DNA from: Desulfomicrobium escambiense DSM 10707
GTDB taxonomy: Bacteria; Desulfobacterota; Desulfovibrionia; Desulfovibrionales; Desulfomicrobiaceae
DNA: 64,000 bases
Direction of reading: 5' to 3'
NCBI RefSeq assembly: GCF_000428825.1
Contig: NZ_AUAR01000006.1
Coordinates: forward strand, 62,001 to 126,000
Shown here: in pieces, positions 1 to 64,000 of the stretch
Layout of the letters: each line of letters begins with the position of its first letter
How positions within the stretch are numbered: position 1 is the stretch's first letter
Made by a program: the position numbers and the translations under genes
Notes under the pieces: generated by a model
The model's database searches: none
Told to the model about the DNA's origin: nothing
What the model saw: the letters and a program-made list of their open reading frames with translations, nothing else

Positions 1-495
1 GGTGCCATCACCGAATCCGACATCCTGCTGGCCTCGGCCTCCAACGCCATCATCATCGGCTTCAACATCCGGCCCACGGCCAAGATCAAGGAAGTGGCCG
101 AGCAGGAGAAGGTCGACATCCGCTTCTACGACATCATCTACAAGCTGGTGGATGACATCAAGGCGGCCATGTCCGGCATGCTCTCGCCCGACATCAAGGA
201 AGTGTACCTCGGCCAGGCCGACGTGCAGCAGGTCTTCAGCGTGCCCAAGGTCGGCAACATCGCCGGCTGCATGGTCAGCGACGGCAAGCTCAAGCGCAAC
301 GCCGGCATCCGCCTGCTGCGCAGCGGCGTGGTCATCTACACCGGCAAGCTGTCTTCCCTGAAACGATTCAAGGACGACGCCAAGGAAGTGACCAAGGGCT
401 ACGACTGCGGTGCGGCCCTGGAGAACTTCAACGACATCAAGGTCGGCGACATCATCGAGGCCTTCGAACTGGTCGAGGAAGCCCGGACCATCTAG
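1..495 (+). CDS. infB: Translation initiation factor IF-2, C-terminal part (5' end outside window)
   Basis: The reading frame is open from the first base and gives the last 164 residues of IF-2, the GTPase that places initiator tRNA on the 30S subunit. The segment covers the end of domain C1 (GFNIRP, followed by the helix with [17 protein letters not shown]) and the C2 barrel that binds fMet-tRNA ([29 protein letters not shown]). The G domain lies upstream of the window. It heads a co-directional run DUF503-rbfA-nrnA-truB-rpsO-pnp, the arrangement usual in many bacteria. A 154-base gap holding an inverted repeat separates it from the next gene. Identity is secure from the conserved C-terminus and the gene order. 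Confidence 0.97.
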
Positions 496-520
496 GCGAG
501 GACGTAAAACGTGAAAAAAA

Positions 521-606
521 GGCATGGATCCCCGCCTTCGCGGGGATGACAAGAAGGTAGCCCGGGCCGCCTGTGCGTCATTCCCGCGAAGGCGGGAATC
601 CATGCC
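521..606. repeat. REP-like inverted repeat pair (copy A)
   Basis: Two 30-base arms at 521-550 and 577-606 are inverted copies with two mismatches. Each arm is itself a short palindrome around CCCCGCCTTCGCGGGG. The element sits inside the infB operon, between infB and the DUF503 gene. The same arm recurs near 5984, 6082, 12564 and 12711. Confidence 0.85.
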
Positions 607-649
607 TTCCGTTTATCCGCCACGCCTGAACCGCAACGGATGTACGGCC

Positions 650-937
650 ATGATCATCGGCACCCTGCGCCTGGAATTCCGTCTGCACGGCGTTTTTTCC
701 TTGAAGGAAAAGCGGAAAAGCGCCAACAGTCTGAAGCAGAAGCTGCGCAACACCTTCAACGTCGCCGTGGCCGAGACCGAGTCCCAGGACTCGCACCAGA
801 CCCTGGTCCTGGGCGTGGTCACGGTGTCCAATGAATCCGGTTACGTGCACAGCCAGCTGTCCAAGGTCCTGGCCATGGTCGAAGCCTCGACGTCCGACGA
901 ACTGGTCCATGCCGACATGGACGTATTTGGAGCCTGA
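650..937 (+). CDS. ylxP: DUF503 family protein (YlxP-like)
   Basis: A 95-residue protein beginning MIIGTLRLEFRLHG, the usual N-terminus of DUF503 proteins, which are small alpha/beta proteins encoded between infB and rbfA in many bacteria and probably linked to ribosome maturation. Conserved positions visible are the SLKEKR segment (residues about 19-24) and the ETESQDSHQTLVLGVVTVSN core. The frame is open further upstream to about 524, but that extension runs through the inverted repeat and would encode repeat-derived residues, so the ATG at 650 is preferred. It ends six bases before rbfA. The function is known only by family and context. Confidence 0.9.
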   Translation: MIIGTLRLEFRLHGVFSLKEKRKSANSLKQKLRNTFNVAVAETESQDSHQTLVLGVVTVSNESGYVHSQLSKVLAMVEASTSDELVHADMDVFGA

Positions 938-943
938 TTTTCT

Positions 944-1288
944 ATGCAAAGAAGCAATTCGCGCCGTGCCGTGCAGATGGGTGACCAGATCATGCAGGTC
1001 CTGGCCTCCCTCCTGGTTCAGGAGGTCGAGGACCCGACCCTGCAGCTCGTGACCATCACCGGAGTGCGCCTCAACCGGGACTTCAGCATCGCCGAGGTCC
1101 TCTACACCCACATCAGGGGACGCTCGGCCGAACCCGAGATCACCAAGGCCCTGACACGCGCCAAGGGTTTCCTGCGCACGCGCCTGGGCAAGGAGCTCAA
1201 GCTGCGGGGCATCCCCGACCTGCGCTTCCAGTGGGACACCTTTCTCGAGGACATGGTCTATGATGCCCCACCTCAAGCCGATCATTGA
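944..1288 (+). CDS. rbfA: Ribosome-binding factor A
   Basis: RbfA is a KH-fold 30S maturation factor that binds near the 5' end of 16S rRNA, and this 114-residue product has the normal family length. Typical features are RRAVQMGDQIMQVLASLL at the N-terminus, EVEDPTLQLVTITGVRLNRD, and the C-terminal IPDLRFQWD. The end of the gene overlaps the next gene by 29 bases, so translation of the DHH phosphoesterase is probably coupled to rbfA. A close alternative identity is unlikely given the neighbours. Confidence 0.95.
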   Translation: MQRSNSRRAVQMGDQIMQVLASLLVQEVEDPTLQLVTITGVRLNRDFSIAEVLYTHIRGRSAEPEITKALTRAKGFLRTRLGKELKLRGIPDLRFQWDTFLEDMVYDAPPQADH

Positions 1289-2225
1289 GCACATCCGGGA
1301 GACCGACAACTTCCTGGTCCTCTCCCACGTGTCCCCCGACGGCGACGCCCTGGGCTCCATGCTGGCCATGGGCGAGTTGCTGGCGGCCCTGGGCAAGCGC
1401 GTGACCCTGTTCAACGAGTCCGGCATCCCCAGCCGTTTCTCCTGGCTCGCCCCCAAGCGCGAGATTCTGACGGCCCTGCCCGAAAACGAGCCGGACACCA
1501 TCATCGTGCTGGACTGCGGCAGCGCCGAGCGTACCGGCGAGGTCATCCGCCCGTGGCTCGCGTCCAAGACCGTGATCAACATCGACCACCACCTGGGCAA
1601 CCCGAAGTTCGGGACGATGAACTGGATCGAGGAGCGCTCCTCGTCCGTGGGTGAGATGGTCGGCATCCTGTCGCGCAAGCTCGGCGTGCCCATGGTGGGG
1701 CTGCTGGGTGAATACGTCTACCTGGCCCTCATCTCCGACACGGGCGACTTCTGTTTCAACAACACCCGCCCAGAAACCCTGGAGATGGCCGCCGAAATCC
1801 TGCGCCTGGGCCTGCTGCCCGGCCCCTTCCATGAGCAGAAGCAGTCCACCGGCACCCTGAACCAACTGCAGATGCGCGGCGAAGTGCTGCGGCAGGCCGG
1901 CCTCCACGCCGGCGGCCGCGTGACGCTCATCGCCTTCACCCGCGAACTCTTCGAGCGCACGGGCACCGGCCCCGAAGACACGGAAGGGCTGGTCAACACC
2001 GTCCTCTACGTGCGCGGGGTGCAGGCGGCAGTCAGCCTGCGCGAGGAGGACAAGGGCATCAAATTTTCCCTGCGCTCCAAGGGCAGCGTCAACGTGCAGG
2101 CCGTGGCCGCACGCTTCGGCGGCGGCGGACACCGCAACGCCGCCGGCGGCACCCTGGAGGTGCCCATGGACGAGGCCAAGGCGACCCTGATCCGGGCCGT
2201 GACCGAGGAGCTGGACCGCGCGTGA
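1260..2225 (+). CDS. nrnA: DHH-family phosphoesterase (NrnA-like nanoRNase / pAp phosphatase)
   Basis: A 321-residue DHH/DHHA1 protein. The metal-binding motifs are visible: PDGDALGS (D27, D29), VLDCGS (D85), the signature DHH at 109-111 and ISDTGDF (D160, D163). The DHHA1 substrate motif GGGGHRNAAGG lies near residue 290. Family members degrade 2-5 base RNA fragments and dephosphorylate 3'-phosphoadenosine-5'-phosphate, the latter of obvious use where sulfate is activated. GAGG at 1247-1250 precedes the ATG at 1260; a second ATG follows immediately. It overlaps rbfA upstream and shares a GTGA with truB downstream. Whether it favours nanoRNA or pAp cannot be told from sequence. Confidence 0.92.
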   Translation: MMPHLKPIIEHIRETDNFLVLSHVSPDGDALGSMLAMGELLAALGKRVTLFNESGIPSRFSWLAPKREILTALPENEPDTIIVLDCGSAERTGEVIRPWLASKTVINIDHHLGNPKFGTMNWIEERSSSVGEMVGILSRKLGVPMVGLLGEYVYLALISDTGDFCFNNTRPETLEMAAEILRLGLLPGPFHEQKQSTGTLNQLQMRGEVLRQAGLHAGGRVTLIAFTRELFERTGTGPEDTEGLVNTVLYVRGVQAAVSLREEDKGIKFSLRSKGSVNVQAVAARFGGGGHRNAAGGTLEVPMDEAKATLIRAVTEELDRA

Positions 2226-3145
2226 ACTCCACTGCCCTGAAACAACTTGACGGGGTCCTGGTTTTGCATAAACCGGGAGGTCCGACCTCAACGGATTGCC
2301 TGAACCGGATCAAGCGCAGCCTCGGCCAGAAGAAGATCGGCCACGCCGGCACCCTGGACCCCATGGCCACGGGTGTGCTCGTGGTGCTCCTGGGCCAGGG
2401 CACCAAGCTCGCGAACTACCTGAGCGAGGACCGCAAGACCTACCGCGGCACTCTCGTCCTGGGTCGCACCACGGACACCTACGACGTGCAGGGCGAGATC
2501 ATGGCCGAAAGCCCCTGGGAGCACCTGGACCCGGAGGCGGTCAGGGCCGACATCATGGGCTGGCTCGGGACCATGAGCCAGGAAGTGCCGCCCGTCTCGG
2601 CGGCCAAACATCAGGGCAAGCCCCTGTACGCCCTGCACCGGGCCGGGAAGGAAGTCCCGGTCAAGGTCAAGGACGTGACAATTTTCGACGTGGAGATCCT
2701 GTCCATGGATCTGCCCAGCGTCACTTTTCGAGTGACCTGCTCCGCGGGCACCTACATCCGCTCCCTGGCCCACAGCCTGGGGAAGCGACTTGGGTGCGGA
2801 GCGGTCCTCAGCGAACTGGAGCGTGAGGCGAGCCATCCGTTCACCCTCGCCCAGGCCCACGACCTGGAAACGGTCCTGGAAAGCGGCGACCGGCTCATAG
2901 AGCTGGTCCTGCCCATGGTCCAGGCCCTGCCCCACTGGCCCAAGCTCCTGCTCAACACCGAGCAGGCCCTGCTGGTGCGCAACGGGGCATGGCTGCCGAC
3001 GACCCTGTTTCCGGAGTACCCGGCCCAGGAAGGGGACCGGGCCCTGCTGCTCTCCCCGTCCCGCGAGCCTCTGGCTCTTGCGGGAGCGCAGCTCAAGGGC
3101 CAGGTTCTGTCCTGGGCGATCATGCGCGGTCTCTGGCAAGCGTAA
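2222..3145 (+). CDS. truB: tRNA pseudouridine(55) synthase
   Basis: TruB converts U55 of the tRNA T-loop to pseudouridine. The 307-residue product carries GHAGTLDPMATG with the catalytic aspartate at D46, and the later YIRSLAHSLG motif. It starts with GTG inside a GTGA overlap with the stop of the DHH phosphoesterase, so translation is probably coupled. The C-terminal 60 residues form the variable PUA-like tail region. It is followed by rpsO after 63 bases. Confidence 0.95.
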   Translation: MNSTALKQLDGVLVLHKPGGPTSTDCLNRIKRSLGQKKIGHAGTLDPMATGVLVVLLGQGTKLANYLSEDRKTYRGTLVLGRTTDTYDVQGEIMAESPWEHLDPEAVRADIMGWLGTMSQEVPPVSAAKHQGKPLYALHRAGKEVPVKVKDVTIFDVEILSMDLPSVTFRVTCSAGTYIRSLAHSLGKRLGCGAVLSELEREASHPFTLAQAHDLETVLESGDRLIELVLPMVQALPHWPKLLLNTEQALLVRNGAWLPTTLFPEYPAQEGDRALLLSPSREPLALAGAQLKGQVLSWAIMRGLWQA

Positions 3146-3208
3146 GGCTTCGGTTCGCACGTGGATAATGGAAAAGCGGAAGAAACATGAAAACCGGAGG
3201 ATATTGCT

Positions 3209-3478
3209 GTGGTCTTAACCGCTGAGCAGAAGGCTGAAATCGTCAAGGAATACGGAAAAACCGAAACCGACACGGGTTCCGCCGAAGTGCAGGTCGCACT
3301 GCTGACGGCCCGCGTGAACTACCTGACGGACCACTTCAAGGGTCACCAGAAGGATTTCCACTCCCGGACCGGGTTGCTCAAGCTCGTCGGCAAGCGCCGT
3401 CAGCTGCTGAACTACCTGAAGAAAACCGAGATTCAGCGCTACCGCGATCTGATCGCGAAACTCGGTCTGCGCAAGTAG
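3209..3478 (+). CDS. rpsO: 30S ribosomal protein S15
   Basis: An 89-residue protein, the same length as E. coli S15, which binds the central domain of 16S rRNA. The signature [19 protein letters not shown] is present. The start is GTG at 3209, preceded by GGAGG at 3196-3200; this gives the conserved N-terminus [11 protein letters not shown]. It lies directly upstream of pnp as in most proteobacteria and is followed by a strong GC hairpin. Confidence 0.97.
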
Positions 3479-3485
3479 ACACCAA

Positions 3486-3507
3486 GGCGGGGCCCCACGG
3501 CCCCGCC
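3486..3507 (+). terminator. GC-rich hairpin after rpsO
   Basis: GGCGGGGCC and GGCCCCGCC form a perfect 9 bp stem with a four-base loop eight bases after the rpsO stop. The following tract (TGCCCCTTTC) is a weak U-run, so the hairpin may partly terminate or stabilise the rpsO message. Confidence 0.65.
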
Positions 3508-3550
3508 TGCCCCTTTCATCAACCGCGCTCCCGGCAGCACCCTCCCGCCA

Positions 3551-3613
3551 GCGGTTTTGTGTTTAGTGCATGGCCCGACTCCCTTCGGGACACGCCCTAA
3601 ACACCAAACCCGC
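3551..3613 (+). promoter_or_regulatory. Long hairpin in pnp leader, candidate RNase III/PNPase autoregulatory site
   Basis: GCGGTTTTGTGTTTAG (3551-3566) pairs with CTAAACACCAAACCCGC (3597-3613), interrupted by a bulge and a mismatch. The inner loop carries a smaller TCCC-TTC-GGGA hairpin at 3580-3590. It lies between the rpsO hairpin and the pnp start at 3657. In enterobacteria the pnp leader forms a long hairpin cut by RNase III and then degraded by PNPase, which represses pnp. Equivalence here is inferred from position and shape only. Confidence 0.6.
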
Positions 3614-3656
3614 CGCAGCTGCCCCGCTGGAGCGCCCAACCAGCATGAGGCACACC

Positions 3657-5885
3657 ATGGCATTTCAGACCACCCGTCGCGCCATCCCCATGGGCGACAG
3701 CGAAATCATCATCGAACACGGCAAATTGGCCCTGCAGGCCAGCGGCTCCGTCACCGTGCAGTGGGGCGACACCGTCGTCCTGGTCACGGCCACCCACCAG
3801 GCCCTGGACCGGGTCGTGGACTTCCTGCCCCTGACCTGCAACTATCAGGAAATGCTCTACGCGGCCGGCCGCGTGCCGGGCAACTACTTCCGCCGCGAAG
3901 TTGGCCGCCCGAGCGAACACGAGACCCTGACCTCCCGGCTCATCGACCGGCCCATCCGTCCGCTCTTCCCCAAGGGCTGCACCAACGAGATCCAGGTCAT
4001 CGCCACCGTCGTCTCATCGGACAAGGAGCGCTACGCCGACGTCCTGGCCATGATCGGCGCGTCCACGGCCCTGCACATCTCCGACATCCCCTTCGCCGGC
4101 CCCATCGCGGCCATCCGCATCGGCTACCGCGACGGGCAGTTTCTGCTGAACCCCACGGCCTCCGAACTGGCCACCAGCCAGCTGAACATGGTCCTGGCCG
4201 GCACGCGCGACGCCGTGGTCATGGTTGAGGGCGGGGCCCAGTTCCTGTCCGAGGACATCATGGCCGAGGCCGTGGCCTGGGGCCACGCCCAGCTCGCCCC
4301 CTTCCTGGATGTCCAGGAGGAACTGCGCGCCATCCTCGGCAAGGACAAATTCACCGTCGTCCCCCCGCAGGAGGATGAGGAACTCATCGCCGCCGTGGCC
4401 GAACTGGCTGCCGGACCTCTGACCACGGCCCTGGCCGTGCCCGGCAAGATGGACCGCCGCGACGCCAAGAAGAAGGTCCGCCAGGAGCTCATGGAAGCGC
4501 TCATGGCCCGCTTCGCCGAAACGCCCGAGCGCGTGCGCAACGTCGGCGAGATCCTGGAGAAGCTCGAGAAGAAGCTCGTGCGCCAGCGCATCATGACCGA
4601 AAAGCTCCGCATCGACGGCCGCGACCTGACCACGGTCCGCCCCCTGACCATGGAAGTGGGCTTCCTGCCCCGCACCCACGGCTCGGCCATCTTCACCCGC
4701 GGCGAGACCAAGTCCCTGTGCACCTGCACCCTGGGCAGCACCCGCGACGAGCAGCGCATCGAGACCCTGGCCGGCGAGATCTCCAGGCGCTTCCTCATGC
4801 ACTACAACTTCCCGCCGTACAGCGTCGGCGAGGCCCGCATGCTGCGCGCCCCGTCCCGCCGCGAAGTCGGCCACGGCGCCCTGTCCGAGCGCGCCCTCGC
4901 CCCGGTGCTGCCCGCCCCGGACGGTTTCCCCTTCACCATCCGCGTCGTGTCCGACATCATGGAGTCCAACGGTTCGTCCTCCATGGCCTCGGTCTGCGGC
5001 GGCACCCTGGCCCTCATGGACGCGGGCGTGCCCATCAAGACGCCCATCGCCGGCATCGCCATGGGCCTGATCAAGGAAGGTGAGGAGTACCTCGTGCTGA
5101 CGGACATCCTCGGCGACGAGGACCACCTGGGCGACATGGACTTCAAGGTCGCGGGATCGCGCGACGGCGTGACCTCCATCCAGATGGACATCAAGATCGC
5201 CGGCATCCCGGCCGAGGTCATGCAGAAGGCCCTGCACCAGGCCAAGGACGCCCGCGTGCACATCCTCGACCAGATGGAGGCGGTCATCGCCAACCCGCGT
5301 CCCGAGCTGTCCAAGTACGCGCCCCAGATGGAAATCGTGCACATCTCGCCCGAGAAGATCCGCGAAGTCATCGGACCCGGCGGCAAGAACATCAAGGCCA
5401 TCTGCGAAGCCACCCAGGCCGACATCGACATCGACGACTCCGGCAAGATCTCCATCTTCGCCCCGGACACCGCCGCCCTGGCCAAGGCTCGCGAAATGGT
5501 CCTCTACTATGACCAGAAGGCCGAACTGGGCAAGGACTACGACGGCATCGTCAAGAAGATCATGGACTTCGGCGCCTTCATTGAGATCCTGCCCGGCCTC
5601 GAAGGCCTGTGCCACATCTCCCAGCTGGCCCGCGACCGCGTCAACGTGGTCACGGACGTGTGCCAGGAAGGCGACGCCATCCGCGTCCGCGTCATCGACA
5701 TCGAACCTTCCGGCCGCATCAAGCTCAGCCGCAAGGCCATCATCCTGGAGGAACTGGGTGAAGAGCCCGAGCCGGTTCAGCCCCGCTCCGAACGCCCGCG
5801 CGGCGACCGTCCTCGCGGCGGAGACCGAGGCGGCGAGCGCAGGGGCGGAGATCGCGGCGGCGACCGTCGCGGACCTCGTCGCTAA
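3657..5885 (+). CDS. pnp: Polyribonucleotide nucleotidyltransferase (PNPase)
   Basis: PNPase is the trimeric phosphorolytic 3'-5' exoribonuclease. This 742-residue copy has two RNase PH domains separated by a helical linker, a KH domain (about 560-604, with EKIREVIGPGGKNIK) and an S1 domain (about 628-697, YDGIVKKIMDFGAF). The last 30 or so residues form a tail of RGD/RGG-type repeats rich in arginine and glycine, a likely additional RNA-binding segment. ATG 3657 is chosen because GAGG lies six bases upstream and the protein then begins MAFQTTRRA; an upstream in-frame ATG at 3570 would run through the leader hairpin. A terminator follows the stop. Confidence 0.96.
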   Translation: MAFQTTRRAIPMGDSEIIIEHGKLALQASGSVTVQWGDTVVLVTATHQALDRVVDFLPLTCNYQEMLYAAGRVPGNYFRREVGRPSEHETLTSRLIDRPIRPLFPKGCTNEIQVIATVVSSDKERYADVLAMIGASTALHISDIPFAGPIAAIRIGYRDGQFLLNPTASELATSQLNMVLAGTRDAVVMVEGGAQFLSEDIMAEAVAWGHAQLAPFLDVQEELRAILGKDKFTVVPPQEDEELIAAVAELAAGPLTTALAVPGKMDRRDAKKKVRQELMEALMARFAETPERVRNVGEILEKLEKKLVRQRIMTEKLRIDGRDLTTVRPLTMEVGFLPRTHGSAIFTRGETKSLCTCTLGSTRDEQRIETLAGEISRRFLMHYNFPPYSVGEARMLRAPSRREVGHGALSERALAPVLPAPDGFPFTIRVVSDIMESNGSSSMASVCGGTLALMDAGVPIKTPIAGIAMGLIKEGEEYLVLTDILGDEDHLGDMDFKVAGSRDGVTSIQMDIKIAGIPAEVMQKALHQAKDARVHILDQMEAVIANPRPELSKYAPQMEIVHISPEKIREVIGPGGKNIKAICEATQADIDIDDSGKISIFAPDTAALAKAREMVLYYDQKAELGKDYDGIVKKIMDFGAFIEILPGLEGLCHISQLARDRVNVVTDVCQEGDAIRVRVIDIEPSGRIKLSRKAIILEELGEEPEPVQPRSERPRGDRPRGGDRGGERRGGDRGGDRRGPRR

Positions 5886-5903
5886 GCGAGATTGCATATA
5901 CTG

Positions 5904-5933
5904 AAAAAACCCGGGTAACTCCGGGTTTTTTTT
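5904..5933 (+). terminator. Rho-independent terminator of the infB-pnp operon
   Basis: AAAAAACCCGG and CCGGGTTTTTTTT flank a short loop 18 bases after the pnp stop, followed by a long T tract. It is symmetrical enough to work in both directions. Confidence 0.9.
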
Positions 5934-5983
5934 GGTCATCTGTTCCGAGTGGGTAGATCAGGCAACTGACGGCTTGCGTGGGA

Positions 5984-6108
5984 ATGGATCCCCGCCTTCG
6001 CGGGGATGACGCTAGGCATGGCGCGAAGGTTTTCCACTTCCGGCAGGTTGGAAAAGCTCGGGACTGCCGCATTGAAGGAACGTCATCCCCGCGAAGGCGG
6101 GGATCCAT
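5984..6108. repeat. REP-like inverted repeat pair (copy B)
   Basis: Arms at 5984-6010 and 6082-6108 are perfect 27-base inverted copies of the same palindromic unit found at 521-606, separated by 71 bases. The element fills the gap between the convergent pnp and Gate-protein genes. Confidence 0.88.
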
Positions 6109-6137
6109 GTCTTTCACCACCGCCTTCGGCTATCCGC

Positions 6138-7088
6138 TCAACTCAGCCAGTAATACGCGGCCCCGCACACCACGAGGCTGGCCACGCGGAAGCCCTGGCT
6201 GCAGACGATGAGTTCCAGGGCCAGGACGGGCTTGTAGATGCCGGCGTAGTAGGGGAACTGGTGCCGGAAGGCGCGCATGGGCGAGGACAGCACGTTGCCG
6301 ACGATGAGGGCCATGACCACGTCGCGCTGGGCCATGGAGCCGGCGTCGAGGAGCGCCCCGGCGGCGGCCATGCCGGCCGAGAACTCGGCTGCGAGCTGGA
6401 AGACGATGATGCCCACGGCCTGGGGGTGCAGCCAGGACAGCCAGCCCATGTGCGCGGCCAGAAAACCCTCGACCGCGGCAAAGAATCCGAACTCGTGGGC
6501 GAAATGCACGCCGATGTAGATGGGCACGGTGATCATGACGATCTTTTTGATGCGGCGGCGAAAGCGTTTCCAGGTCTTGTCCAGGACCTGCCGCAGGCCG
6601 ATGCGTTCCTCGGAGGGCAATTCGGCGGCATGGCAGCGGTCAATCCCGGCCAGCAGAAAGCGCCCCACCACCAGAATGCAGACCGAGCGCAGCACGGCCG
6701 AGCCCACGGTGATGCCCAGGTAGACCAGCGCCGCGGACTTGAGGATGGGCGCGGTGATGAAGACCATGCTCGGCAGGTGCAGGAAATACGTCGGCACGCT
6801 GTTGAACAGGTTGGAGAGGATGAGTTCCCGGCGCGTCAGCTTGCCCTGGTCGTAGGCCTCGGCCAGCATGGTGTTGGCCGTGATGCCCGAGACGAAGGCC
6901 ACGGAAAAGCTGGCGGCCGAAATCTCGCACAGGCGGCCGACGCGGGCCAGAGGCATGGCCAGCCGGGCCACGAAGCGTGTCCAGTGCAGGGCCTCGATGA
7001 GGTTGCCGATGAAAAGGCCAACGGACACCAGGCCCACCAGCTTGCACAGGGGCCACAAAATCTGCTGCCACAGTTCCGCCGCGCTCAC
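6138..7088 (-). CDS. Nucleoside-recognition (Gate) domain membrane protein
   Basis: A 316-residue multi-pass membrane protein with about eight hydrophobic segments. It resembles the Gate/nucleoside-recognition family that includes SpmA-like proteins: the ASFSVAFVSGITANTMLAEAY stretch and the second-half LAAEFSAGMAAAGALLDAG stretch look like paired gate repeats. The GTG start at 7088 shares a GTGA with the stop of the upstream VanZ-like gene, so the two form a coupled pair. The substrate is unknown; members have been proposed to move nucleosides or small ions. A much longer frame open upstream on this strand is a composition artefact that crosses lpxB. Confidence 0.8.
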   Translation of the reverse strand: MSAAELWQQILWPLCKLVGLVSVGLFIGNLIEALHWTRFVARLAMPLARVGRLCEISAASFSVAFVSGITANTMLAEAYDQGKLTRRELILSNLFNSVPTYFLHLPSMVFITAPILKSAALVYLGITVGSAVLRSVCILVVGRFLLAGIDRCHAAELPSEERIGLRQVLDKTWKRFRRRIKKIVMITVPIYIGVHFAHEFGFFAAVEGFLAAHMGWLSWLHPQAVGIIVFQLAAEFSAGMAAAGALLDAGSMAQRDVVMALIVGNVLSSPMRAFRHQFPYYAGIYKPVLALELIVCSQGFRVASLVVCGAAYYWLS

Positions 7089-7444
7089 GCCGCCCCCCTC
7101 CCCATTTTTCGCCACGCCAGGAGACAGGCCAGGCCGAGGCCTGCGCCCAGGCAGTTGGCCACGGCGTCCCAAGGGTCGGCGAAGCGGCCCGTGGGCAGGA
7201 CGCCCTGGGCGATCTCCAGGACCGCCCCCAGCCCCGCGGCGAAAACGAACATGACCGCCGCAGGCCGGAACCAGGCCGGGGGCCAGAATATCACGAGCAG
7301 GCAGTAGGCCAACAGATGGAAAGCCTTGTCGCTGCCTTCGGGGGCCTCGGGAAATGCGACGGGCATGAGGGAAGAAACGATCAGGGCCAGCACGTACGCG
7401 ACCCAGAAAGCCATCCGGAACAAGGGGAACGCAGGATTTCGCAT
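7085..7444 (-). CDS. VanZ-like family membrane protein
   Basis: A 119-residue protein with four predicted membrane segments. It has the VanZ-like arrangement SSLMP...SDKAFHLLAY...LEIAQGVLPTGRFADPWDAVANCLGA, in which the DxxAN motif is the most conserved family feature. The ATG at 7444 follows GGTGGGG with good spacing; an in-frame ATG at 7465 has a poorly placed ribosome site. Function in non-resistant bacteria is unknown. It is the first gene of a two-gene unit diverging from lpxB. Confidence 0.82.
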   Translation of the reverse strand: MRNPAFPLFRMAFWVAYVLALIVSSLMPVAFPEAPEGSDKAFHLLAYCLLVIFWPPAWFRPAAVMFVFAAGLGAVLEIAQGVLPTGRFADPWDAVANCLGAGLGLACLLAWRKMGRGAA

Positions 7445-7526
7445 GACCCCACCTATGCCAAACATCCTGGCGGGGCAAGGGGTTAGACTTCTTGTTATTT
7501 CGGCGGCAAGGGACTATTTGCGACCC

Positions 7527-8650
7527 ATGACGAACTCGCCCACCATCTGGCTCAACGCCGGGGAGACTTCCGGCGACCTGCACGGCCAGCTCCTGGTTCG
7601 CGCCCTGCGCGAACGCTGCCACGGCGCACGGTTCGCGGGCATGGCAGGCCCGGCCATGCGCGAAGAAGGGGTCGAACCACTGCTTGCGACCGAGTCCCTC
7701 TCGGTCATGGGCTTCACGGAGGTCCTGGCTCAGCTCCCCCGCATCATGGGGCTCCTGCGCACCATCAGGGAGCGGATGGAATCCCTGCGGCCGGATGTCG
7801 TCGTGGTCATCGACGCCCCGGACTTTCATTTCCGCGTGGTCAAGATCGCCAAGAGCCTGGGCATCCCGGTGGTCTACTACATCAGCCCCAAGCTCTGGGC
7901 CTGGCGCGAAGGGCGCGCGGATTTCCTGCGCCGCCACGTCGACCGCCTCGTCTGCATCCTGCCCTTCGAGGTCGACTTCTACGCCCGCCACGGCATGACC
8001 GTCGATTACGTCGGCCACCCGCTGCTGGACTCCATCCGCACGGACGCCATCCTGCGCACGCCGCAGTCGCCCCGGCGCATCGGCATCCTGCCGGGCAGCC
8101 GCCGGCGCGAGATCACCGGGCTGCTGCCCATCTTTTCCCGCGCGGCCGACCTCCTTGCCGCCCGTTTTCCGGGCCTGGAATTCGTGCTGCCCGTCGCCCC
8201 GGGCATGGACCGGACCCTGATTACGGACAACTGGCGCTCGGAGCTGCCCGTGACCCTGGTCGACAGCTCCGGCCGCTACGAGCTCATGCGCTCCTGCCGA
8301 GCCATCATGGCCGCCTCGGGTACGGCCACCCTGGAGACTGCCCTGCTCGAAACGCCCACGGCCGTGGCCTACACCTTTTCCCGCCTGACCTATCTCCTGG
8401 GCAGGCTCCTGGTGAAGGTGCCGTACATGTCCCTGCCCAACCTCATCCTGGACGCCCCGGTCTTCCCCGAGTTTCTGCAGCGCGGGGCCGAGCCTTCTGC
8501 CCTGGCCGACGCCGTGGCCCGGTGGATTCCCGACACCCCGGAGCGCGGCCGCATCCTCGCACAGCTTGGAAGCCTCCCCGCCCTGCTCGGCAACGGCGGA
8601 GCAGCTGGCCGGGCCGCGGAAATCGTCCTGAACACCATGCGGAGAACGTC

Positions 8651-8654
<4 letters not shown>
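7527..8654 (+). CDS. lpxB: Lipid-A-disaccharide synthase
   Basis: LpxB (GT19) joins UDP-2,3-diacylglucosamine and lipid X on the inner face of the membrane to make the lipid A disaccharide, confirming a Gram-negative envelope. The 375-residue product has the N-terminal NAGETSGDLHG motif (residues about 9-19), ISPKLWAWREGR, a GSRRREI glycosyltransferase motif near 189 and MAASGTATLETALLETP near 260. ATG 7527 gives the standard N-terminus. Its stop overlaps the next start as ATGA. The other lpx genes are not in the window. Confidence 0.96.
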
Positions 8655-10054
<1,400 letters not shown>

Positions 10055-10137
10055 TTCCTTTTTTTCAAATAGGAACCAGCAGTTCTTTCCCAACGAGACC
10101 GCTTTCTGCGCTTTTCCGACGCCCGTGCGCAAAAAAA

Positions 10138-10150
10138 GAATCGCCGATTC
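10138..10150. repeat. Perfect 13 bp palindrome
   Basis: GAATCGCCGATTC has 6 bp arms around a single base. It lies 55 bases upstream of the sigma-54-like motif at 10205 and could be an activator-binding site. This is position-based inference. Confidence 0.35.
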
Positions 10151-10204
10151 TGACCGATGCTGTATCTTTTCTTACGCACACAACAATTTCAGCATGTTGT
10201 ATCT

Positions 10205-10221
10205 GGGGCATATTTTGTGCT
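10205..10221 (+). promoter_or_regulatory. Candidate sigma-54 (-24/-12) promoter
   Basis: GGGGCATATTTTGTGCT has GGCA and TGCT with exactly ten bases between the key GG and GC pairs, as sigma-54 requires. The TTGG start of the consensus is only partly matched. It would drive the small exported protein at 10318 and lies immediately after the sigma-54 activator gene. Confidence 0.45.
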
Positions 10222-10317
10222 ACCGCACGCGCGCCCTGCTGCGCCGGACCCCTTCGGGTCATGGGGCACACATCCGGGCCGAACATTTCCGAGGAGAAGA
10301 TGAGAGTGGAAGGAAGA

Positions 10318-10587
10318 ATGATGAAGATGTGCGCATGCACAGCCCTGGCCGGCGCCATCCTGCTGGCCGCCCCCGCCGCCGTCCTGGCCGGCGACACCGT
10401 CGAAGTACACGGCATTCTGGAAGAAACCAGCACCGGCACCATTCTGGTGACCGAGGCATCGAGCTATATCGTGCGCGGCATCGACGCATCGGGACTGGAC
10501 GGCCGCAAGGCCATCGTCCTGGGCGATGAGGGGCGGGACAACGGCATCGAGTTCATCGATGCCCTGGAGATCAAGATCGCCCAATGA
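10318..10587 (+). CDS. Small exported protein, unknown function
   Basis: An 89-residue product with a clear signal peptide (MMKMCACTALAGAILLAA, with likely cleavage after VLA and before GDTVEVHG). The mature part, about 65 residues, is beta-rich and reads like a small OB-type fold (GDTVEVHGILEETSTGTILVTE, GRKAIVLGDEG). I do not recognise a named family. Starts at 10300, 10318 and 10321 are all possible; GGAAGGA at 10308-10314 favours 10318 or 10321. It lies between a sigma-54 activator and the cimA leader, with a sigma-54-like site about 100 bases upstream. Confidence 0.65.
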   Translation: MMKMCACTALAGAILLAAPAAVLAGDTVEVHGILEETSTGTILVTEASSYIVRGIDASGLDGRKAIVLGDEGRDNGIEFIDALEIKIAQ

Positions 10588-10612
10588 TCCCCGCACAGCG
10601 GCAAGATCGGGC

Positions 10613-10618
10613 TTGACA
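10613..10618 (+). promoter_or_regulatory. Candidate -35 element for the cimA leader transcript
   Basis: TTGACA is a perfect -35 hexamer 47 bases before the leader peptide start. No convincing -10 hexamer is seen at the expected distance (the region reads TTCATCAACG), so the call is weak. Confidence 0.35.
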
Positions 10619-10659
10619 ATCGATTCTCCATTGTTCATCAACGCAGAAAGGTGCAGCAT

Positions 10660-10734
10660 ATGAAAACAGTTTCCACCCCCATTTCCATTATTATTCTGAT
10701 TTCCGTGATCATCCGGTCACGGTCGGGGGAGTGA
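10660..10734 (+). CDS. Isoleucine-rich leader peptide of the cimA attenuator
   Basis: A 24-residue reading frame with seven isoleucine codons, including ATT ATT ATT (10687-10695) and ATC ATC (10708-10713), plus two valines and one leucine. AGAAAGG at 10645-10651 provides a ribosome site. It lies directly before a terminator ahead of citramalate synthase, an enzyme of isoleucine synthesis. Ribosome stalling at these codons when charged tRNA-Ile is scarce is the expected signal. The frame is too short to be found by length but is supported by codon content, position and the matching RNA structures. Confidence 0.8.
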   Translation: MKTVSTPISIIILISVIIRSRSGE

Positions 10735-10800
10735 CGCGCCTGCACCACACGGACGTCCGCGCAAGCAAAGCCCCCCGACCGCAAGGTCCGGGGGCTTTTT
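10703..10800 (+). promoter_or_regulatory. Transcription attenuator of cimA
   Basis: Three mutually exclusive structures are visible. A pause hairpin pairs CCGTGA (10703-10708) with TCACGG (10717-10722). An antiterminator pairs GGTCGGGGG (10721-10729) with CCCCCGACC (10772-10780). A terminator pairs AGCCCCCCGACC (10769-10780) with GGTCCGGGGGCT (10785-10796), with one mismatch, followed by TTTT. The antiterminator takes the 5' arm of the terminator, and the pause hairpin overlaps the tandem Ile codons. This is the classical ilv/leu-type layout. Confidence 0.8.
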
Positions 10801-10883
10801 CGCTTTCGAGGGGGAACTCAACCTGTCGCCCGACACGCCGCCCGCACAGGACGCGCGAAGCCGGAGATAATCCCGGGAGAACC

Positions 10884-12503
10884 ATGAACACCATCCAGAT
10901 CTACGACACCACCCTGCGCGACGGCACGCAGTCCGAGGAGCTGAACCTGTCCACCGAGGACAAGTTGCGCATCGCCACCAGGCTCGACCAGCTCGGCATC
11001 GCCTACATCGAAGGCGGATGGCCCGGTTCCAACCCCAAGGACAAGCGCTTCTTCGCCGAAATGCGCCAGTACGAGCTGAGCACGGCCAAACTGGCCGCTT
11101 TCGGCTCCACGCACGCCGCCAAGGTTTCGGCCGAGAACGACCAGAACCTGCTGGCTTTGGTGGAGTCCGGGGCGCCGGTTTTGACCATCTTCGGCAAGAC
11201 CTGGGACATCCATGTCACCGACGCCCTGAAGATCACCCTCGAACGCAACCTGGAACTCATCCGCGATTCTCTCGCCTTCCTGCGGCCCCATGCCCAGGAG
11301 CTTTTTTACGACGCCGAGCACTTCTTCGACGGCTTCAAGACCAACCCCGAGTACGCCCTGACCTGCCTGCGCACCGCCTGGGACGCCGGCGCGGAGCTTC
11401 TGGTCCTGTGCGACACCAACGGCGGCAGCCTCCCGGAGGAAATCGCATCCATCATGGACACCGTGCGGGAGCGGCTGCCCCAGGCGCGCCTGGGCATCCA
11501 CGTGCACAACGACTGCGAGCTGGCCGTGGCCAACTCCCTGGCGGCAGTGAGCCATGGCGCGGTCCAGGTCCAGGGCACCATCAACGGGTACGGCGAGCGC
11601 TGCGGCAACGCCAACCTCTGCTCCATCATCCCCAACCTCGAACTGAAGATGGGCCTGTCCTGCCTGCCCGCCGGACACCTGGAGCGCCTGACCGAGACCG
11701 CGGCCTTCGTGGCCGAGGTGGCCAACCTGCGCTGCTTCAAGCGCCAGCCCTATACGGGCCAGTCGGCCTTCACCCACAAGGGCGGGGTGCACGTCGCGGC
11801 CGTGCGCCGCAACCCGCGCACCTACGAGCACATCGAGCCCGAACTCGTCGGCAACAAGCAGCGCATCATTCTCTCGGACCTGGCCGGTCAGTCCAACATC
11901 CTGTACAAGGCCAAGCAGTACGGCTTCGAACTGGACAAGGGCGACCCCTTCGTCCTGGAACTGCTGACGGAGCTGAAAAACCGCGAAGACCAGGGCTACG
12001 AGTACTCGGCCGCCGAAGCCTCCTACGAACTGCTGGTCAACCGCGTGCTCGGCCGGGCGCGCAACTATTTCCGACTGATGAGCTTCCGCATCCTGGACTC
12101 GGTCTTCACCGAAGGCGTCGCGCCCTTTACCGAGGCCACGGTCATGCTCCGCGTGGGCGGCATGGTCGAACACACGGCGGCCACGGGCAAGGGCCCGGTC
12201 AACGCCATGGACTGCGCGCTGCGCAAGGGGCTGGAGCGCTTCTACCCGAACCTGGGCGAAATGCGCCTGCTGGACTTCAAGGTGCGGGTGCTGGCCGTGG
12301 CGAACAAGGAAGAGGGGCACAGCGGGACGGCTTCCGTCGTGCGGGTGTTGATCGAATCCGGGGACCAGAAGAGCCGCTGGACCACGGTCGGCGTGTCCTA
12401 CAACATCATCGAGGCCAGCCGCCAGGCCCTGGAGGATTCCATCAACTACAAGCTCTTCAAGGACGACCAGAAGAAGCTGACCCAGGCCATCCGGGAGATC
12501 TGA
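10884..12503 (+). CDS. cimA: (R)-Citramalate synthase
   Basis: Condenses pyruvate and acetyl-CoA to (R)-citramalate, the threonine-independent entry to isoleucine. The 539-residue length and the features YDTTLRDGTQSEEL near the N-terminus, HVHNDCELAVANSLAAV with the metal-binding histidines, and HKGGVHVAAVRRNPRTYEHI match the long citramalate synthase family seen in Geobacter and Desulfovibrio rather than classical LeuA. The C-terminal third is the LeuA-type dimerisation and allosteric domain. ATG 10884 has GGGAGA upstream. The isoleucine-rich attenuator in its leader independently supports the assignment. Confidence 0.93.
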   Translation: MNTIQIYDTTLRDGTQSEELNLSTEDKLRIATRLDQLGIAYIEGGWPGSNPKDKRFFAEMRQYELSTAKLAAFGSTHAAKVSAENDQNLLALVESGAPVLTIFGKTWDIHVTDALKITLERNLELIRDSLAFLRPHAQELFYDAEHFFDGFKTNPEYALTCLRTAWDAGAELLVLCDTNGGSLPEEIASIMDTVRERLPQARLGIHVHNDCELAVANSLAAVSHGAVQVQGTINGYGERCGNANLCSIIPNLELKMGLSCLPAGHLERLTETAAFVAEVANLRCFKRQPYTGQSAFTHKGGVHVAAVRRNPRTYEHIEPELVGNKQRIILSDLAGQSNILYKAKQYGFELDKGDPFVLELLTELKNREDQGYEYSAAEASYELLVNRVLGRARNYFRLMSFRILDSVFTEGVAPFTEATVMLRVGGMVEHTAATGKGPVNAMDCALRKGLERFYPNLGEMRLLDFKVRVLAVANKEEGHSGTASVVRVLIESGDQKSRWTTVGVSYNIIEASRQALEDSINYKLFKDDQKKLTQAIREI

Positions 12504-12798
12504 CGGCGGCTCGGGAGCAGATCCGGGATACGGCCTGGCGACGCCATGTCGGCGCAAGAGAAGATGGATTCCCGCCTTTGCGGGAATGACAAAGGGCAGA
12601 ATCGCCCTGCCTGGGCGTCATCCCCGCGAAGACTGGGAGACCGCGAATCGAATCGCCATGCCTGGGCGTCATCCCCGCGAAGGCTGGAAGCCTGCGAATC
12701 GAATCGTCCTGCCTGGGCGTCATCCCCGCGAAGGCGGGGATCCATCCTCGTGTCATGTCCCGAACGCTATCGGCGCTTCCGTCAGTCGGCACTCCCGC
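12504..12798. repeat. REP-like units and a 51-base tandem repeat
   Basis: No gene is seen here. An arm of the palindromic family (ATGGATTCCCGCC...) starts near 12564. A 51-base unit beginning GCCTGGGCGTCATCCCCGCG then starts at 12609, 12660 and 12711; the third copy passes into a full REP arm ending GGGGATCCAT near 12744. The tandem units contain half of the palindromic arm plus a CGAATCGAATCG linker. Confidence 0.85.
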
Positions 12799-12831
12799 AA
12801 AAAAAAGCCCCGGAAGTTCGGGGCTTTTTTT
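12799..12831. terminator. Bidirectional rho-independent terminator
   Basis: A-run, AGCCCCG, GAAGTT loop, CGGGGCT, T-run. It sits between convergent cimA and the DRTGG-protein gene and has poly-A and poly-T on both sides. Confidence 0.9.
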
Positions 12832-12849
12832 GGGTTCCGACCAGGATTT

Positions 12850-13911
12850 TCAGATTCCCAGAGCGTCCTTCATGTACGGGAAGTCGATGATGGAGCTGAC
12901 CAGCTGTGAGCCGTGCTGAATCTTGATCACGTCGCGCAGCTTGTGACGCGAGAGGATGGCTTCCATCTTCTTGGCCACGGTGAAGGTATCGTCGCGGACG
13001 ACCACAATGGGCACTTCGAGGACCTCGGCCCGCGTCATGATGATGTCGTTGGGGTAGAGGTTGCCCGTCAGGACCAGGCACTGGCACTGCCCTTCCAGGG
13101 CCACCAGCTGCACGTCCGAGCGGTCGCCGCCGACGATGATCGCCGACTTCTTGCTCTTGCGGAAATGGGTCATGAAGTTCTCGACCTGCATGGTGCCGAT
13201 GAGGAAATTCTCGACCACGCGCTCGGACTTGTCCTGGGCGGTGATGATGCGGCCGCCGAGGCGGTCGGCCAGGTCGGCGACCTTGATGGCGCCCATGAGG
13301 GGGTCGCTCGGGATCTTGCCCAGGACCTTGATGCCCTTGCTCTCCAGGAAGGGGTGCAGGAGGGTGTCGAGCTCCTCCTTGAAGGACGGCGGGATGTCGT
13401 TCAGGAGCACGCCCAGGAGCTGGTCGTCCAGGCGCTCCTTCATGGACAGCAGGTAGTCGTAGTTCAGCTCCTTGACGAAGCGATCGATGACGATCGCCTT
13501 TATCCCTAAGGCCTTGACCACGCTGACGCCGTCCAGGCCGCAGTACTTGCCCGAGTACATGCTGCCCGACCCGGCCACGATCATGACGTCCTTGTCCTTG
13601 CTCAGTTCGTCGTAGGCGGCCTTGATGCGCGGCATGAGATCGTCGCACTTGCCGGTGAAGGCCTTCATCTTGAAGTCCTGGTCGACGACCACGGGAGTGA
13701 CCAGGGCCGGATTTTCGGCCAGACCCAGGATGTCCTGGACAAAGAACGCGTCGGCATCGCCGAGAACGCCGTTCTTTTCCTGCGGAAGGGCGCCCACGGG
13801 CTTCATGTAGCCGACCCGGTAACCCTCCTTCTGGAGCTTGAGCCCGATGCCCATGGCGATCATGTTCTTTCCGGAATAGCCGGACGTCGCGCCAACATAA
13901 ATTCCTACCAT
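12850..13911 (-). CDS. BioD-like/DRTGG domain protein (phosphotransacetylase-associated family)
   Basis: A 353-residue protein. The N-terminal half is a dethiobiotin-synthetase-like P-loop domain (GATSGYSGKN at about 7-16). The middle and C-terminal part is a DRTGG-type domain (VGGDRSDVQLVALEG, LTGNLYPNDIIMTRAEVLEVPIVVVRDDTFTVAKKMEAIL). These two domains make up the N-terminal part of long phosphotransacetylases, but the catalytic PTA domain is missing here. It is transcribed after the ADP-forming acyl-CoA synthetase gene, 37 bases away, suggesting a regulatory or sensing role in acyl-CoA/acetate metabolism. The precise function is unknown. Confidence 0.82.
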   Translation of the reverse strand: MVGIYVGATSGYSGKNMIAMGIGLKLQKEGYRVGYMKPVGALPQEKNGVLGDADAFFVQDILGLAENPALVTPVVVDQDFKMKAFTGKCDDLMPRIKAAYDELSKDKDVMIVAGSGSMYSGKYCGLDGVSVVKALGIKAIVIDRFVKELNYDYLLSMKERLDDQLLGVLLNDIPPSFKEELDTLLHPFLESKGIKVLGKIPSDPLMGAIKVADLADRLGGRIITAQDKSERVVENFLIGTMQVENFMTHFRKSKKSAIIVGGDRSDVQLVALEGQCQCLVLTGNLYPNDIIMTRAEVLEVPIVVVRDDTFTVAKKMEAILSRHKLRDVIKIQHGSQLVSSIIDFPYMKDALGI

Positions 13912-13948
13912 ACACCCTCCTGATCAGGACTGAGATATTGAGGCTCGG

Positions 13949-16060
13949 TTATCGGTCACGCCCCCGCTCTTCGGCATGCGGCAAAAGGGACATCCGCGCC
14001 CCGGCGATCCACGCCCCCCGCGAGGTCACCAAGACAGGGTCGAATTCCAGAGCGTAAATTTCAGGGAAATCAAGCGTCATCTGCGACACGGTCAGAAGTA
14101 CATCTTCCAGGGCCCGCAAGTCCAGGGCGTCCCGGCCCCGCTCTCGCTTGAGCAGCGAGAAGACCTTGAGCTCGCGCATCATGCCCGCGGCATCTTCGAG
14201 GGACAGGGGAGCAAGGCGCAGGGAATAGTCCTGGAAGATTTCGGCCTGGCTGCCCGAAAGCCCGAAGCGAACCAGGGGGCCGAACTTGGGGTCCCGGAGA
14301 GCGCGGATACAGACTTCCGTGGATTTGCCGAGGATCATCTCCTGCACGAGGCAGCCCGAGATGAAGGCCTCGCTGCGCAGGCACTGCACCCGGGACGTGA
14401 GGTGCAGAAAAGCCTGCCGCACCTCCTCCGGAGTCTGCAGGCCGAGTTCCACGCCGCCCACGTCGCTCTTGTACTCGATGTGGGGGGAGGCGATCTTGAG
14501 GGCCACGGGGCAGGCCAGGCGCTTGGCGATCTTGGCGGCGCTGCGGCTGGTGCGCGCCAGCTCGGTCCGGGGGAACTGCAGCTCGTAGGCCTGCAGCAGG
14601 GGCTGTACCTCGAAGCCGAAAAGCTCGGTCTTGCCGATCTCCAGGTACTCTTCCAGAAAGCGCTCGGCCTTGGCCTTGTCGCGGCGGTAGCAGACCTCGA
14701 CGGGGTAGGCGGTGGTCTTCCACTGCGCGTAGCGAATCATGGCCTCGAGGCTGGTCAGGGCCGCCTTGGGGTTGGAATAGCAGGGCAGGCCGCTGCGCTG
14801 CAGGAAGCGCTTCTCCTCCAGCACGCCCTCCTGGCCCAACAGGCAGACCGCAATGGAGGCGTCCAGGGTTTTCGGCAGGGCGGCCAAAGCTTTCGCGATG
14901 GCCGGCATGTCCACCCCCAGCCCCGGGGCGATGACCACCAGGACCATGTGTACCTGACGGTCGCGGGCGACCTGCTCCACGGCGCGGGCGTACTGTTCGG
15001 GCGAGGCCTGCATGCCGATGTCCACGGGGTTGGAGGCCTGCATGTGGCTGGGCAGGATTTCCCCCAGCCGCTGGGCCGTTTCCCGGCCCAGGCGCGCAAG
15101 ATTGAGGCTGGTCCCGGCCATGCCATCGGCGGCCAGGATGCCCGCCCCGCCAGAGTTGGTCACGATGGCCAGGCTCGCCCCCTTGGGCAGCGGCTGCGTG
15201 CCGAACATGCGCGCCAGGTCGAAAAGGGTCGAAAGGTTGTCGACCTGAATGATGCCGGCCTGCCTGAGGGCCGTCTGATAGGCGCGCTCGGACCCGGTCA
15301 GGGCGCCGACATGGGAAGAAATTGCCTTGCGGCCGTGCTCGGTCATGCCCGCCTGGAGCATGATGACGGGTTTTTCGCGGGTGATGGTCTGGCTGATGCG
15401 CGCGAAGCGGCGGCCGTTGTTCATGCCTTCGAGATAGCCGATGACCACGTGGGTCTGCGGGTCCTCGGCCAGGAACTGGAGCATGGACGCCTCGTCGATG
15501 ACGGCCCGGTTGCCGAGGCTGGCGAACTTGGAGAACCCGATCTCCTCGCTGGCGGCCCAGTCCAGGATGGCGTTGCACATGGAACCCGAGGGCGAAAAGA
15601 AGGCGATGTTGCCCTCGGCGGGCAGACGGGAGATGAGAGACGCGTTCATGCGGTCTGCCCAGGAGGCCACGCCGAGGCAGTTGGGCCCCAGAAGCGTCAT
15701 GTTCCGGCGCTCGGCCAGCTGGATGACCGCCTCCTCGAGGTAGTAGCCCTGGCCGCCGATCTCGCGGAACCCCGCCGACGTGACGATGACCGTGCGAATG
15801 CCTTTGTCGGCGATGCTCTCCAAGGCGTCGAGAACGGCCTCGGGCGGCAGGCAGACCACGGCCAGATCGATGTCCCCGAGGGACTCCAATGCGTCGGCCG
15901 GGCGCTCGCCGGTCCAATTGACGGGCACGATCCTCCCCTGATACCCGGAGCCTTCGAGATTGGCCAGGATCACACGTGCCGGGCCCCCCGCGCCGTCGAG
16001 GGAGCCGACGACCGCGATGGCCTTGGGAGAAAACAGGGCGTGAAGATAAACGTCTCTCAT
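13949..16060 (-). CDS. ADP-forming acyl-CoA synthetase (acetate-CoA ligase type), alpha-beta fusion
   Basis: Interconverts acyl-CoA + ADP + Pi and acid + CoA + ATP, giving substrate-level ATP in anaerobes. The 703-residue chain carries a CoA-binding Rossmann domain (SPKAIAVVGS at 11-20), succinyl-CoA-ligase-like domains with the candidate phosphohistidine H250 in SSHVGALTG, and a C-terminal ATP-grasp domain (PVALKIASPHIEYKSDVGGV). ATG 16060 has AGG six bases upstream; a longer in-frame extension to 16108 enters rnc. It diverges from rnc with only 11 bases between start codons and precedes the DRTGG gene. Substrate (acetate or a branched or aryl acid) cannot be told. Confidence 0.9.
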   Translation of the reverse strand: MRDVYLHALFSPKAIAVVGSLDGAGGPARVILANLEGSGYQGRIVPVNWTGERPADALESLGDIDLAVVCLPPEAVLDALESIADKGIRTVIVTSAGFREIGGQGYYLEEAVIQLAERRNMTLLGPNCLGVASWADRMNASLISRLPAEGNIAFFSPSGSMCNAILDWAASEEIGFSKFASLGNRAVIDEASMLQFLAEDPQTHVVIGYLEGMNNGRRFARISQTITREKPVIMLQAGMTEHGRKAISSHVGALTGSERAYQTALRQAGIIQVDNLSTLFDLARMFGTQPLPKGASLAIVTNSGGAGILAADGMAGTSLNLARLGRETAQRLGEILPSHMQASNPVDIGMQASPEQYARAVEQVARDRQVHMVLVVIAPGLGVDMPAIAKALAALPKTLDASIAVCLLGQEGVLEEKRFLQRSGLPCYSNPKAALTSLEAMIRYAQWKTTAYPVEVCYRRDKAKAERFLEEYLEIGKTELFGFEVQPLLQAYELQFPRTELARTSRSAAKIAKRLACPVALKIASPHIEYKSDVGGVELGLQTPEEVRQAFLHLTSRVQCLRSEAFISGCLVQEMILGKSTEVCIRALRDPKFGPLVRFGLSGSQAEIFQDYSLRLAPLSLEDAAGMMRELKVFSLLKRERGRDALDLRALEDVLLTVSQMTLDFPEIYALEFDPVLVTSRGAWIAGARMSLLPHAEERGRDR

Positions 16061-16071
16061 GGAGAACCTTG

Positions 16072-16836
16072 ATGTCTCTGGAAATTCCTTCCGATGCACT
16101 GCGGACACTGCAGTCTGGAATCCATTATGAGTTCAAGCAAGTCAAGCTTTTAATCCAGGCTCTGACACATACGTCCCATGCCAACGAGCACGGCGGGACC
16201 CACAACGAGCGGCTTGAATTCCTGGGCGACGCGGTCCTTGAACTGGCCGTGTCCGACGAACTGTACCGCAAGTTTCCGGACGCCCAGGAAGGACATCTGA
16301 CCCGCATGCGCTCGGCCATGGTCAGCGAGACGGCCTTGGCCGGCGTGGCTCGGCGCATGGGCCTGGGCGACTGCCTACTGCTGGGCCGGGGTGAGGAAAG
16401 TCAGGGGGGGAGGGACAAGAATTCCGTGCTGAGCGACGCCCTGGAGGCAGTCCTCGGCGCGGTATACCTCGACGGCGGCTTGGAGGCCGCCTCGGAGCGC
16501 GTCAAATTTTTGTTCGAGGGGCACTGGCCGTCCCCTCCGGAGACCTTCCGCCCGCGCGACTTCAAGAGCCTGCTGCAGGAAGCCACCCAACGCATCTGGA
16601 AATCACGGCCAAGTTACGCCCTCGGGGCCAGCCGCGGCCCCGAACACGCCAAGCTCTATTCCGTCATCGTGACGCTGCCGGACGGCACCCGTCTCGAATG
16701 GGAAGAGCGCAGCATGCGCAAGGCCGAACAGGGTGCGGCGGAACAGGCGCTGCACCTGCTGCAGGAACGCTACCCGGACATGACCGGCAACGACGCCGTG
16801 CAACCCGCGCCCCGCAAATCGAAAAAGCCGGAGTGA
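16072..16836 (+). CDS. rnc: Ribonuclease III
   Basis: Double-strand RNA endonuclease for rRNA and mRNA processing. The 254-residue product has the signature NERLEFLGDAVLELA (E46, E49, D53), the second acidic pair D122/E125 in DALEAVLGAVYLDGG and a C-terminal dsRNA-binding domain (DFKSLLQEATQ...KAEQGAAEQALHLL). GGAGAA lies six bases before ATG 16072. Its 5' region is shared with the divergent acyl-CoA synthetase gene. The pnp leader hairpin at 3551 is a plausible substrate. Confidence 0.96.
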   Translation: MSLEIPSDALRTLQSGIHYEFKQVKLLIQALTHTSHANEHGGTHNERLEFLGDAVLELAVSDELYRKFPDAQEGHLTRMRSAMVSETALAGVARRMGLGDCLLLGRGEESQGGRDKNSVLSDALEAVLGAVYLDGGLEAASERVKFLFEGHWPSPPETFRPRDFKSLLQEATQRIWKSRPSYALGASRGPEHAKLYSVIVTLPDGTRLEWEERSMRKAEQGAAEQALHLLQERYPDMTGNDAVQPAPRKSKKPE

Positions 16837-16850
16837 AACACCCCGGCTTT
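16824..16850 (+). terminator. Hairpin terminator overlapping the rnc stop
   Basis: AAAGCCGG (16824-16831) pairs with CCGGCTTT (16843-16850). The rnc stop codon lies in the loop. Confidence 0.75.
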
Positions 16851-16888
16851 CCGTCTTTGATCATCGCCACTAGTCGGAATACCCGTCA

Positions 16889-17785
16889 CTAGCCCTGCAT
16901 CAGCTGCATGGCCATCTGCGGCAGCTGGTTGGCCTGGGCCAGCATGGCCACGGCGGACTGCGTCAGGATCTGGTTACGCACGAACTCGGTCATCTCCTGG
17001 GCCACGTCGACGTCGGAGACGCGCGACTCGGCGGCCTGCAGGTTCTCGGCCTGGATGCTCAGGTTGGTGATGGTGTTCTCCAGTCGGTTCTGAAGGGCGC
17101 CGAGGCTCGCACGGATCTTGTCCTTGGAGACGATGGCTTTGTTGATGGCGTCCAGGGAACTCTGTGCTCCCTCCTGCGTGGAGATGCTGTAACCTCCGCC
17201 GAGGGCCGGATCGCTCTGGTTGCCGACGCCCAGGGCCGAAGCCGTGGAGTTGCCGATCTGGATGTAGTAGTAGTCCTCGGCCGAGTCGTTGCCGGAGCCG
17301 AAGTGCACCTTGAGCTTGCCGCTCGACTGCAGGCCGCTTCCCTGGAACTGGTCGCTCGAAAGATTGCCGTTCAGCAGATAGATGCCGTTGAAGTCCGTGG
17401 CGTTGGCGATTCGCGTGATTTCCGAGGCCATGGCCTGGTATTCGGAATCGATGATCAGGCGCTGGTCCGAGGTGTACGTGCCGGTGGCGGCCTGCTCGGC
17501 CAGTTCCTTCATGCGGATGAGCTTCTCGTCGATGACCTGCAGGGCGCCGTCGGCGGTCTGGATCATGGAGATGGCGTCATTGGCGTTGCGCATGCCCTGG
17601 TTGAGGGAGGCGATGTCGGCGCGCATCAACTCGCGGATGGCCAGGCCCGCCGCGTCGTCGGCGGCAGTGCCTACGCGCAGTCCGGAGGACAGGCGCCGGG
17701 TCGAAACGGAAAGATTTCCATAGGACTGGGACAAATTCCTGGCGGCGTTCATCGCCATCATATTATGATTAATGACCAAAGACAT
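16889..17785 (-). CDS. fliC: Flagellin
   Basis: The filament subunit, 298 residues. The conserved N-terminal D0/D1 helices (MSLVINHNMMAMNAARNL, TRRLSSGLRVGTAADDAAGLAI) and C-terminal D1/D0 helices (ASLGALQNRLENTI, VAQEMTEFVRNQIL, AMLAQANQLPQMAMQLM) surround a short variable centre. AAGGAGGT at 17792-17799 precedes the ATG. A sigma-54-type promoter lies at 17821-17837, giving a short leader of roughly 25 bases. It is divergent from flaG and followed by the rnc terminator region. Confidence 0.96.
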   Translation of the reverse strand: MSLVINHNMMAMNAARNLSQSYGNLSVSTRRLSSGLRVGTAADDAAGLAIRELMRADIASLNQGMRNANDAISMIQTADGALQVIDEKLIRMKELAEQAATGTYTSDQRLIIDSEYQAMASEITRIANATDFNGIYLLNGNLSSDQFQGSGLQSSGKLKVHFGSGNDSAEDYYYIQIGNSTASALGVGNQSDPALGGGYSISTQEGAQSSLDAINKAIVSKDKIRASLGALQNRLENTITNLSIQAENLQAAESRVSDVDVAQEMTEFVRNQILTQSAVAMLAQANQLPQMAMQLMQG

Positions 17786-17820
17786 GAGATGACCTCCTTG
17801 TGCGGTTGTACACGCCTCAA

Positions 17821-17837
17821 TGCACTCCGGATGCCAA
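17821..17837 (-). promoter_or_regulatory. Candidate sigma-54 promoter of fliC
   Basis: On the minus strand TTGGCATCCGGAGTGCA matches the -24 TTGGCA and -12 TGCA elements with the required ten bases between GG and GC. An AT-rich tract lies just upstream. Confidence 0.65.
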
Positions 17838-17926
17838 TTTTAATATTTCATTTATTTTCAATATATTAAAAACAGGCACTCGATTGTGCGTCAAAAACCG
17901 GGTCAATTTTGCCTCCCCGACCGTTC

Positions 17927-17953
17927 TAAAGTTTTGCCGCCGCCTGCCGATCA
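17927..17953 (+). promoter_or_regulatory. Sigma-28 (FliA) promoter of flaG
   Basis: TAAA (17927-17930), a 15-base spacer, then GCCGATCA (17946-17953). This differs from the FliA consensus TAAA-N15-GCCGATAA at one position and lies 37 bases before the flaG start. Confidence 0.8.
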
Positions 17954-17990
17954 ATAGGATGAATCAGAATATCACGAGGAGGCCACGGCC

Positions 17991-18374
17991 ATGAAAATAT
18001 CCTCCCTTGCCTTCGAGCCCCAGGAAATGCTCACGGCTGTCGACCACGTCGCCCAGCAGCGAAGCGCGCCGGATAGCAGCGAACGCGATCTGCACGCCCT
18101 GCTTCGTGACGGGACGGCGAACGCCCCTCAGGACGAAACGGAAGAAATTTCCCTGCAGAAGCTGCAGCATCTGACAGAGGCAGTCGATTCCTACATGGCC
18201 TCCATCGGCGTGAGCCTGAAATTCAACATCGACGAGCGCACGGACATGGTCCAGGTGGAGGTTCGCGATCCGGAAACGGACAAGCTCATCCGCAAGATTC
18301 CGGCCGACGAAATGCTCGACCTGGCCGCGTCCATCGAGAACATGGTCGGCCTGTTCCTCGACAAGGCACTCTAA
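17991..18374 (+). CDS. flaG: FlaG family flagellar protein
   Basis: A 127-residue protein of the FlaG family, which affects filament length in several polar flagellates. The N-terminal half is poorly conserved; the C-terminal half carries the family features SIGVSLKFNIDERTDMVQVEV and DKLIRKIPADEMLDL. GAGGAGG at 17976-17982 gives a good ribosome site. The sigma-28 promoter directly upstream places it in the late flagellar class. It is divergent from fliC and convergent with flgE. Confidence 0.9.
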   Translation: MKISSLAFEPQEMLTAVDHVAQQRSAPDSSERDLHALLRDGTANAPQDETEEISLQKLQHLTEAVDSYMASIGVSLKFNIDERTDMVQVEVRDPETDKLIRKIPADEMLDLAASIENMVGLFLDKAL

Positions 18375-18393
18375 CGCCCAGCCAACGAAAACA

Positions 18394-18431
18394 CGGAAGC
18401 CCGCGCTGCACACTGGCAGCGCGGGCTTCCG
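18394..18431. terminator. 16 bp perfect hairpin between convergent flaG and flgE
   Basis: CGGAAGCCCGCGCTGC and GCAGCGCGGGCTTCCG flank a six-base loop. It follows the flaG stop by about 20 bases and precedes the flgE stop (minus strand), so it can serve both genes. Confidence 0.82.
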
Positions 18432-18452
18432 TACTTTGTTCAAAGGCGCTCG

Positions 18453-20189
18453 TTAACGCTTGAGCTGGATCAGGGTCGTCAGCATGCCGTCGACGGTAGT
18501 GATGGTCTTGGAGTTGGCCTGAAAGCCTTTTTCCGTGGTAATCATCTTCACGAACTCCGTGGCCAGGTCCACGTTGGACTGCTCCAGGGAGTTGGAGGCG
18601 ATGCTGCCCTTGCCGCCGGTGTTGGCCAGACCGGTGATGGGCGGCCCCGAGGAGCGGGTCTCGGAGAAGAGGTTACCGCCCTCGCGGTACAGGGCGTAGT
18701 TGTTGTTGAAGGTAGCCAGGGTCACGGCAAAGAGTTCCAGAACCTGGCCGTTGGAATACCTCCCCGTGATGACGCCGTCGCGGTCCACGGAGATGTTCTG
18801 CAGGAACCCGGCGGTGTAGCCGTCCTGGGCCTGGAAGATGGTCGTGGAACCCGTGGAGTAGTTCGTGGTCGAAAGAGCGCTGGGCTCCGTCGCATCCATG
18901 CCGTTGATGGTCCCAAGTGAGCCGGCGCTCACAAGGCCTCCCGTCGCCGGATCGAGCTGCGGGAGCGCGCCCAGATTCGACTGCCCGTTGGTTTCTGGAG
19001 TGAAGAGGGGGGGGCCGGTGGGGTTGTCGGGGTTATCGATGACAAGCCCTGGATCCCAATAGCTCGTCTTGTTCCGTATGCCAAAGTTGATCTCGATGGG
19101 CTTGGTGTTCTTTGCTCTGGACTCGGTTATGTCACCGGTAATACTTCCATCGCTTGTACCGAGAAAATTGGCAGTACACATGGGGTAACCGCTCTCCGCA
19201 AAATCGGCAGGTACCCAGTTCGCCATATCATCTGGATTCCATGTTGGGTCGGTCAGATCATAGTCTTGAATCGTGAACGCCGACATGTTCTCCAACTCGC
19301 CGGCAGCGTTGAACGTCAAGGTACCGGCCATCAGAATGCCACGCGTCTCTCTGGTTTCGTCCATGAAAACCCTGTTGTCGTCATTCGGGGGCACGGCGAC
19401 AATGTACTCCCAATATTTCTTCCCCCCTGCTGCGTCCTGAACTCCATCGTTTTTAACTGGATCCATGTAGACCGTCAGCGTGTGCGAGGATCCGTTTTCG
19501 TCGTAGACCTTTATCGTGCTCTGATACGCGTAGTCCTCTTCGCTCAGTGGAGTCGCCGATGTCGCTTTGTAGCCGTCAAACAATGCTGTGAAGGGGGCGC
19601 TATCGCTAACACTTTTATCTTCGGAATTGGAGTCCACGTTGACGATCAGGTCCACGCGACTCGTGGCCTGGGGCGGGGACTGAAAATTCTCCAGCTTAAC
19701 GTCCTGAGGAACGCCAACAATCTTGATGCCCGTGTTTTCTTCTACCGTCGTCGTGCCGCTTGCCGCGGCGCTCGACGCACCCTGCTGCACTTCCCACCCC
19801 TGAAGGCGGTACCCATGCGGGTCGACCAGGTATCCGTCCTCGTCGAAACGGAAATTTCCGGCACGGGTATAGTAGCTGAGCTCCTGTCCGGCGGGCGATA
19901 CGACGAAAAACCCATTGCCGCCGATGGCCAAGTCCGTAGACTCCGTCGTAGTCTCCAGGGAGCCCTGGGAGAAGTCACCCATGACCGTACCCACGGACAC
20001 GCCGCGCCCGACCTGCCCCACGCCCGAGGCCGTGGTGACCTGCTGGCTCAGGGCGTCCTCGAAGTACATGCGCGAGGCCTTGTAGCCGATGGTTGAGACG
20101 TTGGAGATGTTATTGCCGATGACGGTCATGTCCTCGCCGTGGACCTTGAGGCCGCTGGTCGCGGAATACATCGATGCTGACAAGCCCAT
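18453..20189 (-). CDS. flgE: Flagellar hook protein
   Basis: The 578-residue hook subunit. The N-terminus (SMYSATSGLKVHGEDMTVIGNNISNVSTIGYK) and C-terminus (QSNVDLATEFVKMITTEKGFQANSKTI, then MLTTLIQLKR) are the conserved rod/hook segments; the centre is a long variable domain. The DNA for that centre (about 19000-19750) is visibly less GC-rich than its flanks, as surface-exposed hook domains often are. It is the last gene of the fliK-flgD-flgE unit. Confidence 0.95.
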   Translation of the reverse strand: MGLSASMYSATSGLKVHGEDMTVIGNNISNVSTIGYKASRMYFEDALSQQVTTASGVGQVGRGVSVGTVMGDFSQGSLETTTESTDLAIGGNGFFVVSPAGQELSYYTRAGNFRFDEDGYLVDPHGYRLQGWEVQQGASSAAASGTTTVEENTGIKIVGVPQDVKLENFQSPPQATSRVDLIVNVDSNSEDKSVSDSAPFTALFDGYKATSATPLSEEDYAYQSTIKVYDENGSSHTLTVYMDPVKNDGVQDAAGGKKYWEYIVAVPPNDDNRVFMDETRETRGILMAGTLTFNAAGELENMSAFTIQDYDLTDPTWNPDDMANWVPADFAESGYPMCTANFLGTSDGSITGDITESRAKNTKPIEINFGIRNKTSYWDPGLVIDNPDNPTGPPLFTPETNGQSNLGALPQLDPATGGLVSAGSLGTINGMDATEPSALSTTNYSTGSTTIFQAQDGYTAGFLQNISVDRDGVITGRYSNGQVLELFAVTLATFNNNYALYREGGNLFSETRSSGPPITGLANTGGKGSIASNSLEQSNVDLATEFVKMITTEKGFQANSKTITTVDGMLTTLIQLKR

Positions 20190-20227
20190 ATGTTACCCCC
20201 TTGTTCCGCCGCTGACGCGGCAAAAAT

Positions 20228-20914
20228 CTATGATTCCGTTGACGTGACCGCCGGTTGCACGACCTTCTTGATGTCGCTGAAACCGATCTTGCGCCCGTCG
20301 CTCAGGCGGAAGTAGGTCTGGTCATCGCCCTGCTCCACCGCGGTCACGATCCCGGTGACTTCGGTATCGACGAAGACGGCTTTGCCCGTGGCGCTTTCGG
20401 CCGAAAAATACACGTTGTACTGGCCGTTATCGACCGGGGCCCCGTTGTAGTCGGTGCCGTCCCAGCTGAACTCGAACTCTCCGGCCTGCATGGAGGTGAA
20501 CTTCTCCGTGCGCACGAGGTTATTGTTGGCGTCGTAAATGTTTGCGTGGACCGTGGCCGCTGCGTCCTTCAACGTGAAATAGACCGGCGTGGCATAGTTC
20601 TCGACCTTAGTCATGCTGGAACCCGAGGCCGCGATCTGCTTGCCAATGTAGCCGACGGCGCTCATCATGTCCTGCTGGGCGGTCTTGTTCGTCAGGGCGT
20701 TGATGCCTTCGGCGACGTTGGACATCTGCTCCAGACTCGAAAACTGCGCCAACTGGGCAATGAATTCCTTGTCGTCGAGTGGGTTCAGGGGATCCTGGTT
20801 CTGCAGCTGCGTCACGAGCAGCTTGAGGAACGCGTCCTTGCCCAGCACGTCGTTGGCGCTCTTCGTTTCGGCCCCGTAAAAACCGCCCTGCTGCGACAGA
20901 ATCTGATCGATCAT
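20228..20914 (-). CDS. flgD: Flagellar hook assembly/capping protein
   Basis: FlgD caps the growing hook and is later replaced. The 228-residue product has the conserved N-terminal motif LGKDAFLKLLVTQLQNQDPLNPLDDKEFIAQLAQFSSLEQM (split here for reading: LGKDAFLKLLVTQL, then QNQDPLNPLDDKEF, then AQFSSLEQM), followed by the FlgD Tudor/Ig region (FEFSWDGTDYNGAPVDNGQY). It lies 12 bases after fliK and 38 bases before flgE, so the three are one operon. Confidence 0.95.
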   Translation of the reverse strand: MIDQILSQQGGFYGAETKSANDVLGKDAFLKLLVTQLQNQDPLNPLDDKEFIAQLAQFSSLEQMSNVAEGINALTNKTAQQDMMSAVGYIGKQIAASGSSMTKVENYATPVYFTLKDAAATVHANIYDANNNLVRTEKFTSMQAGEFEFSWDGTDYNGAPVDNGQYNVYFSAESATGKAVFVDTEVTGIVTAVEQGDDQTYFRLSDGRKIGFSDIKKVVQPAVTSTES

Positions 20915-20926
20915 GACCCACCCCTC

Positions 20927-22948
20927 TCAGGCAAAGATATCCAGTCCTCTTTGGGAAAGATTTTCCCTCTGGACTCCACTTTGCACTTCCCGGACCAGTC
21001 CGGAGTCCACCCGTTCGAGGGTGCGCCAGCGCTGGCCCGAGAGGGCCAGTTCCCGGTTCTCCTGGTAGCGGTTGTGCTGCTCGGCGCCCTGCCATTGGGA
21101 TTGCCCCTGGGAATCCGCCAGCTGGGTCTGGACCTCGAGCTTGCCGACCTTGAGACCCTGGGACTCCAGCTGGGTCCGCAACTGGGAAAGCTGCTCGCCC
21201 AGGGCCTGCGAAGTCTCCTGGCTGCTGGCCCGCAGTACGGCCTGGACCTCCTTGCCCTTGACCTGCAGGATCACGCTGACCTGGCCCAACTCCTCGGGGT
21301 CCAGCCGGATGACAAGCTGCTTGACGCCCTGCCCGAGATTGCGGAAGGCGCCGGTCTCTACCTGCCTGTAGACTTCCGCGGAGCGCGAACTGACCGGGGA
21401 TTCGCCACGCTGCAGGGCGGCTGACTGCGTATTCTGCCCTGTTCCCAGGGCCTGGGCCTCGGCCTCGTGTACGATTTTGCCGGATGCCGAAGCCACGGGC
21501 TTGGCCTGCCGGGGCTGCTCCTCACCCCTGGCGCCGAAAAATCCCTGACGTGCGTCCTGACGGGCCTGGTCGCCCTTGGCGCCGTTAGCCTGTGCAGGCG
21601 CGACGTTTCGCGCATCCGTCGCATCGGCCCGCGAGGCGTCCGCGGCAACTCCATGGTCCCTGGCTGCTTCGCCACGGCCGACGAGTTCGGCGGCCTGAAC
21701 GGCGCCATGACTCTTCCCGGCCTCACGTGGCGCGCTGTCGACAGAGGCCTTGAGAGCCGTTTCCTGAGCGGTCGCCGTCGGCTTGTTCCCGGCGGCCCGG
21801 TTCTCGTCGACGGCCTCGCTCGGCGTCTGCGCAGCGCCCGTGTCCGCCGCATGGGCCTTGGTCCCGGCGCGTCCGAGCACATCCTCCGCCTGCGCTTTGC
21901 CGTCGGCGCGGGCACCGTCCGCGAGACCGGCCGCACCCGCGGACCCCTCAGCCACGGACGCCCCGGCAGCCGCCTTCGGCTCGTTCTGCGCGGACGTCAC
22001 CTCTTTTGTGGCCTCATGGACGGAGTCCGTCGATGCCTGGACCCGACCCTTGCCGGCCAGCGCCATGTCCGTTCCGGCGTCTGGCGCAACAGACGCGTGC
22101 GCGGCCTTCACGGAGCCGCCCGCATTCCGACCGGCCGCAGCAGCATGGACCGACGCTTCCCCGTCCCGCCCCTTGCGAACTGCCCGCGCCTGCGAATGCA
22201 AAGCGGATTTTTCCGCCCCTTCGGCCGCAGCGCGGGACAACGCATGGTCCGCCCTTTCGGCCTTGGCGCCCGGCGCGACGAGTTCCTCTCGCAACTCCTT
22301 GATCTGCGCCCCAAGGGTCACGGCCAACTCGCTGCGCTCTGCCGGGTCGGCCTGGTGCAAGGTGCCCAGCAGTTCCCGCAGGGCCTTGATCCTGGCGTCC
22401 ACGTCGGGGTTCACGGCCGCCCGCCCCTTGGCCTCCTGCTCCACAGCGTCCAACTCCTCCTGCAACGCTTCCGTGTCAGGAGACCCGGCGTCTTGCGGCG
22501 CAGCACCGTCCGAAACCCCGGACGACGTCGACTCCGAGTCGCCCTCCCCGGTTTTCGCGGCCTTGCCTTCCTCCTTGCGCGGCGCGTCATGGACATTCTC
22601 GGCAGCTTTTGCCGGATCGTCGGCCCGACCGGCTTCAGACCGGGCATCGCTTTCCGCATGGCGTTCATGACTCGCGGGCGCCTCTTCCCGCTGCGGAGCG
22701 CCCTCGTCCACGACGGCTGCGGCCGGGGCTGCGTCCTGGGTACGGTATTCCGTCGCAGCCGGTTCCGGACCGGAGACGGGCTCGCTTTCGATCGGCCTCG
22801 ATGTCATGTCCTGCGGGTCGGGCTGCTTCATCTGCTCGGAAAGAAGGCCGGAGAAATCCTGGCCAGCCCGCGCGTCCATGAAATCGAAACGGGAAAAAGC
22901 CTGCGACGAAGGTCCAAAACCCGGTGCCATGGCGGGAAAAAACTGCAT
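20927..22948 (-). CDS. fliK: Flagellar hook-length control protein
   Basis: A 673-residue FliK, the secreted molecular ruler. About 530 N-terminal residues are low-complexity and rich in Ala, Glu, Gly and Asp with no recognisable fold, typical of the ruler part. The C-terminal Flg_hook domain is clear (GVKQLVIRLDPEELGQVSVIL, VQAVLRASSQETSQALGEQL, LESQGLKVGKLEVQTQ). The length is above most FliK proteins, about 400 residues in enterics. AGGAGGTG precedes the ATG at 22948. Its position upstream of flgD and flgE is standard. Confidence 0.9.
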   Translation of the reverse strand: MQFFPAMAPGFGPSSQAFSRFDFMDARAGQDFSGLLSEQMKQPDPQDMTSRPIESEPVSGPEPAATEYRTQDAAPAAAVVDEGAPQREEAPASHERHAESDARSEAGRADDPAKAAENVHDAPRKEEGKAAKTGEGDSESTSSGVSDGAAPQDAGSPDTEALQEELDAVEQEAKGRAAVNPDVDARIKALRELLGTLHQADPAERSELAVTLGAQIKELREELVAPGAKAERADHALSRAAAEGAEKSALHSQARAVRKGRDGEASVHAAAAGRNAGGSVKAAHASVAPDAGTDMALAGKGRVQASTDSVHEATKEVTSAQNEPKAAAGASVAEGSAGAAGLADGARADGKAQAEDVLGRAGTKAHAADTGAAQTPSEAVDENRAAGNKPTATAQETALKASVDSAPREAGKSHGAVQAAELVGRGEAARDHGVAADASRADATDARNVAPAQANGAKGDQARQDARQGFFGARGEEQPRQAKPVASASGKIVHEAEAQALGTGQNTQSAALQRGESPVSSRSAEVYRQVETGAFRNLGQGVKQLVIRLDPEELGQVSVILQVKGKEVQAVLRASSQETSQALGEQLSQLRTQLESQGLKVGKLEVQTQLADSQGQSQWQGAEQHNRYQENRELALSGQRWRTLERVDSGLVREVQSGVQRENLSQRGLDIFA

Positions 22949-23220
22949 GATCCACCTCCTGCTGCCGCAAGCAGATCAAAAGACGGGCCAAAGCTCGAAA
23001 TACGGCCTTGAAACCGTTGCCGGACCCGGACGACTCTGGCTGAAAGGCCTCAGGGGCACGTACTACAAAACACTCTATTTTTGTCATACATACTCTTTTT
23101 GATTTACTTTTTTCGCACCGCCATGCTAATCGGAACTCGACTATCGCGTCATGGCAGTGAACGGTTTGGCTGAGCTGGCTTCTCAGCCAAACCTTCCAGC
23201 CGCCTCTCCCGCTCCCAACG
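22949..23220. promoter_or_regulatory. fliK upstream region with candidate promoters and a hairpin
   Basis: No gene is seen. On the minus strand TTGGCCCGTCTTTTGATC (22974-22991) resembles a sigma-54 site but has GA instead of GC at -12. An alternative is ATGACA (23082-23087) with a 16-base spacer and TAGTAC (23060-23065), in an AT-rich stretch. A perfect 12 bp hairpin (GGTTTGGCTGAG / CTCAGCCAAACC) lies at 23163-23193. Confidence 0.4.
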
Positions 23221-23252
23221 AAAAACGCCCGGCGAACCCGCCGGGCGTTTTT
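23221..23252. terminator. Strong bidirectional terminator
   Basis: AAAAACGCCCGGCG and CGCCGGGCGTTTTT form a perfect 14 bp stem around AACC. It ends the minus-strand lipid cassette, 47 bases after the DUF2878 stop. Confidence 0.9.
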
Positions 23253-23299
23253 CGTTCATGCAAGCCGATAATGCACGCAAAGGGAGCGTGCCCGCGCAT

Positions 23300-23848
23300 T
23301 CAGAAGAAACGGTACGTCCCGCCCTCCTCCTCCGCCCTTTGGGCAATGATCAGCAGCAGCGGCAAACAAATCCCCCAACTCAGGCCGATGCGCAGAAGGC
23401 CGTGCGCCGTGTCCACCCCGAACGTCGCCGCGCCGAGACGCACCCCTGCCCAATACGCGACTGCGCCGGCCACGAATCCGAGAACAGCCCCGAGAACATA
23501 CCGCCCCAAGAGCCAACTCAGACAATACCGCAGAGTCGAGGCGAACTGCAGCCACAGCAGCAGAAGCCAGGGAGGAGGGAACCCGGACACAAGGAGCCCG
23601 CCTTGGAAAGACAGGGTCCCCATTCGCATGTGCAGCGTGTCGACCACGATGCCCAGTGCCAGTGCGCCCAGCATGAGGGAGGCCTCTTCTCCCCGTCTGC
23701 GGGCCAGCCCCAGGTGCGCAAGAACCGGCACAAGCCCAAGGCCCGCGCCCAGCCATGGCCGACCGTTGGCTGCGCCGAGAACGCAGCAGAGCCAGCCTGA
23801 CTGGTAGAGAACGAAATTGAGGACCCTGGTGCGCAGCAGGCCGGACAT
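23300..23848 (-). CDS. DUF2878 membrane protein
   Basis: A 182-residue protein with about five hydrophobic segments and little outside them. The beginning NFVLYQSGWLCCVLGAA and the central IVVDTLHMRMGTL...PPPWLLLLWLQFASTL fit DUF2878, a family that co-occurs with DUF1365, CFA synthase and COG2907 oxidoreductases. The start ATG overlaps the upstream stop by one base (TGATG), so it is the last coupled gene of the cassette. Function is unknown; a role in membrane lipid modification is inferred from neighbours. Confidence 0.75.
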   Translation of the reverse strand: MSGLLRTRVLNFVLYQSGWLCCVLGAANGRPWLGAGLGLVPVLAHLGLARRRGEEASLMLGALALGIVVDTLHMRMGTLSFQGGLLVSGFPPPWLLLLWLQFASTLRYCLSWLLGRYVLGAVLGFVAGAVAYWAGVRLGAATFGVDTAHGLLRIGLSWGICLPLLLIIAQRAEEEGGTYRFF

Positions 23849-25824
23849 CAGACGCCTCCACCCGCGTCGGGCTCGCCCATCCTGGATAGCTGCATCTGGT
23901 AGTTGCGCACCGTGCGGCACAGAAAACCGGCCTCGCAATAGCTGAAATAATACTCCCACTTGCGCAGGAAGGTCTCGTCAAAGCCCTGGGCGAGGACGTC
24001 CGCGCGACGGGCCAGCAGCGCCTCCCGCCAGAGCCGCAGGGTCCGCGCATAGTGGAGCCCGATATCGTCGAGACGAGTGGGACCTAGCCGTGTGCGTGCG
24101 CTCATGGCCGCGACCATGGCCCCCAGGGAAGGCAGATGGCCACCGGGGAAAATATGCTTGCGGATCCAGTCGGAACCGCGGCGGTAGGCGTCGTATTTCC
24201 GGTCGGGCATGGTGATGACCTGGATCACGGCCCTGCCGCCGGGAGCCAACAGGCGGTCCACGGCCTCGAAGTACTCGGGCAGGTTGCCGTGCCCCACTGC
24301 TTCGAGCATCTCAATGGACACGATCCGGCTGAAGACACCCTGCACGTGCCGGTAATCCTCCAGCCGGATGTCGATGCGGTCGTCCAGGCTGGCCTCGCGC
24401 ACGCGCTGCGTAGCCAACCGGTGCTGTTCCGCGGAGATGGTGATGCCCGTCAGCCGGCAGCCTGTACGCCGCACCGCTTCCAGGGCGAAGCCGCCCCACC
24501 CGCAGCCGATCTCCAGGACATGGTCGCCCGGGCCGATGCCGGCCATCTCCAGGACCGCGCCCATCTTGTTCTGCTGAGCCTGCTCCAGGCTGTCCCCGTC
24601 ACGCTGAAAGATGCCGCTGGAGTAGGACATGGTCCGGTCCAGGAAAAGCCTGTAGAACTCGTTGCCCAGGTCGTAGTGCTCGGTGATGTTGCGCCGGCTT
24701 CCGGACACGGTGTTGGGCCGACGCAGATGGGCCAGAAAGTTCAGGGTCCGGCCGGCCAGTGCCGGCAGGAACCGGCGGTCGTTCAATGTTTCCTCGCGCA
24801 GGGCCAGCAGGCGCAGCAGGCCCGTCAGGTCCGGCGCGGTCCAGTCGCCGTCGGCATAGGCCTCGCCGAAGCCGATGTCCCCCGAAAAGAGCGTGCGCTG
24901 GAAAAAGCGCGGCCTGTGCACGGCCAGCTCGACCCGTGGCCCGCCTTCATCCGGCCCGAAAGTTTCCCGGCCGCCGTCGGGCAGGGTCATGGTCAGGCGC
25001 CCATGGTCGAGACGGCGCAGAAAGGCGGTCACCGCCGCCCGGCCCACCCTGTCGGCCACCGTCGGCGGGGCCTGACGGATGGTCATGGCCGAGGCGGGTT
25101 CGGGTTTGGGAAAGACGGGACGCTTCTTCCGGAAATAAAGCCGCGCCGCCTGGGCCAGGATGCGCGGGAACGTGGCGGCCGCCCGCAGGGGATGGCGCAG
25201 GAGCAGCCGGGCCAGGTTCGCGCACGTGACGGGACGCGAGACGCCGCTGAAGGACGCCGTCAGGGCCGGTCCGTCCCCCAGGACGTAGGTGATGGCTACC
25301 CGCATGTCATCGCCCAGGGCGGAAAACTCGAACTCGTAGCGCCCCTCGCGCGGAAAGAACGGGGAAACGTGAAAGGCCTTGGGCGTCCCGAAGCGGCCCG
25401 TGTCGGGGTGGGGCGTGAGCACGTAAAGGTGGGTCTCGCCGAAGGTGTTGTTGACCTGCGCCAGAACGCAAAAAAGCCGCTCCGAGGCATCGAAGCAGTA
25501 GAAGAAGCTGGCCGGGTTGAAGACGTAATGGAACTGGCGCAGGGCCGTCAGCAGCACGACCCTGGCCGGCTCCTCCCCGATGCCGTTCTCGCGCAGGGCG
25601 CGCAGGACCTTCTCCCGCAGAGGGGAGTCCCCGGGGAAAAGATAATCGCGGTCGTGCAGGGCCAGAGGCCGGACGCGGTTGTGGCCGAACAGGCGGCAGG
25701 CGCAGTCCAGCTCGTCCAGGTCATCCAGGTCCAGGGCGTACATGTGCAGGCCGTAGTCAAAGCCGTGTTCCACCCCAAGCAGCCGCTTGTGACGCAAGGT
25801 TCCGGCATAGATCCTCGAACGCAT
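23848..25824 (-). CDS. DUF1365 - cyclopropane-fatty-acyl-phospholipid synthase fusion
   Basis: A 658-residue fusion. Residues 1 to about 240 are DUF1365 (RIYAGTLRHKR, HYVFNPASFFYCFD at about 99-112). From about 260 to 650 is a CFA-type methyltransferase (GDIGFGEAYADGDW, ITEHYDLGNEFYRLFLD, SAM motif VLEIGCGWGG at 436-445, SIEMLEAVGHGN). CFA enzymes transfer a methylene or methyl from S-adenosylmethionine to the double bond of phospholipid acyl chains. The two domains are normally separate adjacent genes; no stop or frameshift is seen between them here. GAGGAG precedes ATG 25824, which overlaps the upstream stop by one base. The product may be a cyclopropane, methylated or furan-type fatty acid. 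Confidence 0.9.
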   Translation of the reverse strand: MRSRIYAGTLRHKRLLGVEHGFDYGLHMYALDLDDLDELDCACRLFGHNRVRPLALHDRDYLFPGDSPLREKVLRALRENGIGEEPARVVLLTALRQFHYVFNPASFFYCFDASERLFCVLAQVNNTFGETHLYVLTPHPDTGRFGTPKAFHVSPFFPREGRYEFEFSALGDDMRVAITYVLGDGPALTASFSGVSRPVTCANLARLLLRHPLRAAATFPRILAQAARLYFRKKRPVFPKPEPASAMTIRQAPPTVADRVGRAAVTAFLRRLDHGRLTMTLPDGGRETFGPDEGGPRVELAVHRPRFFQRTLFSGDIGFGEAYADGDWTAPDLTGLLRLLALREETLNDRRFLPALAGRTLNFLAHLRRPNTVSGSRRNITEHYDLGNEFYRLFLDRTMSYSSGIFQRDGDSLEQAQQNKMGAVLEMAGIGPGDHVLEIGCGWGGFALEAVRRTGCRLTGITISAEQHRLATQRVREASLDDRIDIRLEDYRHVQGVFSRIVSIEMLEAVGHGNLPEYFEAVDRLLAPGGRAVIQVITMPDRKYDAYRRGSDWIRKHIFPGGHLPSLGAMVAAMSARTRLGPTRLDDIGLHYARTLRLWREALLARRADVLAQGFDETFLRKWEYYFSYCEAGFLCRTVRNYQMQLSRMGEPDAGGGV

Positions 25825-27089
25825 CAGGTTCTCCTCAGGCTTTCCGCCGCCGCGTGGGCCGAACGCACGGCGTCCTCGTGGAAACCGTACCCGAAATAGC
25901 TGCCACAGAACCACGTTCCCCGCCGCCCGTTCAACGAGTCCAGTTCGGCCTGTGTTGCCATGGACTCATCGGTATAGACGGGATGGTGATAGACGAGATC
26001 GGCCAGGACCTGCGACGCGTCATGGGGTGTCGGGCGGTTCAGGGTCACGAGAAACTGCCTGTCGCCGGCCAGCCCCTGCAGCAGGTTCATGGCGTAGGTG
26101 ACGAAGACGTTCCTGTCCTCGCCCGCCACGCGGCGAAAATTCCAGCAGGCCCAGGCCGCGCGCTCCCGCGGCATGACCGAGACGTCGGTGTGCAGAACCG
26201 TCCTGTTTTCCTCGTAGCGCCACGCTCCCAGCAGTCGCGCCTCGTCCGCGGACGGGTCCCCCAGCATGCGCAGGGCCTGGTCGGCGTGGGCCGCGATGAC
26301 GACCTCGTCGAAGACCTGCGGCCCATCCCCTTCCACCTCCACCCGCACGCCCTCGCCCGTGCGCAGAACCTTGGCCACGGGTGCGTTCAGGCGCACGGTG
26401 CCGGAAAAGCGGCGCAGGAATGCCCGGACGTAGCTGCAGCTGCCGCCGCTCACGGTCCTCCAGCGAGGCCTGTCCACCAGCGACAACAGGCCATGGTTGC
26501 GAAAGAAGCGCAGGAAGGACAGGGCCGGGAACCGCCCCACCCGCCCGGCCGGCGTGGACCAGATGGCCGCGGCCATGGGCAGGAGATAATTTTCGACCAT
26601 GAACGGCGAATAGCGGCGGCTGCGGACGTACTCGTCCAGGGTGCCCAGATTGCCGCCGGCCTCCAGGTCGGCCTTGGCCTGGCGGCAGAAGCGCGCGATC
26701 TCGAACAGGAAGCGCCAGTACTCGGGGGACGCGATATTCCTGCGTTGAACGAAAAGCCCATTCAGGTCCGTGCCGGCATAGGTCAGTCCGGTTCCCTCGC
26801 AGTGGAAGCCGAAGGACATCTCCGACGCCCGGGACGGGACGCCCAGCTCGTCGAGGAAACGGATAAAGAACGGGTAGGTGGCCTCGTTGAAGACGATGAA
26901 TCCCGTGTCCACGGGCGTGCCGCCGTCGGGCCCGTCGGGCACGGAGACGGTGTGGGTGTGGCCGCCTAGGTAGTCCGCCGCCTCGAAAACCGTGACCTCG
27001 CGGATGTCCTGCAGCAGGTGGGCGGCCACGATCCCGGCCACGCCGCCGCCGATGACGGCCGTGGTCCTTCTGGTTCCGGAAGGCTTCAT
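25824..27089 (-). CDS. FAD-dependent amine-oxidase-like oxidoreductase (COG2907 type)
   Basis: A 421-residue flavoprotein with an N-terminal FAD-binding Rossmann motif (AVIGGGVAGIVAAHLL), the second motif DYLGGHTHTV, and a C-terminal FAD motif (GTWFCGSYFGYGFHEDAV). It belongs to the group of predicted NAD/FAD-binding proteins encoded with CFA synthases and DUF1365. In Rhodobacter such clusters are tied to the singlet-oxygen response and furan fatty acid formation; equivalence here is inference. The ATG overlaps the DUF1295 stop as ATGA, and its own stop overlaps the fusion gene. Confidence 0.87.
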   Translation of the reverse strand: MKPSGTRRTTAVIGGGVAGIVAAHLLQDIREVTVFEAADYLGGHTHTVSVPDGPDGGTPVDTGFIVFNEATYPFFIRFLDELGVPSRASEMSFGFHCEGTGLTYAGTDLNGLFVQRRNIASPEYWRFLFEIARFCRQAKADLEAGGNLGTLDEYVRSRRYSPFMVENYLLPMAAAIWSTPAGRVGRFPALSFLRFFRNHGLLSLVDRPRWRTVSGGSCSYVRAFLRRFSGTVRLNAPVAKVLRTGEGVRVEVEGDGPQVFDEVVIAAHADQALRMLGDPSADEARLLGAWRYEENRTVLHTDVSVMPRERAAWACWNFRRVAGEDRNVFVTYAMNLLQGLAGDRQFLVTLNRPTPHDASQVLADLVYHHPVYTDESMATQAELDSLNGRRGTWFCGSYFGYGFHEDAVRSAHAAAESLRRT

Positions 27090-27901
27090 GGCGCGCCTCC
27101 CGGCTCCGGGGTGACGTCCGAGGAAGACGTGCTCCGCGGAGGCCTCGGAAAAAAGGCGCTCGTCGCCCGTCTGTAGGCCTCGAACTCGGGATTGCCCTCG
27201 TACCTGGCTTCAAGCATGGGGATGCCCGAGACCTTGAGCAGCAGAAAACTGATCAACAGCGGGCTGACCACTCCCCAAAGACCCAGCGGCGACGCCAGCC
27301 CCAGGAAGAAGAAGCCCCACCACACCGTCGCCTCCCCGAAGTAGTTGGGGTGCCGGGTGTAGCGCCACAGACCCCTGGTCATGACGCGGCCCCTGTTGTC
27401 CGGGTTCTTCTTGAAGCGCGCGAGCTGCCAGTCGCCCACGGCCTCGAAGAAGAAGCCCAGGGCGAAGAGGGAAAGCCCCAGGGCGTCGGACCAGGCTGGA
27501 CCACCACCCGGCTGATCCACCGCAAACAGGATGGGCGCGGCCACGACGAGAATGACCGCGCCCTGCAGCATGTAGATCTGCAGGAAGCTGCGCCAGACGA
27601 AGGTCTCCCCCCAGGATTCGCGGAAATTCCGGTAGCGGAAGTCCTCGCCCCGGCCACGGTGGCGCAAGCCGATGTGCAGCCCCAGCCGCCCACCCCACAG
27701 GCAGGCCAGCCCCAGCATGACCAGGGGCCGGAAATGGTCCGGCATCCCGCCAGCCAGCCAGGCGGCAAACCCGACCCAGGCCAGGACCGGACCGTAGGCG
27801 ATGTCCATGCGGCTGTTGTCGCGTGTGTACATGCCCACGACGAACATGGCGTTCATGGCCAGGAGCACGGCCACGGCCGCGCCGAGCAACACTGTCGTCA
27901 T
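27086..27901 (-). CDS. DUF1295 steroid-5-alpha-reductase-like membrane protein
   Basis: A 271-residue protein with about six membrane segments. The typical DUF1295 C-terminal signature is present: TRGLWRYTRHPNYFGEATVWWGFF, here read as GLWRYTRHPNYFGE plus VWWGFF, which is the NADPH/cofactor-binding region shared with isoprenylcysteine methyltransferases and sterol reductases. It sits second in the lipid cassette, 12 bases after DUF2177. It may reduce or methylate a lipid intermediate; the reaction is unknown. Confidence 0.87.
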   Translation of the reverse strand: MTTVLLGAAVAVLLAMNAMFVVGMYTRDNSRMDIAYGPVLAWVGFAAWLAGGMPDHFRPLVMLGLACLWGGRLGLHIGLRHRGRGEDFRYRNFRESWGETFVWRSFLQIYMLQGAVILVVAAPILFAVDQPGGGPAWSDALGLSLFALGFFFEAVGDWQLARFKKNPDNRGRVMTRGLWRYTRHPNYFGEATVWWGFFFLGLASPLGLWGVVSPLLISFLLLKVSGIPMLEARYEGNPEFEAYRRATSAFFPRPPRSTSSSDVTPEPGGAP

Positions 27902-27913
27902 CGCGTCCCCCTT

Positions 27914-28321
27914 TCAGGCCAGCTTGAGTGCAAGAAGGTAGCTTCCGCCGGCGACCAGGGTGCACAGGACCGTGCCCCAGGCGATATCAACCAGCACGAC
28001 TTTGAGGGGCCAGTCCCGCAGGGTGGCCAGGTTGGTCAGGTCGTAGGTGGCGTAGGTGAAAAAGCCGAAGAGCGCCCCCCACAGGCAGGCCCTGCCTAGG
28101 GACTGGGCCTCCAGGCCGGGCCGCACGGCAAAGAGCAGGATGCCGGCGATATAGATGAAATAGAAGACGAACGCCGCCGGCCAGTTGACTTCCGGACTCA
28201 GGAGATGGCGCAGGCTGGTTTGATAGAAACTTCTGGCCAGCACGCCCAGCCAGAGCATGTCGATGGCGAAAAAAACGGGAATTGTGGCCAGATACAGCTT
28301 TATCCAGAACATGACGCCCAT
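27914..28321 (-). CDS. DUF2177 membrane protein
   Basis: A 135-residue protein with four membrane segments. It shows the DUF2177 pattern: FFAIDMLWLGVLARSFYQ, PAAFVFYFIYIAGILLFAV, GALFGFFTYATYDLTNLATL and VDIAWGTVLCTLV. ATG 28321 follows GGAGGGG. It is the first gene of the cassette; the previous minus-strand gene ends in a terminator at 28354, so a promoter must lie within about 30 bases or transcription reads through. Function is unknown. Confidence 0.85.
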   Translation of the reverse strand: MGVMFWIKLYLATIPVFFAIDMLWLGVLARSFYQTSLRHLLSPEVNWPAAFVFYFIYIAGILLFAVRPGLEAQSLGRACLWGALFGFFTYATYDLTNLATLRDWPLKVVLVDIAWGTVLCTLVAGGSYLLALKLA

Positions 28322-28353
28322 GAAGACCCCTCCGCATCTTGGGATTGCAGAAG

Positions 28354-28389
28354 AAAAAACGCGCCCGGCGGCATTCGCCGGACGCGTTT
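28354..28389 (-). terminator. Terminator after the Cys-motif small protein gene
   Basis: On the minus strand AAACGCG-T-CCGGCG pairs with CGCCGGGCGCGTTT, followed by TTTTTT. It separates the small protein from the lipid cassette. Confidence 0.8.
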
Positions 28390-28416
28390 CGTCAGTCCGA
28401 GTCGCAAGGCACCGGA

Positions 28417-28797
28417 TCAGCCGCCAAAGGAACCGGCTCCGATCACTTCCATGGCCTTGGTGTAGTGCACCCTGAGCGAATTCATCTTGTCTCCGAGGGC
28501 CTTTTCGACCGGGGCCATCTCCAGGGGGCATTCGGCCTCGAGTTGGGCGGTCTTGGCCTCGATCTCGCGGACCAGGGCCTTGATTTCGGCCACGGCGTCG
28601 ACGAGCTTGCCACGGTCCTTGTCGCCAAGGTCAAGGAACCCGACCATCACGTCGTACAGGGTGGCCTTCCAGGCATTGAGCTCGCGTTCGACGCCCTTGC
28701 AGTAGCCTTTCACGGCCAGCTTCTTTGCTTCTTCGGAAGCGCAGCCATCAATCGCGGAACAGGAAAAGCACGGTCCGGGGTAGTCCATGTTAACCAT
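28417..28797 (-). CDS. Small cytoplasmic protein with an N-terminal cysteine cluster, unknown function
   Basis: A 126-residue protein. The N-terminus has CFSCSAIDGC plus a later YCKG and an ECPLE, a spacing that suggests metal or Fe-S binding. The rest is strongly helical with heptad-like segments (KDRGKLVDAVAEIKALVREIEAKTAQLEAE, read as DAVAEIKALVREIEAKTA). No signal peptide or membrane segment is seen. ATG 28797 follows GGAGG; ATG 28788 is an alternative. I do not recognise a family. It stands alone with its own promoter-like region and terminator. Confidence 0.7.
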   Translation of the reverse strand: MVNMDYPGPCFSCSAIDGCASEEAKKLAVKGYCKGVERELNAWKATLYDVMVGFLDLGDKDRGKLVDAVAEIKALVREIEAKTAQLEAECPLEMAPVEKALGDKMNSLRVHYTKAMEVIGAGSFGG

Positions 28798-28832
28798 AAC
28801 TGCCTCCACTAATATGTTACGAGTTTGATATC

Positions 28833-28860
28833 GTGATACTCGAATACAGTTCTTCGTCAA
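28833..28860 (-). promoter_or_regulatory. Candidate sigma-70 promoter of the Cys-motif gene
   Basis: Minus-strand TTGACG (28855-28860), a 16-base spacer and TATCAC (28833-28838). An imperfect inverted repeat with CGAGT and ACTCG ends (28820-28842) overlaps the -10 and could be an operator. Confidence 0.45.
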
Positions 28861-28905
28861 CAGAAAGCTTGAGTGTTTAACTAATGTCACGGGTAAAACT
28901 GGCAA

Positions 28906-28968
28906 GGGGCGTCACAAAGATTTTCCGCATCCTCGGCCGGAAATGCCGAGGCTTGCGGACGGCGCCCC
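28906..28968 (+). other. Stable nested hairpin in the two-component leader
   Basis: GGGGCG (28906-28911) pairs with CGCCCC (28963-28968). Inside, TCCGCA (28924-28929) pairs with TGCGGA (28954-28959), and CCTCGGC (28931-28937) with GCCGAGG (28945-28951). It lies about 80 bases before the sensor kinase start. It does not match a riboswitch I can name. Confidence 0.5.
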
Positions 28969-29046
28969 GTAGCGGTTTGCGGGCTCCGGACTTGCCAGGA
29001 AACCTGCAATCCGCGAAGACTCGCCAGACAACGCGGAGGAATTCTC

Positions 29047-30666
29047 ATGAAGCCATGGATGCGGAGTTTCGACTGGCTGCGCCCGACAACGATCCAGGGG
29101 CACCTCATCCTGATGGTGCTGGCCCTGGTCGTGGTCCAGATCGCCGTCAGCTGGCATGTCATCTCGGGGTTGACCGAGGAGATGCTGCACGAACAGGTCG
29201 GCCAGACAGCCCTGCAGACGGCCAAAACCATCGCCCAGATCCCGCGCATCCGCCAGGCTCTCGGAAACGGAGACCCGGAAGGAGAGATCCAGGCCATCGC
29301 CGAATCCATCCGCACCCAGACCGGAGCGTCCTTCGTGGTCATCGGCGACACGCAGGAGCGCCGCTACTCCCATCCCGTGCCCGAACGCATCGGTCAGACC
29401 TTCGTCGGCGGGGACACCGGGCCGGCGCTGAAGGAGGGCAAATCCTACGTGTCCGAGGCCGTGGGCACCCTGGGGCGCTCCCTGCGCGGCATGACGCCCA
29501 TCCGGGGCGATGACGGGTCCATCATCGGCTTCGTGTCCGTGGGCTACCTGTCCGAGGGCGTGCACGAGTCCATCTCGGCCCACCTGGACAAGCCCCTCAT
29601 GTACATCATCGGCATGAGCGTGGTCGGCATCCTGAGCGCCGTGGTCATCGCCGGGCGACTCAAAAGGCTGACCCTGGGGCTCGAACCCTCCGAGATCACC
29701 AACCTCTACCTGGAGCGAGTAGCCGTGCTGCAGACCATCCGCGAGGGGGTCATCGCCATCGACCACCAAGGGGACATCCGCGTCTGCAACCAGGCCGCCA
29801 GGCGCTACGCCGGTCTGGCCCAGGACGAACGATTCTCCGGCAAACCGGTGGACATGGTCATCCCCGAAGCGGGGCTCCTGCACACGCTGCACACGGGCCA
29901 GGCGGAGTTCGACCAGGAACGCACCGTGGACGGCCGCGAACTCGTTTTCAACATCGTGCCTGTCTTCCAGGACCAGAAGGTGCGCGGCGTGGTGGCCAGC
30001 TTCCGCCGCAAGGACGAACTGGACCGCCTGGCGGCCGAACTCTCGCGGGTGCAGGAATACTCCGAACTGCTGCGGGCCCAGACCCACGAGTATTCCAACA
30101 AGCTCCACACCATCGCCGGCCTGATCCAGATCGAGGCCTATCGCGAGGCCCTGGACCTTGTGGTCACGGAATCCTCGGGGTACGAGGAGTTCATCCGCTT
30201 TCTGGGCGAGGCGGTGCCGCACCCGGTCATCGCCGCCATCATCCTGGGCAAGTACAACCGGGCCAAGGAATTGCGGGTCAACTTCAGCATCGACCGCGAC
30301 AGCACCCTGGCCGACCTGCCGGCCCGGATCAGCCAGGAGAAGATCGTGACCATCCTCGGCAACATCCTGGACAACGCCTTCGACGCCGCCCTGCAGCGCC
30401 CGGCCGGACTGAGGTCCGTGGAGATGTCCTTCACGGACCTGGGCAACGACATCGTCTTCGAGATCGAGGATTCCGGGCACGGCGTGGCCGTGGACGAGCA
30501 GGCCCACATCTTCGAGCGCGGCGTGACCACCAAGGGCCAGGGCCGCCGGGGCGTGGGCCTGTCCCTGGTGCGCCAGCGCCTGGAGGAACTCGGCGGGCAG
30601 GTCATGGTCAGCCGCGGACACCTGGGCGGGGCCCTGTTCACCGTAGTCATCCCCAAGGAGGCCTGA
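29047..30666 (+). CDS. CitA/DcuS-type sensor histidine kinase
   Basis: A 539-residue membrane kinase. It has a first membrane helix (about 18-40), a periplasmic sensing domain with the family-typical end (RGMTPIRGDDGSIIGFVSVGYLSEGV), a second helix (about 183-203), a cytoplasmic PAS domain, a SPOB-type phosphoacceptor region (AQTHEYSNKLHTIAGLIQI, His near 348) and a HATPase domain (NILDNAFDAA near 440, GRRGVGLSLVRQRLEEL). The family senses citrate or C4-dicarboxylates outside the cell. It overlaps the response regulator start by one base, and the TRAP transporter genes that follow are the likely targets. Confidence 0.92.
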   Translation: MKPWMRSFDWLRPTTIQGHLILMVLALVVVQIAVSWHVISGLTEEMLHEQVGQTALQTAKTIAQIPRIRQALGNGDPEGEIQAIAESIRTQTGASFVVIGDTQERRYSHPVPERIGQTFVGGDTGPALKEGKSYVSEAVGTLGRSLRGMTPIRGDDGSIIGFVSVGYLSEGVHESISAHLDKPLMYIIGMSVVGILSAVVIAGRLKRLTLGLEPSEITNLYLERVAVLQTIREGVIAIDHQGDIRVCNQAARRYAGLAQDERFSGKPVDMVIPEAGLLHTLHTGQAEFDQERTVDGRELVFNIVPVFQDQKVRGVVASFRRKDELDRLAAELSRVQEYSELLRAQTHEYSNKLHTIAGLIQIEAYREALDLVVTESSGYEEFIRFLGEAVPHPVIAAIILGKYNRAKELRVNFSIDRDSTLADLPARISQEKIVTILGNILDNAFDAALQRPAGLRSVEMSFTDLGNDIVFEIEDSGHGVAVDEQAHIFERGVTTKGQGRRGVGLSLVRQRLEELGGQVMVSRGHLGGALFTVVIPKEA

Positions 30667-31349
30667 TGGTCACCAGAGTACTCATCGTCGAGGACGACGT
30701 GCGCATCGCCGACCTGCACCGCCGCTTCACGGAACGTGTGCCGGGCTGCGAAGTGGTAGGTGTCGCCCACCGCCTGGACGACGCGCGCGACATGGCCCTG
30801 GCCCTGGAGCCCCACCTCATCCTGCTGGACCTCTATTTCCCCGAAGGGCCGGGCACGGACCTGCTGCGCGAAATCCGGTCCAGGGACCTGGAGATCGACG
30901 TCATCCTCATCACCGCGGCCAGGGAAATGGGCCCGCTGAAGGAGGCCCTGCGCGGCGGGGTCTTCGACTACCTCATCAAGCCCGTCACGGCCGAGCGCTT
31001 CCACGACTGCCTGACCAAGTTCTGCGCCTACCGCGACCGCCTGCGCCAGGGCTGCGCCATCGAACAGCATGACGTCGACAGCCTGCTCCACCCCGCCGCG
31101 TCGCGCGCCCAGCGAACCGGGACCAGCCTGCCCAAGGGCATCGACGCCCTGACCCTGGGCAAGGTGCGCGGCGTGTTCGACCAGCCCCAGAAAGAGGGGC
31201 TGAGCGCCGAAGACGTGGCGGATCTCATCGGCATCAGCCGCTCGACCTCCCGCCGCTACCTGGAATACCTCATCTCCGAAGGCACGCTCTACGCCGACGC
31301 GGTTTACGGCAGCGTTGGCCGTCCGGAGCGCCGGTATTTCCGCTGCTGA
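30666..31349 (+). CDS. CitB/DcuR-type response regulator
   Basis: A 227-residue regulator. The receiver domain has the acidic pair D10/D11, phosphoacceptor D55 (ILLDLYFPEG), T83 and K105 (DYLIKPV). The C-terminal winged helix (LSAEDVADLIGISRSTSRRYLEYL, read as EDVADLIGISRSTSRRYLEY) is typical of DcuR/CitB proteins. It begins inside the kinase stop (TGATG). A terminator separates it from dctP, so the transporter has its own promoter, probably under control of this pair. Confidence 0.92.
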   Translation: MVTRVLIVEDDVRIADLHRRFTERVPGCEVVGVAHRLDDARDMALALEPHLILLDLYFPEGPGTDLLREIRSRDLEIDVILITAAREMGPLKEALRGGVFDYLIKPVTAERFHDCLTKFCAYRDRLRQGCAIEQHDVDSLLHPAASRAQRTGTSLPKGIDALTLGKVRGVFDQPQKEGLSAEDVADLIGISRSTSRRYLEYLISEGTLYADAVYGSVGRPERRYFRC

Positions 31350-31392
31350 ACGCACCCGGCTCTTTTTACGCTCCAGCGTGAGCACAATGAGC

Positions 31393-31420
31393 AAAATCCC
31401 CAAAATGGGGATTTTTCTTT
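31393..31420 (+). terminator. Terminator of the two-component operon
   Basis: AAAATCCCCA and TGGGGATTTT form a 10 bp stem with a three-base loop, followed by TCTTTTTT. Confidence 0.88.
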
Positions 31421-31534
31421 TTTCGCTCCAAACGACATTTTCGTCTCCGACCGGCGTATCCGTGGCTTCAGAAACTTGAGGTCCCTTTCACGGCGCATCC
31501 GCGCCCCCAACACGACTTTGTTGTAGGAGGAGTC

Positions 31535-32506
31535 ATGAAACGTTTCTTCATGTGCGCAGTCGCCATCGTCGCCATTGCGCTGACCGTGCCCGCGTTTGCC
31601 AAGACCGTGCTGAAGCTCGGACACATCGCCGAGGTCAGCCATCCCTACGCCCAGGGCGCCGATTATTTCGCCAAACTGGTCGCCGAGAAGTCCGGCGGCG
31701 ACATGGAAGTCCAGGTCTTCCCGTCCTCCCAGCTCGGTAGCCAGAAGGACATGACCGAAGGCCTCATCTACGGCACCATCGACATGGTCCTGACCGGCAC
31801 CGCCGACCTCGGCCAGTTTCAGCCCAAGATGTCCCTCTTCGATCTGCCCTTCCTCTTCAAGGACCGCGCCCACGCCTACAAGGCCCTGGACACCGTCGGC
31901 ATGGAACTGGGCAAGGAGCTTGAACCCCGCGGCCTGAAGCTTCTGGGCTACATGGAGAACGGCATCCGCCACCTGACCAACAACGTCCGCCCGGTCAAGG
32001 CTCCGGCCGACATGGCCGGCCTCAAGATCCGCGTCATGTCCAACAAGATCTACATCGAGACCATAAAGGCCCTCGGCGCCTCCCCGACCCCCATGGCCTT
32101 CGGCGAGCTGTACTCGGCCATGCAGCAGGGCACGGTCGACGGCCAGGAGAACCCCAGCGCCCACATCTACACCAAGCGCTTCTTCGAAGTGCAGAAGTAC
32201 GCCTCCCTGACGGCCCACGCCTACGCCCCGGAACCGGTGCTCATCTCCATGATCACTTGGGGCAAGCTTTCCGACGCCCAGAAAGCCATCATCCAGGAAG
32301 CGGCCAACGAGGCCGTCGCCTGGCAGCGCGAACTGTCCACCAAGGAGGACAACGAGTACTGGGACAAGATCAAGGCCACCGGCAAGATCGAAGTCATTGA
32401 CGTAGACCGCAAGCCGTTCATGGAAGCGACCCAGCCCGTATGGAAGGAATTCGCCCCGACCGTCGGGCAGGACAACATCGACAAGGTCCTGGCCCTGAGC
32501 AACTAG
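31535..32506 (+). CDS. dctP: TRAP transporter substrate-binding protein (DctP family)
   Basis: A 323-residue periplasmic binding protein with a signal peptide (MKRFFMCAVAIVAIALTVP, cleavage after AFA). The DctP hallmarks are KLGHIAEVSHPYAQGADYF, QVFPSSQLGSQKDM, and the substrate-carboxylate arginine region GLKIRVMSNKIYIET with PTPMAFGELYSAMQQGTVDGQE (read as PMAFGELYSAMQQGTVDGQE). The family binds C4-dicarboxylates and other organic acids. AGGAGG precedes the ATG. A hairpin between this gene and dctQ probably keeps binding-protein mRNA more abundant than the membrane part. Confidence 0.94.
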   Translation: MKRFFMCAVAIVAIALTVPAFAKTVLKLGHIAEVSHPYAQGADYFAKLVAEKSGGDMEVQVFPSSQLGSQKDMTEGLIYGTIDMVLTGTADLGQFQPKMSLFDLPFLFKDRAHAYKALDTVGMELGKELEPRGLKLLGYMENGIRHLTNNVRPVKAPADMAGLKIRVMSNKIYIETIKALGASPTPMAFGELYSAMQQGTVDGQENPSAHIYTKRFFEVQKYASLTAHAYAPEPVLISMITWGKLSDAQKAIIQEAANEAVAWQRELSTKEDNEYWDKIKATGKIEVIDVDRKPFMEATQPVWKEFAPTVGQDNIDKVLALSN

Positions 32507-32520
32507 AAGCCATGGAACCA

Positions 32521-32549
32521 GCCCGTCCCGGGATGCCGGGACGGGCTTT
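32521..32549 (+). terminator. Intercistronic hairpin between dctP and dctQ
   Basis: GCCCGTCCCGG and CCGGGACGGGC form a perfect 11 bp stem with a four-base loop, followed by only TTTAA. It is likely a partial terminator or 3' stabiliser. Confidence 0.7.
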
Positions 32550-32591
32550 AAGGCGGCCATACCTCGGACATTTCATATTTCAGGAGATTAT

Positions 32592-33086
32592 ATGGACAAG
32601 CTTCTCAAGGGCGTGCGCTCGGTGCTGTACGGGTTTTCCGTCGTCGCCATGTCGGTCATGCTCGTGATCATCTTTGCCCAGGTCGTGACGCGCTACCTGT
32701 TCAACTATACCCCTGAATGGTCCGAAGAGCTGGCCCGATTCCTGTTCGTCTGGGTGGTCTTCCTGGGGTCGGCCCTGATCATGGGCGAGAGCGGCCACCT
32801 GGCCGTGCAGTTCCTGCCGGACAAGTTCAAGGGCACGGCCTTCGGCACGGTCCTGGACATCGTCATCAACGTCTGCGGCTACGTCTTCATCGGGCTGCTG
32901 CTGACCCAGGGCTGGAAGATGACCTCCATCATGACCTTCCAGCGCGCGCCGGGCCTGGATATCCCCATGAGCTGGGTCTACGTCATCATCCCGGTCAGCT
33001 GCGTATTGATGCTCCTCTACCTCTTCCGGGAAACCCTGCGCATCTTCAGAAATATTTCCGGGCGCGGCACCGGACAGGAGGGATAG
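32592..33086 (+). CDS. dctQ: TRAP transporter small permease (DctQ)
   Basis: A 164-residue four-helix membrane protein. The DctQ features are VVTRYLFNYTPEWSEELARFLFVWVVFLGSA (read as TRYLFNYTPEWSEELARFLF), GESGHLAVQFLP and a final membrane helix (VYVIIPVSCVLMLLYLFRE). It pairs with DctM in a sodium-driven TRAP importer. AGGAGA lies before the ATG. It ends two bases before dctM. Confidence 0.92.
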   Translation: MDKLLKGVRSVLYGFSVVAMSVMLVIIFAQVVTRYLFNYTPEWSEELARFLFVWVVFLGSALIMGESGHLAVQFLPDKFKGTAFGTVLDIVINVCGYVFIGLLLTQGWKMTSIMTFQRAPGLDIPMSWVYVIIPVSCVLMLLYLFRETLRIFRNISGRGTGQEG

Positions 33087-33088
33087 CC

Positions 33089-34366
33089 ATGGAATTCGTC
33101 CTTCTCTTCGTCTTCCTGGGCCTGACCGCCCTGGGCGTGCCCGTGGCCTTCGCCCTGTGCCTGGCCGCTGCCACCATCCTGCACTTCTTCATGAACATGC
33201 CCCTCGTCATGGTTTCGCAGATGATGTATGCGGGCATCGACTCCTTCTCCTTCATGGCCGTACCCTTCTTCATGCTCGCCGGCTCCTTCATGTCCGCCGG
33301 CGGCGTGACCGGGCGTCTGGTGAACTTCTCCCAGGCCCTGGTGGGCTCCTTCACCGGCGGCCTGGCCCAGGCCGTGGCCGTGTCGGGCATGTTCTTCGCC
33401 GCCATCTCGGGCTCCTCCGCGGCCACCACGGCCGCCCTGGGATCGACCATGGTCAATGAAATGGAGAAAAAGGGCTACTCCCGCGAGTGGGCCACGGGCA
33501 TCGTGGCCGCCGGCGGAACCGTGGGCATCGTCATCCCGCCGTCCATCACCCTGGTCGTGTACGGCGTCATCGCCGACACCTCCATCGGCGATCTCTTCGT
33601 CGGCGGCTTCCTGCCGGGGCTGCTCATGGGCGTGTCCATGATGCTGGTCAGCTGGTGGCTGGCCAAGAAAAGCGGCCTCAAGGCCGAAGGCACGTTCTCG
33701 GTTTCCGCCCTGTGGAAATCCTTCAAGGACTCCTTCTTCGCCCTCATGACCCCGGTCATCATCATCGGCGGCATCTATGGCGGCATCTTCACCCCGACGG
33801 AGGCCGCGGCCGTGGCCGCCGTGTACGGCATCTTCGTGGGCATGTTCATCTACAAGGAACTGAAACTCAGGGACTTCCCCAAGATCATCTTCCAAGCCGT
33901 CATCGGCACGACCATCATCATGTTCCTGGTCGGCGCGGCCAACGTCTTCGGGTGGCTCCTGACCAACCTGCAGATCCCCCACCACGTCGGCGCCTTCGTG
34001 GCCAGCCTGACCAACTCGCCCATCCTCTTCCTGCTGGCCATGAACGTGCTGCTGCTGATCATCGGCACCATGGTCAACGCCTCGGCGGCCGTGGTCATCC
34101 TGACGCCCATCTTCCTGCCCGTGGCCAAGAGCCTGGGCATCGACCCGCTCTTCTTCGGCGTGCTCATGGTCTGCAACCTGGCCATCGGCTGCATCACGCC
34201 GCCAGTGGGACTGGACCTCTTCGTGGCCAGCGCCATCACCAAGGTCCCCCTGGAGAAGGTCATGAAGGCGTCGCTGCCGTACCTGTACGCGCTGCTGGCC
34301 AGCCTTCTGGCGCTGACCCTCTTCCCGGACATCATCACCATCCTGCCCAAGCTGCTCGCCTCGTAG
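33089..34366 (+). CDS. dctM: TRAP transporter large permease (DctM)
   Basis: A 425-residue membrane protein with about 12 membrane segments and two inverted elevator-type repeats. Family motifs are GVPVAFALCLAA, SFSFMAVPFFMLAGSFM, GMFFAAISGSSAATTAALGS, GIVIPPSITLVVYGV and ITPPVGLDLFVASAI. It completes the DctPQM importer. The true start is ATG 33089; the frame is open for 124 codons further upstream through dctQ, which is not meaningful. Confidence 0.95.
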   Translation: MEFVLLFVFLGLTALGVPVAFALCLAAATILHFFMNMPLVMVSQMMYAGIDSFSFMAVPFFMLAGSFMSAGGVTGRLVNFSQALVGSFTGGLAQAVAVSGMFFAAISGSSAATTAALGSTMVNEMEKKGYSREWATGIVAAGGTVGIVIPPSITLVVYGVIADTSIGDLFVGGFLPGLLMGVSMMLVSWWLAKKSGLKAEGTFSVSALWKSFKDSFFALMTPVIIIGGIYGGIFTPTEAAAVAAVYGIFVGMFIYKELKLRDFPKIIFQAVIGTTIIMFLVGAANVFGWLLTNLQIPHHVGAFVASLTNSPILFLLAMNVLLLIIGTMVNASAAVVILTPIFLPVAKSLGIDPLFFGVLMVCNLAIGCITPPVGLDLFVASAITKVPLEKVMKASLPYLYALLASLLALTLFPDIITILPKLLAS

Positions 34367-34384
34367 GGCTCCGCGACAGACCAA

Positions 34385-34419
34385 TGAAAAAGGGCGATCC
34401 TTTGCGGGACCGCCCTTTC
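34385..34419. terminator. Bidirectional terminator between dctM and the cyclophilin gene
   Basis: AAAGGGCG and CGCCCTTT form an 8 bp stem extended by three pairs after one mismatch, with T-rich sequence on both sides. It serves both convergent genes. Confidence 0.8.
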
Positions 34420-34440
34420 TTGTTGCAAACGCGATGCAGT

Positions 34441-34995
34441 CTACTGCAGCACTTCGGCCTTTTCGATGACCACCGGTTCCACCGGCACGTCGCCGTGCAT
34501 CCCCTTGGAACCGGTCTTGACCGCGTCGATGGCGTCGACCACCTGCTGACCCTCGACGACCTTGCCGAATACCGCGTAGCCGAAGTCGCGCACACCGTGG
34601 TTCAGGAAGTCGTTGTCAGCCGTGTTGATGAAGAACTGGGACGTGGCCGAGTCGACCTCGCCGGTGCGGGCCATGGCGATGGTGTACTTGTCGTTCTTCA
34701 GGCCGTTGGCCGCCTCGTTCTTGATGGGGGCGCGGCCCTTTTTCTGAGACATGGACGTGTCCATGCCGCCGCCCTGGATCATGAAGCCCTCGATGACGCG
34801 GTGGAAGACCGTGCCCGAATAGAACCCTTCCTTCACGTACGTCAGGAAGTTCTCAACCGTGACCGGTGCATGGGCCGCGTCGAGTTCGAGGACGATGACG
34901 CCCTTGTTCGTGGTCAGGGCGACCTTGGGGTTTCCGGCCTGGGCCGCGGTGACGGTCAGGCAGAACAGGGCGAAAGCGAAGAGAAATACGCGCAT
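34441..34995 (-). CDS. ppiA: Exported cyclophilin-type peptidyl-prolyl isomerase
   Basis: A 184-residue protein with a signal peptide ([20 protein letters not shown], then GNPKVAL) and a compact bacterial cyclophilin domain: [34 protein letters not shown] with catalytic Arg, [13 protein letters not shown] and [10 protein letters not shown]. It catalyses proline isomerisation of periplasmic proteins. AAGGAAGG lies six bases before the ATG. It is the last gene of the valS-cobA/hemD-purN-AMMECR1 run, 13 bases after the previous stop. Confidence 0.93.
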
Positions 34996-35008
34996 GATGT
35001 ACCTTCCT

Positions 35009-35560
35009 TTAAAAGATGACGGCTTCGAACCACCAGATCTCGACCTTGGGCTTGCGCCAGGTCCCCTTGGGCAGACCGGCCTTGACGCAGGTCTGGTCGA
35101 GGAACGTCTCCCGGTCCCAGCCCCACTCCGTGGCCACCTGCGGCAGGAGCAGGCCCGAATGCATGGATTTGCGGATATACAGGCCGTGCCGACCGATCTC
35201 AATCAGCTCCGGGTCCGGACATGGCGTGATGGGGCCCAGGACCGAGACTTCGATCTCCAGGTCGGGCACCTCGTCGGCCGTAACCGGCGGGAAGCGGGGA
35301 TCCTCGAAGGCCGCGGCCCCGGCCATGCGCTCGATGGTCGCAACCAGGGGGCCGTTACCGACGATGTTGCCGATGCAGCCGCGCAGGCGGCCGTGCTTCT
35401 TCAACGTCACGAAGGCCCCGAGCTCCATGCCCAGGGTCTCCGAGGCCAGGGCCGGTTTCGACCCGGTGGCCAGGTCCAGGTGATGGGCGATGACGTAGCG
35501 GATGAGATCCTTGCAGAAGCGCTTTTCCTCATCGGTCAGAACCAGCTGAAATGCGTTCAT
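35009..35560 (-). CDS. amrA: AMMECR1 domain protein (AmmeMemoRadiSam system A)
   Basis: A 183-residue AMMECR1 protein. The family hexapeptide LRGCIG is present ([15 protein letters not shown]), with [23 protein letters not shown] and the C-terminal [13 protein letters not shown]. In many genomes AMMECR1 lies with a Memo protein and a radical SAM enzyme; neither partner is in this window. Recent work on the family suggests RNA modification or protein chemistry, but the reaction is uncertain. It lies 10 bases after purN in a tight operon. Confidence 0.9.
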
Positions 35561-35570
35561 GCCTGCCTCC

Positions 35571-36242
35571 TTAGCGGTCGAAAGGTGGTTCCAGCGGAGG
35601 GTTGGTCCAGTGCGGGCCCGTAAACGTCCGGGCGACGCCGTTGACGACGACCTGACGCCCGTTCACCCTGACGCGCCCCTCGGCGATCCACTGCAGGGCC
35701 TGAGGATAGATGCGGTGCTCCATGTCCAGGATGCGCGCGCCCAGGGACGCCTCGTCGTCGTCCGCGAAGGCGGGCACCGCAGCCTGGATGACGATGGGGC
35801 CGTGGTCCATCTGCTCGTCCACGAAGTGCACCGTGCACCCGGCCAGACGCACCCCGTGCTCGGCCTGCTGGCGCTGGGCGTGCAGCCCCGCGCAGGCCGG
35901 CAGCAAGGCCGGGTGGATGTTGACCACGCGGCCGGCAAACGGCGTCAGGAACTCGGGCGTGAGGATGCGCATGAACCCGGCCAGGGCCACCCACTCCACG
36001 CCCGCCTGCCGCAGCAGGCGCACGAGTTCGCGGTCGAAATCCTCGCGACGCGGAAAGTCCGCGTGCAGGACGCAGGCCGTGGGGATGCCTGCCTCGCGGG
36101 CGCGTTCCAGCCCCAGGGCGTCCGCCCTGTTGGCGATGACGACGCGGATGTCCGCGTCGAGGCTCCCCTCCCGCACCCGGTCCAGGATGGCCTGCAGGTT
36201 GGAGCCCGAGCCGGAGACGAGAACGCCCAGGGCCAGACTCAT
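35571..36242 (-). CDS. purN: Phosphoribosylglycinamide formyltransferase
   Basis: PurN moves a formyl group from 10-formyl-tetrahydrofolate to GAR in purine synthesis. The 223-residue product has VLVSGSGSNLQAIL, the catalytic triad N108, H110 (VVNIHPALLP) and D146 (HFVDEQMDHGPI), and the conserved GLHAQRQQAE. One base separates it from the cobA-hemD stop. No other pur gene is nearby. Confidence 0.95.
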   Translation of the reverse strand: MSLALGVLVSGSGSNLQAILDRVREGSLDADIRVVIANRADALGLERAREAGIPTACVLHADFPRREDFDRELVRLLRQAGVEWVALAGFMRILTPEFLTPFAGRVVNIHPALLPACAGLHAQRQQAEHGVRLAGCTVHFVDEQMDHGPIVIQAAVPAFADDDEASLGARILDMEHRIYPQALQWIAEGRVRVNGRQVVVNGVARTFTGPHWTNPPLEPPFDR

Positions 36243-36243
36243 A

Positions 36244-37752
36244 TCACCCCTTGACCAGCGCGTCGACCAGGGCCGGGATGGTGTAGTCCTCGGGCATGAT
36301 GTCCGGGGTGAAACCGTATTCCTTCAGGGTCTTGGCCGTCACGGGTCCGATGCAGCAGATCTTGAGCCCCTTGCCCACGTAGGGGCGCAGAGTGTCGGCC
36401 GGGACCAGGGCGAAGAAGTTCTCCACCGTGGAAGAGCTGGAGAAGGTCAGGTAGTGGAGCCTGCCCTTTTCCAGCAGGTCGACGATCTCGGCCCCGTCCT
36501 CCTGGGTCAGTTTCGTCTCGTAGACCGGCAGCACGTCGACCTGCGCGGCCACCTTGGCCAGCTCCTCGGGCAGCACCTCGCGGGCGATCTTGGCCCGGGG
36601 GATGAGGACTTTCTTGCCGGCCACGCCGCGCTCGAGCAAGCCTTCGACCACGGATTCGGCCACGTACTTGGGCGGGATGAAGTCGGGGCGGATGCCGCGC
36701 TCAAGCAGGGCCTCGGCCGTGGCCGGGCCGATGGCCGCCACCTGCGCGGCCCCCAGGGCGCGGGCGTCCTTGCCGACCAGTTCGAGCTGGTTCCAGAAAT
36801 GCCGCACGCCGTTGACCGAGGTGAAGATGACCCAGTCGTAGCCGGCGAGCCCGTCGATGGCCTCGCGCACCGGGGCGTAGTCCTCCAGGGGCACGATGGT
36901 GATGGTCGGGAATTCGTAGCAGGCCGCACCCAGGCGTTCCAGGGTGTCTTTCAGGCCGCTGGCCTGCTCGCGGGCGCGGGTCACGACCACGCCTTTGCCG
37001 TGCAGGGGCAGCTTCTCGAACCAGTTCAGCGTGTCGTGGAGCTGCACCACCTCGCCGACCACGAGCATGGACGGGGCCTTGACGCCCTCGCGCTCGGCCA
37101 GGGCCGAAATCTCGCTCACGGTGGAGACCCAGGACTGGTGCTCGCTCGTCGTGCCCCAGCGCACCAGGGCGGCGGGCATGTCGGGGCGCATGCCGTTCTC
37201 CATGAGCTTGCCCGTGATGTAGGGCAGGTTCTTGACGCCCATGTAGAAGCACAGGGTGCTGGCCGCCGTGGCCAGGGCCGGCCAGTTGTGGGCCGAATCG
37301 GGCTTGGTCGGGTCCTCGTGGCCGGTGATCAGCGACACGGAGGAGGCGTACTTGCGGTGCGTCAGCGGGATGCCCGCGTAGGCCGCGCCGGCCACGGCCG
37401 AGGTCACGCCGGGCACGACCTCGAACTCCAGACCCGCTTCGAGCAGCTCCTCGGCCTCCTCGGCGCCGCGGCCGAAGATGTACGGGTCGCCGCCCTTAAG
37501 GCGCGCCACGTCCTTGCCTTCCTTGACCTTGGCCACGATGAGCTCGTTGATCTGATCCTGGGGCAGGGTGTGGTCCCCGCCCTTCTTGCCCACGTAGATG
37601 ATCTCGGCGTCGGGGCGGCACAGGGACAGAAAGCTCTTGTTGGCGAGGTAGTCGTAGATGACGACCTCGCACTCCTGCAGGAGGCGCTGCCCCTTGACCG
37701 TGATGAGGCCCGGGTCGCCCGGGCCCGCGCCGATGAGATACGCTTTGGCCAT
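36244..37752 (-). CDS. cobA-hemD: Uroporphyrinogen-III C-methyltransferase / uroporphyrinogen-III synthase fusion
   Basis: A 502-residue bifunctional tetrapyrrole enzyme. Residues 1 to about 240 are the SAM-dependent methyltransferase (GAGPGDPGLITVKG, YVGKKGGDHTLPQ, RLKGGDPYIFGRG, VVPGVTSAVAGAAYAGIPLTHR). From about 250 is HemD (GVVVTRAREQASGL, WVIFTSVNGVRHF, LTFSSSSTVENFF, CIGPVTAKTLKEYG). HemD closes hydroxymethylbilane and the methyltransferase makes precorrin-2 for siroheme, cobalamin and, in sulfate reducers, haem. The fusion is common in Desulfovibrio and Clostridia. Confidence 0.96.
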   Translation of the reverse strand: MAKAYLIGAGPGDPGLITVKGQRLLQECEVVIYDYLANKSFLSLCRPDAEIIYVGKKGGDHTLPQDQINELIVAKVKEGKDVARLKGGDPYIFGRGAEEAEELLEAGLEFEVVPGVTSAVAGAAYAGIPLTHRKYASSVSLITGHEDPTKPDSAHNWPALATAASTLCFYMGVKNLPYITGKLMENGMRPDMPAALVRWGTTSEHQSWVSTVSEISALAEREGVKAPSMLVVGEVVQLHDTLNWFEKLPLHGKGVVVTRAREQASGLKDTLERLGAACYEFPTITIVPLEDYAPVREAIDGLAGYDWVIFTSVNGVRHFWNQLELVGKDARALGAAQVAAIGPATAEALLERGIRPDFIPPKYVAESVVEGLLERGVAGKKVLIPRAKIAREVLPEELAKVAAQVDVLPVYETKLTQEDGAEIVDLLEKGRLHYLTFSSSSTVENFFALVPADTLRPYVGKGLKICCIGPVTAKTLKEYGFTPDIMPEDYTIPALVDALVKG

Positions 37753-37835
37753 GATGTTTCCTTTCTCTGCCAGGCCGTTTTCAACGTCCTGCGAATTTCG
37801 AGTTGTTCAACAGTCAGTCAGAATATGCGGGCCGG

Positions 37836-40499
37836 CTAGCCGACGAACTCCTGCACCTTGACCCGCAGCTGCTCCAAGGCGGCCTTCTTCTCGGCGAACT
37901 CCGCCGCCTTGGCCTTCTCCTTGGCCACCACGTCCTCGGGGGCCTTGCTGACGAAGCTCTCGTTGCCGAGCTTCTTGGTCACGAAATCGAGTTCCTTGGC
38001 GATCTTGCCCAGTTCCTTGTCCAGGCGGGCCAGTTCGGCCTCGAAGTCCACCACGCCGGCCAGGGGCACGAAGAGCTCGCAGCCGCGGACCACGGCCGAG
38101 GCGCAGCCCTTGGGCGGCTCGATGTCCGGGGCCGCCGTCAGGGAGCCGACGCGGGCCAGGGCCGCGATCTCGGTCTCGTGGGCCGTGAGGAACGCCTGGT
38201 ACTCGCCGCCGGCGCGCACCAGGACGTTCAGGGCGATGCCCGGCGCCACGCCCAGCTCGGCGCGGATGTTGCGCACGGCCACGATGACGCCCTGCAGGAA
38301 CTCCATGTCGCGCACGGCCGCCTCGTTCTCGCACTCGGGCCGGGCCTTGGGGTAGGGCCGCACGGCCAGGCTCTCGGCGTCCAGGGACGGGATGCAGGAC
38401 CAGATCTCCTGGGTCACGAAGGGGATGATGGGATGCGCGATCACCATGATCTCAGACAGCACGTGCTTCAGGCAGGAGCGCGCCGCGGCCTTGGCCGCCT
38501 GGTCCTCGCCGTAGAGTTCGGGCTTGATGAGCTCCAGATACCAGTCGCAGAACTCGCGCCAGACGAAGCCGTAGAGGCCCTGGGCCGCCTCGTTGAAGCG
38601 GTAGCCCTCGATCTGCGCCGCGTGCTCCTTCTTGAGCACCTCCAGGCGGTGCAGGATCCACTTGTGGTGCAGGCCGGTCAGGGCCGCGGGGTCGAACTCG
38701 GGCTCGCTGCCGTCAACGTGCATGAGGGCGAAGCGGGCCGCGTTCCAGATCTTGTTGATGAAGTGCCTGTAGCCCTCGATGCGCGCCTCGGACAGCTTGA
38801 TGTCGCGGCCCATGGCGGCAAACGATGTCAGGGTGAAACGCAGGGAGTCGCAGCCGTACTTGTCGATCATCTGCAGAGGGTCGATGACGTTGCCCGTGGA
38901 CTTGGACATCTTCTTGCCGTGCTCGTCGCGGACGAGGGCGTGGATGTAGACGTCCTTGAAGGGCACGTTGTCCATGAACTGCAGGCCCATCATCATCATG
39001 CGGGCCACCCAGAAGAAGAGGATGTCGAAGCCCGTGACCAGGAGGGACGTCGGGTAGAAGGCCGCCAGCTCGTGCGTCTTCTCGGGCCAGCCCATGGTCG
39101 AAAAGGGCCACAGGGCCGAGGAGAACCAGGTGTCGAGAACGTCCTCGTCCTGGGTCAGGTTGGCGCTGCCGCATTTGCAGGTTGTCGGGTCCTGGCGGGC
39201 CACGATGACCTCGCCGCAGTCCCGGCAGGTCCAGACCGGGATGCGGTGGCCCCACCACAACTGGCGCGAGATGCACCAGTCGCGGATGTTGTCCAGCCAG
39301 TTGTAGTAGGTCTTGTTCCACTGGGCCGGCCAGATGGTCGTGCGGCCGTCCTCCACCGCCGCCCTCGCCTTCTCGGCCAGGGGCTTGACGGACACGAACC
39401 ACTGCTCGGACACGAAGGGCTCGATGGTCGTCTTGCAGCGGTAGCACTGGTTGACCTTGTTCTCGTAGGGCTCCTCGGACACCAGGGACGCGCAGGCCTT
39501 CAGATCCTCGACGATGAGCGTGCGGCACTCGGCGGCGCTCAAGCCGCGATACTTCTCGGGCGCGTTGTCGTTCATGCGGCCCTTGTCGTCGATGACGCCG
39601 ACGGCTTCCAGGCCGTGCTTGCGGCCCAGTTCCCAGTCGTTCATGTCGTGGGCCGGGGTGACCTTCAGGCAGCCGGTGCCGAACTCGCGGTCCACGTAGG
39701 CGTCGGCGATGACCGGGATGCGGCGGCCCACCAGGGGCAGGATGAGGTATTTGCCGACCATGTCCTGGTAGCGCTCGTCCTCGGGGTGCACGGCCACGGC
39801 CGTGTCGCCGAGCATGGTCTCGGGGCGGACCGTGGCCACGGTGACGAAGCCCGAACCGTCCTCGAGGGGGTAGCGCAGGTGGTAGAGCGTGGACTTGGCC
39901 GGGGCGTACTCGACCTCGTCGTCGGCCAGGGCCGTGTGGCAGCGGGTGCACCAGTTGACGATGTACTTGCCGCGGTAGACGAGGCCCTGCTCGTAGAGGG
40001 TGACGAAGACTTCGCGCACGGCCTTGGACAGACCCTCGTCCATGGTGAAGCGCTCGCGGGTCCAGTCGACGCTGGCGCCCAGGCGGCGGATCTGGTTCAG
40101 GATGCGTCCGCCGTAGTCCTCCTTCCATTCCCAGACGCGCTCGATGAAGGCCTCGCGGCCCAGATCCTCGCGGCGCTTGCCTTCGGCCAGGAGCTTGCGT
40201 TCCACCACGTTCTGGGTGGCGATGCCCGCGTGGTCCGTGCCCGGCACCCACAGGACGGTCTTGCCGTGCTGGCGCATGAAGCGGCACATGATGTCCTGCA
40301 GGGTGATATTGAGGGCGTGGCCCATGTGCAGGGCCCCGGTCACGTTGGGCGGCGGGATGACGATGGAGTAGTTGTCCTTCGGGTGCGCGGCGGCCTTGGC
40401 CGCGTCGGGCGTGAAACTCTGGTGCGACTTCCAGTAGTCGAGCCAGCGCCCTTCCACGTCGGCGGGTTCGTATCCCTTGGAAAGCGTCTCGTTGGCCAT
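37836..40499 (-). CDS. valS: Valyl-tRNA synthetase
   Basis: An 887-residue class I synthetase that charges tRNA-Val. The HIGH-type motif is HMGH in PPPNVTGALHMGHALN, the KMSKS motif is KKMSKSTGNV near 530, and a zinc-ribbon-like CRDCG...CKCG lies between them. The C-terminal 70 residues form the ValRS coiled-coil arm (FEAELARLDKELGKIAKEL). ATG 40499 gives the normal start MANETLSKGYEP. The 5' leader contains a terminator-like hairpin 31 bases before the ATG. It is the first gene of the valS-cobA/hemD-purN-AMMECR1-ppiA run. Confidence 0.96.
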   Translation of the reverse strand: MANETLSKGYEPADVEGRWLDYWKSHQSFTPDAAKAAAHPKDNYSIVIPPPNVTGALHMGHALNITLQDIMCRFMRQHGKTVLWVPGTDHAGIATQNVVERKLLAEGKRREDLGREAFIERVWEWKEDYGGRILNQIRRLGASVDWTRERFTMDEGLSKAVREVFVTLYEQGLVYRGKYIVNWCTRCHTALADDEVEYAPAKSTLYHLRYPLEDGSGFVTVATVRPETMLGDTAVAVHPEDERYQDMVGKYLILPLVGRRIPVIADAYVDREFGTGCLKVTPAHDMNDWELGRKHGLEAVGVIDDKGRMNDNAPEKYRGLSAAECRTLIVEDLKACASLVSEEPYENKVNQCYRCKTTIEPFVSEQWFVSVKPLAEKARAAVEDGRTTIWPAQWNKTYYNWLDNIRDWCISRQLWWGHRIPVWTCRDCGEVIVARQDPTTCKCGSANLTQDEDVLDTWFSSALWPFSTMGWPEKTHELAAFYPTSLLVTGFDILFFWVARMMMMGLQFMDNVPFKDVYIHALVRDEHGKKMSKSTGNVIDPLQMIDKYGCDSLRFTLTSFAAMGRDIKLSEARIEGYRHFINKIWNAARFALMHVDGSEPEFDPAALTGLHHKWILHRLEVLKKEHAAQIEGYRFNEAAQGLYGFVWREFCDWYLELIKPELYGEDQAAKAAARSCLKHVLSEIMVIAHPIIPFVTQEIWSCIPSLDAESLAVRPYPKARPECENEAAVRDMEFLQGVIVAVRNIRAELGVAPGIALNVLVRAGGEYQAFLTAHETEIAALARVGSLTAAPDIEPPKGCASAVVRGCELFVPLAGVVDFEAELARLDKELGKIAKELDFVTKKLGNESFVSKAPEDVVAKEKAKAAEFAEKKAALEQLRVKVQEFVG

Positions 40500-40529
40500 A
40501 TGATGGACTCCAGTGAGCTGATTGCGGCG

Positions 40530-40554
40530 AAAAAAGCGCCGGGAGGCCCGGCGC
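40530..40554 (-). promoter_or_regulatory. Terminator-like hairpin in the valS leader (candidate attenuator)
   Basis: Read on the minus strand, GCGCCGGG-CCT-CCCGGCGC is followed at once by TTTTTT. No minus-strand gene lies upstream that it could terminate, since the next gene is divergent. Hence it probably controls readthrough into valS. No T-box antiterminator sequence (AGGGTGGNACCGCG) is seen. Confidence 0.7.
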
Positions 40555-40641
40555 GGCGGAAACAAAAATGAGTACTGGGGCGCACCCCAAAAATCAAGCC
40601 CGACTTGCCCGCCACCGCCGTTCCTGCTAGGCGATACGGCC

Positions 40642-41889
40642 ATGCGCACCCCTTCCTCCACCCTGGCCGTCCTGTGGGACGAATCGCACCTCTGGGGCCT
40701 GCTTCTGCACCGCGCCCTGTCGGCCATGAACGCCCCCTTCACCCTGGTCAGGGCCGGAGAAATCCGTTCCGGACGTCTGCAAAGCCTCAAGCCCTCCACC
40801 CTGATAGTTCCCGGGGGCTGGGCCCGGCTCAAGTCCAGGGCTCTGGGAGATGAAGGACGGCTGGAAATCCGGGGTTTCGTCGAAAGCGGGGGAACCTACC
40901 TCGGCTTCTGCGGCGGGGCCGGCTTGGCCCTTGGGTCCGAAGGCGGCACGCCCTGCCTGGACCTGTGCTCCTGGTCCCGCAAGCCGGCCAGCCGTCGGCT
41001 GCCCAACTTCAGCGGACACCTGCGTTGCGCGGTCTGCGACGGCGGAGCCGGTTACGAAGCGGCCCTGCCGGTCTGGTGGCCCTCCCAGTTCGAGCCGGAT
41101 CAGGCCCTGCCCCTGGAGGTCGTGGCCAGGTACGAAGGCCCGGGCGGTGATTTCTGGTCGGCGGACCTGGAATGGTCGGGCATCGCGGCCGACGAGGTGG
41201 GACAATGGGAGGATCTCTACGGCATCAACCTCGATCCCGAGCGGCTGCGCGGCGAGCCCTGCATCGTACGCGGCGGGTTCGGCCGCGGGAGTTTCGTGCT
41301 GAGCTACGCCCATCTGGAGACCCCGGACTCGCCGCAGGCCAACGCCCTGCTGGCCCGCCTCCTGGGCCTGGGCCGCGGCGCGGCCGTACCGCCCTGGGAC
41401 CTGTCGCTGGATGCCCCCCTGTGGCCTGACCCCGCTCTCGACGCCATGCGGCGCGAACTAGCGGAGCTCATCGCCTTCGGCCAGGGGCACTTTCTCCTGT
41501 CCTGGCGCACGCCCTGGCTCCTGGGGTGGCGGCGCGGCGTACCCGGCTCCCCGCTCAATTTTCTGCTGGCCATGGTCTGGCAGGCCCGCCACGCGGAGCA
41601 GACGCCCGCGGCTGCGGAATACTGGTCGGCCCGCGGCGCGTCCTGCCTGGACCTTTGCAGTGAACTCTGCGGCCGGGCGCGGCAGTACCTGCTGGAAGAG
41701 CGCCGCATCCTGGCCACCGCCCCCTCCTCCCCCGAATCCAGTGCCTCCCCCAGCCTGCAGAAAAGCAAGCAGGAGCTCTTCGGCAAGTTCCCGGGCTACG
41801 GCGGTATCTACGGAAAAATCCTGCAGACCCTGGACGAACTGTTGTGGCTGCAGCTCAGGCCGCGAGGCGACGGGCCAGATCGGCCCTGA
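40642..41889 (+). CDS. BPL_N (glutamine-amidotransferase-like) domain protein
   Basis: A 415-residue protein. The N-terminal 230 residues look like the biotin-protein-ligase N-terminal domain, a class I amidotransferase-like fold without ligase activity: LAVLWDESHLWGLLLHRAL, TLIVPGGWARLKSRAL, GGTYLGFCGGAGLAL and RGGFGRGSFVLSYAHLETPDS. The cysteine in GFCGGAG is at the nucleophile position. The C-terminal 180 residues are mostly helical and unassigned. It is divergent from valS and overlaps the HD gene tail to tail by 35 bases. Function is unknown. Confidence 0.75.
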   Translation: MRTPSSTLAVLWDESHLWGLLLHRALSAMNAPFTLVRAGEIRSGRLQSLKPSTLIVPGGWARLKSRALGDEGRLEIRGFVESGGTYLGFCGGAGLALGSEGGTPCLDLCSWSRKPASRRLPNFSGHLRCAVCDGGAGYEAALPVWWPSQFEPDQALPLEVVARYEGPGGDFWSADLEWSGIAADEVGQWEDLYGINLDPERLRGEPCIVRGGFGRGSFVLSYAHLETPDSPQANALLARLLGLGRGAAVPPWDLSLDAPLWPDPALDAMRRELAELIAFGQGHFLLSWRTPWLLGWRRGVPGSPLNFLLAMVWQARHAEQTPAAAEYWSARGASCLDLCSELCGRARQYLLEERRILATAPSSPESSASPSLQKSKQELFGKFPGYGGIYGKILQTLDELLWLQLRPRGDGPDRP

Positions 41890-42622
41890 GAGCCCCGATG
41901 CCGGGGTCTGAGGGGAGAAGAACGAAGAGCCGGTCCAGATAGCCTCTGCCGGCGAAGATGCGGCGGCTGCTGCGGTGCACCAGCACGGGCCCCCAGGATG
42001 CGAGCAGCAGCGCGAAATCGTTCATGCAGCGCAGATCCTTGTAGGATGGGTTGCCGCCGGCGGCCACAGTCTCCAGCACCGACGGCGTCCAGGCCGTCGG
42101 CTCGTCGGCGAGCCCCAGCGTGACCACCGGGTCGCGCGGCCCGGCGGCCTGCATTTTGGACAGGACCACGGGCACGATGTCGAGCTTGTCGGCGTCCCGC
42201 ACCACGTCGCAGATGGACCTGGCCAGAGGGTCCATGCCCTCGGGAATCTCCCGCTTGTTGTGCATCCGCACCGCCTGCACGATGCAGTCCCGTTCGCGGC
42301 CCGCGAAGCAATCCAGCAGGCCGCTTTCGTCGAGGAAGGAGGCCCCCTCGTCCCCATGGTCCACGGACTCGTCGTCGCGGTACGTGCCGAAGCGCTCGAA
42401 CTGCGGGAACCGCCCGATGTCGTGCAGCAGGGATGCGGCCAGATACGGCAGGGCCGGCGCCAGCCCTTCGCCGGCCACGATCCTGGCGGCCAGGGCGTGC
42501 ACGCGCAGGGAGTGGTCGCGCTTGAGCACGATGTGCTCCCGCCGCTCCCCCAGCCGCTCCGCGTACCCGCCCGCCAGCCCCACGAATTGGGAGCGCATGC
42601 GCCGCAGCACTTCCCGGGTCAT
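41855..42622 (-). CDS. HD-domain phosphohydrolase
   Basis: A 255-residue HD protein. The metal ligands are visible as RDHSLRVHAL, LLHDIGRFPQF, DHGDEGA, RMHNKREIP and RDADKLDIV. HD enzymes of this type hydrolyse nucleotides or phosphoesters; the substrate cannot be told. Its ATG overlaps the stop of the 63-residue protein (TGATG). The 3' end overlaps the convergent BPL_N gene. Confidence 0.87.
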   Translation of the reverse strand: MTREVLRRMRSQFVGLAGGYAERLGERREHIVLKRDHSLRVHALAARIVAGEGLAPALPYLAASLLHDIGRFPQFERFGTYRDDESVDHGDEGASFLDESGLLDCFAGRERDCIVQAVRMHNKREIPEGMDPLARSICDVVRDADKLDIVPVVLSKMQAAGPRDPVVTLGLADEPTAWTPSVLETVAAGGNPSYKDLRCMNDFALLLASWGPVLVHRSSRRIFAGRGYLDRLFVLLPSDPGIGALRADLARRLAA

Positions 42623-42813
42623 CAGATGCCCTGGTAGAACTTGTACAAGTCCTCGTCGATCATGAGGCGGAATCCGTTCTCCGTCTCCTCGAAGCGGATG
42701 ACCTTGGACGGGTCCAGGGCCACGTCGATGGCGTACTCCGCCAGGCGGTTCGCTTCCTTGCGCGCCGTTTCGTCAAGCTCCGCAAACTTTCCCATTTCGA
42801 TCCACTGCGTCAT
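42622..42813 (-). CDS. Small acidic protein, unknown function
   Basis: A 63-residue soluble protein beginning MTQWIEMGKFAELDETARKE and ending EDLYKFYQGI. It is charged and probably helical with a short beta part (VIRFEETENGFRLMI). AAGGAGG precedes the ATG, and its stop overlaps the HD gene start, so it is very likely a real gene. No family recognised. Confidence 0.72.
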   Translation of the reverse strand: MTQWIEMGKFAELDETARKEANRLAEYAIDVALDPSKVIRFEETENGFRLMIDEDLYKFYQGI

Positions 42814-42828
42814 GAATGCCTCCTTGGG

Positions 42829-44274
42829 CTATTTTCTCCAGAATTCAGGCACGAAAAGCACCAAAACAGTATAAATTTCAAGCCGTCCCAGCAACATGCA
42901 GAAAATCAGAACCCATTTGCCCATGGCCGGTATGCGGGCGTAGTTGTCCACGGGGCCGACCTCGCCCAGGCCGGGGCCGACGTTGCCGATGCAGGCAACC
43001 ACGGCGGCGAACGAAGTCAGCACGTCCACCCCCATGGCCGCCAGGGCCAGCGAGGACAGCACGAACAGGGCGATGAAGAGCACGAAGAATCCCCAGATGC
43101 TCGCCAGCACCTCCTCCTTGACCAATTTTGGCCCGAACTTGATGGGCAGCACGGCGCGCGGGTGGACCATGCGGAAGAGTTCCCGGTAGGCGTGCTTGAA
43201 GAGCAGCATGACCCGCATGCCCTTGATGCCGCCGGCCGTGGACCCGGCGCACCCGCCCACGAACATGCACAGGAGAAGGATGCCCTGCGGCAGGGGCCCC
43301 CAGAGCTCGTAGTCGGCGGTGGCGAACCCGGTGGTAGAGATGATGGAGGCCACCTGGAAGACGCCGTAGCGCGCCGCCTCGGCCCAGGACGTGTAGTTGG
43401 TGTGCCGGATGGACAGCACCACGACGAGGGTCAGCACGGCCGTGAAGACGCCGAAGAACCGGAACTCCGGATCGCGCCAGAGGACCAGGGGCCGCCCGCG
43501 GAAGAGCTGGAAATGCAGGGCGAAATTGAGCGAGGCCGCGAGCATGAAGAACGAGATGACGTAGTCGATGTAGGCCGAGCCATAGGCCGCCACGGACGCG
43601 TTGCGCGTGGAGAAGCCGCCCGTGGCCATGGTCCCGAAGGCGTGGCAGACGCTCTCGAAGAGGTCCATGCCGCCCAGCAGAAGCAGCACGACCTGGGCAG
43701 CGGTCAACAGCACGTAGACCTTCCACAGGCTCATGGCCGTGTCCTTGATGCGCGGCTGGAGCTTGTCGGCCACGGGACCAGGCACCTCGGCCTTGTAGAG
43801 CTGCATGCCGCCCACGCCCAGAAACGGCAGGATGGCGATGGTCATGACGATGATGCCCATGCCGCCCAACCAGTGGGTCAGGCTGCGCCACAGCAGGAGC
43901 CCCTTGGGCAGCGCCTCGATGTTGGTCAGGATGGACGCCCCGGTGGTCGTGAACCCGGACACGGATTCGAAATAGGCGTCCGTGAAGGACGGGAAGCCGC
44001 CCAGGGCGAACGGCAGGGCCCCGAAAAACCCGCACGCGGCCCAGCCCAGCGAAACGATGACCATGCCCTCGCGGTGGTTGATGACCATCGGTCCCGGCCG
44101 GCGAAACTGGAACATGAGGAAAAAACCGGTCAGCACCGTCACGCACAGGGACAGGAAGAGCGGGGCCACGGACGAGTCGTCGTAGTGCCAGCCGCAGGCC
44201 AGGGGCACGAACATGCACAGCCCCACGCAGACGAGGATGAGCCCGGTCACGTGCAGGGCGACGGACCAGCGCAT
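42829..44274 (-). CDS. trkH: Trk-type potassium uptake channel subunit
   Basis: A 481-residue membrane protein of the TrkH/KtrB family with four M1-P-M2 repeats. Pore-loop segments are visible: VSGFTTTGASI, HAFGTMATGGFSTRN, SIISTTGFATADY and ACIGNVGPGLGEVGPV; each holds the selectivity glycine. GLLLWRSLTHWLGGMGIIVM is also typical. It forms the ion path of the Trk system with TrkA. The ATG at 44274 overlaps the trkA stop by one base. Confidence 0.95.
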   Translation of the reverse strand: MRWSVALHVTGLILVCVGLCMFVPLACGWHYDDSSVAPLFLSLCVTVLTGFFLMFQFRRPGPMVINHREGMVIVSLGWAACGFFGALPFALGGFPSFTDAYFESVSGFTTTGASILTNIEALPKGLLLWRSLTHWLGGMGIIVMTIAILPFLGVGGMQLYKAEVPGPVADKLQPRIKDTAMSLWKVYVLLTAAQVVLLLLGGMDLFESVCHAFGTMATGGFSTRNASVAAYGSAYIDYVISFFMLAASLNFALHFQLFRGRPLVLWRDPEFRFFGVFTAVLTLVVVLSIRHTNYTSWAEAARYGVFQVASIISTTGFATADYELWGPLPQGILLLCMFVGGCAGSTAGGIKGMRVMLLFKHAYRELFRMVHPRAVLPIKFGPKLVKEEVLASIWGFFVLFIALFVLSSLALAAMGVDVLTSFAAVVACIGNVGPGLGEVGPVDNYARIPAMGKWVLIFCMLLGRLEIYTVLVLFVPEFWRK

Positions 44275-45632
44275 CAGTCGTCCTCCCGGCTCCGGGTCAG
44301 CATCCGCTCCACCTCGGGGATGGATTCCGTCAGGCTCAGGATGAACAGCCTGTCGCCGCTGCGGATCACGTCGTGACCGGAAGGGATGAGCACGCTGTCG
44401 CCGCGCATGATGCACAGCACGAGCACGCCCTTGGGGAAGGAAAGATCTTTCAAGGCGTTGCCTACCAGGCTCGAATCGGGCCCGGTCAGGGCCTCCAGAG
44501 CCTCGGCCCCGTCCTTGATGGCCACGGCCGAGAGCACGCCGCCCTTGCGCACGTGCTTGAAGATGCTGTTCACGGCGGACAGGCGCGGGCTGACGATGTG
44601 CTCCAGGCCGATGGCGCGCACCAGGGGCATGTATTCGATCTTGTTCAGGCGCGTGATCGCCATGGGGGTGCCCAGCTTCCTGGCCAACAGCGAGGACAGG
44701 ATGTTGCTCTCCTCGTTGCCGGTCATGGTCACGACCACGTCCATGTCGCCGATGTTCTCCTCCAGAAGCACCTCCTGGTCCGTGCCGTCGCCGACCAGGA
44801 CCACTGTCCGGTCCAACTCGCCGGCCAGTTCGGCGCAGCGCTCGGGGCTCTTGTCCAGCAGCTTCACGTGGATGGGCTTTTTCTCAAGGGAGCGGGCCAA
44901 CCGCAGTCCGATGTTGCCCCCTCCGATGATCAGCACGCTGCTCTTCCTGCCCGGCCGGTTGCCGAGGAAGGAGAAGACCCGCTGCAGCTCGCTGTCCTCG
45001 CAGACGAAGTAGACCAGGTCGCCCTGGCGAATCTCGTCGGAACCCGCGGGCACGATGACCTTGTCGTTGCGCACGATGGCCGCGACGATGAGCGGCATGT
45101 CGCCGGCCTTGCGGCGCAGTTCGAGGAGGCGCAGGCCCGCCAGGGGGTTGCCCTCGGTGATCCAGGTGCCGGCGAGCTTGATGCGGCCGCCGGCCAGGTC
45201 GCTGATGTCCACGGCGCCGGGGGCGCGCAACATGTGCTCGATGCTGCGCACGACCTCGACCTCTGGGTTGATGATGAGGCCGATGCCGATCTCGCGCGCC
45301 AGCTGCCCGGCGTAGGCCGTGTACTCGTCGTTGCGGATGCGGGCCAGCTTGGTCAGGCCGGGCGCGAGCATCTTGGCGAAGGTGCAGGCCATGAGGTTGA
45401 TCTCGTCGCTGTCGGTCACGGCCAGCAGCATGTCGGCCGTGTCGACGCCCGCCTCGCGCAGCACCAGGGGGCTGCAGCCCGACCCTTCGAGCACCTGCAC
45501 GTCCATGTGGTCGAGGATGCGCTGCAGGACCGCCGGGTTGCGGTCGATGACCACGACGTCCTTGTTTTCCGACGCCAGGCGCTTGGCGATGTGGAACCCG
45601 ACCTCTCCCGCGCCGACAATGATGACTCTCAA
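44274..45632 (-). CDS. trkA: Trk system potassium uptake regulatory protein
   Basis: A 452-residue cytoplasmic RCK protein that gates TrkH in response to nucleotides. It has two tandem RCK units, each with an NAD-binding Rossmann domain (IIVGAGEVGFHIAKRL at about 4-19; VLIIGGGNIGLRLARSL near 235) and an RCK-C domain (GNPLAGLRLLEL...VIVPAGSDEIRQGDLVYF; LVGNALKDLSFPKG). It starts 24 bases after the nuclease stop and is coupled to trkH. Confidence 0.96.
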   Translation of the reverse strand: MRVIIVGAGEVGFHIAKRLASENKDVVVIDRNPAVLQRILDHMDVQVLEGSGCSPLVLREAGVDTADMLLAVTDSDEINLMACTFAKMLAPGLTKLARIRNDEYTAYAGQLAREIGIGLIINPEVEVVRSIEHMLRAPGAVDISDLAGGRIKLAGTWITEGNPLAGLRLLELRRKAGDMPLIVAAIVRNDKVIVPAGSDEIRQGDLVYFVCEDSELQRVFSFLGNRPGRKSSVLIIGGGNIGLRLARSLEKKPIHVKLLDKSPERCAELAGELDRTVVLVGDGTDQEVLLEENIGDMDVVVTMTGNEESNILSSLLARKLGTPMAITRLNKIEYMPLVRAIGLEHIVSPRLSAVNSIFKHVRKGGVLSAVAIKDGAEALEALTGPDSSLVGNALKDLSFPKGVLVLCIMRGDSVLIPSGHDVIRSGDRLFILSLTESIPEVERMLTRSREDD

Positions 45633-45656
45633 GCAGATTTCTCCGGTTGTGGTGAG

Positions 45657-46368
45657 CTAGCGTCCCCGCTCAACGGGCCAGGGGGTGCATTCCCGGGCAG
45701 GGGCGAAACCGGCCGCGAATGCCTCCGAAAGGGAGGAAAACCGCACCTGGTTGGCCGTGCCGACCGTGCGCCCCTGCGCACAGTACAAGGCATGGAACCG
45801 CCGGGAATTGCGGTTGCCCAGATAGCCGCGCCCCGCGGCCGGGGAACGAAGCAGCGCCGGCCAGAAACCCTTGCCGCGCGTCATGGCCGCAACCTGGGCC
45901 TGCAGAAGGCGATGGCCCAGTTCCGCGTCCCCGTCCGAGTGATGTGGATAGACGAAAGCGGCCCCTTGTTCAATCATGGCCAGATTGACCAGCCGCCCGT
46001 CAGCGAGCCGCGCCAGGCCCACCAGGCGTCCGTAGCGGTCCCGGTCCAGCTCGTCCCTGTCCAGGGCGATGGTCTTCCCGGCCACCAGGGCCGCAAGGGC
46101 CTCGGTCGCCTCGGGACCGTAGTACTGCCCCGGGGTGCCTTTGTGCCCGACCTCGGGCGCGTCGATGCCGCGCAGTCGCAGCCGCTCGCCACCGTCCAGG
46201 ACCACCGTGTCCCCGTCCAGCACCTTCTCGACCCGCACGCGCCAGTCCCCGGCCAGGGCGGCCTGGGCCAGAAGGCCCAGCACCAAGGCCGCGGCCGCAA
46301 GCGTCCGCAGTGTACCAAAAAAGAAGGCAACCGGGAGGGTTGCCTTGGAAATCCGGATGGGGCCTCGA

Positions 46369-46379
<11 letters not shown>
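45657..46379 (-). CDS. Exported thermonuclease-like (SNase) protein
   Basis: A 240-residue protein with an N-terminal hydrophobic stretch ([18 protein letters not shown], then GDWRV) and a staphylococcal-nuclease OB domain: [27 protein letters not shown] (read as [11 protein letters not shown] plus [11 protein letters not shown]), the arginine/glutamate pair in [11 protein letters not shown], and [16 protein letters not shown]. It probably degrades extracellular or periplasmic nucleic acid. The only plausible ATG (46379) overlaps the last 11 bases of rpoD, and the rpoD terminator lies within its first codons. After the nuclease core there is an extra 70-residue tail. Confidence 0.82.
46314..46346 (-). 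terminator. rpoD terminator lying within the nuclease coding region
   Basis: Minus-strand AAGGCAACC (46338-46346) pairs with GGTTGCCTT (46324-46332), followed by TCTTTTTTGG. It begins 22 bases after the rpoD stop and falls inside the signal-peptide codons of the next gene. Confidence 0.82.
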
Positions 46380-48135
<1,756 letters not shown>

Positions 48136-48192
48136 CCGTACCCCCAAAATTGATAAAAACCATGCACCCGCCGGCAGGAACGCCGCGGGACT

Positions 48193-49908
48193 TCAGCCCT
48201 GCCTTCTGGCCTGAATGAGGGCCAGCAGACGCAGCTCTTCCTGGAAGTCCCCGTCCAGGCGGGCCTTGCGCAGGCCCGCGTTCAGGCTGTCCAGTTCGCG
48301 GCGCCGGCCGGTCTGCTGCAAAAATTCCCTGATCTCGTCCCACTCGCCCCGCCCGTCGTCCATGGCGACGTCGGAGCGCATCTGACACTGCACGTAAAAC
48401 TGCTTCTCGCCCTGATCGAGGGTGCTCAAGACCTCATGCGGGTTGGCACCGTAAATTTTGCTCCAGAAAATCCTGCCGCGCTCCGTGGCCAGAGCCGATC
48501 CCATGCCAAGCTCTTGCAGCGGCCCGTGGTATTCGGGGAAGCGCACGGCAAAGGCCAGCAGGTCCCGGTCCCGCTGCGCCGGCTTGCAGGCTTCAAGCCT
48601 GGCCGGGGGACTGCCACCTGCGGTTTTGTCCGACCCGCCGCCCGGCTCCGGCAGCACCTGCCGCCACTCGGCCTCGGACAGTCCGAGCCCGGCCGGAAGT
48701 TTCGGCAGGTAAAAGGCCTGCAGGTCGTGGTCGCCGAGCTGCCGCACGAAGCCCCTGGCCCACTGCAGCACTTCCTTGGGAGAGCGGGTCTCCGAAACCT
48801 GACGCATGCAGTAGTCGAGGCCGTCCACGGCCCGGGACACGAGTTCCTCCAGGCGCTCCCGGCCGAACTTCTGCAGCACGGAGTCCACGTCCTCGCCCTC
48901 GGGCATGAGCAGCACCCGGCACTTCAGGCCCTGGGTCAGGATCATCTCGGCGCTGCGCAGGGCCGCCTTGCGGCCGGCGTTGTCACCGTCGAAGACCAGA
49001 TCCACCCGACCCACCAGCCCGGACAGGCGGTGGACCTGCTCCCTGGTCAGGGCCGTGCCGAGGACGCCGCAGCTGTTCTCGAAGCCGAACTGGTGCAGGC
49101 TCAGCACGTCCACGTACCCCTCGGTCAGCAGCACGCTCTTGGTGTGCGACATGGCGCGGCGGGCCTGGTACAGTCCGTAGAGGTGCTCGCCCTTGGTGTA
49201 GATGGGCGTCTCGCTCGAGTTCAGGTACTTGGGCCCGTCCCCGTCCGTCAGGCTGCGGCCGCCGAAGGCCACGGTCTGACCCGACAGGTTCATGATCGGA
49301 AAAATGAGCCGCTCGCGAAAGCGGTCGTAGTACGAACCCTTGGCCGACTTGCTGACCAGCCCGGCCTTCTCGGCCAGCTGCTCGGAAAAGCCGCCGCGCC
49401 GCAGATGGTCGCGCAGTTCGTTCCATCCGGGCGGGGCCCAGCCCAGGCAGAAGCGCTCGACGATCTCCGGCGCCAGCCCCCGCCGCGCGATGTAGTCACG
49501 CGCGGTCTGCCCGGCGGGCCGGACGAGGGTCTGCCGGAAGAAGGCCGCGGCCATGGCGTGCATCTCCAGGCACTGCCCTTTGGACAAAGCCCCTGCAGGC
49601 TGGTACGAGGGGCGCCGGCGGGTCTCCAGACCGGCCTCTCGCGCCAGGGCCTCCACGGCCTCGCCGAACTCCAGGCCGTTGATGGCCCGGTAGAACTCGA
49701 TGACGTCGCCCGAAGCCTGACACCCGAAACAATAGTAAAAGCCCCCTTCCGGATTGACCGAGAAGGACGGCTTGGTCTCCTGATGGAAGGGGCACGGGGC
49801 AACCAGCCTGGTACCGGCCGGACGAAGCTCCACGTGCCTTCCGATCACGTCCTCGATGCGCAGGCGCGCCTTGATCTGCGCGATGAGTCCCTGGTCAAAC
49901 GTGCTCAT
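48193..49908 (-). CDS. dnaG: DNA primase
   Basis: A 571-residue primase. The CHC2 zinc finger uses C39, H42, C60 and C63 (CPFHQETKPSF, FYYCFGC). The TOPRIM catalytic core holds LLTEGYVDVLSLHQFG and DLVFDGDNAGRKAALRS with the acidic metal ligands. The C-terminal helicase-binding region is present but divergent. It makes RNA primers for replication and sits between mutS2 and rpoD in the operon. Confidence 0.97.
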   Translation of the reverse strand: MSTFDQGLIAQIKARLRIEDVIGRHVELRPAGTRLVAPCPFHQETKPSFSVNPEGGFYYCFGCQASGDVIEFYRAINGLEFGEAVEALAREAGLETRRRPSYQPAGALSKGQCLEMHAMAAAFFRQTLVRPAGQTARDYIARRGLAPEIVERFCLGWAPPGWNELRDHLRRGGFSEQLAEKAGLVSKSAKGSYYDRFRERLIFPIMNLSGQTVAFGGRSLTDGDGPKYLNSSETPIYTKGEHLYGLYQARRAMSHTKSVLLTEGYVDVLSLHQFGFENSCGVLGTALTREQVHRLSGLVGRVDLVFDGDNAGRKAALRSAEMILTQGLKCRVLLMPEGEDVDSVLQKFGRERLEELVSRAVDGLDYCMRQVSETRSPKEVLQWARGFVRQLGDHDLQAFYLPKLPAGLGLSEAEWRQVLPEPGGGSDKTAGGSPPARLEACKPAQRDRDLLAFAVRFPEYHGPLQELGMGSALATERGRIFWSKIYGANPHEVLSTLDQGEKQFYVQCQMRSDVAMDDGRGEWDEIREFLQQTGRRRELDSLNAGLRKARLDGDFQEELRLLALIQARRQG

Positions 49909-49927
49909 CAGGCTCCGTTTGCTGAAA

Positions 49928-52225
49928 TTATCCCGCCAGAACCACCTTGGTCATGCCGTCGCCGCCTTCGTCCGCGTCTGCAAGACGGTACGAATCCACG
50001 GCCCTGGAACGCTTCAGATGCTCGTGCACGACCTTGCGCATGACGCCGCTGCCCATGCCGTGCACGACCTCAACCTCGCTCCGCCCGGCCAGCAGCGCCT
50101 TGTCCAGAAACCTGGCCAGCTCGGCCTCGGCCTCGTCGGCACGGAAGCCGCGCAGGTCGAGACGCAGCGGGGTGACCGGCGCGGGAGCGCTGCGGACCAC
50201 GACCTTGCCGCCGTCGGTCTTGTCGCGCTCCCCGGGCTGGACGTCAGCCAGGGAAACCCACAGGGACACGCCGCCCATGTCCAGGCGCACGCGTTCCTTT
50301 TTGCCGTCCACTTCCTGAACCTGGCCCTTTTTGTTCCAGGGCAGATAAAACAGGACCTGCCCCTGGGCAATGGCCTCGATGGAAAGTTTCTTGACCTCTT
50401 CCTCTTCGCCCCGGGTCTGGGCCACGCCTTCCCGCAGCTGGGCCAGTTCCTTGAGGGCCTCCTTGCGTCCGCGGCGCCCTTCGCGCCACTCGCGCATGAT
50501 CTCGCCGGCCGCCGTGCGCAGTTCGGTCTGCATGCGCGCTTTTTCCTGGTCCAGCTTTTCGAGCTTGCGGGCGAACTTGCGCTCGGCTTCCTGGGTGCGG
50601 GCCTTGAGCTTTTCGAGCTCGTCCTCCTTCTCCGCGGCTAGGCGGTTCAGGCGGTCGAAGACCTCTTCGGTGTTGCCGGCGTCCAGGTACAGGTACTCCT
50701 GGGCCCGGGCCAAAATGGAGTCGGGCAGGCCCTGCTCGCGGGCCACATCCAAGGCGCGGCTGGCGCCGACCTGATCGTAGCCGAGCTTGAAGAGCGGCTT
50801 TCTGGTGTCCGGCGAAAAGATGACCGAGGCCGCGCGCACGCCCTCGCGGGACAGGCCGTAGGCCTTGAGGGCCGGGAAATGCGTGGCCACGCCGACCCAG
50901 GCGCCGCGCTCGAGCAGGCCATCGACCACGGCCTGGGCCAGGGCCGCGCCCTGGCTCGGGTCCGTGCCCACGCCGAACTCGTCGAGGACGACCAGGGTGC
51001 GCGCGTCGATGCGCGGCCAGATCTCGCTGAAATGCCGGATCTGGGCCGTGAAGGTCGACAGGCTCTGCTCGATGGACTGCTCGTCGCCCATGGACACGAC
51101 GAAGTTGTCCCACAGGGGCATGGTGCTGCCCTCGGCGGCCGTGACCGGCAGCCCGGCGTGGGCCATGAGGCCGAGCAACCCCAGGGTCTTCAGGCACACG
51201 GTCTTGCCGCCGGCGTTGCCGCCGGTGATGATCAGCACCTTCTGGCCCTCGTGCAGGACAAGGTCCACGGGCACGACGCCCTCATGGCCGAAGACGAGCA
51301 GCGGGTGGCGCGCTTCCGTGAGGTGCAGGGGCGCGTCGGGGGCCACGTCGACCACATGGGCGCCGGCCTTGGCGGCGAAGCGGCAGATGGCCAGGAGCCC
51401 GTCGAAGCGGACCAGTTCCGCGAAGGTGCGCTCGATGGCTCCCTGCTCCGAGCGGATGAGTTCGCTCAGGAAGCGCAGGATCTTCTGCTCCTCGGCTCGC
51501 TCCTCCTGCCTGTGCTCCTGGAGGTCGTTGTTCAGTTCCACCAGGAAGAGCGGCTCGAAGTAGCACGTCTCGCCCGTCTGGGAATAGTCGTGGACGATGC
51601 CCTTGAGGCGCCCCTTGAAATTGTTCTTGAGGGCCAGGACGTAGCGGTCTGAGGAGATCGTCAGGAACTCGTCCTGCAGCATGAACTGCAGGTCCTTGTT
51701 CTGGAAGAAGTCCTGGACCTTGCGCGTGCACATCTGGTGCACGCGGCGGATTTCCTGGCGCACGGAGTAGAGCTCCGGCGAGGCCTCGTCGCGAATGGTC
51801 CCGTCCGGGCCCAAACAACGCGACAGGGCCGACCACGTCTTGGGCGGCAGGGTCAGACCCGCGACCAGGGCGCTCAGACCGGGATAGCGACCGGAGTCGG
51901 CGTCGCCCAGGCCGTCCAGCAGCGTGGCCGCGGCCTTAAGCATCTCCCGCACGCCGGCCAGCCCGTCCAGGTCGAGATAGGCCAGTGGGTTCTTCAAGAA
52001 GGCGAAGACGCCGGCCACGTCGGGAAATACGGAAAGATGCACGTCCCGACTGCCGCACAGATGCATGGTTTCGCGCACCAGGGACAGGCGCTCGGCGATG
52101 CGGACGGGGTCGGTATCGGGCAAAAGCGAAAGGCAGGCATCCCTGCCCGCCTCGCTGACCGCAAAATGCGAAAGGTGCTGCAGGACCTTGGGGAATTCCA
52201 GCAGCTGCAATGTTCTTGAATCCAT
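49928..52225 (-). CDS. mutS2: Endonuclease MutS2
   Basis: A 765-residue MutS2 lacking the mismatch-recognition domain. The ATPase has Walker A GGNAGGKT near residue 336 (more often GPNTGGKT), DEQSIEQSLSTF, and Walker B LVVLDEFGVGTDPSQGAALA. A long charged coiled coil follows (about 520-610). The C-terminal Smr nuclease domain is complete (LRLDLRGFRADEAEAEL, VEVVHGMGSGVMRKVV). MutS2 suppresses recombination or rescues collided ribosomes, depending on species. Its place between yqeY and dnaG fits the Desulfovibrio operon. Confidence 0.95.
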   Translation of the reverse strand: MDSRTLQLLEFPKVLQHLSHFAVSEAGRDACLSLLPDTDPVRIAERLSLVRETMHLCGSRDVHLSVFPDVAGVFAFLKNPLAYLDLDGLAGVREMLKAAATLLDGLGDADSGRYPGLSALVAGLTLPPKTWSALSRCLGPDGTIRDEASPELYSVRQEIRRVHQMCTRKVQDFFQNKDLQFMLQDEFLTISSDRYVLALKNNFKGRLKGIVHDYSQTGETCYFEPLFLVELNNDLQEHRQEERAEEQKILRFLSELIRSEQGAIERTFAELVRFDGLLAICRFAAKAGAHVVDVAPDAPLHLTEARHPLLVFGHEGVVPVDLVLHEGQKVLIITGGNAGGKTVCLKTLGLLGLMAHAGLPVTAAEGSTMPLWDNFVVSMGDEQSIEQSLSTFTAQIRHFSEIWPRIDARTLVVLDEFGVGTDPSQGAALAQAVVDGLLERGAWVGVATHFPALKAYGLSREGVRAASVIFSPDTRKPLFKLGYDQVGASRALDVAREQGLPDSILARAQEYLYLDAGNTEEVFDRLNRLAAEKEDELEKLKARTQEAERKFARKLEKLDQEKARMQTELRTAAGEIMREWREGRRGRKEALKELAQLREGVAQTRGEEEEVKKLSIEAIAQGQVLFYLPWNKKGQVQEVDGKKERVRLDMGGVSLWVSLADVQPGERDKTDGGKVVVRSAPAPVTPLRLDLRGFRADEAEAELARFLDKALLAGRSEVEVVHGMGSGVMRKVVHEHLKRSRAVDSYRLADADEGGDGMTKVVLAG

Positions 52226-52229
52226 AGGA

Positions 52230-52676
52230 TTATGAAGAGAGTTTCGCCCGTACCAGGGCGCTCAGTTCCTTGCCGTCGATGCGGCCGGCATATTCGCCCA
52301 GGATGGCGTTCATGACCCGGCCCATGTCCTTCATGCCGGAAGCGCCGAGGGCCTGGATGGTCATCGAGACGGCCTCTTCCAACTCTGCGGGAGAGAGGGC
52401 CGTGGGGAGATAGGTGCGCAGAATGAGAAGCTCGCGCTCCTCGATTTCAGCCAGATCGACCCGACCCGCGGCTCGGAACTGGTCAATGGACTCCTGACGC
52501 TGCTTGACCTGCTTGGCCACGACGTCGAGAATCTCATTGTCGGCCAACTCCCGCCGGAGTTCGACCTGCTTGTTCTTGACGGCTGCCTTGAGCATTCTCA
52601 AGACAGCCACCTCGTCAGTCCTCTTCGCCTTGAAAGCGGCAACGTAGTCCTTTTCAATGCGCTCGGAGAGACTCAT
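52230..52676 (-). CDS. yqeY: GatB/YqeY domain protein
   Basis: A 148-residue all-helical protein of the GatB/YqeY family, related to the tail of the tRNA amidotransferase GatB. Family features are [56 protein letters not shown] and DMGRVMNAILGEYAGRIDG. It overlaps the rpsU stop by one base and is followed by mutS2 after four bases. The exact role is unknown. Confidence 0.93.
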   Translation of the reverse strand: MSLSERIEKDYVAAFKAKRTDEVAVLRMLKAAVKNKQVELRRELADNEILDVVAKQVKQRQESIDQFRAAGRVDLAEIEERELLILRTYLPTALSPAELEEAVSMTIQALGASGMKDMGRVMNAILGEYAGRIDGKELSALVRAKLSS

Positions 52677-52876
52677 TACATCACCTGAAGTTTACGGATC
52701 TTCTTCATCAGACGCTTCTTGGCCGCAGCTTCCTTCTTCTTCTTCTGGATGCTGGGCTTCTCGAAATGCTGACGCTTTTTCAGCTCGGAAAGGATACCGG
52801 CCTTCTCGACCTGCTTCTTGAACTTCCGCAGGGAGTAGTCAAACGTATCGCTGTCACCCATGTATACACCTGGCAA
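52676..52876 (-). CDS. rpsU: 30S ribosomal protein S21
   Basis: S21 binds the 30S platform and aids initiation. The product has the signature [22 protein letters not shown] and a basic tail. I place the start at TTG 52876: this gives the N-terminus [10 protein letters not shown], matching the MPGVY start usual in this lineage, and puts a near-perfect ribosome site (GGGAGGTGAT) about eight bases upstream. ATG 52861 (61 residues) is the alternative. A TTGCCA/17/TAAGAA promoter-like pair lies at 52935-52963, and a CTGCAC/GTGCAG hairpin at 52905-52924 lies in the leader. It heads the macromolecular-synthesis operon. Confidence 0.9.
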
Positions 52877-52974
52877 ACGGATCACCTCCCGTTCTCGATC
52901 TTGGCTGCACTTCGTACCGTGCAGGAAATTGTGCTTCTTACGCAAAGCCGAAAGGCATGGCAAGAGAAATAAGC

Positions 52975-53003
52975 GCGAAAAAAAAGGGCGCCTGGGCGCC
53001 CTT
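52975..53003 (-). terminator. Terminator of the small membrane protein gene
   Basis: Minus-strand AAGGGCGC-CCAG-GCGCCCTT followed by a run of T. It separates this gene from rpsU. Confidence 0.87.
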
Positions 53004-53026
53004 GAAAAGCTCTGAAAATCAGGCGG

Positions 53027-53197
53027 CTACATCTTTTCCTTGATGGTCTCGGCGAGAGACTTGAGGATGACAACACCCACGCCGCTTCCGATAATGAACA
53101 GAACCGCGTAGAGAACTCCGAAAAAGATGGCATGGTCCGGCTGCCACCAGGGAAGATCCTGGGGCAGAGGGCTCTGAACAGTTTCCCCGTGCAACAT
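53027..53197 (-). CDS. Small single-pass membrane protein, unknown function
   Basis: A 56-residue protein. The first 20 residues are polar (MLHGETVQSPLPQDLPWW), followed by one membrane helix (AIFFGVLYAVLFIIGSGVGV) and a short amphipathic tail (LKSLAETIKEKM). GGGGGAG lies four bases before the ATG, and a strong terminator follows, so it is probably expressed. It is the gene after hup on the same strand, 18 bases away. I do not recognise a family. Confidence 0.72.
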   Translation of the reverse strand: MLHGETVQSPLPQDLPWWQPDHAIFFGVLYAVLFIIGSGVGVVILKSLAETIKEKM

Positions 53198-53215
53198 AGC
53201 TCCCCCTTGTCGGAC

Positions 53216-53488
53216 TTACTTGATGGCTTCTTTCAGTTCCTTGCCGGGGCGGAACTTGACGACCTTGCAGGCGGGAATCTTCAGTTCTTCGCCGGTGCGG
53301 GGATTGCGGCCGGTGCGAGCCTGGCGCTCTTCGACCACGAAGGTGCCGAAGCCGGTCAGGGTCATCTTCTTTTCAGTCACCAGGGTCTCCTGGACGGCCT
53401 TCAGAAATTCGGTAAGGGCACGCTCGGCGTTCGCCTTGGTCAATCCGGCCTTTTCCGCCATCTTGGCAACCAATTCAGCTTTCGTCAT
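53216..53488 (-). CDS. hup: HU-family DNA-binding protein
   Basis: A 90-residue histone-like protein that bends DNA as a dimer. It begins MTKAELVAKMAEKAGLTKA and has the HU signature GFGTFVVEERQARTGRNPRTGE, with the minor-groove arm RNPRTGEELKIPA. GGAGGAAG precedes the ATG. The 270 bases between it and rsmA hold its promoter but no gene that I can support. Confidence 0.95.
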   Translation of the reverse strand: MTKAELVAKMAEKAGLTKANAERALTEFLKAVQETLVTEKKMTLTGFGTFVVEERQARTGRNPRTGEELKIPACKVVKFRPGKELKEAIK

Positions 53489-53759
53489 CAGTCTTCCTCC
53501 TTTGCAGTAATTCACCAAACGGACACGGAGAGGCTCTCCAGAAGCCTCATGCACCCCGTAGCCGTCAACATGTGGCACAACCAGCCTGATTCGAAAAAAT
53601 CCCAGATGCGAATGCGCTCCTCCCTACTGGAAGAAAAGGACCATGTCCAGAGGCCTGAAGCCAAATACAGCCTAGGTTTCCGGCGCAAACGCCCAGAGCG
53701 CAGGCAAACAGAATTTCCAGGGCAAAGTCAAGTCTATTTTCCAAAAATACAGGCAATAC

Positions 53760-54581
53760 CTACGTTCTCGGGCTTTTCGGGTCCCGCTCCCCCCCATTTC
53801 CGCACACGATCAACGGCGCCAGCCTGCGCAGCAGATCGGGGTCCAGGTCCTCGGGCCGAACGCGCCGGTCCACGCCCGCCTGCCCGCACCAGTCCTCGAT
53901 GGCTTCGGACCAGTACGCCTTGAGGATGGTGCCGAGCTGCTTGCGGCGTTGCTGGAACAGAACCTTGAGCAGGCGCGACAGGGCGGCGGCTTCCGAGAGG
54001 GCCGGGTCCGGCCGTGGCCTGAAGCGCACGATGGCCGAGTCGACCTTGGGTCGCGGGGTGAAGACGTGCGGGGGGACGGTGAACACGTACTCGGCCCGCA
54101 CGAAATTGCCGACCCAGGCCGAAAGGGCGCCGTAGGTCCTGCTCCCGGCCCGGGCCGTGAGCCGCAGGGCCACCTCCTTCTGGACCATGAAGAGCATAGT
54201 CTTCCAGGAACGGCAGCGGTGGACCATCTCCCAGATCATGGGCGAAGCCACGTTGTACGGCAGGTTGCCGACAAGGGTCAGGCCGGGCAGCCCGCCCGTA
54301 CCCTCCCAGCAGAATTCGAGGCCGTCGGCGTGCACCACGCCGACGCGCGGAAACTCCTGCCGGATGAAGCGCACCAGGTGCGAGTCCTTCTCCAGGGCCA
54401 TGACCGGCCCGGCGTGCCCGACCAAAACGCTGGTCAGGGCGCCCCGTCCCGGGCCGATCTCCAGGACCGGGTCTCCGGGGCCGAGTTCGGCCGCGGCCAC
54501 GATGCGACGGCATATGTTGGGGTCGGACAGGAAATTCTGCCCCAGGGACCTCTTGGGCTGTGAAAACCCGGAGCTAGCCAC
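53760..54581 (-). CDS. rsmA: 16S rRNA (adenine(1518)-N6/adenine(1519)-N6)-dimethyltransferase
   Basis: RsmA (KsgA) dimethylates A1518 and A1519 of 16S rRNA late in 30S assembly. The 273-residue product has KRSLGQNFLSDPNI, the SAM motif VLEIGPGRGALT, the catalytic NLPYNVASPMIWEM and FTPRPKVDSAIVRF. The best start is GTG 54581, eight bases inside the end of the DUF2062 gene, giving VASSGFSQPKRSLGQ; a longer extension upstream would overlap that gene fully. Translation is probably coupled. Confidence 0.94.
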   Translation of the reverse strand: MASSGFSQPKRSLGQNFLSDPNICRRIVAAAELGPGDPVLEIGPGRGALTSVLVGHAGPVMALEKDSHLVRFIRQEFPRVGVVHADGLEFCWEGTGGLPGLTLVGNLPYNVASPMIWEMVHRCRSWKTMLFMVQKEVALRLTARAGSRTYGALSAWVGNFVRAEYVFTVPPHVFTPRPKVDSAIVRFRPRPDPALSEAAALSRLLKVLFQQRRKQLGTILKAYWSEAIEDWCGQAGVDRRVRPEDLDPDLLRRLAPLIVCGNGGERDPKSPRT

Positions 54582-55083
54582 GGCGCAGCACCCGACGCTG
54601 GCGTTCCAGCTTCCGCATGGCGCGCCTGTCGTGAAAGATGCGCACGGCGCGCAGGGTGATGAAATAGGTCGCAATGGACATGGGGATGCCGGCGATGGCG
54701 CCTCCCAGGGTGGTGATGAGCAGCCATTGCCAACCGCGCTGCAGGAGTTCCAGCAGAGGCAGATGAATGAATTCGGCGATGCTCAGGGGCGTGACGTCAA
54801 CGGGCACAAAGACCTTTCCGAGCAGGTAGAAGAGGGGAAAGACGATGGCCCAATTGAACGGATTGCTCCACCACGTGCCGAGGGCCGCAGCGATGACGTT
54901 CCCGCGCAGCAGCAGGGCCAGGGCCACTGCGATGGCCATCTGCAAGGACAGCAAAGGCAGGGCCCCGGCGAAGACGCCCAGGGCCAGGCCCAGGGCGATG
55001 GACTCGGCCGGAGCCTTGATGCGCACGATGCGGAGGTAGGTGTAACGGCTCAGACGAGCGATCTTGACCCAGATTCTTTCCAT
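54574..55083 (-). CDS. DUF2062 membrane protein
   Basis: A 169-residue protein with three to four membrane segments and basic ends. DUF2062 features are SIALGLALGVFAGALPLLSLQ, LRGNVIAAALGTWWSNPFN and the long final helix. These proteins often sit beside glycosyltransferases or rsmA; function is unknown. A terminator lies just upstream at 55094, so expression depends on readthrough from ferritin or on a promoter very close to the ATG. Confidence 0.85.
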   Translation of the reverse strand: MERIWVKIARLSRYTYLRIVRIKAPAESIALGLALGVFAGALPLLSLQMAIAVALALLLRGNVIAAALGTWWSNPFNWAIVFPLFYLLGKVFVPVDVTPLSIAEFIHLPLLELLQRGWQWLLITTLGGAIAGIPMSIATYFITLRAVRIFHDRRAMRKLERQRRVLRRG

Positions 55084-55093
55084 GGACTCACAT

Positions 55094-55126
55094 AAAAAAA
55101 GGCGGCCGGGAGACCCGGCCTGCCTT
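55094..55126 (-). terminator. Terminator upstream of DUF2062
   Basis: Minus-strand AAGGC-AGGCCGGG pairs with CCCGGCC-GCCTT, followed by TTTTT, 11 bases before the DUF2062 start. Confidence 0.82.
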
Positions 55127-55227
55127 CATGAGGACGAGGGTATGACTGCTGCGGCCGGTCTATTGCCGCCTTCAGCAGGTTGTCAATGCATTTCGCGACA
55201 CACCCCTTGCGAAAAAGCGTCCGCTCG

Positions 55228-55251
55228 GCGGGACAGGCCTGCCTGTCCCGC
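55228..55251. terminator. Perfect 10 bp hairpin after the ferritin gene
   Basis: GCGGGACAGG and CCTGTCCCGC around a four-base loop, six bases after the ferritin stop on the minus strand. A short T-run follows only after about ten bases, so it may be an mRNA-end stabiliser with the main terminator at 55094. Confidence 0.6.
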
Positions 55252-55257
55252 TCACCC

Positions 55258-55764
55258 CTATTCCACCGGGGGAGTGAAGACGCGGGTGGCCATGTCGCGG
55301 TCCATCATGAACAGCCCCCCGCCGTTAGAGCCGACCATGCGCAGCTTCTGCACGACCTCGTTCACGCTGTCCTCCTCCTCGACCTGCTCCGCCACGAACC
55401 AGTTCAGGAAGTTGGCCGAGGCGTGATCCTTCTCCTTGATGGCCAGGTTCATGAGGTCGTTGATGCGGCCGGTGATGTAGGCCTCGTGCTGCTGTGCCGC
55501 CTCCATGGCCGCCAGGGGGCTCTCCCACTCGAACTGGGGCTTGTCGATGGCGCCGAGCGTCACGCGCCCGCCGCGCTCCGCGACGTACCTGAAGAACTTC
55601 ATGGCGTGGAACGACTCCTCCTGGTTCTGGACGGTCATCCAGTTGGCGAAGCCGCTCAGGTTCTTGTCCTGGAAGTAGGCCACCATGGCCAGGTAGAGGT
55701 AGGCGGAGAACATTTCCGCGTTGATCTGATCGTTCAGGGCTTTTTCCATCTTGGGACTGAGCAT
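55258..55764 (-). CDS. ftnA: Ferritin (non-haem, ferroxidase type)
   Basis: A 168-residue iron-storage ferritin. The ferroxidase ligands line up with E. coli FtnA: E17, E50, H53, E94, Q127 and E130. The beginning MLSPKMEKALNDQINAEMFS and the FANWMTVQNQEESFHAMKFF helix are typical. GGAAGG precedes the ATG. It lies 50 bases after tpx on the same strand, so iron storage and peroxide removal are probably co-expressed. Confidence 0.96.
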   Translation of the reverse strand: MLSPKMEKALNDQINAEMFSAYLYLAMVAYFQDKNLSGFANWMTVQNQEESFHAMKFFRYVAERGGRVTLGAIDKPQFEWESPLAAMEAAQQHEAYITGRINDLMNLAIKEKDHASANFLNWFVAEQVEEEDSVNEVVQKLRMVGSNGGGLFMMDRDMATRVFTPPVE

Positions 55765-55814
55765 GGGTCACCTTCCTCGTAATATGGAGTGTAGTGTGAT
55801 GTGTTGAAGACGAA

Positions 55815-56330
<516 letters not shown>

Positions 56331-56396
56331 TGCTTGCTCCCGTTGGTTGAGCTCCGGTGCGTCCCGCATGGTCCGAGGGGGCTTCCGGGGCCGATT

Positions 56397-56420
56397 GATA
56401 ATAGTTTGCTTTCTAATATC
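56397..56420 (-). promoter_or_regulatory. Candidate operator/-10 region upstream of tpx
   Basis: GATAATAG (56397-56404), eight bases, CTAATATC (56413-56420): 7 of 8 positions are complementary. The minus strand contains TATTAT, a good -10 hexamer, within the left arm. The AT-rich palindrome contrasts with its GC-rich surroundings. A peroxide- or iron-responsive repressor site is possible. Confidence 0.45.
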
Positions 56421-56528
56421 TACGGGCTCATGCGCAAGGGGGGAAAGCCACTTTGTTCGAAATTCGCCGTCCGGACGGGGCGGTTTTCGCGTCTGGCCAA
56501 CGTCCCCGCCCCCTGCTACACCGCCTCC

Positions 56529-57833
56529 ATGCATTCTTCCCGACTGGTTTTCCTCGGGCTGGACGGCCTGCCCTGGTCCCTGGCCGGCACACTGTGCGCC
56601 CAGGGGCTGCTGCCGAACCTCTCGGCCGTCGTCGCCTCGCCGCACTGCAAGGCCATTTCCGCCGAACTGCCCGAACTCTCGCCCGTGAACTGGACCAGCA
56701 TGTTCACCGCAAGCCCCCCGGGCCATCACGGCGTCTTCGGCTTCACGCACATGGACCCGCAGAGCTACGAACTGCGGTTCACGGATTTCACCCATGTGCA
56801 CGGTCCGACCATCTTTGAACGGCTGGCCGAAGCCGGGCTCTTCTCCAAGGTCGTGAACATGCCCAACCTGGCCCCGGTGCGGCCCATGCGGGCCGTGCTT
56901 GTGGCGGGCTTCCCGGCAAGCGCCTTGGAAGGCGCCGTGCATCCCCCGGCCCTGGCGGGCATCCTGGCGGACCACGGCTACACGGTCGAGGCCGACACCG
57001 TGCGCGGGGCCACGGACCCGGCCTTCCTGCTGGAAGAACTTCACCGTACCCTGGCCTGCCGGGAAAAGGCCCTGGAACTCCTGTGGCCGGACATGTCCTG
57101 GGATCTTTTCTTCCTCGTGCTGACGGAAACGGACCGTCTGGGGCATTTCCTCTTCCCGGCCCTGACGGAGCCCTTCCATCCCTGGCGCTCCGAGGCCCTG
57201 CGTTTCATGGCCGCCTGGGACCGGCTCGTCGGGAGGGTGCTTGGCATGTACGAGGCCCTGTCCGGGCCCAAACGCCTCGTGATCATGGCCGACCACGGCT
57301 TCACCTCCCTCGTGCAGGAAGTGGACCTCAACGCCTGGCTCGCGGAGCGGGGACTGCTGCGCCTGTCCCGCCCGCCCGGCAGCGAGTGGGACACCGACGC
57401 CATCGACCCCGGCGCCAGGGCCTTCGCCCTTGACCCGGGGCGCATCTACCTGCACACGAAGGGTCGATTCGCCCGCGGCACGCTGACACGCGCCGAGGCC
57501 GAGCGGCTCGTGCCGGAACTCATGCGGGCCCTGTCCGGGCTGACCTGGCACGGGCGCAGGGTCGTCCGCAGCGTCCTGCGCGGGTCAGACCTCTACCACG
57601 GCCCCCAGGCCCACCTGGCCCCGGACCTGATCCTGGTTCCCGAGGCCGGTTTCGACCTCAAGGGCAAATTCGGCAGGCCGGGCGTCTTCGGACACTTTGG
57701 ACGCCAGGGCATGCACACGGCCGACGACGTGTTCTTCTACGACTCCATGGGCGCGGGAGCCCGCACGCCCACCGACGTCGGCCGCCTGATCCTCGAACAT
57801 TACGGCCTCCCCGCCACCATCCTGGAAAACTGA
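56529..57833 (+). CDS. Alkaline-phosphatase-superfamily (type I phosphodiesterase-like) protein
   Basis: A 434-residue predicted nucleotide pyrophosphatase/phosphodiesterase-type protein without a signal peptide. The metal sites read FLGLDGLPWSLAG (first Asp), PVNWTSMFTASPPGHHGVFGF with T as the likely nucleophile position, LTETDRLGHF, IMADHGFTSLV and GRQGMHTADDVFF. The family hydrolyses phosphodiesters or phosphosulfates; the substrate is unknown. ATG 56529 is the only good start; the ribosome site is weak. Five bases separate it from the helicase gene. Confidence 0.85.
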   Translation: MHSSRLVFLGLDGLPWSLAGTLCAQGLLPNLSAVVASPHCKAISAELPELSPVNWTSMFTASPPGHHGVFGFTHMDPQSYELRFTDFTHVHGPTIFERLAEAGLFSKVVNMPNLAPVRPMRAVLVAGFPASALEGAVHPPALAGILADHGYTVEADTVRGATDPAFLLEELHRTLACREKALELLWPDMSWDLFFLVLTETDRLGHFLFPALTEPFHPWRSEALRFMAAWDRLVGRVLGMYEALSGPKRLVIMADHGFTSLVQEVDLNAWLAERGLLRLSRPPGSEWDTDAIDPGARAFALDPGRIYLHTKGRFARGTLTRAEAERLVPELMRALSGLTWHGRRVVRSVLRGSDLYHGPQAHLAPDLILVPEAGFDLKGKFGRPGVFGHFGRQGMHTADDVFFYDSMGAGARTPTDVGRLILEHYGLPATILEN

Positions 57834-57838
57834 GACCC

Positions 57839-60013
57839 ATGCGCATCGACTACGAAAACGATCTCAACCCGGCCCAGTACGAGGCCGCCACCACCCTGGA
57901 CGGACCGGTCCTGGTCATCGCCGGCGCTGGCTCGGGCAAGACCCGCACCGTGGTCTACCGCCTGGCGCGTCTGGTGGAGTCCGGCGTCTCCCCCTTTGAA
58001 ATCCTGCTGCTGACCTTCACCCGCAAGGCCTCGTCGGAAATGCTGCACCGCGCCGAGGCGCTCCTGGGCCACCAGGGTCTGGGCGGCGTTCGCGGCGGCA
58101 CCTTCCACGGCTTCGCCTACTCCCTGCTCAAGCAGTACGCGGGCCTGCTGGGCTTCGAACGCGGCGCCACGGTCATGGACCGCGGCGACGGCGAGGACAT
58201 CCTGGGCCAGGCCAAGGACCGCCTGCGCGTCGGCCGCGGGGACCGCAAGTTTCCCAAGCGGGCCACGATCCTGGGCCTGTACAGCAAGAGCCGCAACAAG
58301 GAGCTGCCCCTGTCCCAAGTCCTGCGCCAGGAGGCGTACCACCTCGGCACCTACGAGGACGACCTGACCCGGCTCATCGAGGAGTACGAGCGCATCAAGG
58401 CCGAATGCGGCCTGCTGGACTACGACGACCTGCTCTTCCTGCTGGAACGGCTGCTCAACGACCACCAGCACGTGCGCGAGGCCGTGACCTCGTCCATCTC
58501 GCACATCATGGTCGACGAGTACCAGGACACCAATCTGGTCCAGGCCCGGCTGGTGCGCCTGCTGACCAAGCCGGGGGACGAGCGGCCCAACGTCATGGCC
58601 GTGGGCGACGACGCCCAGTCCATCTACGCCTTCCGCGGCGCCAACGTGAAGAACATCCTGGACTTCCCGAAGACATTTCCCGGCGCCAGGGTCGTCAAGC
58701 TGGAGCAGAACTACCGCTCCACCCAGCCCATCCTGGAACTGACCAACGCCATCCTCGACGGCTTCCGCGAAAAGTTCTGCAAGCGCCTCTTTTCCGAGCG
58801 CACGGACTCGCGTCTGCCCGAGCACGTCCTGCCCTTCTCGGACCGCAGCCAGGCCCGCCTGGTCACGGCCAAGATCGCCGAACTGGCCCGCACCCACCCA
58901 CTGGACCAGATCGCCGTGCTCTTCCGGGCGGGGTATCAATCATACCACGTCGAAGTGGAACTGAACAAGATCGCCCTGCCCTTCCGCAAGTACGGCGGCA
59001 TCAAGTTCTCCGAGGCGGCGCACATCAAGGACGTGCTGGCCTGCCTGCGCCTGGGGCTGAACGCCTCGGACCTGCCGGCCTGGCAGCGGGTGCTTGGCAA
59101 CGTGCCGGGCATCGGGCCCAAGAGCGCCCAGAAGATCCACCATGCGGCCATGATCAACGACCAGGCGTTCCTCAAGGCCCAGCGGACCAAGAAGCCGGAA
59201 CTGGACGAACTCCTGCGCGTGCTGGACACCCTGCGCACCCAGGTCATGCGCCCCTCCACGGCCATCACCTTCGTGCTCGACTACTACCTGCCCGTCATGA
59301 AGGAACGGTTCCCCGACGACTACCCGCGCCGCGAGGCGGGCCTGGAGGAACTGACCCAGATCGCGCTGGGCTACGACGACATCCCCTCCTTCCTGGGAGA
59401 CCTGAGCCTGGACAGCCCCGACGCCGAGGAGGCCCGCGGCCAAGCCGTGACCCTGTCCACAGTGCACTCGGCCAAGGGGCTGGAGTGGGACGCCGTGCTG
59501 GTCATCGACCTGGTCGAGGACCGCTTTCCCTCGCGTCACGCCATGAACGACAACGACGACTTCGAGGAGGAGCGGCGCCTCTTGTACGTGGCCTGCACCC
59601 GGGCCCGCGACAGCCTGACCCTCTTCTCCCCCGAGACCCTCTACAGCCGGGAACTCGCGGCCACCACACCGGCCCGGATCAGCCCCTTCCTGCAGGACAT
59701 CCCCGCGCATCTGCTGTCCCGCTACCGGGAGCAGTTCACGGGCGGCGTCGGGCTGCAGACGACCCCGTCGCCAAGGACGCCCCTCAGACCGCAGACGACC
59801 CCAACGCCCTCGACCTGCGCCGAGGACTTCCCCGGCCAGGAGCCGCCCCGGGCCAGGCCCGAAGGCCACACTCCGGTCCAGGGCACCTACGCCCGGCACA
59901 AGATCTTCGGCCGCGGCAAGGTCGTGCAGCGGGTGGAGCCCAACAAGTACAAGATCAACTTCCCCGGCTTCGGGCTCAAGCTCATCATCGAGGACTTCGT
60001 GGAACTGGAATGA
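57839..60013 (+). CDS. UvrD/PcrA-family ATP-dependent 3'-5' DNA helicase
   Basis: A 724-residue superfamily 1 helicase. Motifs are Q (LNPAQYEAA), I/Walker A (AGAGSGKT at 29-35), Ia (LTFTRKASSEM), II (VDEYQDTN near 225), III (VGDDAQSIYAFRGA), IV (EQNYRSTQPIL), V (TLSTVHSAKGLEWDAV) and VI (EERRLLYVACTRARD). A low-complexity Pro/Thr-rich linker near 640-680 leads to a C-terminal Tudor-like UvrD tail (YARHKIFGRGKVVQRVEPNKYKINFPG, read as HKIFGRGKVVQRVEPNKYK). It acts in repair or replication restart; Rep, UvrD or PcrA cannot be separated here. Confidence 0.93.
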   Translation: MRIDYENDLNPAQYEAATTLDGPVLVIAGAGSGKTRTVVYRLARLVESGVSPFEILLLTFTRKASSEMLHRAEALLGHQGLGGVRGGTFHGFAYSLLKQYAGLLGFERGATVMDRGDGEDILGQAKDRLRVGRGDRKFPKRATILGLYSKSRNKELPLSQVLRQEAYHLGTYEDDLTRLIEEYERIKAECGLLDYDDLLFLLERLLNDHQHVREAVTSSISHIMVDEYQDTNLVQARLVRLLTKPGDERPNVMAVGDDAQSIYAFRGANVKNILDFPKTFPGARVVKLEQNYRSTQPILELTNAILDGFREKFCKRLFSERTDSRLPEHVLPFSDRSQARLVTAKIAELARTHPLDQIAVLFRAGYQSYHVEVELNKIALPFRKYGGIKFSEAAHIKDVLACLRLGLNASDLPAWQRVLGNVPGIGPKSAQKIHHAAMINDQAFLKAQRTKKPELDELLRVLDTLRTQVMRPSTAITFVLDYYLPVMKERFPDDYPRREAGLEELTQIALGYDDIPSFLGDLSLDSPDAEEARGQAVTLSTVHSAKGLEWDAVLVIDLVEDRFPSRHAMNDNDDFEEERRLLYVACTRARDSLTLFSPETLYSRELAATTPARISPFLQDIPAHLLSRYREQFTGGVGLQTTPSPRTPLRPQTTPTPSTCAEDFPGQEPPRARPEGHTPVQGTYARHKIFGRGKVVQRVEPNKYKINFPGFGLKLIIEDFVELE

Positions 60014-60074
60014 CGAAACGGGACGTCGGCCAGGCCGACGCCCCGTTTCCGGCGGTCCGAAGGATTCTCCCCGT

Positions 60075-62195
60075 TCAGCAGACCATGGCCTTGACGTGGT
60101 CGAACAGGGCGTCGTCCTCGACCTTCTCGCCGAGCCGCTGAAAAATATCCTTCAGGGCCTGGCATTCCGTGGCGAAGATGTTCTCGTCCCCGATGCGCTC
60201 GTAGAGGCTCGTGGCCCGCATGACGTCCAGAACCTGCCGCTTGAGGCCCGAGAACACGGGCTCCACGCCCGCCTCCCTGAGCTGCCCCACCAGGCTTTGC
60301 AGCATCTCCTCGCCCGAAGAGTCCAGGAAATTGATGGCGTCCCCGACGACCAGCAGGTACTTGGCCTCGCGGTGGTCGGCCACGGCCTTGAGCACCGCGT
60401 CCTCGAAATGCGCCACGTTGGCGAAATAGAGGGAGCCGTCGAAGCGCAGGACCGTGACCCTGTGTGACGTGGCCAGGCCGGGATGGACGTGCACGTCGCG
60501 CAGGGTGCCGTCGGCGTAGCGCCCGAGGATGGCCACGCGCGGGGACATGGTCCGGTACAGGTAGAGACAGACGGACAGGACCGCGCCGACAATGACGCCC
60601 CGGTCCAGGTGCGGCGCGGCCAGGAGGGTCACGACGAAGGTCACGGCCGCGACCGCGCCGTCCCCGCGGTTGGCCCGCCAGGTGTGGACGAAGGCGTGGG
60701 GGGTCAGCAGGCCGACGACGGCCAGGATGATGATCACGGCCAGTACGGCCTTGGGCAGATGGTAGAGCCAGGGCGTAAAGAAGAGCAGGGTCACGGCCAC
60801 GAACAGGCCGTTGAAGACCATGGCCAGTCCGGTCCTGGCCCCGGCCTGGAGGTTGATGGCCGATCCCGTGAAGGAGCCGCAGGCCGGATAGGCCTGGAAG
60901 AACGAACCGCCGATGTTGGCCAGGCCCTGCCCGATGAGCTCCTGGTTGGGGTCGATGTGCTGCCTGGCCTTGCTGGCCATGGCCTTGGCCATGGAGATGG
61001 ACTCCATGAAGGCCACCAGGGCGATGATCAGGGCCGCGGACAGGAGCTGCAGCGCCGCGTCGAGATTCATGGCCGGGAACTGCAGGGACGGCAGTCCCGC
61101 CGGTACCGCGCCGACCACCTCGCCGCCGCCGGCGAGCTTCATGACGCCGCCGTCGATGGCCTTGATGTGCCAGGCCCGTCCGTCGGGCACCACGTCGCCG
61201 GGCACCTCCCCCTCCTCATACAGCGGCCCCGAGTCCATGCCTTCGGGACGCACGAAACGCAGCTGACGCACGCCGCGCAGCAGTTCGTTGTGCCGCCGCT
61301 CCAGGGAGCGCATATCCAGCCTGGCCAGTTCGACCTGATGCCGCAGGCCGGCCGCGGCCCAGACCTGCCCGTCCTTGTCCGCCTGACGCTTGCGGGCGGA
61401 GGTGTCGGCGATGAGCGCGGCCACCTCCTTCATGCGTCCGCTCGTCGCCTCATATTCGGCGACCAGTCCGCGGGCCTGGGGCGTGACGATATCCTCCAGG
61501 ACGGCGCCGCTCTTCTTGTCGTACCCGACCACGGCACTGACCAGCGTGGCAATAACCACGGCCACGAGGACGCCGGCCTTGGACAGGGCGGGAACCCTCT
61601 TCAGCCCGAGAAGCAGGGTCAGGCCCAGCAGAGCCATGCCCAGGGTGGGCAGATGCGTGTGGGAGACGAGCCGCAGCATCTCCCAGATATCCTTCAGGAA
61701 AAAGTCGCTGCGCCCCTTGGGGATGCCCAGGATCAGATCCAGCTGGGACAGGCCGATGATAATGGCCGCGGCGTTCATGAACCCGAGGATCACGGGGTGG
61801 GACACGAAATTGACGATGGTCCCGAGCTTGAGCACGCCCAGCAGCAGCTGGATGAGGCCCACGAGGAAGGTCAGCAGCAGGGCCAGGCCGATGTATTCCG
61901 GGGTGTTGGACACGGCCAGGGGCGTGATCGCGGCGGCCGTCATGAGGGAGACGATGGCCACGGGACCCGTTGCGAGCTGCCGGGACGACCCCCACAGGGC
62001 GCCGACGATGGCCGGCACGAAGGCCGTGTAGAGCCCGAAGTAGAGAGGCAGACCCGAGAGCTGGGCATAGGCCATGGCCTTGGGCACCAGGATCAGGGCC
62101 CCGGTGATGCCGGCCATGAGGTCGGCCCGCACCGTCAGCATGGACAGGGGAAACCACGCCAGAAAGGGAAAGAAGCGCAAAAGCCTGATCGACAT
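60075..62195 (-). CDS. SulP-family anion permease with STAS domain and a hydrophilic insertion
   Basis: A 706-residue SulP transporter. The N-terminal membrane domain (FPLSMLTVRADLMAGITGAL, ILVPKAMAYAQLSGLPLYFG) and second half (VAFMESISMAKAMASKARQ, GSFFQAYPACGSFTGSAIN) are complete, and a C-terminal STAS domain (TVLRFDGSLYFANVAHFED, LVVGDAINFLDSSGEEML) follows. Between residues about 225 and 360 there is a 135-residue hydrophilic, helix-prone insertion where most SulP proteins have a short loop before VGAVPAGLPSL. The family moves sulfate, bicarbonate or other anions. ATG 62195 follows AAGGAA; the alternative at 62222 lacks a ribosome site. It is 73 bases after the Usp gene. Confidence 0.92.
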   Translation of the reverse strand: MSIRLLRFFPFLAWFPLSMLTVRADLMAGITGALILVPKAMAYAQLSGLPLYFGLYTAFVPAIVGALWGSSRQLATGPVAIVSLMTAAAITPLAVSNTPEYIGLALLLTFLVGLIQLLLGVLKLGTIVNFVSHPVILGFMNAAAIIIGLSQLDLILGIPKGRSDFFLKDIWEMLRLVSHTHLPTLGMALLGLTLLLGLKRVPALSKAGVLVAVVIATLVSAVVGYDKKSGAVLEDIVTPQARGLVAEYEATSGRMKEVAALIADTSARKRQADKDGQVWAAAGLRHQVELARLDMRSLERRHNELLRGVRQLRFVRPEGMDSGPLYEEGEVPGDVVPDGRAWHIKAIDGGVMKLAGGGEVVGAVPAGLPSLQFPAMNLDAALQLLSAALIIALVAFMESISMAKAMASKARQHIDPNQELIGQGLANIGGSFFQAYPACGSFTGSAINLQAGARTGLAMVFNGLFVAVTLLFFTPWLYHLPKAVLAVIIILAVVGLLTPHAFVHTWRANRGDGAVAAVTFVVTLLAAPHLDRGVIVGAVLSVCLYLYRTMSPRVAILGRYADGTLRDVHVHPGLATSHRVTVLRFDGSLYFANVAHFEDAVLKAVADHREAKYLLVVGDAINFLDSSGEEMLQSLVGQLREAGVEPVFSGLKRQVLDVMRATSLYERIGDENIFATECQALKDIFQRLGEKVEDDALFDHVKAMVC

Positions 62196-62268
62196 GAGAC
62201 CGTTCCTTGCCCGAAAATTCATGAAAGAAGGATACCGCAGACTGTTCCCGGCACCGCCGCAAACGCCC

Positions 62269-63120
62269 TCAAGCAGTGACCACCAGCACGGCGCAGTGCG
62301 CCCAGCCGCAGACCTCCTTGGTCACGCGGCCCGTGAACATCCTCGGCAGCCGACTGCCGTTGACCCCGCCGATCATGATCATGTCCACCCCGCGCTCCTC
62401 GGCGGCCCGGACGATGACGTTCGAGGGGTGCCCGACGTCGGCCACGGCTTCGAACTGCAGGTGCGGCCACTTCTCCCGGCCCCGCGCGCAGACGTCCTCG
62501 ACCATCTTGCGGGCCGCGCCGAGGCCGCTCTCGCGTCTGGCCACGGCCACGAAGGTCAGACGCTGCAGGGTCACGCAGCACATCCCCAGGCTCAGGGCCT
62601 CCTCCACGGCCAGCCGGCTGCTCGGCGAATCCTCCACGGCCACGAGGACATGCGTCCCGGTCAGCAGGGAATCCTTGGGCAACACGAGGACCATGGGGAA
62701 ACCCAGGCCGATGACCTTGGAGGTCATGCTACCGACCATGAGGTACAGCCGGCCGGCGCGGCCGTGGCGGCCCATAAGGATGACGTCCACCCCGCGCATG
62801 CGCGCCTGTTCGACGATGGCGTGCTCCGGAACCGACGACCCGACGACCACGGTCTCGCACTCCACCCCGCTGTCCCTGGCCATTCTGCGGACTCCCTCCA
62901 TGTAGGGCGCGATCTCCTGCTGCCTGCGCGTAACCTTGGAATTGGCGGACTTCAGGGACTCCGTATCGATCCTGACGACATGCAGCACGACGACCCTGGC
63001 CTGGCAGGCCTGCCCGAAAAAGACGGCCTCCTGGACGGCGCCGTCGCTGTAGTTCGAGCCGTCCGTGGCCAGCAGCAGGGTTTTGGCCTCGCCAAGGAGA
63101 CTGGTGGAGAAGCGGTTCAT
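62269..63120 (-). CDS. Tandem universal stress protein (two Usp domains)
   Basis: A 283-residue protein with two Usp folds. The first ends with the ATP-binding motif region GRHGRAGRLYLMVGSMTSKVIG (read as MGRHGRAGRLYLMVGSMTSK); the second has MIGGVNGSRLPRMFTGRVTKEV, a looser match. Beginning LLLATDGSNYSDGAVQEAV is typical. It lies upstream of the SulP gene on the same strand with a 73-base gap, suggesting co-expression with anion transport. The ligand is probably ATP for domain 1. Confidence 0.92.
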   Translation of the reverse strand: MNRFSTSLLGEAKTLLLATDGSNYSDGAVQEAVFFGQACQARVVVLHVVRIDTESLKSANSKVTRRQQEIAPYMEGVRRMARDSGVECETVVVGSSVPEHAIVEQARMRGVDVILMGRHGRAGRLYLMVGSMTSKVIGLGFPMVLVLPKDSLLTGTHVLVAVEDSPSSRLAVEEALSLGMCCVTLQRLTFVAVARRESGLGAARKMVEDVCARGREKWPHLQFEAVADVGHPSNVIVRAAEERGVDMIMIGGVNGSRLPRMFTGRVTKEVCGWAHCAVLVVTA

Positions 63121-63306
63121 GCGCGCTCCGGGTTGCGGTTAGGTCTTGTCAAGACGCTACCACCCGCGATGCCCCAATACAAGCGTCGTTCGGAAATGCA
63201 CGACGCCCTGCGCCGGCCCATCCGGAAATAAGCCAGGTGTTTGACTGGCCGTTACACGGACGGTAGGTTCAGACTGACCAGCGAAAACATCCACCAAGGA
63301 CCGTAC

Positions 63307-64000
63307 ATGAACCCCAGCATCGTCGGCATCGTCCACTCCCACCTGCGCACCCGCGAGGAATGTCCCAAACACGGGGACACGGCCCTGCTCCCGGTCTGGA
63401 TCGAGATCATGCCCGAATTCGAACCGGCGGCCACGGACCTCCAGATCGGCGACGCCGTCGTCGTGCTGACCTGGATGCACCAGGGCGACCGCTCCGTGCT
63501 GCGCTGCCACCCCCGGGGCAACCGCGACCTGCCCATGCGCGGCATCTTCTCCACCCGCTCCCCGGACCGGCCCACGCCCATCGGCCTGCACAACGTGCGC
63601 ATCACCGGGCGCGAAGGTCTGCGCATGCAGGTCCATCCCCTGGAAGTCATCGACGGCACGCCCGTCATCGACATCAAGCCGGACAATTCCGCGGCCCCCG
63701 GCCGGGAGGAATTTCCGTCCCTGGTCAACCCGGACACCGGACGGGCCATCATCGAGGCGGGCCGCGACGGCTGGCTGCGCGGGCTCTTCGCCGGGTTCAA
63801 CGGCAACATCAGCGTGCGTCAGGGTTCCCGGGTGGTCATCACCGCCACGGGCAGCGCCAAGGGCCACCTTTCGCCCCGGGACTTGGCCGTGGTCGATCTT
63901 GAGAGCGGCGACGCCCTGTCGTCGGCGCAGGCCTCTTCGGAGCTGTCCGTGCACCTGGAAATCTACCGCAACCAGCCGGCGGCCCAGGCCATCGTGCATA
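63307..64000 (+). CDS. TrmO-like (UPF0066) - class II aldolase/adducin fusion, 3' end outside window
   Basis: The frame is open from ATG 63307 (AAGGA at 63296-63300) to the window end, 231 codons. Residues 1 to about 125 are a TrmO/UPF0066 domain, with FSTRSPDRPTPIGLHNVRI (residues about 80-98) and the ending DGTPVIDIKP; TrmO methylates N6-threonylcarbamoyladenosine 37 of tRNA. From about 138 the chain becomes a class II aldolase/adducin domain: GWLRGLFAGFNGNISVR, VVITATGSAKGHLSPRDLAV, and ASSELSVHLEIYRNQPAAQAIVH, which holds the catalytic Glu and the first metal-binding His. No stop or frame change is seen between the two. The combination is unusual and its function unknown. Confidence 0.88.
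   Translation, partial: MNPSIVGIVHSHLRTREECPKHGDTALLPVWIEIMPEFEPAATDLQIGDAVVVLTWMHQGDRSVLRCHPRGNRDLPMRGIFSTRSPDRPTPIGLHNVRITGREGLRMQVHPLEVIDGTPVIDIKPDNSAAPGREEFPSLVNPDTGRAIIEAGRDGWLRGLFAGFNGNISVRQGSRVVITATGSAKGHLSPRDLAVVDLESGDALSSAQASSELSVHLEIYRNQPAAQAIVH

Follow-up and report, generated by a model that had tools for sequence, protein, structure and literature searches.

The region upstream of the (R)-citramalate synthase gene cimA in the window, that is, the whole stretch of 64,000 nucleotides analysed from Desulfomicrobium escambiense DSM 10707, very probably encodes a ribosome-mediated transcription attenuator, predicted to sense charged tRNA-Ile and to control cimA alone. This reading is based on the anatomy of the region, its conservation, the complementarity of its segments, which show some covariation, and on how well the ribosome positions fit. 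An isoleucine attenuator ahead of citramalate synthase had been proposed in an initial annotation of this DNA and is supported here, as the comparative tests that could have contradicted it did not do so.

The leader ORF (MKTVSTPISIIILISVIIRSRSGE) was found at 10660-10734 on the + strand, preceded by a Shine-Dalgarno-like AGAAAGG at 10645-10651 (+ strand), a place at which most relatives are purine-rich. It contains 24 codons and a stop codon at 10732-10734 (ATG AAA ACA GTT TCC ACC CCC ATT TCC ATT ATT ATT CTG ATT TCC GTG ATC ATC CGG TCA CGG TCG GGG GAG TGA), and 18 genomes of the family were found to share it. Seven of the codons are isoleucine codons (five ATT and two ATC), and a re-reading of the sequence confirmed in all coordinates the annotated 24-codon, isoleucine-rich leader ahead of a terminator. 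Exactly one ORF of 12-32 codons with at least seven isoleucine codons was present in the window, and this same ORF has the 9-nt antiterminator match and the T5 run; ORFs with seven or more isoleucine codons were absent from 40 dinucleotide shuffles of the window. The isoleucine codons of the leader were ATT in 73 of 108 cases across the relatives and in five of seven in this window (10681-10713); the genes of the window contained ATC at 125 of their 141 isoleucine codons, and cimA itself favoured ATC by 25 to 1. A bias among control codons is already known for attenuators (PMC1183508).

A promoter-like block was found upstream of the leader at 10613-10641 (+ strand), containing TTGACA (10613-10618), a 17-nt spacer and a weak -10-like CATCAA (10636-10641). 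The sequence TTGACAATCGATTCTCCATTGTTCATC (10613-10639) contains a near-palindromic ACAAT...ATTGT and is accompanied by a poor -10, and the consensus promoter scan found no promoter at the leader and no adequate -10. The block was present in 11 of the 15 Desulfomicrobium upstream regions, the remainder keeping part of it, and TTGACAATCGATTCTCCATTGTTCATC was nearly invariant across the genus with its spacer included. Such invariance would suit a site, TTGACAAT-N9-ATTGTTCA, for an isoleucine-responsive regulator that does the main control, with the leader acting in fine-tuning. This explanation is unlikely, since a query with TTGACAAT-N9-ATTGTTCA, no mismatch being allowed, returned this site only and no further full-match copy in the organism's own genome, which gives no sign of a regulon, and since it leaves unexplained the leader, which is retained in L011, L012 and L014 where the block has drifted.

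The elements of the predicted attenuator itself were found within and after the leader. An intrinsic terminator spans 10770-10800 (+ strand), and the inner portion of its 5' arm, CCCCCGACC (10772-10780), is exactly complementary to the antiterminator segment GGTCGGGGG (10721-10729, + strand), which lies inside the last leader codons; the complementarity annotated earlier therefore holds to the base. The terminator contains the 5' arm GCCCCCCGACC (10770-10780), a GCAA loop (10781-10784), the 3' arm GGTCCGGGGGC (10785-10795) and T5 (10796-10800), with one C-C mismatch in the 11-nt arms and a hairpin energy of -24.7 kcal/mol. It was found in 17 of 17 aligned sequences, and it was absent from the list returned by the consensus terminator scan of the + strand. 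A further hairpin, P1, described previously as a pause hairpin, was found at 10703-10722 (+ strand) with the structure CCGTGATC/ATCC/GGTCACGG (8 bp, -11.9 kcal/mol), covering the tandem ATC ATC (10708-10713, isoleucine codons 17-18) and extending 2 nt into the antiterminator segment. P1 contained 7-8 bp in most Desulfomicrobium and was weak in L011, L012, L014 and L015. The fold of the whole leader was 3.4 sd better than that of dinucleotide shuffles. A long-range GGTGCAG/CTGCACC pairing, seen in the single-sequence fold, was rejected as a functional element, L002 reading GGCGCAG/CTGCACT at this place.

From this arrangement we infer the transcription start site, the translation of the leader, the stalling and the transcriptional (kinetic) outcome as follows. 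Transcription would begin shortly before 10660, and the leader would be translated by a ribosome. When Ile-tRNA is scarce, the ribosome would wait at isoleucine codons 8-18, short of the last codons, leaving 10721-10729 exposed to pair with 10772-10780 once the latter is transcribed, so that the terminator would be too late to form and RNA polymerase would continue into cimA. When isoleucine is abundant, the ribosome would reach the stop codon (10732-10734) and cover 10721-10729, the terminator at 10770-10800 would form and transcription would stop.

The RNA was folded with the ribosome footprint masked at each leader codon in 17 sequences. With the ribosome masked at the stop codon, the antiterminator probability was 0.00 in all 17, and with the ribosome at most isoleucine codons, where the antiterminator can still form in the nascent RNA, it reached roughly 0.5-1.0 in nearly all Desulfomicrobium. 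At equilibrium, the complete RNA was found to favour the terminator in most species, also when a ribosome was stalled on it, and the predicted switch would therefore have to be kinetic, decided during RNA synthesis; a co-transcriptional choice between structures is a feature of other attenuators too. In the calculation with no ribosome, the antiterminator was formed at 0.86 in this window, which indicates that P1 is no effective protector here, and it hardly formed in the close relatives L002 and L003. The antiterminator was not blocked by P1 in most calculations. The pause hairpin of the initial annotation thus exists and overlaps ATC ATC, but its overlap with the antiterminator is limited to 2 nt, with no calculated exclusion in this window; the stop codon is therefore expected to be the position at which the ribosome decides the outcome. 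In this model P1 would be at most an auxiliary part, likely pausing RNA polymerase so that the ribosome and the polymerase stay in step.

Each of the 15 Desulfomicrobium genomes with an identified cimA contained the leader, the antiterminator segment and the terminator, as did three genomes of the sister genus Thermodesulfomicrobium (the third being L242), and neither the frame nor the terminator was lost in any of these relatives. The comparison of related cimA leaders, suggested earlier as a check, showed conserved isoleucine codons across the 18 genomes and, in several lineages, antiterminator changes matched in the terminator arm. Each leader contained 4-8 isoleucine codons (17 of 17 aligned sequences). 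The N-terminal half of the peptide, the leader length, the spacers and the distance to cimA were variable. The terminator was constant, as were the isoleucine-rich run and the final codons (mostly SRSGE, SRPGE or SRPGA); these codons probably persist because the antiterminator is encoded in them. The segment and the arm were found as GGTCGGGGG/CCCCCGACC, GGCCGGGGG/CCCCCGGCC and GGTTCGGGG/CCCCGGACC, often with both partners altered together, and the paired changes were GGTC/GACC, GGCC/GGCC and GGTTCGGGG/CCCCGGACC. The match was shortened in L006 and L013. A column-wise covariation count on the alignment agreed with the pairing and was modest, because the segment is coding and mostly invariant and because Thermodesulfomicrobium is out of register there. 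A register-free comparison is the better measure, and among seven sequence types only 44 of 5040 segment-to-arm reassignments paired as well as the true ones.

This conservation bears on a second explanation, according to which the terminator merely ends the upstream gene, the isoleucine-rich ORF and the complementarity are incidental, and cimA has its own promoter downstream. A small gene (10300-10587) does stop shortly before the promoter-like block, and the 83 nt from the T run to the cimA start could house a promoter. We regard this explanation as very improbable, since the complementarity between the leader end and the 5' arm, along with the isoleucine-rich frame, survives sequence changes, and since in Thermodesulfomicrobium, where the T run begins only 18-19 nt ahead of cimA, a promoter would not fit. 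Some leader-peptide systems work through translation or Rho, and regions of the RNA other than the terminator fold well too, but an action of this leader through reinitiation, coupling, exposure of a hidden start site or Rho, and not through the intrinsic terminator, is the least probable of the explanations, given that every relative retains a terminator with a run of five or more T and that the distance from the leader stop to the cimA start, about 150 nt in this window and about 64 to 156 nt among the relatives, is ill-suited to coupling.

For the attenuator reading, isoleucine is the expected end-product signal, since the product of cimA (10884-12503, + strand) was identified by the curated citramalate synthase profile TIGR00977 (733.1 bits, cut-off 450) and no match above the cut-off to the threonine deaminase ilvA profile (TIGR01127) was found in 17 genomes, this one included. 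Isoleucine synthesis here appears to start from citramalate synthase. No same-strand gene was found close downstream of cimA, the next gene (12850-13911) lying on the - strand, and leuA, like the main ilvB and ilvD, was located elsewhere in the genome. A check of these three genes in the same genomes for isoleucine- or leucine-rich leaders gave no convincing attenuator. Upstream of the second ilvBN of Desulfomicrobium, a leader in which valine codons form a run, mostly as GTA/GTC (MNRICNAFVSLVVVVVVCVVRDALTL), was observed together with a strong terminator (L086, located at G000:C7 upstream of 175867-177519 on the - strand, as well as L085 and L087-L090). This leader is probably a valine attenuator, and the genome seems, as judged from these sequences, to control different branches by different attenuators.

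In the Desulfobacterota, 101 of the 130 cimA genes sampled, about four fifths, were found directly after aspartate kinase (lysC), the linkage being judged by a C-terminal motif, with one example identified by profile; none of these 101 contained an isoleucine leader with a terminator. Examples of the arrangement are L018, L025-L027, L029 and L030, and it is lost where attenuators appear. Outside this arrangement, isoleucine-rich leaders with a terminator, and with the antiterminator mostly in the last codons, were found before cimA genes of the Desulfobacteria/Syntrophia type (L202, L205, L209-L211, L214, L218, L252-L254, L257, L258 and L296). Isoleucine-only leaders such as MKKDIRAIIIINIIISFCIGGRGAV, MHYRNLNTIIGIIIGIISPGNSGA and MNLISIIIISGIIIIGGTYTA were contained in these further lineages, as were isoleucine/leucine/valine leaders, for example MQNIIVIISATGILLPLLLLVVVRLKGPGLIMT, where leuA or ilvD comes after cimA. 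Accordingly, a lone cimA was found with an isoleucine-only leader and a cimA heading a leu/ilv operon mostly with a leader of all three codon types, the exceptions being L296, with an isoleucine-only leader despite leuA downstream, and L210, with a mixed leader and no leuA within the flank examined. In one planctomycete genome (L305, Planctomycetaceae bacterium HKST-UBA52), an isoleucine-rich leader MFNIISISAIIICSMIADRPS followed by a terminator was observed about 370-250 nt before cimA, possibly a further separate cimA attenuator. The antiterminator match was short in L257, L258, L296 and L305.

On the CimA tree, Desulfomicrobiaceae were nested with full support in leaderless, mostly aspartate kinase-linked Desulfovibrionales, and at least four changes of leader state were forced. 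Separate origins are likely from these forced changes together with the unrelated terminator sequences. There is thus a reasonable, though less firm, case that the cimA attenuator was gained repeatedly on leaving aspartate kinase, in Desulfomicrobiaceae, in the Desulfobacteria/Syntrophia group and perhaps in the planctomycete, with leader codons that mostly match the operon content. Such separate origins would offer a compact natural experiment on the emergence of attenuators and on the way in which their codons track operon content. CimA and isopropylmalate synthase are often mistaken for each other, and for this reason the leader codons would be useful as an in-genome readout of the amino acid served by a cimA gene. 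The earlier remark that an attenuator dedicated to cimA is little described stands in so far as no described one was found, although similar leaders precede cimA beyond this genus. The literature covered on cimA or Desulfovibrio-group attenuators contained nothing relevant, subscription papers such as the main proteobacterial survey (Vitreschak et al. 2004) lying outside its scope. The mechanism is known, and the target gene and the repeated origin appear to be undescribed in the searchable literature.

Among the known systems, the T-box found upstream of leuA-type genes in Firmicutes (e.g. PMC12452182) likewise responds to tRNA charging and precedes genes of the same enzyme superfamily, but it binds the tRNA directly and without a leader ORF; no gathering-score match to a T-box or any other Rfam family was found in the window or at nine related loci. 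The ilvBNC leader of Corynebacterium, for which an ilvB-II motif (PMC10272879) and a three-hairpin model (PMC11857589) have been described, also combines a leader peptide with competing hairpins before a branched-chain amino acid operon, but it differs in gene, phylum and sequence, and its operon is common to the three branched-chain amino acids. The cimA leaders of the Desulfobacteria/Syntrophia type resemble the present one in the isoleucine-rich leader, the antiterminator within the final codons (evident in most), the terminator and the cimA gene downstream, whereas their terminator is unrelated in sequence (with a CCGTTATCAGG or CCGCTGCCAGG arm), some contain leucine and valine codons and head cimA-leu-ilv operons, and they stand apart on the CimA tree. 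The enteric attenuators (trp, his, thr, leu, ilvGMEDA and ilvBN) share with the present system the short leader rich in end-product codons, the intrinsic terminator and the antiterminator that pairs the leader region with the 5' arm of the terminator. In contrast to these, the antiterminator here lies within the last codons, where the terminating ribosome would cover it, with a P1 overlap of 2 nt, and the predicted control concerns cimA alone, by which the pyruvate (citramalate) route to isoleucine would join the steps under leader-peptide attenuation.
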